Below are positions 1-28,947 of a stretch of DNA of 28,947 nt, piece by piece. This stretch comes from a virus. Position numbers and translations under genes: made by a program. The notes under the pieces were generated by a model. The model did no database searches. It was not told the origin of the DNA and saw nothing but the letters and a program-made list of their open reading frames with translations. The stretch is taken from positions 1 to 28,947 of the IMG/VR virus record IMGVR_UViG_3300009155_001883. One strand, written 5' to 3'. The stretch's first letter is position 1. The number at the start of each line of letters is the position of its first letter.

Positions 1-252
1 AATCGCTGTGTTTGTTATACCAGTTACACGACCATATGCATCGGTCGTAATAACAGGAACATAAGTTGCATTAGCGTAAGTACCAGCAGTACCTTTGGTT
101 GGCAGTCTTGCATCAGCGATTGTTCCTGAGGTGATTGCGGCTGTGTCTATTGCAATCGCTGTATTTGTAACGGCAGATACACGACCATAAGCATCGGTTG
201 TAATGACTGGAACATAGGCTGCATTAGCGTAAGTGCCGGCAGTACCTGTGTT
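1..252 (-). repeat. 153-bp imperfect direct repeat in the fiber distal part
   Basis: The segment starting at base 1 (aatcgctgtgtttgtt) recurs in diverged form from base 154 (aatcgctgtatttgta). This gives a 51-codon unit encoding the VPVITTDAYGRV / TNTAI motif. A third, more diverged copy lies around 365-460. The array probably continues beyond the left edge. Confidence 0.75.
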
Positions 253-1824
253 TGCAAGTGAAATAATAGAAGTGCCGTTACTTGTTAGTAATGCACCTGT
301 TGTATATGATGATGCATTAGTTCCACCTTGTGCGAATGGTAATGCACCAGATGTAATCTGTGCGGCAGATATAGCAATCGTTGTATTTGTTACCGATGAT
401 ACTCGGCCATTTGCAAGTACTGTAACAACAGGAACGATTGATGCATTACCAAATACACCAGTTGTTACAGTCAAACTTGTTACATCTAAGTTAGCAGTAT
501 CATATGCAGATTGTGCTATAGTATTTGCTATGTTAGCAAAAGCATAGACTGAATCTACTTTTACGTTAACGGTGTTTGCAAAAGAATATGAACTTTGTGC
601 AAGTACATTCGCTGCATTAGCTTTATCAAAGGCAGCGTTTGCCTGAGCACGTGCTATTCCATCAGCCGAAGTACCACCAGATATAGTGTTTGCATAATCA
701 AATGCAGCCTGCGCCAATACATTTGCTGCATTAGCCTTATCAAAGGCAGAGTCTGTCTTAATGTTGACTGCATTAGCAAATGCGTATGCACTATCAACTT
801 TGATATTTACTGTATTTGAAAAATTATATACTGAATCTACTTTTACGTTTATGGTATTAGACCATGCATATGCAGAGTCTACTTTAAGATTTACTGTATT
901 ACTGAAAGCATATACAGAATCAACTTGGATATTAACAGTATTAGCAAATGCATAAGCAGAATCTACTTTTACATTTACAGAATTAGCAAACGCATAAGAA
1001 CTTTGAGCAATTATATTTGCACTATTAGCCTTATCAAACGCAGACTGTGTATAAGCACTAGATCCAGCGGAATTAGCAGCATCAAATGCGGCTTGAGCAA
1101 TCACATTTGCAGAATTAGCCTTGTCAAAAGATGCTTGTGTGAATACACTTGAACCTGCAGCATTAGCGGCATCAAACGCAGCCTGTGCTAATGTGTTTGC
1201 AGAATTTGCTTTTGTAAATGCCGCATCTGTTTTTGTGTTGATTGTATTTGCAAATGTATATGCGGAATCTATTTTAACATTTACTGTGTTAGCAAAATCA
1301 AATCCTGCTTGTGCGATTACGTTTGCAGAATTAGCCTTGTCAAAAGATGCTTGTGTGAATACACTTGAACCTGCAGCATTAGCGGCATCAAACGCAGCCT
1401 GTGCTAATGTGTTTGCAGAATTTGCTTTACTAAAAGCTGCATCTGTCTTAGTATTTACTGTGTTTGCGAATGTATATGCGGAATCTATTTTAACATTTAC
1501 ACTATTCGCAAAAGAATATGAACTTTGTGCTAAAATATTTGCAGAGTTTGCTTTATCAAAAGCTGATTGTGCAATTACATTGGAACTATTTGCTTTATCA
1601 TAACTTGACTGCGCTAATGTGTTTGCAGAGTTTGCTTTATTAAATGCAGCAGCAGCAGTTGTTCTTGCATCTGAATCTAATGCTCCACTAACTTGATTTC
1701 CGCCTGGAGTAGCACCATCACCAACAAAAAGTGCTTTATTGTCAGTGGTATACAACATCTCCCCATCAGCAGGAACGATTGTTGTTCTAACCGATTCTAA
1801 GCCTCTACGTATTTGTAATGGCAT
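1..1824 (-). CDS. Long repetitive phage tail-fiber protein, N-terminal 608 residues (3' end outside the window)
   Basis: The frame is open from the ATG at 1824 to the left edge, so the C-terminus is missing. A good ribosome site (AGGGA, 6 bases before ATG) fixes the start. Residues 1-45 begin MPLQIRRG and contain GEMLYTTDNKALFVGDG, which matches the N-terminal domain of the major-tropism-determinant type seen in many phage fibers. Residues about 50-445 are a run of 14-residue units of the type AFDKANSANVIAQS or AYAFANTVNIKVDS, with small or aromatic residues at fixed places, suggesting a long trimeric shaft. After that come repeats with VPVITTDAYGRVTGITNT, another common fiber motif. It is the last gene in the late block visible here and lies just behind the collagen-like protein. 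The likely role is host recognition by the tail fiber; the receptor-binding tip is not visible. Confidence 0.85.
   Translation of the reverse strand, partial: MPLQIRRGLESVRTTIVPADGEMLYTTDNKALFVGDGATPGGNQVSGALDSDARTTAAAAFNKANSANTLAQSSYDKANSSNVIAQSAFDKANSANILAQSSYSFANSVNVKIDSAYTFANTVNTKTDAAFSKANSANTLAQAAFDAANAAGSSVFTQASFDKANSANVIAQAGFDFANTVNVKIDSAYTFANTINTKTDAAFTKANSANTLAQAAFDAANAAGSSVFTQASFDKANSANVIAQAAFDAANSAGSSAYTQSAFDKANSANIIAQSSYAFANSVNVKVDSAYAFANTVNIQVDSVYAFSNTVNLKVDSAYAWSNTINVKVDSVYNFSNTVNIKVDSAYAFANAVNIKTDSAFDKANAANVLAQAAFDYANTISGGTSADGIARAQANAAFDKANAANVLAQSSYSFANTVNVKVDSVYAFANIANTIAQSAYDTANLDVTSLTVTTGVFGNASIVPVVTVLANGRVSSVTNTTIAISAAQITSGALPFAQGGTNASSYTTGALLTSNGTSIISLANTGTAGTYANAAYVPVITTDAYGRVSAVTNTAIAIDTAAITSGTIADARLPTKGTAGTYANATYVPVITTDAYGRVTGITNTAI
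1105..1536 (-). repeat. 216-bp tandem duplication inside the fiber shaft
   Basis: Bases 1106-1212 and 1322-1428 are identical (107 bp), and the match continues imperfectly, giving two units of 216 bp (72 codons) in tandem. The unit is a whole number of codons but not of 14-residue repeats, because it includes a variant segment with NAAGSSVFTQAS. Identity at the DNA level points to a recent duplication or gene conversion within the shaft. Confidence 0.85.
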
Positions 1825-1840
1825 TATTTGTCCCTATTCA

Positions 1841-3037
1841 TTAAAATGCGCCCATGTCTAAACTAAATCCTGCTGGTGCTGTAAAATATCCAAAATCTAA
1901 ACTGCCACCACCACTTGTTGCAGTTGAACTAACTGTAACCTCACCACGACCATCCGCTGGACTAATATTTATGTTTGCGCCTGCGACTATCCTAGTCACA
2001 CCGCCGGTAGGATTGGATGCAACCCATTTCTTTACCGACTCATCAAATGTTAAAACTTGACCATTACTTGCATTAACAAGACTTGCATGGTCGGTATCAC
2101 CTAAATCATTCAACCAATAAGAACCAGAACCACCGCCACTTCCAAAATTCATGGAGTTTAAGTACTTGTCTATCTTCTCATGTAATTTCTTTAAGTCTGG
2201 TGTGACGCCATCTTTTCCGTCCTTACCATCTTTTCCGTCTTTGCCATCTTTGCCATCGGCGCCATCTTTTCCATCAAGACCTTTTTCTCCAGTGTCACCT
2301 TTTAAACCTTGCAGCCCTGTGTCACCTTTCTCACCACGGTCTCCCTTATCACCTTTGTCACCTTTAGGTCCTTGAATTCCATCTAGACCTTTTTCCCCTG
2401 TATCACCCTTGTCACCTTGAGGACCTTGAGCACCAGTCTCACCAATATCCCCTTTGTCACCTTTATCACCTTGAGCGCCGACTGCACCAGTTTCTCCAGT
2501 GTCGCCTTTATCACCCTTGTCTCCCTTTTCACCTCTTGGACCACGTTGACCAGGAATACCTTGGTCGCCTTTTGGACCTACATCACCCTTGTCACCTTTT
2601 ACACCTGCGTAACCTTGAAGACCGTGTTCACCACGTTCACCTTTTTCTCCCTTGTCACCAGTGTCACCCTTATCACCTTTAGGTCCAGGTTCTCCAGGAT
2701 CACCTTTGTCACCCTTTGCACCTTGATTGATTATGTTTTGAACATCTGATACTGTATCACCAGTAATTGAAACAGGTACTGCTTCAGACAAGAAGTTTTC
2801 AAGCTCAGGAACTTCATCACCAATTCGTTCTTCAACAATGGTGTTTATATCTTTTATTTTAAAGACAACAGATTTTCTCTCTTGTTCTTCTCTATCTAAT
2901 TGTTCTTGGAGTTTTTGTTCTTCTTGTGACTTGGCTTCTGCTTCAGCTTTTTCTTTCGCAATTAACCAAGCCTTCTCTGTAATGGAGAGATTGCGTTGTT
3001 TTTCTTCAGGTGTAAGGTATTGACTGAATTTTTTCAC
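1841..3037 (-). CDS. Collagen-like virion/tail-fiber protein
   Basis: This 398-aa protein starts at GTG (3037) with GGAA upstream. Residues 1-12 (MKKFSQYLTPEE) resemble the short N-terminal segment shared by several late proteins here. Residues 20-57 are a charged, probably coiled-coil helix. Residues 106-277 are about 57 uninterrupted Gly-X-Y triplets, rich in GDKGDT and ending in GKDGKDGKDG, i.e. a collagen-type triple helix without hydroxyproline needs. Residues 308-342 (WLNDLGDTDHASLVNASNGQ, then KKWVASN) and GANINISPADGRGEVTV are motifs common in phage fiber tips, and the end reads FTAPAGFSLDMGAF. It lies 16 bases upstream of the long fiber gene, so it is probably a fiber or fiber-attached component. 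The collagen fold is clear; the exact virion location is inferred. Confidence 0.85.
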   Translation of the reverse strand: MKKFSQYLTPEEKQRNLSITEKAWLIAKEKAEAEAKSQEEQKLQEQLDREEQERKSVVFKIKDINTIVEERIGDEVPELENFLSEAVPVSITGDTVSDVQNIINQGAKGDKGDPGEPGPKGDKGDTGDKGEKGERGEHGLQGYAGVKGDKGDVGPKGDQGIPGQRGPRGEKGDKGDKGDTGETGAVGAQGDKGDKGDIGETGAQGPQGDKGDTGEKGLDGIQGPKGDKGDKGDRGEKGDTGLQGLKGDTGEKGLDGKDGADGKDGKDGKDGKDGKDGVTPDLKKLHEKIDKYLNSMNFGSGGGSGSYWLNDLGDTDHASLVNASNGQVLTFDESVKKWVASNPTGGVTRIVAGANINISPADGRGEVTVSSTATSGGGSLDFGYFTAPAGFSLDMGAF

Positions 3038-3053
3038 TATGTTCCACGATAAA

Positions 3054-3443
3054 CTATTTTGTTCTTAAAGTTTCGGCTATTGTCATATCAATCGGAATAT
3101 TCGAAGAAATAATTTCTTGTCCCTTAATACCCCTAATTCTCTCAGGCATAATATTGAGAAATAACATGTATGTTTTTAAGGTAGAATAATCTTCCTTTGC
3201 CATCTTAAAGAACAGAAGTCTGGATACAACTTCTGGACCAAAGACATTATACAACACAACCAAGTGATTTACAACCAGCTGCTCTCTAAGTTCACCGAGT
3301 TTTCGATATCTTTTAAACAGTCTTTTAAGGTAATTAAACCGCTTCATGTCTTCTTTAAACTCACTCATAATACAGTTAGGTTTATCGTAAGCTTTCATTG
3401 CGTATATCAAGATGTTATCATTATTTAAATCATCAAAGGACAT
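3054..3443 (-). CDS. Conserved T4-like phage protein of unknown function (129 aa)
   Basis: Function is not known. The protein is helical and basic in the middle (FKRYRKLGELREQLVVNHLV), with a hydrophobic core segment VVLYNVFGPEVVSRLLFF. I recognise this pattern (short N-terminus with the IYAMKAYDKPNC type, then NHLVVLYNVFGPE) as widely conserved in marine T4-like phages, usually among structural genes, but I cannot run a search. Its ATG overlaps the stop of the upstream gene in a TAATG arrangement at 3443, so it is probably translationally coupled to the 133-aa protein. No membrane segment or enzyme motif is visible. Confidence 0.8.
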   Translation of the reverse strand: MSFDDLNNDNILIYAMKAYDKPNCIMSEFKEDMKRFNYLKRLFKRYRKLGELREQLVVNHLVVLYNVFGPEVVSRLLFFKMAKEDYSTLKTYMLFLNIMPERIRGIKGQEIISSNIPIDMTIAETLRTK

Positions 3444-3844
3444 TATTCTTCTTCGTCTTCCTCGTCATCTGACATGATTTCTTCTATGCCTTCAGCATCA
3501 GTCAATTCAGCATAGAAATCATAACGACCATCATCAGCGAGGTAATATATTAAATAAAGATAAAACTGTTCGTCTCCATCGAATGATTCTATATCTAGAA
3601 CCAATTCTTCACCCTCTGGTTCGGCATCGTAAAGTGCAGGCATGTCCAAACCAAAGGACTTTAGCACTTTACGAACCCGTTGAACACCAGATTCTGGAGA
3701 TAGAATCAAATCAGTTAGTTCATGGTTAAGGGTCTGATTAATCTTCTCACGAATTTCTGGATCCGTAAGACTGACTGAATCAGTCGCCTTAATAATTTGA
3801 TTTACTTGACTATCAAGTTCAGCCAAATACTGTTTGAAATTCAT
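3443..3844 (-). CDS. Acidic conserved phage protein with targeting-like N-terminus (133 aa)
   Basis: No known enzyme motif is seen. Residues 1-9 (MNFKQYLAE) fit the MKxFxxFLxE-type N-terminus shared with other late genes of this window. The middle is helical, and the second half is an alpha/beta-looking segment with FYLYLIYYLADDGRYDFYAEL. The last ten residues are almost all Asp/Glu, making the protein strongly acidic, in contrast to the lysine-rich neighbours upstream. Start and stop are both shared as TAATG junctions (3844 and 3443), linking three genes in one translational chain. It is likely a virion or assembly protein by context; the biochemical role is unknown. Confidence 0.78.
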   Translation of the reverse strand: MNFKQYLAELDSQVNQIIKATDSVSLTDPEIREKINQTLNHELTDLILSPESGVQRVRKVLKSFGLDMPALYDAEPEGEELVLDIESFDGDEQFYLYLIYYLADDGRYDFYAELTDAEGIEEIMSDDEEDEEE

Positions 3845-4197
3845 TATGTGTTAGCGTAAACTAAGTTATCGTTTGCGGATACAGAACCGTCACCAGTCAT
3901 TGAACCCATTGCAACCAAAACTTCAGTTGTAACACGGTTTGCACGACCACCAGTACCTGCCTTACGCAATACCCAACCAGCGTGTGTTGGGTGACTTGCG
4001 ATTGAAGAGGCATTTGTGTTTGCCATTTCGTTTGTGTCAACACCAAAAATACCTACGTTTGCACCTGTAATGAAAGCACTTGTAGTTGTATTACCATAAG
4101 CTAAGTTTACGTTAGCAGATGATTGAGAAACATTCAAGTACTGTGTCACATACTTTGGTGCGCCTGTGTTTGCGTCTACGTTTGACCATAAAGACAT
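3844..4197 (-). CDS. Conserved phage virion-type protein (117 aa)
   Basis: The protein begins MSLWSNVDANTG and ends with HPTHAGWVLRKAGTGGRANR and EVLVAMGSMTGDGS. I recognise the GWVLRKxGTGGRAxRV...LVAMGS pattern as a small protein conserved in many marine T4-like phages among structural genes; its function is not established to my knowledge. The middle is rich in Asn, Thr and Ser (SSANVNLAYGNTTTSAF), resembling beta-rich surface proteins. A strong ribosome site (CTAGGAG) precedes the ATG, and a late promoter box lies about 31 bases upstream, so it heads a late unit with the two genes that follow. High-level late expression, as for a structural or decoration protein, is inferred. Confidence 0.82.
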   Translation of the reverse strand: MSLWSNVDANTGAPKYVTQYLNVSQSSANVNLAYGNTTTSAFITGANVGIFGVDTNEMANTNASSIASHPTHAGWVLRKAGTGGRANRVTTEVLVAMGSMTGDGSVSANDNLVYANT

Positions 4198-4227
4198 ATT
4201 TTTCTCCTAGAAATTAGTTTTGTTATC

Positions 4228-4235
4228 TATTTATG
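4228..4235 (-). promoter_or_regulatory. T4-type late promoter box (CATAAATA)
   Basis: The minus-strand sequence CATAAATA matches the T4 late consensus TATAAATA at 7 of 8 bases. It lies in the short gap (4198-4246) between the 485-aa gene and the 117-aa gene, with the predicted RNA start near 4222 and the AGGAG ribosome site inside the leader. No -35 element is needed for gp55-type late promoters. Confidence 0.65.
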
Positions 4236-4246
4236 TTATCACTAAA

Positions 4247-5704
4247 TCAATTATCAGCTTTAACGACAGTTGTTCCAAGAACTGGTTCAGGTTCAAACTT
4301 ACTATCATTAGTCTTTTTACCTTTTTTAAGAATGTCTTTTACAATCTCCGCCTTACGAGATTCTTCAAGGCTTTCTTTAACAGACATTTTAGTTACCTGT
4401 TTTTTCATTGCTTGTTTAGCAATATTTTTTACAGTGGATTTATTTTTATTTTCGTCAGCTTTCTTTTGACGGGCTTCAATTGAGTTATTGTAGTTTGGTT
4501 CATCCATAGGTCTGAATGCTTCTTTCATGTGACCATATTTCTTTTTGTACCAATCAGGCATGCCACTTGTCTTACGGAAGTGTCTTACTGTTGCAGAATC
4601 ATTTGCTTGGTCACGATACTTGTTTTCAGCAGTAGTGTTATGACCTTTCATTGCTTCAGCAGCTGCATGTGCATCTTTAGCGATGTGGACTAATGCCTCA
4701 TCAGATTTTTTATGATACTCATGCCCCTCTAAAGGATGGCGCTGTGATGGGCGACCTTCTTGCAATTCAACTTCTTCTTTTTGAACTGGTTGTTTTGGAT
4801 TTAACAATTCTTTTGCTCTTCTTTCAGATGCTTCACGACTTTGTTTAATCTTATCTAATGCACGTTGCATACGAACCGCAGCAGAAGCTGCTTCATCCAA
4901 ATCAACAGATTCATCAACTTCACTCATCATATAGTTAGCAACTGTACTAATATAATCTTCTGCAAGAGTAATCTTTGATTGCACCCACTCAGCAATATTA
5001 GTATCATCTTCCAACATGTCATGCACTCTTTGAGCATTACTAATGATACTTTGTAATTGACCACGAGCCATATCACCTTCGTAATCATACTCGGTTTTTT
5101 CTTTTGCCTCTTGAGTTATTTTTATTTTTGCATCAGATTTAGACAGACCATGTTTCTTAACAAAAGACATTTTATCAAGTGAGTTCAAATCATTTTTAAC
5201 ATCAGATTTCACAATTTCAGATATTTGCTTAAATGTTTTCAAATTACTTTTTACTTCAGAATCTTCTGATACTGTTTCCCACCCACCACCTTTAGATTTA
5301 TACCATTTTGATGCCCAACCATTTGCATATGCAGATGGATAAACATCAAATTTAGATTTTGCCTGAGCAATTGCTCTTGACCACAACTCTGGATTAGTCG
5401 GTTTATTTTTTTCGTCTAGTTGTTCCATATTTTCATTTACCTTACTTTTAACATTGATTGGATCACCCTGTCTCTCTGCATTTGGATCTTCTTTTCTTTT
5501 TCTTCTCACAGCAGATGCTTTTTCTTTTTTACTTAATGATGCTCTCTGTGCATTAGACATACACTTTGGTTTAGGTTCACCAGGCTCTCTAGCACAATCA
5601 CCAACAACTTCACCTTTTGTGTTTACTCTTTTCCAACCACCTTTTGGATGATTTGGATTAAACCAATTACGCAAATCTTCTTGTAAAGAAGAAAATTTCT
5701 TCAT
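4247..5704 (-). CDS. Multi-module lysine-rich virion-type protein (485 aa)
   Basis: This protein is a string of short conserved modules. Residues 1-10 (MKKFSSLQED) fit the shared targeting-like N-terminus. Residues 11-72 hold a basic segment with GGWKRVNTKGEVVGDCARE, a Cys pair, and SAVRRKRKEDPNAERQG, like the small basic Cys-containing DUF5872-type domains. Residues 103-142 carry ELWSRAIAQAKSKFDVYPSA and WASKWYKSKGGGW. Residues 207-258 carry DMARGQLQSI and WVQSKITLAEDYISTVANY. Residues 327-392 carry HEYHKKSDEALVHIAKDAHA and GMPDWYKKKYGH. Each module is familiar from marine T4-like phage structural proteins. Linkers are low-complexity with LQE, LDE and LEE sites. No catalytic motif is seen. 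Probable internal head or core protein, inferred from context and N-terminus. Confidence 0.8.
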   Translation of the reverse strand: MKKFSSLQEDLRNWFNPNHPKGGWKRVNTKGEVVGDCAREPGEPKPKCMSNAQRASLSKKEKASAVRRKRKEDPNAERQGDPINVKSKVNENMEQLDEKNKPTNPELWSRAIAQAKSKFDVYPSAYANGWASKWYKSKGGGWETVSEDSEVKSNLKTFKQISEIVKSDVKNDLNSLDKMSFVKKHGLSKSDAKIKITQEAKEKTEYDYEGDMARGQLQSIISNAQRVHDMLEDDTNIAEWVQSKITLAEDYISTVANYMMSEVDESVDLDEAASAAVRMQRALDKIKQSREASERRAKELLNPKQPVQKEEVELQEGRPSQRHPLEGHEYHKKSDEALVHIAKDAHAAAEAMKGHNTTAENKYRDQANDSATVRHFRKTSGMPDWYKKKYGHMKEAFRPMDEPNYNNSIEARQKKADENKNKSTVKNIAKQAMKKQVTKMSVKESLEESRKAEIVKDILKKGKKTNDSKFEPEPVLGTTVVKADN

Positions 5705-5705
5705 G

Positions 5706-6611
5706 TTAGTCTTTCATTGCCTGTTTATTGGCGGTGGCATACATCACATTCTTAGCACGGTCACCATAACGGTCTTTGAAACCTGCCATACCTTTTTTCA
5801 TTGATTTAACGATTGTCTCACGTTTGTCCATTTCACCATCAGTCATATGACGTTCTTCAATAGTAGACATTTGAATACCGTTAATATCGTTGATATCAAG
5901 TTCTTCTTGCTTCACTGCCTGAACTGAACCTTTTGCAATTTCAGTATTTCTTTTCTTACCTTCATACTTTGCTTTGGCATCTTTCAATTCTTTTGTGAAT
6001 TGTTCATTGTCTGGTTCTTCTTTAACTAACATTTCAGATAAAGACTTCAAACCTTTTTCTTGGTATAGATTTACCATTTCAGAAAATTTCTTTTGTTTCT
6101 TTTTCTTCTCTGCTTCAATGTCTTTCAATTCTTTTTCTTTAGGACCTCTAAGTGTATCTACTGCATGTGGTTCTGGCTTAGATGAACCATATGAACGACC
6201 TTGTACTTTAGTTGATGGCAAATCGGCCATCTTAACTTCATCAATTACTTCAACTTCTTCTTTAACACCACCGGCTTTAAGCATATCAATACGGTCACGA
6301 TAACCAGCAATTCCGGGCTTAATATCCTTTGCGGCTTTCTTTAGTGCAGGAGATGGGTTAGGAATATGTTTCATTGTAGTCTTAGCTTGATGAGACATTG
6401 CTTCATCTTGTTGCTCAGCTTCTTCTTTCTTCACTGCTTTTTTAGCACGAAGTTTTTTGAAGTCATCAGCAGTCAATTCATCTTTTTCTGGCTCATGCAC
6501 ATCCAATTGTTGTTGATTTGGATGTAGTTTTTCTGTTACTGGTTGTTGACCATACATGATTTTTGCCGCAACATCGGCTACATCACGGATTTGTTTATTA
6601 TCTGAGTACAT
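5706..6611 (-). CDS. Modular lysine/glutamate-rich virion-type protein (301 aa)
   Basis: There is no recognised enzyme domain. The protein is highly charged, mostly helical and rich in Lys and Glu. Visible modules are KKFSEMVNLYQEKGLKSLSE (residues 174-193), a short motif seen in other marine myophage structural proteins, and a C-terminal module (257-301) with MKKGMAGFKDRYGDRAKNVM and YATANKQAMKD. A diverged half-copy of that module (GIAGYRDRIDMLKAGG) lies at residues 100-115. The glycine-aromatic-basic motif GFKDRYG is shared by many such phage proteins. A strong AGGAG ribosome site precedes the ATG at 6611. It sits between two other modular basic proteins, suggesting a common role in the head interior or core; this is inference. 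Confidence 0.78.
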   Translation of the reverse strand: MYSDNKQIRDVADVAAKIMYGQQPVTEKLHPNQQQLDVHEPEKDELTADDFKKLRAKKAVKKEEAEQQDEAMSHQAKTTMKHIPNPSPALKKAAKDIKPGIAGYRDRIDMLKAGGVKEEVEVIDEVKMADLPSTKVQGRSYGSSKPEPHAVDTLRGPKEKELKDIEAEKKKKQKKFSEMVNLYQEKGLKSLSEMLVKEEPDNEQFTKELKDAKAKYEGKKRNTEIAKGSVQAVKQEELDINDINGIQMSTIEERHMTDGEMDKRETIVKSMKKGMAGFKDRYGDRAKNVMYATANKQAMKD

Positions 6612-6638
6612 TAGTTTTCTCCTAGTTTATTTTAATTT

Positions 6639-7019
6639 TTAGCAATTCCAACGGCGCAATGCTTTATTGATTGGTGAATCAGGGTCTCTTGCATTTTCTG
6701 GATTAGTCAATCTTTTTTTCATACCACTCATTCTACTGCAAAAAGATTTTCTTCTGTTTGCATCTTTTGAACCTGCTTTTAGTTTAGATGGGTCTTTTGT
6801 TACCGCAGTCTTTAATTTAGAACCAGGATGTTCTCTACGATACGCATTAACTGCCTTCTGTGAAAGACCATCTGTTTTATCGGCTTTGTTGACTTTACTC
6901 CAGTCTTCATTCATTTCTTCTTCTTTCACACAAGAACCAGGAGAATATGGTTTTTTACCTGGTACAGCTTTGTGACCAGGCCAACATCTTTCTGCAATAA
7001 ATGACTTAAATGATTTCAT
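6639..7019 (-). CDS. Small basic Cys-containing phage protein, SFCSRMSGMKKR type (126 aa)
   Basis: Residues 1-10 (MKSFKSFIAE) are an especially close match to the T4 internal-protein targeting peptide pattern, with a possible cut after Glu10. Residues 46-126 form a compact basic domain with KADKTDGLSQKAVNAYRRE, SKDANRRKSFCSRMSGMKKR and a C-terminal DPDSPINKALRRWNC. I recognise this as a domain (DUF6321-type) spread over phages and large DNA viruses, with no known activity. Cys-38/30-type residues near CWPG and SCVKEE could pair or bind metal. ATGA overlap with the upstream 746-aa gene couples their translation. A packaged DNA-binding internal head protein is a reasonable guess, not shown. Confidence 0.83.
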   Translation of the reverse strand: MKSFKSFIAERCWPGHKAVPGKKPYSPGSCVKEEEMNEDWSKVNKADKTDGLSQKAVNAYRREHPGSKLKTAVTKDPSKLKAGSKDANRRKSFCSRMSGMKKRLTNPENARDPDSPINKALRRWNC

Positions 7020-9256
7020 GAACTTATGGACCTGTTTGCTTTGAATGTTTTTAGATTGATGCCTTTTCTTTTCAACTCTAATTCATTATTATCTGAAGTT
7101 GATGTTGCATCTTCACCACCAGCACCAATTGATTCTGGAATACTAGTTGACTTGCCTTTTCTTTTCAAGTCAATCTTTTCACCAGATGGGCGTGCTAAGT
7201 TTTCACCAGAACTCGCCATTGAAAGACCAGACTCTATGCCTTTGTCGATACTTTCTTGGTGGTTTTGGAGGGCTGCTTTTTGCTTGGTGCGGATTTGGTT
7301 GATGGTGATTTTTTCTTTGTACGGTTTGGATTCACCTTGACCTTGTTCTGTACTGTTGACACCGATGCTGTCTGCGGCTGGGGTGAAGTTGTAGTTTCCA
7401 CTTTCAATTCCTCTGTTGGCAATTCTGCCTTCGGTAAGGATGTCTCTAATGGTTTTGGTTCCTTGGCGTTGCTCAAGAAGCTCTTTAGTAGTCTCAACAT
7501 TGTCATTCTCCTCTTTTATTTTAATTACATAACCTTTTGGATGTTTCATTACTTCACCACCACGCAGATGGGATTCTTTTGCAGCTGAACGGCGTAGCAA
7601 GAATACTCTTGGTTTTCCGCTTTTATCTCTCAACAATTTTACTTTCTTTTCTTCTGTAAATAATTCATCTTCTGATTCAGATAAGAAAGACTCAAATTCT
7701 TCATTTACCTTTTTAGGTTCTGATTTCTTCATTGAACTTCCTGAGGTTGGAACATTAGGTTCTTTATGTGCTTCTTTTTCAACCTCAACGAGTTTATCAT
7801 GCACAACTCTATGTGTTGTCTTACCATCTTTACCATATCTACCAAAACCATAATACTTCAAACCCATTCTGCGAGCTTCTTCAGCCGCACCTGAATCTGG
7901 ATGTGCAGTCTTCTCTGCGCCATCTTTTGGTATTGGTAGTGTATCTTTCTTTTGCATCTCCATAGCAATCCAGGCTGATGCAACAGGATTACTTGGTGGT
8001 TGTGCTACGAACTGTTGCATCTTTGTGTACATCTGAAGCATCTCATCTTTTTTAGCTTTGACTACATCAGGTGGTGCATTTCTTAAATCTTCAGAGTTAT
8101 CAAACTCCATGTAGTTATCACCAAACAACTTTGCAAACTCAGGGCGTCCTTGTTGTACGTTGTCCCATTTTTCTTTACGAATGTTTTCTGGTACTGTACG
8201 ACCACCACGTTGACCACGTTCTATGTTTCGTTGTTTAGATACTTCATCAGCAGTATTAACTAGAACCATTGATGAATCATAACCAATTTCTTCTAGTTTA
8301 CTTTTAATCTTTGTAATCTTTTCTACGTCATCGCCAGTGCCATTGATAATCAAACCATTACGACCTAGAATCGCAAGACGTTGACGCAACTCTGTAACAC
8401 TCTTTGCTTTGTCACGAACAATATTTCTTTTTTCTTCTTCTGATGCAGGCATAGTCTTATCAAGACCTTGTTTGTCCATTAAGAACTCAAGTGCCTTATC
8501 AGAATTCATCTCTGTCATTCCATGGCCTGCAAGTGTATTATCTAGCACATAGTCTTTACCAGAACCTGGTCCGCCTGCTAGAAATACTACTTTAAATATT
8601 GCTTTGTCATGTACACCTTCAAACAAAAGAGATTCAAATTCTTCATTGATACTCTCTTTGATTTGCATACCTTTACGCACATCAGCAAACATTTCTTTTG
8701 CATGATGTTCAGGTACATGTTTAGGAATACCCTTTTTGAATTCTTTGAAGTTGCCTTCTTTAGCATGTGCTCGCATTTTAGATGCAGACATACCAGCAGT
8801 ACCTTCAGCATCAGGGTCTCTTTCACCCGCACTGTGTACTGTTATCTTTTTGAAATTGAATAACTTACCCTTTTCAGGACCATTGTACTGTGCAAGTTTC
8901 TTTTCGTATTCTGGAACACGGTCTGAGCCTGCAACCATGTGTAAGTGTGTTACACCTTGTTTGTGTAACTTTTCTGCGTGAGAAAGGAATGTAGGCGATT
9001 CTTTACTAGAAGTAGAAAGATTCGTTTTTGAGAAGAATCGTTTTGCGTGTTTGAGTTTATCTTCTGCTGATAAAGGATTCTTGTCTTTATCGTGTGAGTG
9101 AGATAGAACTACGCTGTGACTGCCGCCGACAGATTTGGCAACATCTTTGACTTTGTTTACAAGGACTTCATGCCCTGTAGTAGGAGGAGACATGCGACCA
9201 AATGCCGTCACATGGTGAACCTCTTTGTTTTCTCTAATAAAATCTCTAAATTTCAT
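7016..9256 (-). CDS. Multidomain NMN-adenylyltransferase-like plus P-loop kinase virion-type protein (746 aa)
   Basis: Residues 1-9 (MKFRDFIRE) fit the targeting-like N-terminus. Residues 14-200 are a nucleotidyltransferase of the NMNAT/cytidylyltransferase fold: AFGRMSPPTTGHEVLVNKV at 18-36 is the HxGH region (first His replaced by Thr), and GMSASKMR at 155-162 is the second, ISSTxxR-like motif. Residues 220-400 are a P-loop kinase with Walker A GGPGSGKD (228-235), like zeta-toxin or polynucleotide kinases. NMNAT plus kinase recalls NadR. The domains are separated by near-duplicate linkers INEEFESLLFE (203-213) and VNEEFESFLSE (517-527); a further ILTEG lies at 606-610. Residues 540-580 form a small conserved domain; the tail from 610 on is low complexity and holds two LKRKG copies. 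The ribosome site GAGG is 6 bases before ATG, with a late promoter box upstream. Confidence 0.82.
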   Translation of the reverse strand: MKFRDFIRENKEVHHVTAFGRMSPPTTGHEVLVNKVKDVAKSVGGSHSVVLSHSHDKDKNPLSAEDKLKHAKRFFSKTNLSTSSKESPTFLSHAEKLHKQGVTHLHMVAGSDRVPEYEKKLAQYNGPEKGKLFNFKKITVHSAGERDPDAEGTAGMSASKMRAHAKEGNFKEFKKGIPKHVPEHHAKEMFADVRKGMQIKESINEEFESLLFEGVHDKAIFKVVFLAGGPGSGKDYVLDNTLAGHGMTEMNSDKALEFLMDKQGLDKTMPASEEEKRNIVRDKAKSVTELRQRLAILGRNGLIINGTGDDVEKITKIKSKLEEIGYDSSMVLVNTADEVSKQRNIERGQRGGRTVPENIRKEKWDNVQQGRPEFAKLFGDNYMEFDNSEDLRNAPPDVVKAKKDEMLQMYTKMQQFVAQPPSNPVASAWIAMEMQKKDTLPIPKDGAEKTAHPDSGAAEEARRMGLKYYGFGRYGKDGKTTHRVVHDKLVEVEKEAHKEPNVPTSGSSMKKSEPKKVNEEFESFLSESEDELFTEEKKVKLLRDKSGKPRVFLLRRSAAKESHLRGGEVMKHPKGYVIKIKEENDNVETTKELLEQRQGTKTIRDILTEGRIANRGIESGNYNFTPAADSIGVNSTEQGQGESKPYKEKITINQIRTKQKAALQNHQESIDKGIESGLSMASSGENLARPSGEKIDLKRKGKSTSIPESIGAGGEDATSTSDNNELELKRKGINLKTFKANRSISS

Positions 9257-9290
9257 TCTCCGCCTCTACAGCAGTTAGTTAATAGCGTAT

Positions 9291-10253
9291 TTAGTTATTT
9301 ATCAGCTTTAAAATTGCGTCTACAGAACTCTTTGTGATGTGATTATGAACGGCATATTCGTATGCATTATCAAGTTTTTCGTCATCTGGTCGTTTAAAAT
9401 TGACAAGATAGTCAGACAATTCTTTGTCATTCGTATAGGTTTTACCAAATTCTTTCATCATGGTTGCACCAGCAATATCTCTTGCAACCCATGGTGTATG
9501 ATTGAGCATAGATTCTACAAGAACAAGACCGAAGCCTTCTTCAAATGAGTGCATGATATACAGGTCGGCTTCTTTCATTGCATCAGCAACTTCTGCCTTG
9601 TCTTCAAGCATTAGAGGTTTAATAAACTCAGATTCTTCTGGCATCAAATCATGTCTATTATCATAACCAGTCAAAACTAATGTTGTATCAGGAATGTTCA
9701 GTATACTAAACAATTTTGCTAACTCTTTCATGCCTTTATGTGGCCAATATCCACCGCATGATAGGAACATATTCTTTGTTTTGATGCCATATCTCTCACG
9801 GAAACCTGGTCGACCAATCGCATGTGCTTCATTTACACTTAGATTAATCTTAACACTTCTACTCAATGCACCATGTTTCATTACATGATCCCAGTCTTGT
9901 GGTGTTCCACAACCAACCCATTTTGCGTCATTCAGTGCTTGCAAACACACAGCACTTTCTGATGGTTTGATTATGTAATACAATACTGGATATGGTAAAT
10001 TTTTGATGTTTACAAGAACAAGATTTTGAATACCAACATCACCACCATGAACAACAACTAAGTCCCATGGATAGTTAAATATGGCAGTGTCACTTGTTAC
10101 ATGAATTCCATTCCAATCACCTTTGTGTTCACCTGTAAATACAGCAACTTGATGACCTCGACTTAGAGTTTCTTCAGCCAAATCTCTTGTATGGTTTTCT
10201 GAACCACCAGGATAAGGTGCGTATCTGTGAACTACGTATAATATTTTTTTCAT
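9291..10253 (-). CDS. Glycosyltransferase family 4-type (GT-B) enzyme
   Basis: This 320-aa protein transfers a sugar from a nucleotide-activated donor to an acceptor. The N-terminal half opens with MKKILYVVHRYAPYPGGSEN and RDLAEETLSRGHQVAVFTGE, the usual acceptor-side Rossmann fold of GT4 enzymes. The C-terminal half has SCGGYWPHKGMKELAKLF (donor-domain start) and the E-x7-E motif in FEEGFGLVLVESM (Glu239 and Glu247). It is on the short side for the family but all core parts are present. No membrane segment is visible. It is the last gene of the sugar island, and its ATG overlaps the gmd stop by 4 bases. Donor could be the GDP-deoxysugar made by its neighbours; the acceptor (host surface glycan or virion protein) is unknown. 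Confidence 0.88.
   Translation of the reverse strand: MKKILYVVHRYAPYPGGSENHTRDLAEETLSRGHQVAVFTGEHKGDWNGIHVTSDTAIFNYPWDLVVVHGGDVGIQNLVLVNIKNLPYPVLYYIIKPSESAVCLQALNDAKWVGCGTPQDWDHVMKHGALSRSVKINLSVNEAHAIGRPGFRERYGIKTKNMFLSCGGYWPHKGMKELAKLFSILNIPDTTLVLTGYDNRHDLMPEESEFIKPLMLEDKAEVADAMKEADLYIMHSFEEGFGLVLVESMLNHTPWVARDIAGATMMKEFGKTYTNDKELSDYLVNFKRPDDEKLDNAYEYAVHNHITKSSVDAILKLINN
9296..9303 (-). promoter_or_regulatory. T4-type late promoter box (GATAAATA)
   Basis: GATAAATA on the minus strand matches TATAAATA at 7 of 8 bases. It overlaps the last codons of the glycosyltransferase gene and lies about 40 bases before the ATG of the 746-aa gene, placing the predicted RNA start near 9290. It would restart late transcription downstream of the sugar island. 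Confidence 0.55.
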
Positions 10254-11218
10254 TTCAATCGTTCTATATCTGCATCAACCATCATCTTAACTAATTCTTC
10301 AAACGATGTTTTGTTTTGCCATCCTAAAGTCTCTATCGCTTTGGTATTGTTACCACGAAGAACATTCAATTCAGCAGGACGTTTGAATCTTGGGTCACTT
10401 GCAATATATTGTTTCCAATCTGTGATACCGACATGATTAAATGCACAGTCTAAGAATTCATAAATCGAATGACATTCATTTGTAGATACAACATAATCAC
10501 CAGGTTCTTTTTGTTGTGTCATCATCCACATAGCCTCAACGAAATCACCTGCAAATCCCCAATCACGTTTAGAATCTAAATTACCAAGTGTAATCTTATC
10601 TGCAAGACCTAATTTTATTCGTGCAACACCATCCGTAATCTTTCTTGTGACAAATTCTTTTCCGCGGATGGGTGATTCATGGTTAAACAAAATACCATTA
10701 GAAGCGTGTAGACTGTAGCTCTCACGGAAGTTTACTGTAATCCAATACGCATATAGTTTTGCGACACCATATGGACTTCTTGGATGGAATGGAGTTGTTT
10801 CATCTTGATGATTGTCTTTTGCATTACCATACATCTCACTTGTGCTTGCCTGATAAAATCGTGTTTCTGGATTATGTAATCTAATCGAATTGAGAATATT
10901 TAGAGGACCGATTGCATTTACTTCTGTTGTTAACTTATTCAAGTCCCAACTAGAACCAACAAAACTTTGTGCTGCAAGATTATAGAATTCATCCGGTCTG
11001 ATTGACTTGACTAAATGACTCATAGAATTTTCATCAGTGATATCACCAGTCACTAACTCAATATCGTTTTCAATGTTTAGAAATTTTAGATTGTCTGTAT
11101 TAGGATTTGAATATCGTTTCATCAATCCATATACATGATATCCTTTACTCAGTAAAAACTTTGCAAGATATGGTCCATCTTGACCAGTGATGCCTGTTAC
11201 AAATGCTGTCTTTTTCAT
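10250..11218 (-). CDS. gmd: GDP-mannose 4,6-dehydratase
   Basis: This enzyme converts GDP-D-mannose to GDP-4-keto-6-deoxy-D-mannose, the precursor of GDP-fucose, GDP-rhamnose, GDP-perosamine and related sugars. The NADP-binding motif TGITGQDG is at residues 8-15. RPDEFYNLAAQSFVGSSW (74-91) and YQASTSEMYG (122-131) are typical of Gmd. The catalytic pair is Tyr150-x3-Lys154 in SPYGVAK, with Thr126 and Glu128 matching the family active site. LFNHESPIRGKEFVTRKI and LGNLDSKRDWGFAGDFVEAM are diagnostic. At 322 aa it is slightly shorter than bacterial Gmd. Phages of marine cyanobacteria are known to carry gmd with epimerase genes. The ATG lies 2 bases after the methyltransferase gene stop. Confidence 0.95.
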   Translation of the reverse strand: MKKTAFVTGITGQDGPYLAKFLLSKGYHVYGLMKRYSNPNTDNLKFLNIENDIELVTGDITDENSMSHLVKSIRPDEFYNLAAQSFVGSSWDLNKLTTEVNAIGPLNILNSIRLHNPETRFYQASTSEMYGNAKDNHQDETTPFHPRSPYGVAKLYAYWITVNFRESYSLHASNGILFNHESPIRGKEFVTRKITDGVARIKLGLADKITLGNLDSKRDWGFAGDFVEAMWMMTQQKEPGDYVVSTNECHSIYEFLDCAFNHVGITDWKQYIASDPRFKRPAELNVLRGNNTKAIETLGWQNKTSFEELVKMMVDADIERLK

Positions 11219-11220
11219 AA

Positions 11221-11772
11221 TTAACCTTTTTCACAAATCATTTTCAATATTGAACCAGCCGCAGGTTCTGGATTACGAGTATCAGGTACTCTACGACAAT
11301 TTACAAAACCATTCTTCTCTAACAACTTTTTAAGTGAGTCTGTATCAAATGCATTTACATGCCCCATGCCTGGCATTTTGTATTCTTCTTTGTTATGGAA
11401 ACCACCAAACAAATATGACATTGCATTTTTCCAATCATCATCTGATTGATTCAACCAACCAGCATTTGCTTTTTCTTTCCAATCACCCTTAACAACTCTT
11501 TCAAAAATCCATCGTGCATCAGGCACAACAACTTCAAAGACTGCATCTTTCTTTAGAATACGATGTACTTCTGTTAGTACTCTATCTATATCGAAAATGT
11601 AGATGTGTTCAATTACATCACCCATGTATGCCTTTGAAAACACTTCATCACCAAATGGATAAGGTGTCTCTAACAAATCATGTTTACAATTCACACCAGG
11701 CCAATCGTTGAAGTCCATACGAATGTGTGCATCTGGTTTAGGCCATGGACCTGATCCTATATCAATAATCAT
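11221..11772 (-). CDS. SAM-dependent methyltransferase (class I, type 11-like)
   Basis: This 183-aa protein opens with the SAM-binding motif IIDIGSGPWP (residues 2-11), followed by DFNDWPGVNCKHDLLETPYP, an acidic end of strand 2 and the usual following region. AYMGDVIEHIYIFDIDRVLTEVHRILKKD is the D-V-I-E-H / L-x-E-x-x-R-x-L-K pattern of small-molecule methyltransferases. It is compact, with no added domain. Placement between gmd and the cytidylyltransferase-cupin gene, with a 4-base overlap upstream, suggests that it methylates a sugar or a nucleotide-sugar intermediate. The substrate cannot be told from sequence. Confidence 0.85.
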   Translation of the reverse strand: MIIDIGSGPWPKPDAHIRMDFNDWPGVNCKHDLLETPYPFGDEVFSKAYMGDVIEHIYIFDIDRVLTEVHRILKKDAVFEVVVPDARWIFERVVKGDWKEKANAGWLNQSDDDWKNAMSYLFGGFHNKEEYKMPGMGHVNAFDTDSLKKLLEKNGFVNCRRVPDTRNPEPAAGSILKMICEKG

Positions 11773-12530
11773 TTTCTTCTTTCAATATCTTCTTCAATAC
11801 ACTTTTCGCCATACTGTATCTCAATAATTTTCAATTCAGTTTCTTGTTCATTAGATAGTTGATGCCATGTGCCAACTGGTATCTCTAAACTTTTCTGAGC
11901 CTCTAACTGATACTTTCTTGCAGAATGGGAACTCTCTTGCGTAATAGTTGCAACACCTTCTGAAATATGCCAGTGTTCATTTCTCAAAAAATGTTTCTGC
12001 ATACTCAAAGATTTGCCTGGTTCTACTACTAACTCTTTGACTTTGACTGTTGGTGTTTCATGTAAAACACGATAGTGTCCCCATTGTCTTTCAGTCTTAG
12101 GGTTTTTCCATTCTTTTAGAATCCATGATGATGAATTCATTTTGTTTTCACCACCAACACCAAAGACAAATTCTAACTGAAGCATTTCTTTAAGTAAGTC
12201 CATTTCTGGAATATTTTCTTTTGTTCTATCTCCGCCGTTGGCAAAAATTATATGAGCCGTTGGATGTATTGCTCTTACTTTTCTAATAGCATCTTTGGCG
12301 CTGTTATCACTGTCATCAAAGTTAATAACTCTGTCAACATTTTGAAGTGCCAAAATGATAGTTGCACGTTCTTCCCAAGGCATAAATTCTTGCCCTTTCT
12401 TTCTGCGTAACCATTCATCGGAATTAACTCCAATAATTAAAGAATCACCAAGAGCTCTAGCTGCATTAATATAGGCAATATGACCTGAATGTAATGGGTC
12501 GAATCCACCAGTTACAATTACAATTTTCAT
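11769..12530 (-). CDS. Fused cytidylyltransferase-like and mannose-6-phosphate-isomerase-like cupin protein
   Basis: Residues 1-145 are a nucleotidyltransferase like the HldE/RfaE C-terminal domain: GGFDPLHSGH (8-17, HxGH), GVNSDEWLRRKKG (34-46), and NSSSWILKEW (132-141) as the second motif. Such domains activate a sugar phosphate with CTP or ATP. Residues 150-253 are a cupin of the type II phosphomannose-isomerase kind: SLSMQKHFLRNEHWHISEG (174-192) gives likely metal ligands at His180, His186 and His188, and IPVGTWHQLSN (217-227) gives His223. In bacteria the cupin is normally fused to mannose-1-phosphate guanylyltransferase, so fusion to this class is unusual. It overlaps both neighbours by 4 bases. 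It probably supplies an activated sugar for the island; exact substrate unknown. Confidence 0.87.
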   Translation of the reverse strand: MKIVIVTGGFDPLHSGHIAYINAARALGDSLIIGVNSDEWLRRKKGQEFMPWEERATIILALQNVDRVINFDDSDNSAKDAIRKVRAIHPTAHIIFANGGDRTKENIPEMDLLKEMLQLEFVFGVGGENKMNSSSWILKEWKNPKTERQWGHYRVLHETPTVKVKELVVEPGKSLSMQKHFLRNEHWHISEGVATITQESSHSARKYQLEAQKSLEIPVGTWHQLSNEQETELKIIEIQYGEKCIEEDIERRK

Positions 12531-13393
12531 ATGACACCTTTTAATGCTCTAGAGATACCATCGTAGATATTAATTTTTGGTTTGTAGAACGATAACATTT
12601 TATCTGGATGACAAACACGATACATCACACCAACTGGTGCAGTTTTGATATGATTAACTTCTGGATTGTATCCTTGAATACCGCAAACGATTTGTTGCAA
12701 TTCATTAAATGATGTTGCGATACCAGAACCAAGATTTACAGGACCTTGAATGTCTTGTTTGATTGCTTCATCAACTGCATCTACAATATCTTGCATGTGA
12801 ATGAAGTCACGTACTTGGTGCCCATCACCCCAAATATCAAATGGGTTCATTAAATTCTTTGCACGATGAATGTATGATGGGAAAGGATAGTCTAAGTCTT
12901 GGTCTGTTCCGTACCCACTGAATGGTCTGAACACATGTACTCTGACACCAGCTTCTTCTAAGAATTGTAAACAGAATTCACCAGTTAGTTTTGCCCAACC
13001 ATATGTCAAGTCAGGCATTTTTGTTTTCTTCAAATCAATAAAAGATTCAACTAATCTATTTTTTCTTTCCAAGTCTTGTAGTTCAATTGGATATGCGGCT
13101 GATGAGGAGAAATAAACTACTCGACCTGGTTTTGTTTTTAATGCCCATTGAATCATATCTGAATCAATCGCCAAGTCTGTTGCGACTGAAAGTGGGTTGC
13201 CTTCAATCGTTTGACGACCACCAACAATTGCTGCAAGGTGAATTACTAGGTCAAAATAACTATCATTTGTTTTGAAAAAATCTCGGCAGTCGTTGCCTTC
13301 TTTGATATCAATACCCACAATGTCATGTTCAGCATACTTACGCATAAAATATTTGCCCACAAAACCCATGTGGCCAGTAATCAAAATTCTCAT
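12527..13393 (-). CDS. NAD(P)-dependent sugar-nucleotide epimerase/dehydratase (extended SDR)
   Basis: The Rossmann motif TGHMGFVG is at residues 6-13 and HLAAIVGG at 52-59, a form typical of GDP-fucose synthase-like and related epimerases/reductases. YFSSSAAYP at 94-102 supplies the catalytic Ser, and YGWAK at 131-135 the Tyr-x3-Lys pair. WGDGHQVRDFIHMQDIVDAV is the conserved C-terminal part of sugar-nucleotide SDRs. Together with gmd two genes away, it could act on GDP-4-keto-6-deoxymannose (reduction or epimerisation) to give a GDP-6-deoxysugar. It could also be an unrelated 4-epimerase, since the sequence does not decide between them. At 288 aa it is short for the family but complete. It overlaps the fusion gene by 4 bases. 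Confidence 0.88.
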   Translation of the reverse strand: MRILITGHMGFVGKYFMRKYAEHDIVGIDIKEGNDCRDFFKTNDSYFDLVIHLAAIVGGRQTIEGNPLSVATDLAIDSDMIQWALKTKPGRVVYFSSSAAYPIELQDLERKNRLVESFIDLKKTKMPDLTYGWAKLTGEFCLQFLEEAGVRVHVFRPFSGYGTDQDLDYPFPSYIHRAKNLMNPFDIWGDGHQVRDFIHMQDIVDAVDEAIKQDIQGPVNLGSGIATSFNELQQIVCGIQGYNPEVNHIKTAPVGVMYRVCHPDKMLSFYKPKINIYDGISRALKGVI

Positions 13394-13394
13394 A

Positions 13395-14387
13395 TCAAAT
13401 CTCCGCAGCTCTAATAATATCGTTAATTCTATTAATATATGTATGATGCTCTTTTATCTTCTTCATTTGATTTAGAATCAAGTCTTTAGTCTTTGGATTT
13501 CTTTGCATCTCTAATGCAACATCAAACAAGTCACCTGAGTCTGGTGCATATGCAATTTCACCATCAAAGAAATCATAAATTGTTTTTGAGTTAGTAAGAC
13601 CTAATGCGCCATAACTAACATTCTTAATTGCACGACAAGCAATGTAACCATTCACAAGATGATTCTTTGGTCTGCAATCAAGTGGCAACAAAGACTCCAC
13701 AACATATTTTCTAACAACTTCTGTTGGTAATGGATTCTGCCATGGTGTGTTGTATAGAAAAGGTATTTTACTATCTTCACATCTCTTAATAAACGGCATG
13801 AACATTTCCTGATTGTCTTCTCGGATCGTACCACAGAAAAATGCTCTGTTCTCTAATGGTTTAAATCTGTCTTCAAAATTAATTTCATCTGGTAACAGGT
13901 CTGTAGCCCATACAGTGTAGAAATTATCATAGTCTGTGTCATGTTCATAAAATGATACATCATTAAATGCATCATACTTTTCTTTTTCAAATTTGTAATT
14001 GTAGTTCTTGTCTTCTACACCATTAGAACCCCAACCATGTTCAGCAGTAAATCTAAAGTCAATCAGTTTACCTACTTTACCAAGATACATTGATGCGCCT
14101 GGATTACCTTCAACTGGTCCTCTGTTGCCAAGATAATGTACAAAATAACATGCAGTCTTGTTCAATGGAAGATTGTTACTGAATCCATTTTGAAATGCCA
14201 ACCATTGTTCTGTAATGACGATTGCATTATCAAAGAATGAGTTTTCAACATTGTCTCTGTTGTCTAACCAGTATACATCAATACCCATAGACTTTGCAGC
14301 ACGTACACAAGCCTCATGGATAAAACCATGTGTATGTCCACTGTCTAATTTTGCACCCCAAACAATTATCTTTTTATACTTCTTCAT
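13395..14387 (-). CDS. Putative glycosyltransferase-like protein of the sugar island (330 aa)
   Basis: I chose the ATG at 14387 (MKKYKKIIVWG) rather than the upstream ATG at 14414 because AAGG lies 6 bases before it and nothing like a ribosome site precedes 14414; this start is one base after the stop of the preceding gene. The N-terminus KKIIVWGAKLDSGHTHGFIHEA is a beta-strand plus glycine-loop start as in GT-B enzymes. The C-terminal part has NVSYGALGLTNSKTIYDFF and GEIAYAPDSGDLFDVALEM, like the donor-side E/D region of glycosyltransferases. No DxD or SAM motif is seen. Family membership is inferred from fold-like pattern and neighbours; it may be a sugar-related protein of another kind. 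Confidence 0.68.
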   Translation of the reverse strand: MKKYKKIIVWGAKLDSGHTHGFIHEACVRAAKSMGIDVYWLDNRDNVENSFFDNAIVITEQWLAFQNGFSNNLPLNKTACYFVHYLGNRGPVEGNPGASMYLGKVGKLIDFRFTAEHGWGSNGVEDKNYNYKFEKEKYDAFNDVSFYEHDTDYDNFYTVWATDLLPDEINFEDRFKPLENRAFFCGTIREDNQEMFMPFIKRCEDSKIPFLYNTPWQNPLPTEVVRKYVVESLLPLDCRPKNHLVNGYIACRAIKNVSYGALGLTNSKTIYDFFDGEIAYAPDSGDLFDVALEMQRNPKTKDLILNQMKKIKEHHTYINRINDIIRAAEI

Positions 14388-14388
14388 A

Positions 14389-15039
14389 TCAAGCCTTAAT
14401 CTTGAACCAAGCATTTTGAGATACAGATTCTATATCCATATTACCGAAAAACTCCATCAGTGCTTTCTCTACAGTCGGAATGTAAAGGTCGTGACCTGCA
14501 AAGATGCCACCCCTTTTAACTTTCGGATAGAAATTCTTAAAGTCTCTTAATGCACCTTCATATGAATGGTCACCATCAATAAAAATAAAATCTAAACTTT
14601 CATCTTCTAGTGTCTGTACAAATTCTACACTTGATGTATATACAAATTCAATTTTGTCTTTGTATGGTTGCAAACGATTAGCTGCATGTTGTTTCATAGC
14701 CTCTTGTCTGTCTTCACTAACAACAGTTCCGTTCCAATCAATGAATGATGGATAGTGGTCTACTGCATATAGTTTCTTTAGATTAGGAATTTCTTTTGCA
14801 TAGAGTTCTGTAGTAACGCCAAGACAAACACCAATCTCAACACCAATCAAATCACCTTTTAGTTTATTGATATGTTCTACAAGACCAGAACCTGATATGT
14901 TCTTCTTACCCCATTCAACTTGTTTCTCTACCCATTGGTCAGGAGGCAAATGATCCCAAGGATCCGAAGAACCAGGCTTTGGTGCGCCTGTACTTCTCAT
15001 TATATTATCTACAGTATTGATTGTTAGAATCTCACTCAT
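14389..15039 (-). CDS. SAM-dependent methyltransferase (Methyltransf_24-like)
   Basis: This 216-aa protein has the SAM-binding region LIGVEIGVCLGVTTELYAKE (residues 64-83), where GVEIGVCLGVTT is motif I. LYAVDHYPSF follows as strand 2, and LDFIFIDGDHSYEGALRDF is a typical motif IV of the class that includes O-methyltransferases and cephalosporin-hydroxylase-like enzymes. GGIFAGHDLY follows as expected. The ATG overlaps the upstream glycosyltransferase gene by 8 bases. It is the second methyltransferase in the island and unlike the 183-aa one in sequence, so they probably modify different positions or substrates. Substrate unknown; sugar O-methylation is a reasonable inference. Confidence 0.85.
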   Translation of the reverse strand: MSEILTINTVDNIMRSTGAPKPGSSDPWDHLPPDQWVEKQVEWGKKNISGSGLVEHINKLKGDLIGVEIGVCLGVTTELYAKEIPNLKKLYAVDHYPSFIDWNGTVVSEDRQEAMKQHAANRLQPYKDKIEFVYTSSVEFVQTLEDESLDFIFIDGDHSYEGALRDFKNFYPKVKRGGIFAGHDLYIPTVEKALMEFFGNMDIESVSQNAWFKIKA

Positions 15040-15886
15040 ATTTTGCCTCTATAATTTTTTTCCATTCGGGTACTCTGTCATATTGATGTACGATTGCAAA
15101 AGGAGTTCCGTCACTTGTACATACTGTATTATCTACTAAAATTGGAGATTTGTCAACTAGCTTAGACCCATATTTGCCTGCAATCTGAGGTCCTGTTGTG
15201 CCTAATTGTGCGGCATATCCATCATCTGACATTGCAAAATTGGTAATGTCTTTATATGATTTCATATTTAGCAAAATGTTTAATGCCGCTTGGTCTGGTC
15301 CCCCACCACCCTCAGTGTAATGAGAGGTACTGTTACATAGCATATAGATGTTTAGGAACAAATCAACCATAGTATCAAACTTACCAGATACTGTGCCTGC
15401 ATTGTAAATTAAATTGTCTTTGTTGTGGTCATGTATGAGAGCACCAAATGCTTTCATAAGATTGTGATTACCCCATTCTTCATCTTTGTAGCGAATAGAT
15501 TCACATGCAACATTAATTTCTTTGTCGCCGATGTTGTTCTCTAGCCAAGTTGATGGGTTTGTTTGAAAGACAACATCTTTAACATCTGTAGTAATGATGT
15601 AACGATATTGACCTTTGAATTTCTTTAGAAGATACCACATATGCAAAAATCTCTCAACAACAATTGAGAAATCCTCTTTGTATTTGAATCTTCTTTTTTC
15701 TTCGTCCTTACCGAAAGCAAGGATGGTGTATTTGCGTTTCACCAATTCGTCAACTGTGTCATAATCTACATCATAACAAATCATAGCCTTTGTGCCAGTA
15801 AATCCACAAGTGTCTAATGAATTTACCCAAGGTCTAATTTTATCAAAGTTGTATCCTGTGATACAACCAACCACTATATCTTCCAT
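15032..15886 (-). CDS. GT-A type glycosyltransferase-like protein
   Basis: I place the start at the ATG at 15886 (MEDIVVGCITGYN), since GGAG lies 6 bases before it; a TTG four codons upstream falls on that ribosome site and is unlikely. The protein (284 aa) has YRYIITTDVKDVVFQ at residues 95-108, where Asp101-x2-Asp104 looks like the metal-binding DxD region. NLIYNAGTVSGKF (158-170) and GGPDQAALNILL (195-206) resemble the acceptor and catalytic loop of GT-A transferases (NAG...G, then DQxALN). It is the first gene of the sugar island, 15 bases after a 59-aa phage gene. Donor and acceptor cannot be assigned. Confidence 0.78.
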   Translation of the reverse strand: MEDIVVGCITGYNFDKIRPWVNSLDTCGFTGTKAMICYDVDYDTVDELVKRKYTILAFGKDEEKRRFKYKEDFSIVVERFLHMWYLLKKFKGQYRYIITTDVKDVVFQTNPSTWLENNIGDKEINVACESIRYKDEEWGNHNLMKAFGALIHDHNKDNLIYNAGTVSGKFDTMVDLFLNIYMLCNSTSHYTEGGGGPDQAALNILLNMKSYKDITNFAMSDDGYAAQLGTTGPQIAGKYGSKLVDKSPILVDNTVCTSDGTPFAIVHQYDRVPEWKKIIEAKYE

Positions 15887-15901
15887 AACAAACTCCAATA
15901 A

Positions 15902-16081
15902 TTAATAATCTTTAAATCGTTTTATCTTCTTCTTAACACTCTGTCCTGGTGTGTCTCTCTTATATGTATTCGACAAATAAGTCGTACCATCGTTTCCACC
16001 ACCCGATGGAGGCAATATATCAGGACTACTGCCTTCTTTTAATTGTCTTCTTCGCACAATTCGTTGAACCGCTTCTGTCAT
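15902..16081 (-). CDS. Small basic phage protein (59 aa)
   Basis: This short frame begins MTEAVQRIVRRRQLKEGSSP and ends KKKIKRFKDY, with stop TAA at 15902-15904. A clear ribosome site (GAGGAT) sits 4 bases before the ATG, which is one base after the stop of the upstream gene. The N-terminal helix and C-terminus are basic; the centre (LPPSGGGNDGTT) is flexible. It fills the only gap of notable size in the late block, so a real gene is the simplest reading. Function unknown; by position it belongs to the late virion-type block rather than to the sugar island. Confidence 0.72.
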   Translation of the reverse strand: MTEAVQRIVRRRQLKEGSSPDILPPSGGGNDGTTYLSNTYKRDTPGQSVKKKIKRFKDY

Positions 16082-16082
16082 T

Positions 16083-16358
16083 TTATCCTCTTGTCAGACT
16101 TAAAACTTTCTGAATCTGTGCCTCTAAAATTGGTTTACGATTAGGCCAATTGATATAAGGTTTGTCAGCAGTCTTCAACAAATTAGTTAAGAATGGCATA
16201 ATCAACTTCTCTACTTCTGCCAATCTGTGCTTATAGTTTTCTACTGTCTCATCTTTTTCATTGATTACAGCATTATATTCTTCTTCTGATACAGCAGAGA
16301 AACCAAAGTCATTGTCTCCGTACTCTGCCATAATCTTGTTTATATCATATGCGGGCAT
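16083..16358 (-). CDS. Conserved small phage protein, helical (91 aa)
   Basis: The sequence starts MPAYDINKIMAEYGDNDFGF, passes through a charged helix (residues 24-52, likely coiled coil) and ends EKLIMPFLTNLLKTADKPYI, INWPNRKPI, VLSLTRG. I recognise this layout (YDINKI..EYGDxDFGF...IMPxLxNLLKTAxKxYIxWPNRxP) as a small protein found beside the ligase-like gene in many marine T4-like phages. TAATG overlap with the 410-aa gene (16358) makes the two translationally coupled, which suggests a functional partner. No enzymatic motif is seen. Function unknown. Confidence 0.82.
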   Translation of the reverse strand: MPAYDINKIMAEYGDNDFGFSAVSEEEYNAVINEKDETVENYKHRLAEVEKLIMPFLTNLLKTADKPYINWPNRKPILEAQIQKVLSLTRG

Positions 16359-17590
16359 TATTTACTCCAATTTTTCTGTGCGGTGAAATTCAAATGACTA
16401 AATTCAAGTCTGTCAACCAACTTAACTGCGTTGCCTGTTAGTTTATCAACTGCAACAAAACCTTCTGGATTTGTCACTTTGAAACCGTCTTCTGTTTGTA
16501 CGAATGTACTCGTAACTTGTTTCATCTGTTGTAACTTTTTGATAATCATATTCTTGGCATCTACCATGCTGTTCTGCATATCAAATATGTTTTTCAAATC
16601 GTTTGCACTGTTACGGAGAGTACGCATGATTTCATTCTTAATCATCGTCTTATCTCTCTTTGTCTTCTCCATCTTTGCAGAGACAATATCTTTGTTTAGT
16701 TTTTCTTCAACCCATCTCATTAACTCTCTTGTGTGTGCGGCTGTATTAGTAATCTTTTGCCCTTCACGCACTTTGGTGTTGTTGAATGTCTTAATGTATT
16801 CTCTAACTGTATCATTACCAGAAATTCTACCGATAGACATTGAGTTTGTTTGTTTGAATACTCTACCGATATCAGATAGAATATAGGTAATTTGTTTTGT
16901 TTCTTCTTCTGTGAATGATGCAGTGCCAGATGCATCAGTGAAATATGCATCACGGAACCAAACATCTTTAGTTGGTGTTAAATTCTTAATATCAATATTG
17001 AATGATGCCTTCATATCAGCAAATGTTTTACCTGTGTATGAAGTATGAAAGACAACACCCAGCTGTGCAGCCTGCATAGTCTTTGCAAGTTTAGAATCAG
17101 AGGGCACAGCATAGATTAATGTGTTTGGTTGAAATGTAATGTAGTCTCCACCATCAAGTGTCTTCTCTGACAGGTCACCCTTTGCAAACATCATATCACC
17201 CTGCAACACACCTTTGATACCAAGTTTTGGTAGATAACGTAGTGCAACTTTTAATTTTGCATTAAGCCCTTCACCTGGATGGTTCTTATCAATGTCTTCA
17301 TCTGTATAGTTTAACTTTGCATTTGCATTGAATACACCCTTTGTACCAACAAAGAATTGACCATTGTCAGGATTGATACCGCAAAAGATTGCAGGTGAAC
17401 CATCCCACTTTGTTGTGGTGTTTACTTTTACTGCTGAATGGCCTGCAAGCATATCTCTTAATGCCTGTAGAAAATTAATTGCATCTCTAGCACCAGCAAC
17501 ACCACGATTGAGAATTTCATCTTCAAGGTGTTCTAGGTGAAGGTTCGCACCTTCTTTTTTTGCTTCGGTTAAAAATTGTGCGAATTTCAT
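16358..17590 (-). CDS. Ligase-like nucleotidyltransferase with targeting-like N-terminus (410 aa)
   Basis: Residues 1-9 (MKFAQFLTE) match the T4 capsid-targeting pattern, with Ala next. The rest carries, in order, pieces of the covalent nucleotidyltransferase superfamily (DNA/RNA ligases, capping enzymes): KWDG at 61-64 (motif I, Lys61 the candidate adenylated lysine), FFVGTKGVF at 79-87 (motif III-like), GVLQGDMMF at 127-135 (IIIa-like), LGVVFHTSY at 177-185, NPEGFVA at 374-380 (motif IV) and AVKLVDR at 388-394 (motif V). About 190 residues, largely helical, separate the middle part from motif IV, which is unusual. I recall similar proteins in many marine T4-like phages annotated as unknown function. 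Whether it seals nucleic acid is untested. Confidence 0.78.
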   Translation of the reverse strand: MKFAQFLTEAKKEGANLHLEHLEDEILNRGVAGARDAINFLQALRDMLAGHSAVKVNTTTKWDGSPAIFCGINPDNGQFFVGTKGVFNANAKLNYTDEDIDKNHPGEGLNAKLKVALRYLPKLGIKGVLQGDMMFAKGDLSEKTLDGGDYITFQPNTLIYAVPSDSKLAKTMQAAQLGVVFHTSYTGKTFADMKASFNIDIKNLTPTKDVWFRDAYFTDASGTASFTEEETKQITYILSDIGRVFKQTNSMSIGRISGNDTVREYIKTFNNTKVREGQKITNTAAHTRELMRWVEEKLNKDIVSAKMEKTKRDKTMIKNEIMRTLRNSANDLKNIFDMQNSMVDAKNMIIKKLQQMKQVTSTFVQTEDGFKVTNPEGFVAVDKLTGNAVKLVDRLEFSHLNFTAQKNWSK

Positions 17591-17591
17591 T

Positions 17592-18692
17592 TTAACTGTA
17601 CTTTATGAATATACTACTGTTCTTTGTTGCTGATGATGCATATTGGAAAATATATGCACATAACGCATCCATTTTATTATCTTTTAAGACTGTATAAACT
17701 AAATTGATTCCAATATACTTAGACATCCACCAAGTCTTATCTTTTCTGTGGCCAGTTTTTGCTTGAGTAATAAGTGTTTCTAGTTTCTCTTTTGATCCTG
17801 ATAGTTCTTTAAACATCATCGCAAATTTTTTAAAATCGGCATCTGATGGTTTATCAATAGGCGTTTGTTGTGGTAATGTTAGTTTTGTTTTTTGAACACC
17901 AACATCAATAGCACCTTCAAAAATAATACCGCCACCGATTTTACCACCTGCGGCCGCTTTACCTTTAATTTCACCTTGCCAAGAAGATGGAACTGGACGA
18001 CTTGAAAAGTTTCTCAACTGTACTTCACCTGCGGCACCTTCGGCATTGTATTGTATGTAAATGTCTTTCGAATCAGTCATATTCATACCAAGTTTAACGC
18101 CTGTAAATTTTGCAATAAGAGGTTTACCATTATTAAAAAACTTAGAATGTGGCAAATCTTTTGGTCCAATTTTTTTCAATGAAATACCAATCATATTAGT
18201 ATATGCAAATTCATCATACACATAACGATTATATTCCGTTAAAGTATTCCATCCTGATTTGAATCTGAATGTTTTTTTAATCATCCAAATGTCAGCAGGA
18301 TTCCATTTATCATCACCAGTTATACCACTATTCTTTTTGTGTTTTCTCCACTCATTATAAATGTCATCAACTACTTTTCCACCTCTGTAGAAAATAAAAT
18401 TTTTACCTGTACTTGCACCAGGAACTTCTTTAAAAATCAAATTAGCAGTTAACACAACACTTCTGAACCAATTTTCATCTAGGCCCGCCATACATTGTTT
18501 TAATGTTCTATCACAATCAGCATCAGAAGTAGTTTTTTCTGTTATTTGGTGAACATCGGTTAAATCTTTACCTAAATGTTGGCGTGTTGCACAAGCATAG
18601 GCCTGCAAACTCTCTGCCAAAGCAGTTACTTCAGAACCTGCACCAGAGACTTTTCCTTCTGTGTCTACATTAACTTTCGTTGGAATTTTCAT
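17592..18692 (-). CDS. Conserved late phage protein with possible PD-(D/E)xK nuclease pattern (366 aa)
   Basis: There is no confident assignment. Residues 103-138 read YRGGKVVDDIYNEW, then DDKWNPADIWMI; residues 168-174 read IGISLKK. Asp134 after a hydrophobic-PA step, followed about 37 residues later by a strand with Ser-x-Lys, is the pattern of PD-(D/E)xK nucleases, where the second acidic residue is sometimes replaced. Later, EVQLRNFSSRPVPSSWQGEI and GGKIGGGIIFEGA are strongly patterned and probably part of the fold. The C-terminal third is helical with TWWMSKYIGINLVY. It is the first gene of the late block, directly behind a perfect late promoter and hairpin, and 1 base before the ligase-like gene. 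A nuclease role is inference only. Confidence 0.72.
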   Translation of the reverse strand: MKIPTKVNVDTEGKVSGAGSEVTALAESLQAYACATRQHLGKDLTDVHQITEKTTSDADCDRTLKQCMAGLDENWFRSVVLTANLIFKEVPGASTGKNFIFYRGGKVVDDIYNEWRKHKKNSGITGDDKWNPADIWMIKKTFRFKSGWNTLTEYNRYVYDEFAYTNMIGISLKKIGPKDLPHSKFFNNGKPLIAKFTGVKLGMNMTDSKDIYIQYNAEGAAGEVQLRNFSSRPVPSSWQGEIKGKAAAGGKIGGGIIFEGAIDVGVQKTKLTLPQQTPIDKPSDADFKKFAMMFKELSGSKEKLETLITQAKTGHRKDKTWWMSKYIGINLVYTVLKDNKMDALCAYIFQYASSATKNSSIFIKYS

Positions 18693-18695
18693 TTT

Positions 18696-18723
18696 AAATA
18701 CCTAAATTGTTTATTAGGTATTT
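18696..18723 (-). promoter_or_regulatory. Hairpin covering the ribosome site, with late promoter in its 5' arm
   Basis: Minus-strand bases 18723-18714 (AAATACCTAA) and 18705-18696 (TTAGGTATTT) are perfect reverse complements, 10 base pairs with an 8-base loop. The 3' arm contains the AGG ribosome site, 8 bases before the ATG at 18692. The 5' arm includes the end of the TATAAATA box, so RNA that starts at the late promoter lacks it and cannot fold this way. Confidence 0.8.
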
Positions 18724-18726
18724 ATA
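18719..18726 (-). promoter_or_regulatory. Perfect T4-type late promoter (TATAAATA)
   Basis: TATAAATA on the minus strand is an exact match to the T4 late consensus. It lies in the 56-base gap between the replication operon and the 366-aa gene, with predicted RNA start near 18713 and ATG at 18692. It marks the boundary between early/middle and late transcription. Confidence 0.85.
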
Positions 18727-18748
18727 CTATCACAACTGCCGTATTATG

Positions 18749-20020
18749 TCAAGCGAAAAATGAATCTAGGGTATTCTTTTCTGTCTTTGGATACTCTGAA
18801 TTTCCTTTACGAAACACCCATATCGGTTCAATAAACACATCTTTCAATTCTACGGCATTGGGTCTGGCCATCATACGCATACCTATCTTGCCAACATAAA
18901 AAGAGTCTTCAAATGATGCAAAGTGTTCAACCATGTCATCACACAGAGGAAGTCTTTTAGACCCCTTGGTGCGTGGTTCTATGATGTTTATCATCATATA
19001 ACCATCTTGTTTGATTGTCTTCCATACTGTCTCAGTTACCTTAAAGAAGAAATCATATTTCCATCCATTGAATGAATCATATCTCGACCATGATTGATTG
19101 GCAGCCTTGTCAGTATCTGTTGCATACTTCTCTGTTTCAAAGTAAGGTGGTGATGTAAAATAGAAATCGAATGTGTCAACATACAAATCCCAATTCACAT
19201 CTTCTGATGGAAGATTCCAAATCTTTACAGTCTTCTTACCGATACATTCAAAGTAATCTGTCTTCTCAATTAGAGTTGGTTCACCACCAAGAAGTCTTTC
19301 ATATGCGACACATTGTTTCTTGTACACCTCAAACACATCAGGATTTGGGTCACAACCAACATACATCTTTGTACATGGTGTGCCATAGAATCCTGCAAGT
19401 CTATCACCCCATCCGCATGATGTATCTAATACATTTTGTGCCTTATGTTTTTCATACAAGGCTTTTGCAACGGATGGTCTGAATTGTGTTGCAGTATATG
19501 TGCCTAATCTAAATGCAGTACGAAATGTAGCCTCATTCAAATCATTGTCACCCATAATACCTTCACGCCAAAAAGTCCAGTTCATCTTACTTAACTTATC
19601 TTTGTCGTTCCAGATTTCTAATGGTGCAGATGATGAATTAGAACCACATTTCATTCGGTTCATTTGCTGAAAATAATCACTCACTACATTGTAATGATTT
19701 GATTTATCAATCACACCTAAAGGCATATCAGAGTATTTGTATTTGTAATTGTATCGTTCTTCAACTACATCAAAATCTTTGTACTGGTCTAAATGAGAAC
19801 GATAATAGAAGTCAGTGAAATAACTATTCACTTCATGCAACTCGCAATCATTTGTCGGAAAAGGAACATTGTTTCTATGTACATACTCAGCCAAAGATTG
19901 ACGAATATCATCTTTTTCATATGTAACAATCAATGATTTCCAATTTTCTGATTTGACATTTGGTATGCCACGACTATCACAAGTTTTAGAAAAGTAATCT
20001 ACAAGTTCTTCTTTAATCAT
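18749..20020 (-). CDS. DNA methyltransferase (TSPPY type)
   Basis: This 423-aa protein has a SAM motif NVLDTSCGWGDRLAGFYG (residues 196-213), then MYVGCDPNPDVFEVY (strand 2, acidic), and the catalytic motif YFTSPPYFETEKY (287-299). S/T-P-P-Y is the motif IV of amino-methyltransferases acting on N6-adenine or N4-cytosine in DNA. The 190 residues before motif I are a phage-type extension, with no clear target-recognition motif that I can name. It overlaps the gp41 gene by 4 bases, so it is made with the replication proteins. Probable role: methylating phage DNA against host restriction or in regulation; specificity cannot be read from sequence. It is the last gene before the late promoter. Confidence 0.88.
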   Translation of the reverse strand: MIKEELVDYFSKTCDSRGIPNVKSENWKSLIVTYEKDDIRQSLAEYVHRNNVPFPTNDCELHEVNSYFTDFYYRSHLDQYKDFDVVEERYNYKYKYSDMPLGVIDKSNHYNVVSDYFQQMNRMKCGSNSSSAPLEIWNDKDKLSKMNWTFWREGIMGDNDLNEATFRTAFRLGTYTATQFRPSVAKALYEKHKAQNVLDTSCGWGDRLAGFYGTPCTKMYVGCDPNPDVFEVYKKQCVAYERLLGGEPTLIEKTDYFECIGKKTVKIWNLPSEDVNWDLYVDTFDFYFTSPPYFETEKYATDTDKAANQSWSRYDSFNGWKYDFFFKVTETVWKTIKQDGYMMINIIEPRTKGSKRLPLCDDMVEHFASFEDSFYVGKIGMRMMARPNAVELKDVFIEPIWVFRKGNSEYPKTEKNTLDSFFA

Positions 20021-21408
20021 ACTTTCAAACCACCAAAGTCTTTTCTTCGTTCACGGTTACCAAATGTGTTCAGAGGTTTATCAGGAATGCCTGCATCAGC
20101 AATATCTTGTTGTGCGGATTCTTCAACATCATATAGTCTCATCTTCGCACGGTCAATACCGAGAACGAATCGTTTATACAAGTTAGGATCACCATAACGA
20201 TTCTTCAACTGTTTAACCAGAATTTGTCCTAGAGCCTCAAGTTCTTCATTACTCACTAACGCAAACATAAAGTCAGCAGTCGCAGGCAAACCAAAAGATT
20301 CTGAAGTATCTTCAAGACCAGGATCCGAATTACTGAAACCACTACGTGTTGTTTGTGTTGCAGATACAACTGGTACACTAAACTCAACAGCAAGACCACG
20401 TAGTTCTTCTGCAATCGCCTTGATGTATGAGTAACTGTTTACGTTTGCACCAGGTTTAATTCTAGCAGAACAACAGATGTTTAGATAATCAATAAAGATA
20501 ATATCAGGTCTGAAATTCTTCTTCAAAGCCAAGTCATTCAACAATGCACGGAAGTGGAGTACACTTGCACCAGCAGTTGGGTATTCTTTGATGATTAGTT
20601 TACCATGTGTCTTAGATTTCAATGCAGAGAATTTTCTTGTGTAATCTTCTTTACTGATTGTTTTCAATTCATCCAAATCAATATTTAGCAAATTAGCATC
20701 AATACGTTCTGCAATCTTTTCTTCTGCCATCTCCATTGTGATATAGAGAACATTTTGTCCTTGCGACAAATTACCAGCAGCAACGTGACACATGAACAAA
20801 GACTTACCAACACCAGTGCCAGCAAGTGCAATGTTCAATGTCTTAATTGGAAGACCACCCTTTGTAATCTTATTAAAGAGGTCAAGGTCAAAACGAATAC
20901 GTGATTCTACTTTGTGGTATGAATCATAACGAGAATCATAATCTTGTGTGTAATCATGCCCGATGTTATTATCAAATGAAACACCAAGAGCATCACTTAG
21001 AAGTTGTGGGATTTCTCCCTTAGTTCTTTTCTCACCCTTACTATCCAAAATAGAAACAGATTCCATAATGGCATTGTAGATGGCTTTATCTTGGCAAAAC
21101 TTTTCAGTTTGTTCAATCAGCCATTGTGTTTCAGTTGGTTCATCTCTATCTGAATGTACTTTGTTTAGTAATTCGATTGCCTCTTGTACTTGAGGCTCAG
21201 TTAGATTTTTCTTCTCTGTGAAATTGATTACAAGTGCCTCATGCGTAGGAGGATTCTTGTACTGATTAATGAATTCAAATATTTCTTTGAATACTACCTT
21301 TTCGGTGTTGTCAGAGAAATAATCTGGTCGAATGAATGGTAATACTTTACGAACATATTCCTCATTGTATATCAAATTCTTGATTATTGTCTGTTCTAGT
21401 CTGTTCAT
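20017..21408 (-). CDS. 41: Replicative DNA helicase gp41 (DnaB-like)
   Basis: This is the hexameric 5'-3' helicase that unwinds the fork and partners with primase in T4-like phages. The N-terminal part (MNRLEQTIIKNLIYNEEYVR onward) is the DnaB-type helical domain. The RecA-like core starts near residue 170, with Walker A GTGVGKSLF at 197-205, YITMEMAEEKIAERIDANLL as the H1a/E region, DIIFIDYLNICCS as Walker B, and SVPVVSATQTTRSGFSNSD as the helicase H3 region. LKNRYGDPN near the end carries the arginine-finger-like motif of DnaB proteins. Length (463 aa) is close to T4 gp41 (475). The start overlaps the gp40-like gene by 47 bases, but the N-terminal sequence fits the family well. Confidence 0.95.
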   Translation of the reverse strand: MNRLEQTIIKNLIYNEEYVRKVLPFIRPDYFSDNTEKVVFKEIFEFINQYKNPPTHEALVINFTEKKNLTEPQVQEAIELLNKVHSDRDEPTETQWLIEQTEKFCQDKAIYNAIMESVSILDSKGEKRTKGEIPQLLSDALGVSFDNNIGHDYTQDYDSRYDSYHKVESRIRFDLDLFNKITKGGLPIKTLNIALAGTGVGKSLFMCHVAAGNLSQGQNVLYITMEMAEEKIAERIDANLLNIDLDELKTISKEDYTRKFSALKSKTHGKLIIKEYPTAGASVLHFRALLNDLALKKNFRPDIIFIDYLNICCSARIKPGANVNSYSYIKAIAEELRGLAVEFSVPVVSATQTTRSGFSNSDPGLEDTSESFGLPATADFMFALVSNEELEALGQILVKQLKNRYGDPNLYKRFVLGIDRAKMRLYDVEESAQQDIADAGIPDKPLNTFGNRERRKDFGGLKV

Positions 21409-21670
21409 TTTGAGCCGTTATAATTACACTAAGTATGTCACCCATGATTGTATGCAATTTTGGATCGTTTGTCAAGTCATCAATGTCTTGTTCACCTGGA
21501 TGAACAATCGTATATCCGAATTGCAAACGAGCAAATTCACCTTCTTCTACAATCTTCGCTTTGTGATAATGGTATATCACCCCTTTATATTCTTCTACAA
21601 GGAGTTCTATACCAGTTAAATCACTGTCTTTGAAGTTGATAAAATTATAATCAACGCCTTCGTTATACAT
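21362..21670 (-). CDS. gp40-like head vertex assembly chaperone candidate (102 aa)
   Basis: I prefer the ATG at 21670 (MYNEGVDYNFINFKDSDLTG), which overlaps the uvsX stop by 8 bases. Earlier in-frame ATGs at 21730 and 21718 lie inside uvsX and give residues unlike any conserved start. The protein has ELLVEEYKGVIYHYHKAKIV, EFARLQFGYTIVHPGEQDID and HTIMGDILSVII. T4 gene 40, which sits between uvsX and 41, encodes a small protein of this size reported to assist head vertex assembly, and the L-F-x-Y plus IMGDIL ending agrees with my memory of that family. The identification rests on position and pattern, not a search. The 3' end overlaps gp41 by 47 bases. Confidence 0.65.
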   Translation of the reverse strand: MYNEGVDYNFINFKDSDLTGIELLVEEYKGVIYHYHKAKIVEEGEFARLQFGYTIVHPGEQDIDDLTNDPKLHTIMGDILSVIITAQNEQTRTDNNQEFDIQ

Positions 21671-22721
21671 CGCCTGTTTCTTCTTCCAGAACAGGAGTTT
21701 CTCCCATAATGTTCCCATATGCAATCTCATATTTTTGTTTAATGAAGTCTTTGAATTTGGAATCTTTTAGGATAGATTCCATAAACTCAGCATTTGCAGT
21801 ATCAGCGATACGTTTCTTATCACCAATCTCGCCTGTCTTCTGGTCTACCTTTGCATACCAACCATTGGTTGGCTTGACCACATGCCCGGATTCCATCGCA
21901 AGGTCAAGTAGACCAGAGTACTTACTAATACCACCATCAAAAGATACAGAGATAGGTATTTTAGATTTTTCTTTAACATATCTAGATTTTTCTACGTTGA
22001 TAATGAAGTTGTAACCAACAATTTCTGTTCCGTCTTTTTCTTGTTGGCGGCCGATGATATAGATGTTGTCAGCAGAGTAGTAAGAACCTGTACCACCGCC
22101 AACGATATCTTTCGGGAACATACCAATCTCTTTGTAGGTGTGATTAACAACAACCATTGGAATGTCTTTGATGTTCAAGTGTGGAGTTACCATACGGAAC
22201 AAACTCTTAACTTGTTTTGCACGACTCATATCAGCAACTGATTTGCCTTCTAGTGCATCTTCAACTTCTTTCTTTGATGCAAGATTACCAATAGAATCAA
22301 GAATGATAATCAATTTATCGCCACGATTCACCTCAGATAATTGTTGCATGATATCAAACTTCAACTGTTCAATGTCAGTCAAAGGTGTATGCAATACTCT
22401 GTCCATATCAATCTCAAATGTTTCAAAGTATTTTACTGGTGTACCAAACTCTGAATCATAGAATAAAAGGACTGCCTCAGGGTATTTGTCCATATACGAT
22501 TTCGCCATTAGCAAACTGAAGGCAGTCTTAAAGTGTTTTGATGGTCCTGCCCACATTGTAAGACCAGGCACAATACCACCATCAAGTCTTCCAGATAGTG
22601 CCACGTTAATCATTGGCACACCTGTTGTAACCATATCTTTCTCAGTAAAGAATTTTGATTTAGATAGAATTGCACTATCTTTAATCGTTGAATTCTTTTT
22701 AATCTTATCCAATAAACTCAT
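21663..22721 (-). CDS. uvsX: UvsX RecA-like recombinase
   Basis: This is the strand-exchange protein of T4-like phages, working in recombination-dependent replication and repair. It has 352 aa (T4 391). Walker A is GPSKHFKT at residues 59-66, in the context GIVPGLTMWAGPSKHFKTAF, which is the UvsX form rather than bacterial RecA. Walker B is KLIIILDSIGNLAS around residues 134-147. AKQVKSLFRMVTPHLNIKDI and VVVNHTYKEIGMFPKDIVGG are typical UvsX core segments, and the C-terminus is acidic (EEETGDV). Order gp43, two genes, uvsX, gp40-like, gp41 is a compact version of the T4 arrangement. It overlaps the membrane-protein gene by 4 bases. Confidence 0.96.
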   Translation of the reverse strand: MSLLDKIKKNSTIKDSAILSKSKFFTEKDMVTTGVPMINVALSGRLDGGIVPGLTMWAGPSKHFKTAFSLLMAKSYMDKYPEAVLLFYDSEFGTPVKYFETFEIDMDRVLHTPLTDIEQLKFDIMQQLSEVNRGDKLIIILDSIGNLASKKEVEDALEGKSVADMSRAKQVKSLFRMVTPHLNIKDIPMVVVNHTYKEIGMFPKDIVGGGTGSYYSADNIYIIGRQQEKDGTEIVGYNFIINVEKSRYVKEKSKIPISVSFDGGISKYSGLLDLAMESGHVVKPTNGWYAKVDQKTGEIGDKKRIADTANAEFMESILKDSKFKDFIKQKYEIAYGNIMGETPVLEEETGDV

Positions 22722-23539
22722 TTAAAATCTCCATTCATTTTGGTAATCTGTGTTTTAGGTATAACTTCGTTTCTATCATCCGCCATGAATGATTCTACAC
22801 TAATAGTAGGGGTGCTGTCAAGTTCTTTTTTCCTCTTTGCCTTCTTAGTCGGTTCTACTTCAACTGGTATCTTTAGTCTTTGGTATGTTTGATTTGATGC
22901 AATCAATAACAACACTGCCAATGGGTCGAATACGATAATGATAATTAGAATTACACTTCGTACTGCTTTATCTATGAAGTTCGGATCATCCTTACTATAG
23001 AATAACTCGGCTATGTACTTGATAGGACCAATTTCTGCCGTTAGTTTGTTTTCTTCTGATAACAAAGGTAACTTATCAGTTGAAATTCTTTTGAGTTCTG
23101 CCTGTGTTTCTTGGATTTGTACATCAATCTTCCGTGTTGCAGTTGCTGGGTCGCCTGCTCTTTGCAATAGATAATTCAATCTTTCTTTTGCAATCTTCTC
23201 TTGTGATTCTAGTGTTTTTAATTGAACACTATTTGCACCAACAACAATGTTTGTATCAAGGTGTGCCTTTGAAAGATAACCAAAGATACCCATTGATGTA
23301 ATCAACATTAAAAGAATGATGGCACCTAAAAAATAATAACGCATTATCTTTGCAGTATCATTCCAGTTGTTATACAACCAAGATACTGTTACCAACTTTG
23401 ATGCTTCAAGTACAGAACCCATAATGATAATTGGCCAGTATGAACCTGGAAATATCTGTGCGAGTCCGATAACAGAATAGTATGCTGCAATCGCTGATAA
23501 TCCTATTGCAGTTAGAAATGGTAACAGTACTTGTATCAT
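22718..23539 (-). CDS. Four-helix membrane protein of the replication operon (273 aa)
   Basis: Four hydrophobic segments are visible: residues 5-28 (LLPFLTAIGLSAIAAYYSVI), 34-55, 67-88 and 192-214 (VRSVILIIIIVFDPLAVLLL). Between helices 3 and 4 is a long charged helical stretch (105-170), probably coiled coil. The C-terminal tail (218-273) is basic then acidic. I recognise the N-terminal pattern PFLTAIGLSAIAAYYSVIGL plus LEASKLVTVSWLYNNW from other marine T4-like phages, where its function is not known. It is not holin-like in size or layout. ATGA overlaps with uvsX and with the oxygenase gene tie its expression to replication. Possible roles: membrane anchoring of replication or superinfection exclusion; neither is supported by direct evidence. 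Confidence 0.85.
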   Translation of the reverse strand: MIQVLLPFLTAIGLSAIAAYYSVIGLAQIFPGSYWPIIIMGSVLEASKLVTVSWLYNNWNDTAKIMRYYFLGAIILLMLITSMGIFGYLSKAHLDTNIVVGANSVQLKTLESQEKIAKERLNYLLQRAGDPATATRKIDVQIQETQAELKRISTDKLPLLSEENKLTAEIGPIKYIAELFYSKDDPNFIDKAVRSVILIIIIVFDPLAVLLLIASNQTYQRLKIPVEVEPTKKAKRKKELDSTPTISVESFMADDRNEVIPKTQITKMNGDFK

Positions 23540-24084
23540 GGGTTCTTCTTTGAATGTGGAACATCAAACACAAAGGTAATTCTCGTACAATCTCCTATGT
23601 TTTTTGTTCCGTGCATTAATTTGTTATTGAACCAAAGTAAAGTACCTGGTTCAACGATTACAGTTTCTCCACCAACAGTGTATTCATATCGGCCTTGAAT
23701 TGATAAATGATATCTATCCTTAGTTTGATAGTATGAACCAATATCAATATGTTGACCGACTTCACCACCTTTTTCTAGTGATAGAAAACCGCATCTGCAA
23801 AAACTATGAAAGTGCCTTCTGAGAAACTGAATGACTTCTGTGTGTCTATCATATGCTGGTGTTGCAATATTAATTTCACTATCACCAACGAATTGATTTA
23901 CGTCAGTGACAGCACCAATAACTAATTGCATAACACCAGCAGGTAGATTCATAAAGCCTTTGTCTAACAAAGACTTAGCGCCTTCAATGTTTTTTTGAGC
24001 ACCCCAATCTTCAGGATACTTTTCTAACTGTCTCATTATTTTTGAGACATTGATACCTGTTTTAATGATACGGATATTATCCAA
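23536..24084 (-). CDS. 2-oxoglutarate/Fe(II) oxygenase (aspartyl/asparaginyl hydroxylase-like)
   Basis: The likely start is a TTG at 24084, because GGAG sits 6 bases before it and no ATG is near; this gives 182 aa starting MDNIRIIKTG and an 8-base overlap with the DNA polymerase gene. The cupin-type core has GQHIDIGSYY (His-x-Asp iron ligands), HLSIQGRYEYTVGGE, and LLWFNNKLMHGTKN (distal His), followed by CTRITFVFDV, where Arg would bind 2-oxoglutarate. This is the aspartyl/asparaginyl beta-hydroxylase layout. Phage 2OG oxygenases are common in marine T4-like genomes, with unknown substrates. Tight coupling to gp43 suggests a role during replication, such as modifying a protein or nucleotide; this is inference. 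Confidence 0.86.
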   Translation of the reverse strand: MDNIRIIKTGINVSKIMRQLEKYPEDWGAQKNIEGAKSLLDKGFMNLPAGVMQLVIGAVTDVNQFVGDSEINIATPAYDRHTEVIQFLRRHFHSFCRCGFLSLEKGGEVGQHIDIGSYYQTKDRYHLSIQGRYEYTVGGETVIVEPGTLLWFNNKLMHGTKNIGDCTRITFVFDVPHSKKNP

Positions 24085-26626
24085 AGAAACTCTCCAGTGA
24101 ATTCTGTTTCTCAATTGTCCAATTCATACAATCTAAAATCACTTTGATGGGCTCAAGGAATGACTTTTCAAATTGCATATCATAGTCAACATAGTCATGC
24201 ATACCAAACTCTTTAGGTAATCTATTTGGAAATGATATGACTGTATCTTTGAAAGGATTAGGTTGTTTCAGATACGTGAATTTAAGTTTCTCACCCTCTT
24301 GTATCAGAGCATAAGTCTTTGTCAAATTCATCTGTTTCAAATAATGATTATAAAGAATTGCACCCTTAACATGAATAGGTGTGCCTTTCTTATACATCAT
24401 AACTGAATCAGCATATTCTTTCAGACCATTTACACCTCTTGGAAAAGAAATGTCTTCTGGTGGCAACTTCTTAAACTCTTGTCTAAAGTCTTCAATAAAA
24501 GTATGTAGGTCTTCTTGTGTACCATTAATCATAATCTTAATAGTCTGTTTCATCTTCTCACGGATAGCCGCAGGTGTAGATGACTTAATCATTTCAAGAC
24601 CCATAACTTTCATTTGAGGTTCTTTATATGCAACTCCCTCATTGTTATACACGTTTAGAATGTATCGTTTCTTGGCAGTCCAAATACCTTTGTTCGCCAA
24701 TGCCTCACGTTTCATTTGCATTTTTTGTGCGTATGCGTGAACATACGTAGCAAGCTCCTGATAACTCTGGTCAATGTACGGTTGTATCTTATATTCACAG
24801 ACACGGTCCATGAAGGAGATAATCTGATTAACATCCGTCTTCTCAGAATACACCTTGTTAACAAGTGGACCAAGACGGAGATAAATCGAATCTGTGTCTG
24901 AGGCGATAACGTAATCTTCATTCGTCTTCAATAGGTTATTCAGATAGTTGTTGAGTTTCTTCTCAATCCATCGAATAGAAAACTGACCAGCAGTAGTAAC
25001 ACCAAGAGCCATACGCAGGTCATAGAACCTAAAGTATTGTGACCCTAGAGCACCATAGGCACTGTTTAGTGAAACTTTCTTTGCAAGTTGCAAGTTGTCA
25101 TATCGAGCAATCTTATTTTTTAATTCTTTCTTTTTGTTCGGGTCAGTTTCGACTTCATAGTCTTTCTTCGCCTGAATCATCATCTTCTTAAACTTACTTC
25201 GGTCAACATACATTTCTTCTAACATCTTAGGTAAGAAACCTTGTTTGTCAGTACGGAAGAATTGACCATTAGGTGTAAGTGTGACATTCGTTAGTTTGGA
25301 AGTATCAACTTCTTTTTCTAACAACTTGTCAACAGTAACGCCACGCATAATTACTTCACGCATTTCTGGTGTGTAATCAGAAGCTTCAACCAATGTCTCT
25401 GGTGAGATATTGTATTGCATCATCAAGTGTGGATACAAACTGTTCAAGTCAAACGATGCTACATAATTATGTAGTCCGACTTGTGGCACTTTAACATATG
25501 CACCCTCAAAGGCTGATGACTTATGTTTTTCTTCTTTCGGTGGCACAATGATGTTCTTCTGCAACAAGTAATTGTAGATTAGAGCATCCCACATTCTTGT
25601 TTGTGCAAAGATATCTTCAAAGTTTGTTTTAGTATCATACGCAAGAGTAAGACCCAATTCAATCAACTTCAGTTTGTTCTCAAGTTTAAAAATCAACACA
25701 ACATCTTTGATGTTGTACTCAATAAACTTTTGATGATTCAATCGGTACAATGCATGTAGATTATCATACTCATCATATGAAATCTTGCCTTCACCAAGTT
25801 CTACTTGTGCAATCGCATCTAGTCTATATGACTCTTGTGATTTACCACCTGGCGCATACCATCTGTATAACTCAATATAGTCTAGTGTAGATACACCGAC
25901 CAATTCATATGCAGTCAACTCTTGGTTGTTCATAATAGCTTTTCGGCTACTGATATAATTCCATGGTGACAACTTCTTAGTATTGTCTTCACCAAGAATC
26001 TTATTGAAACGATTAATCAAATATGGAATATCAAAGAACTTAATGTTCCATCCTGAAATTACATCAGGGCAATTCTCTTCCCAAAAACGCAGGAACTTTT
26101 TGCATAGATTATATTCGTCTTCACACTTGACATAGGTTACATTCGTAGTATCATTTTCTTTGTCAAGGTTCTTATCATAATCACCACAACCAAACACAAC
26201 TGTTTGACCATTGAGATACTTAATACAAATCGCAGTGATTGGTTCGTTTGCAAGATATGGGTCGGGGAATCCATTCTCAGAACCAACTTCAATATCTATT
26301 ACTGCAATTGAAAGGTCTTCAATCTTCCATTCAACCATTTCTTTTTGTTCATCAGCAATGAACGCATAGGTATAGTTACTGTTGCCAAAGATTTTAAAGT
26401 TCTGTACTTCTTTATACCTGTTTACGAAATCACGAGCATCACGAATGTTTTCAAACTTCATTGGCTCGAGATATTCATCATCTAATGATGTGAATTTTGT
26501 TTGTTTGTTGGATGGCAAAAACAAAGTCGGCGTGTAAGCAATTTCCAACTTAACACGCCGTCCTTCTTTTACCCCACGATAAAGAATGTTGTTGCCTATT
26601 GCGGCAACATTAGTATAATAATTCAT
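24077..26626 (-). CDS. 43: DNA polymerase gp43 (family B)
   Basis: This 849-aa replicative polymerase has 3'-5' proofreading and polymerase domains as in T4 (898 aa). Exonuclease residues: Exo I VIDIEVGS (Asp111, Glu113), Exo II WNIKFFDIP (Asp199), Exo III YNIKDVV (Asp308). Polymerase motifs: A SFDLNSLYPHLM (Asp393 and SLYP), B KKVSLNSAYGALG (516-528), C ASDTDSIY (575-582). The C-terminal end SLESFFG resembles the T4 gp43 tail that binds the sliding clamp. The ribosome site before ATG is weak. A 7-base-pair hairpin lies just inside the gene at 26590-26609. The gene is uninterrupted (no intein or intron), unlike some relatives. Confidence 0.97.
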   Translation of the reverse strand: MNYYTNVAAIGNNILYRGVKEGRRVKLEIAYTPTLFLPSNKQTKFTSLDDEYLEPMKFENIRDARDFVNRYKEVQNFKIFGNSNYTYAFIADEQKEMVEWKIEDLSIAVIDIEVGSENGFPDPYLANEPITAICIKYLNGQTVVFGCGDYDKNLDKENDTTNVTYVKCEDEYNLCKKFLRFWEENCPDVISGWNIKFFDIPYLINRFNKILGEDNTKKLSPWNYISSRKAIMNNQELTAYELVGVSTLDYIELYRWYAPGGKSQESYRLDAIAQVELGEGKISYDEYDNLHALYRLNHQKFIEYNIKDVVLIFKLENKLKLIELGLTLAYDTKTNFEDIFAQTRMWDALIYNYLLQKNIIVPPKEEKHKSSAFEGAYVKVPQVGLHNYVASFDLNSLYPHLMMQYNISPETLVEASDYTPEMREVIMRGVTVDKLLEKEVDTSKLTNVTLTPNGQFFRTDKQGFLPKMLEEMYVDRSKFKKMMIQAKKDYEVETDPNKKKELKNKIARYDNLQLAKKVSLNSAYGALGSQYFRFYDLRMALGVTTAGQFSIRWIEKKLNNYLNNLLKTNEDYVIASDTDSIYLRLGPLVNKVYSEKTDVNQIISFMDRVCEYKIQPYIDQSYQELATYVHAYAQKMQMKREALANKGIWTAKKRYILNVYNNEGVAYKEPQMKVMGLEMIKSSTPAAIREKMKQTIKIMINGTQEDLHTFIEDFRQEFKKLPPEDISFPRGVNGLKEYADSVMMYKKGTPIHVKGAILYNHYLKQMNLTKTYALIQEGEKLKFTYLKQPNPFKDTVISFPNRLPKEFGMHDYVDYDMQFEKSFLEPIKVILDCMNWTIEKQNSLESFFG
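26590..26609 (-). promoter_or_regulatory. Inverted repeat at codons 6-12 of gp43, candidate RNA hairpin
   Basis: On the mRNA, TGTTGCC (26609-26603) and GGCAACA (26596-26590) pair perfectly over 7 bases with a 6-base loop GCAATA. The hairpin starts 17 bases after the A of the ATG. T4 gp43 represses its own translation by binding an RNA hairpin, but in T4 it lies before the start codon, so equivalence is only a possibility. Confidence 0.45.
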
Positions 26627-26638
26627 TCAATCATTATA

Positions 26639-26935
26639 TCAGAATTTAGGAATAGAAGAGGCAATTTGAATTCCTGAACCAAATACTTGATTGTATTGGT
26701 TTGCCAACTCAACAATAGGTGTTGTAGTGCATTGAATGTTTTCTTTAGGCAATGAAATGCCTGTTTTGAATTCTTCAGAAAATTCTAAGAAAGGAGAAAA
26801 ACCCATCATCGGACCATCTTTAGTTGGCTGTACAATAACCTGTACAGTTTGTTTCAATGTAATGTGAGTAGGAGTTTCACTTACAACTTCACCAAGAATG
26901 GTTTGATTAGTTTTGAATGTTATTAGTTTTATCAT
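26639..26935 (-). CDS. Conserved small phage protein, Sm-like beta pattern (98 aa)
   Basis: The sequence starts KLITFKTNQTILGEVVSE and continues VQVIVQPTKDGPMMGFSPFL, EEFKTGISLP, VELANQYNQVFGSG. Alternating hydrophobic strands with a glycine between strands 2 and 3 look like a small Sm/LSM-type barrel. I recognise this protein (VVVQPTKDGP, FLEFSEEFKTGI) as one that stands next to gp43 in many marine T4-like phages, with no known function. Its stop lies 12 bases before the gp43 ATG, and the region between is very AT-rich. An RNA-binding regulator of early translation, like T4 RegA in position, is a possibility without direct support. Confidence 0.83.
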   Translation of the reverse strand: MIKLITFKTNQTILGEVVSETPTHITLKQTVQVIVQPTKDGPMMGFSPFLEFSEEFKTGISLPKENIQCTTTPIVELANQYNQVFGSGIQIASSIPKF

Positions 26936-27062
26936 AATATTTTATTTCTATAATTGTATTGATTGGTTGCTGATTAGAGAAATCAGTCGCTTCTTTTAGA
27001 GTATCAAACTCCTTAGAAGCAACTGCTTTAGAGCCACCAAGTAAATAGGTGACTCTATACAT
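26907..27062 (-). CDS. Small phage protein (51 aa)
   Basis: This short frame, below 60 codons, begins MYRVTYLLGGSKAVASKEFD and ends with TIIEIKYYDKTNNIQN. The ATG overlaps the stop of the upstream 74-aa gene by 8 bases, and GAGGGG lies about 11 bases before it. It fills the otherwise empty stretch between two genes and overlaps the start of the next by 29 bases. The beta-strand plus helix layout (VTYLLGG..., FDTLKEATDFSNQ..., IIEIKYY) recalls small early phage proteins conserved near gp43. Function unknown. Confidence 0.65.
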   Translation of the reverse strand: MYRVTYLLGGSKAVASKEFDTLKEATDFSNQQPINTIIEIKYYDKTNNIQN

Positions 27063-27279
27063 TTATCATGGTCCCCTCTGGTAAGACACCGATGGTAACC
27101 CATCGTTTGGGGAACAGCATTTCCCTTCCACGATAGTCGTTCATATCTGCGGTTGGGTCTTGAACCCATCCAAGAACTTCGACTTGTTTGTCGAACTCAC
27201 GCAGGTACAAATCGTACCTTTCTGCTCTTGGCATTTTGAATTCAACTGCCAACTTCTTTGCTACTTCACGAATATTCAT
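27055..27279 (-). CDS. Small early phage protein (74 aa)
   Basis: I choose the ATG at 27279 (MNIREVAKKLAVEFKMPRAE) over the one at 27303, because AAGAAAGAGA precedes it and a TATAAT box upstream would put the RNA start at about 27304, after the first ATG. The protein begins with a basic helix and has a segment VEVLGWVQDPTADMNDYRG, then LFPKRWVTIGVLPEG. No known domain is recognised. It is followed by an 8-base overlap with the 51-aa gene. Role unknown. Confidence 0.65.
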   Translation of the reverse strand: MNIREVAKKLAVEFKMPRAERYDLYLREFDKQVEVLGWVQDPTADMNDYRGREMLFPKRWVTIGVLPEGTMINV

Positions 27280-27311
27280 ATTCTCTTTCTTTGTTTGTAA
27301 CATAAAAAAAC

Positions 27312-27317
27312 ATTATA
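27312..27317 (-). promoter_or_regulatory. Possible sigma70-like -10 box (TATAAT)
   Basis: TATAAT on the minus strand lies in the 50-base gap upstream of the 74-aa gene, about 33 bases before its ATG. No good -35 box or MotA-type box is visible at the right distance, so this may be a weak or extended promoter, or chance in AT-rich DNA. Confidence 0.35.
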
Positions 27318-27329
27318 ACATAAACAATG

Positions 27330-27704
27330 TTAGATGTTTGCCTTAACAAATTTAGTAAAATCAGGTTTAGTCCAACCTTCAGGTTTCAAAATCTTGCCGT
27401 CTTCACGTTTGATAACTTTGCGTGTTTCTTTGTCGATTTTTCTGAGATTACTTAGCGCACCTTCATCCCAAATGCCATTACAATCCCAACCACGGGAGTG
27501 CATGTAACCAACAATAACCCAAAGCATATCAAAGCAAGCGTCAATTGTTTCCACATCATCATTATATTGTCTTGCAGAAATAAATTCTTCATATTCTTCT
27601 ACAATTAATTTATGATATAGTTGTGCTTGTTCTTCATTGTTGGTATTTAATGATTGACCCGAGGCCAACATAAACATTTGAACATCAGTAAATGTTTTAC
27701 TCAT
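27330..27704 (-). CDS. MazG-like nucleotide pyrophosphohydrolase
   Basis: This 124-aa all-helical protein has EEYEEFISARQYNDDVETID and CFDMLWVIVGYMHSRGW. The first gives E-E-x-x-E and the second E-x-x-D at the right spacing for the metal-binding helices of the MazG / PRA-PH superfamily, which cleaves the alpha-beta bond of nucleoside triphosphates. The C-terminal third (GALSNLRKIDKETRKVIKRE) fits the KxxK/N tail seen in phage members. It is next to dCMP deaminase and a cytidylyltransferase, consistent with a nucleotide-pool role. Which nucleotide is hydrolysed (dUTP, dCTP, ppGpp or other) cannot be told. Confidence 0.85.
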   Translation of the reverse strand: MSKTFTDVQMFMLASGQSLNTNNEEQAQLYHKLIVEEYEEFISARQYNDDVETIDACFDMLWVIVGYMHSRGWDCNGIWDEGALSNLRKIDKETRKVIKREDGKILKPEGWTKPDFTKFVKANI

Positions 27705-27705
27705 C

Positions 27706-28197
27706 TTATTTTCCCATTTGTTCAGGACCAGGCTTCAATGATTTTGCCATCTCCGACTGATATGTGCGCTGTCTCAATTCAGAAGAACTGAACCGGTGAG
27801 TGCGAGAGTTAAACCAAATTTTGATACCACGGTCTTCACAGATTTGTTTACCTGTAAAATCTTTGTCTTTGTATTCTTCACCAATGATACGAACACCAAT
27901 CGGAAGAAACATCAACATATCTTCTAAGTCTTTTTCGGTGTTGTAGACAATGATTTCATCTACAAACTTAACCGCAGAGAGTTGGACATATCGTTCAACA
28001 ATAGACTGCACTGGTTTGTTTTTAGTTCCTGGTCTATCAATAGTTGGGTCACTTTGAACACCAACAATCAAGTAGTCACAAACTTGTTTACATTCAGCCA
28101 ACATAAGAATATGTCCAGCATGAAGTAAATCAAAAGTTGAACAGGTGAAACCTACAGGTTTACCAATCATATTATCTGGCATAACTAACATACTCAT
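27706..28197 (-). CDS. Cytidylyltransferase-like protein (glycerol-3-phosphate cytidylyltransferase type)
   Basis: This 163-aa protein has GFTCSTFDLLHAGHILMLAE (residues 16-35), with His26-x-Gly-His29 being the HxGH nucleotide motif, YLIVGVQSDPT as the next conserved strand, and THRFSSSELRQR as the second motif (ISSTxxR type). This is close to TagD-like and phosphoethanolamine/choline cytidylyltransferase-like enzymes, which form CDP-alcohols. ATGA overlap with the upstream gene couples expression. Substrate unknown; a link to sugar or lipid headgroup chemistry, like that of the later sugar island, is possible but the gene is far from it. Confidence 0.85.
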   Translation of the reverse strand: MSMLVMPDNMIGKPVGFTCSTFDLLHAGHILMLAECKQVCDYLIVGVQSDPTIDRPGTKNKPVQSIVERYVQLSAVKFVDEIIVYNTEKDLEDMLMFLPIGVRIIGEEYKDKDFTGKQICEDRGIKIWFNSRTHRFSSSELRQRTYQSEMAKSLKPGPEQMGK

Positions 28198-28532
28198 TCA
28201 ACCTCTGAACCATTATCATAACCACGAGCATAATCTTCTGCATCTGCTTCTGCATTTTCAACATCTTCATATGGATTATAAAATTCTTCTTTAGCTATTG
28301 CAGAATTATAACCCTGTATGTAAGGTGCTTGTTCATAGAGAACAATTTTTTTCTTAGCCATATTTTCTTTCTCTTTAGTAATATTTTTCAAATGCACTAC
28401 ACCTTCTATCATTGAAATTTTGATTACATCACCTGGTTTCCAACCAAGGTCTTTAATCATTTCATCTGAGAATTGAAGTATTGCATCACCGTTCTTACAA
28501 ACATCAACAACTTCTGCACTATATTTTTTCAA
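28194..28532 (-). CDS. AbrB/SpoVT-like N-terminus with RMF-like C-terminal motif (112 aa)
   Basis: Residues 1-50 (VVDVCKNGDAILQFSDEMIK, then LGWKPGDVIKISMIEGV) look like a swapped-hairpin DNA-binding domain of the AbrB/MazE type (strand, ...LGWKxGDxI..., strand). Residues 70-112 contain YIQGYNSAIAKEEFYNPYED and YARGYDNGSE, the GYxxxxxxxxxxNPY...A..Y..GY layout of phage proteins related to ribosome modulation factor. An ATG at 28361 with AAAGAGA before it could start a separate 55-aa protein holding only the second part. Start at 28532 overlaps dCMP deaminase by 14 bases. Both assignments are by pattern; neither was searched. Confidence 0.7.
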   Translation of the reverse strand: MKKYSAEVVDVCKNGDAILQFSDEMIKDLGWKPGDVIKISMIEGVVHLKNITKEKENMAKKKIVLYEQAPYIQGYNSAIAKEEFYNPYEDVENAEADAEDYARGYDNGSEVE

Positions 28533-28947
28533 CTGTCACTCCTGCTTTTTGTAGAAACGAGATGCCATCATCACTCCGATAAGAGTTGCGATATAGAACA
28601 TGGCTAATGCCACTTTGGTATACCAGTTTGGCACAATCCATACATGGAGCATGGGTAATAAACATAGTAGCACCCAAACCAGATTCGTTAGACTTAGCAA
28701 GTTTTGCAATCGCATTTGTTTCAGCATGAATCACCTCTGGTTTAGTTTTTAATTCTTTGGTAAAATTATTGTAATCATATCTCGGATCACTTGGATTAAC
28801 ATTGACAGCTTCTTCACAATTGTTATCCCAACCAGAAGGCATTCCATTGTAACCAATAGAAATGATTCTATCATCTTTAACTACAATAGCACCAACATGA
28901 AGTCTTATTGCGGTAGAACATTCAGCGAATGTCTCCGCAGTCTTCAT
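28519..28947 (-). CDS. dCMP deaminase (5' end probably outside window)
   Basis: Deaminates dCMP to dUMP for thymidylate synthesis. Zinc-site motifs: HAETNAIAKL (His74, Glu76) and PCMDCAKLV (Cys102, Cys105). RLHVGAIVVKDDRIISIGYN and GMPSGWDNNCEE are typical of the family, and YRSDDGISFLQKAGV is the usual C-terminus. The last three bases of the window happen to be an ATG, but most dCMP deaminases have several more residues before the MKTAETFAE helix (for example a WDxxF-type start), so the true start may lie beyond 28947. The 142 aa seen contain the whole catalytic core. Confidence 0.92.
   Translation of the reverse strand: MKTAETFAECSTAIRLHVGAIVVKDDRIISIGYNGMPSGWDNNCEEAVNVNPSDPRYDYNNFTKELKTKPEVIHAETNAIAKLAKSNESGLGATMFITHAPCMDCAKLVYQSGISHVLYRNSYRSDDGISFLQKAGVTVEKI

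What the first reader, a model, noticed from the sequence alone, without database searches (positions are those of the whole stretch)
18690..18726. Late promoter inside a hairpin that hides the ribosome site: a T4 lysozyme-style early-off/late-on switch
The sequence shows a perfect TATAAATA box, a perfect 10-bp inverted repeat with 8-base loop, and the AGG ribosome site and ATG in and after the 3' arm. RNA reading through from the replication operon would fold the hairpin and hide the ribosome site. RNA starting at the late promoter (near 18713) lacks the 5' arm and would be translated. This arrangement is established for T4 genes e, soc and I-TevI, but I do not know it described for this marine gene.
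Basis: partly seen in the sequence, partly recalled or inferred. Interest (0 to 1): 0.8.

Follow-up and report, generated by a model that had tools for sequence, protein, structure and literature searches.

The report
Late promoter inside ribosome-site-hiding hairpin
In an uncultured T4-like phage, a late-gene promoter lies within an RNA hairpin that hides the ribosome-binding site, so messages that start upstream should stay silent and only late messages should be translated; related phages keep this pairing despite changed sequences, and most also carry an overlapping host-type (early) promoter.

Summary
Observation confirmed. On the minus strand are TATAAATA (18719-18726), a perfect 11-bp inverted repeat (arms 18714-18724 and 18695-18705, 8-nt loop), TAGG in the 3' arm and ATG at 18690-18692. 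It is the only perfect inverted repeat of at least 10 bp with a short loop in the window. All eight long relative records encode gp55. ATAAATA sites cluster before gene starts, but only this gene has the hairpin. T4 controls segB, soc and 49 show the same anatomy, so this is a T4-type early-off/late-on switch on a new gene.

Beyond the finding: (1) a conserved sigma70 promoter (TTGACA-N17-TANNAT) overlaps the late box, with selection on the DNA itself; its predicted start lies inside the 5' arm, so 'early-off' depends on an unmapped RNA end. (2) One relative group replaces the hairpin with a predicted leaderless arrangement. (3) Some cyanophage homologs carry the late box in the loop of a terminator-like hairpin. 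No RNA or protein data were available.

The parts
18719..18726 (-). T4-type late promoter box TATAAATA; predicted RNA start near 18713
   Evidence: gp55 in relatives; the start is inferred by analogy with T4
18714..18724 (-). 5' arm of the hairpin (TAAATACCTAA); its outer 6 bases are the end of the late box
   Evidence: covariation
18706..18713 (-). 8-nt loop (TAAACAAT)
   Evidence: loop length and sequence vary in relatives
18695..18705 (-). 3' arm of the hairpin (TTAGGTATTTA), containing the SD
18701..18704 (-). Shine-Dalgarno-like TAGG, 8 nt before the start codon, sequestered in the 3' arm
18690..18692 (-). ATG start codon of the regulated gene (outside the stem)
17592..18692 (-). Regulated gene, 366 aa, phrog_1462 family of unknown function; cyanophage orthologs T4-GC533, one (S-SCSM1) annotated as virion protein
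   Evidence: structure model pLDDT 82.7 with no PDB fold match
18747..18752 (-). -35-like TTGACA of an overlapping sigma70 promoter
18724..18729 (-). -10-like TAGTAT, 17 nt from TTGACA, sharing AT with the late box; predicted start near 18717, inside the 5' arm
   Evidence: conserved as TANNAT in relatives
18749..20020 (-). Upstream gene on the same strand (DNA-methyltransferase-like), last gene of the replication block; its TGA overlaps the TTGACA
20017..26626 (-). Replication genes: gp41-like helicase, UvsX, DNA polymerase; source of possible read-through RNA

Best explanation
This is a T4-type translational switch. Any RNA that begins upstream of the hairpin, such as read-through from the replication genes, folds the 11-bp hairpin, hides TAGG and translates the 366-aa gene poorly. 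Late in infection gp55-RNA polymerase starts at the TATAAATA box; the new RNA begins near 18713, lacks the 5' arm, cannot fold, and is translated. An overlapping conserved sigma70 promoter would give early RNAs starting around 18717, inside the inner 5' arm, which should keep part of the hairpin. Shown: the anatomy, covariation of the stem, position-specific late boxes, gp55 in relatives, sequence-level selection on TTGACA. Inferred: both RNA starts, the translation effect, the timing.
For: Hairpin present and beyond chance. 41 of 53 distinct relative leaders keep box plus hairpin. On 31 distinct leaders 83.1% of pair cells are paired, against 46% or less when slid; 51 double-change cells against 19.9 +/- 5.5, 0/500 shuffles; the four varying inner pairs lie outside the promoter box. 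Swapping 3' arms between relatives loses pairing energy (sum -328 against -215 +/- 15, 0 of 20,000 permutations as good). On a tree the pair states change at least 10, 6, 13 and 14 times, and among independent contrasts the 3' base follows the 5' base with almost none opposite. gp55 is in 8/8 long relatives. ATAAATA precedes gene starts 16/20, 17/19, 10/11 and 3/4 times, and only this gene has the hairpin. Predicted SD exposure is about 0 in read-through RNA and about 0.67 (median) in late RNA. The T4 controls segB, soc and 49 show the same design, and the mechanism is established for T4 e, soc, 49 and I-TevI (PMC3014915, PMC2988022).
Against: No RNA-end, structure-probing or translation data. 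The overlapping sigma70 promoter could give early RNA with a largely free SD if it starts at or after box position +9. One relative group (3 distinct leaders) has the same promoters with no hairpin and an ATG 8 and 14 nt after the box. Nine further distinct leaders lack a clear hairpin, and one counted as hairpin (L067) has no SD to hide. The product is of unknown function, so a need for late-only expression is not shown.
Confidence: 0.77

Rival explanations
1. The gene is a 'middle' gene with overlapping early (sigma70) and late promoters, expressed in both phases. The hairpin only silences read-through RNA from upstream, because sigma70 RNA starts far enough inside the 5' arm to leave the SD free.
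For: TTGACA-N16/17-TANNAT is conserved at the DNA level. Overlapping early and late promoters replacing MotA-type middle promoters are proposed for RB49, S-PM2 and Syn9 (PMC2984593). RNA from box position +9 onward exposes the SD. The leaderless group has ATGs that fit both predicted starts.
Against: The canonical sigma70 start (7 nt after the -10) is at +8, where the SD is still mostly hidden (median 0.30 free at 37 C, 0.10 at 10 C). The hairpin is largely missing in relatives that lack the sigma70 site (8 of 11) and present where it exists (38 of 42), which suggests the hairpin acts on sigma70 RNA too; these relatives are not independent of each other.
Confidence: 0.3
2. The inverted repeat is a DNA operator or a protein-binding RNA site rather than a self-sufficient RBS-hiding hairpin.
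For: A perfect palindrome sits at a promoter; T4 uses RNA-binding repressors such as RegA and gp43 (PMC3014915).
Against: Stem and loop sequences and loop lengths differ widely while pairing, including G-U pairs, is kept; a protein site should conserve sequence.
Confidence: 0.05
3. The hairpin is a transcription terminator or attenuator that blocks early read-through.
For: Cyanophage homologs have GC-rich stems followed by T-runs at this place, with the late box in the loop.
Against: In the window the stem is AT-rich, followed by AAATG with no T-run, and is not called by the terminator scan.
Confidence: 0.04
4. Chance coincidence of an AT-rich palindrome and a TATA-like box.
For: ATAAATA is short and the region AT-rich; TATAAATA is not over-represented in the window.
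Against: Shuffle tests and conservation with compensatory changes.
Confidence: 0.01

Closest known systems
T4 genes 49 and segB leaders
   Same: ATAAATA late box forms the base of the 5' arm, stem hides the SD in the 3' arm, late RNA lacks the 5' arm; recovered by the same code. Such structures are reported for 49 and segB (PMC3014915, PMC2988022).
   Different: Different gene (phrog_1462) and phage lineage; an overlapping conserved sigma70 promoter is present here.
T4 gene e (lysozyme), soc and I-TevI leaders
   Same: Early and middle read-through RNA is silenced by a hairpin; late promoter RNA is translated (PMC3014915, PMC2988022).
   Different: The product here is an uncharacterised, probably virion-associated protein at the replication/late boundary. 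The e and I-TevI leaders were not compared here at sequence level.
Overlapping early and late promoters of RB49, S-PM2 and Syn9
   Same: sigma70-like and NATAAATA-type sites in front of one gene (PMC2984593).
   Different: No RBS-hiding hairpin spanning both starts is described in the passages I read.
Cyanophage T4-GC533 leaders (Syn1, S-WAM2, ACG-2014e/i/j, S-CAM4, S-CREM1)
   Same: Homologous gene, same synteny, [CA]TAAATA box before the ATG, SD in the 3' arm of a hairpin.
   Different: The box is in the loop rather than the arm, and the stem is GC-rich with a T-rich run after it, so it may also terminate transcription.

Membership tests
T4-type late-promoter/RBS-hairpin switch | Consensus late promoter (TATAAATA) just upstream of the gene | tested here: met
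T4-type late-promoter/RBS-hairpin switch | Phage encodes the late sigma factor gp55 | tested here: met
   8 of 8 long relative records; the 29-kb window is itself a fragment and was not shown to carry it
T4-type late-promoter/RBS-hairpin switch | Hairpin sequesters the SD in longer RNA | tested here: met
   prediction supported by covariation
T4-type late-promoter/RBS-hairpin switch | Late RNA starts inside or after the 5' arm and cannot fold the hairpin | tested here: inconclusive
   Position fits, but the RNA start is inferred, not mapped
T4-type late-promoter/RBS-hairpin switch | Gene lies downstream of early/middle genes on the same strand | tested here: met
T4-type late-promoter/RBS-hairpin switch | Read-through RNA poorly translated, late RNA well translated | not testable with these tools
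   needs infection or reporter data
Overlapping early/late ('middle') promoter | sigma70 -35/-10 overlapping the late box, under selection | tested here: met
   43 of 48 distinct upstream sequences; Asp codon GAC in 59 of 62 at this site against 17-36% at other conserved Asp sites
Overlapping early/late ('middle') promoter | Transcription in both phases | not testable with these tools
   no RNA data
Intrinsic terminator | GC-rich stem followed by a T-run | tested here: not met
   AT-rich stem, no T-run in the window
RNA thermometer | SD exposure changes within the growth temperature range | tested here: not met
   median SD exposure of read-through RNA is 0 at 10, 20 and 37 C
Rfam RNA families | Match at gathering score | tested here: not met

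The most novel reading that the evidence does not exclude
A sigma-factor-read start-site switch: a sigma70 promoter and a gp55 promoter share bases, their RNA starts lie about 4 nt apart, and the inner arm of the hairpin lies between them, so which sigma factor starts the RNA decides whether the ribosome site is hidden. Relatives solve the same problem by leaderless starts (no hairpin) or, in cyanophages, by a late box inside a terminator loop.
Probability: 0.3. Interest if true: 0.75.

Novelty: new variant of a known kind. Interest (0 to 1): 0.55.

Why it matters
It carries a mechanism proved in coliphage T4 into uncultured aquatic T4-like phages, with compensatory changes across dozens of distinct leaders. 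It marks the gene at the boundary between the replication block and the late virion block, and it makes a precise prediction: a 4-nt difference in RNA start could toggle translation. The comparison also exposes a second possible way of tying translation to late promoters in these phages, leaderless late mRNAs.

Tried and rejected
Gapped pattern search for the whole element in long relatives gave no hit because the pattern demanded a fixed SD spacing; replaced by per-locus scanning. DNA similarity of the gap to cultured phages: none. Rfam: none. Function of the protein: no Pfam family and no PDB fold match at E <= 0.001; the only informative homologs are from cyanophages, Campylobacter phages and unnamed phages. 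My first description of the leaderless class as including the major capsid gp23, written in a working note, was wrong: that gene (G001 130710) is a baseplate wedge protein. Terminator, thermometer and protein-operator readings were considered and put low. Sign tests on single base pairs in the tree lack power (under 6 informative contrasts).

Full report
WHAT IS THERE. All genes in this stretch run on the minus strand. Between a methyltransferase-like gene (18749-20020) at the end of a UvsX/gp41-helicase/DNA-polymerase block and a 366-aa gene (17592-18692) lies a 56-nt gap. Read on the minus strand it holds TATAAATA (18719-18726), a perfect 11-bp inverted repeat with an 8-nt loop (18695-18724), TAGG in the 3' arm, and ATG at 18692. 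Read-through RNA folds this hairpin (-11.4 kcal/mol, z -2.9), while RNA from 18713 does not (-1.1). With the box held fixed, shuffling the rest of the leader never gave 11 bp in 20,000 trials, and this is the only such repeat in the window.

IS THE BOX A LATE PROMOTER. All eight long relative records encode a gp55 family protein (phrog_234, E about 1e-63). In three long relatives and the window, ATAAATA is rare and lies 8-60 nt before a gene start in 16/20, 17/19, 10/11 and 3/4 cases. Two permuted control motifs (AAATATA, ATATAAA) do so far less often; TAAATAA, which overlaps the box, is enriched as well. In each of these genomes only the phrog_1462 gene has an SD-hiding hairpin at its late box, so the hairpin is not a general property of AT-rich late leaders here.

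IS THE HAIRPIN REAL AS RNA. Four scans of viral contigs gave 243 locus records of the gene (many contigs recur between scans), which with the window hold 53 distinct leaders. Forty-one have box plus hairpin, with stems such as CCTAA/TTAGG, CCTGA/TCAGG, CCTAG/CTAGG, CTCC/GGAG, CTTGGT/ACCGAG and CCCAA/TTGGG. On 31 distinct leaders 83.1% of pair cells are standard pairs against at most 46% when the partner is slid, and 51 cells carry changes on both sides against 19.9 +/- 5.5 in shuffles (0/500). The four covarying pairs lie outside the promoter box, so promoter conservation cannot explain them. Swapping 3' arms between relatives is worse than the native combination in every one of 20,000 permutations. 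On a protein tree the pair states change at least 10, 6, 13 and 14 times, and in independent contrasts the two sides move together, almost never oppositely; single-column sign tests are underpowered. G-U pairs and variable loops favour RNA pairing over a DNA operator.

THE OVERLOOKED PART. Upstream of the box, 43 of 48 distinct sequences carry TTGACA 16-17 nt before TANNAT, whose AT is the first AT of ATAAATA. In most relatives TTGACA falls in the last codons (..IDIIR*) of the preceding gene. The Asp codon there is GAC in 59 of 62 sequences, whereas other conserved Asp positions of the same gene use GAC in only 17-36%; in the first set the leaders with GAT are ones without the promoter spacing. 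In the window the preceding gene is a different one and ends in another frame, yet TTGACA is kept. This is selection on DNA and fits a sigma70 promoter. Similar TTGACA/TATAAT sites stand before replication genes, although the total count of weak promoter matches in the region is no higher than chance. Among 85 late boxes in seven genomes and the window, this overlap at 2 mismatches or fewer occurs at 7 copies of this gene and one other gene.

WHAT THAT MEANS. Counting from the first A of ATAAATA, the sigma70 start is expected at +8 (18717) and the late start at +12 (18713). The late value follows from the T4 rule that the box lies about one helical turn upstream of the start (PMC2988020), with the usual -13 to -6 numbering from my own knowledge. 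Predicted SD exposure (median, 37 C) is about 0 in read-through RNA, 0.06 for RNA from +7, 0.30 from +8, 0.56 from +9, and 0.67 for late RNA; cooling to 10 C keeps the order. The inner arm therefore sits between the two predicted starts. If sigma70 RNA starts at or before about +8 the gene is off early and on late from both RNA sources. If it starts later, the gene is simply an early-plus-late gene whose read-through RNA is silenced. Only 5'-end mapping can decide.

RELATIVES THAT DIFFER. Three distinct leaders have the sigma70 site and the box but no hairpin, with in-frame ATGs 8 and 14 nt after the box, matching leaderless starts. Relatives scored as lacking the sigma70 site mostly also lack the hairpin (8 of 11), but they are related to each other, and one of them (L219) has a shifted TTGACA-N17-TATAAA, so this association is not strong evidence. 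In cultured cyanophages the orthologous gene (T4-GC533) keeps its place after gp41 and before virion-type genes and has [CA]TAAATA 16-43 nt before its ATG in 16 of 16 cases. In Syn1, S-WAM2, ACG-2014e/i/j, S-CAM4 and S-CREM1 the box is in the loop of a strong hairpin (-13.5 to -18.2 kcal/mol) whose 3' arm holds the SD and is followed by a T-rich run, so it may terminate early RNA as well as hide the SD.

COMPARISON WITH THE KNOWN. The mechanism is established for T4 e, soc, 49 and I-TevI and reported for segB and mobE (PMC3014915, PMC2988022). Run on T4, the same code finds hairpins at segB, soc and 49, with box-to-ATG anatomy like the one here. It works like these, and by sequence features belongs with them; the functional criterion (differential translation) is untested. 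Differences are the gene, the lineage, the overlapping sigma70 promoter and the leaderless and terminator-like alternatives. The product remains uncharacterised. Its probable virion role rests on synteny and one annotation.

VERDICT. Confidence is 0.77 in the hairpin/late-promoter switch, and about 0.3 in the stronger idea that sigma-factor choice toggles the hairpin through a 4-nt shift in RNA start.

Noticed in passing
Relatives G001-G007 (loci L093-L113, L121-L140), late boxes listed: Late boxes fall into two classes by distance to the ATG: 8-17 nt (32 cases) and 24-61 nt (53), none at 18-23. The short class lacks an SD (4/32 with at least 4 nt, against 38/53; random about 7%) and includes baseplate wedge, tail tube, head-tail adaptor and tail-fibre genes: predicted leaderless late mRNAs. 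The late T4 genes checked have none (minimum 19 nt).
   Followed up: partly
window 9256-9302 (-) and long relatives in L093-L140: The leader of the large nucleotidyltransferase/kinase-like gene carries a sequence-conserved (C/T)GCTGTAGAGGCGG just before the ATG in the window and most long relatives. Unlike the hairpin studied here it keeps its sequence, so it may bind a protein or hold a special ribosome site.
   Followed up: no
L083, L084, L089, L304, L305, L306, L310: Cyanophage homologs have the late box inside the loop of a terminator-like hairpin whose 3' arm is the SD, followed by a T-rich run and the ATG.
   Followed up: partly
window 18749-20020 against L004, L009, L065: The gene upstream of the hairpin differs: a methyltransferase-like gene in the window, a 371-aa gene ending ..DIIR* in the three relatives read in full. 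The window keeps a remnant of that ending (TTGACATAATACGG) out of frame, suggesting gene replacement with a junction at the promoter.
   Followed up: partly
L028, L029, L032, L033: These relatives carry a different upstream sequence and no ATAAATA box before the same gene.
   Followed up: no
window 4228-4234 and 9296-9302 (-): Two further late boxes of the window lie 37 and 46 nt before gene starts and have no SD-hiding hairpin.
   Followed up: yes
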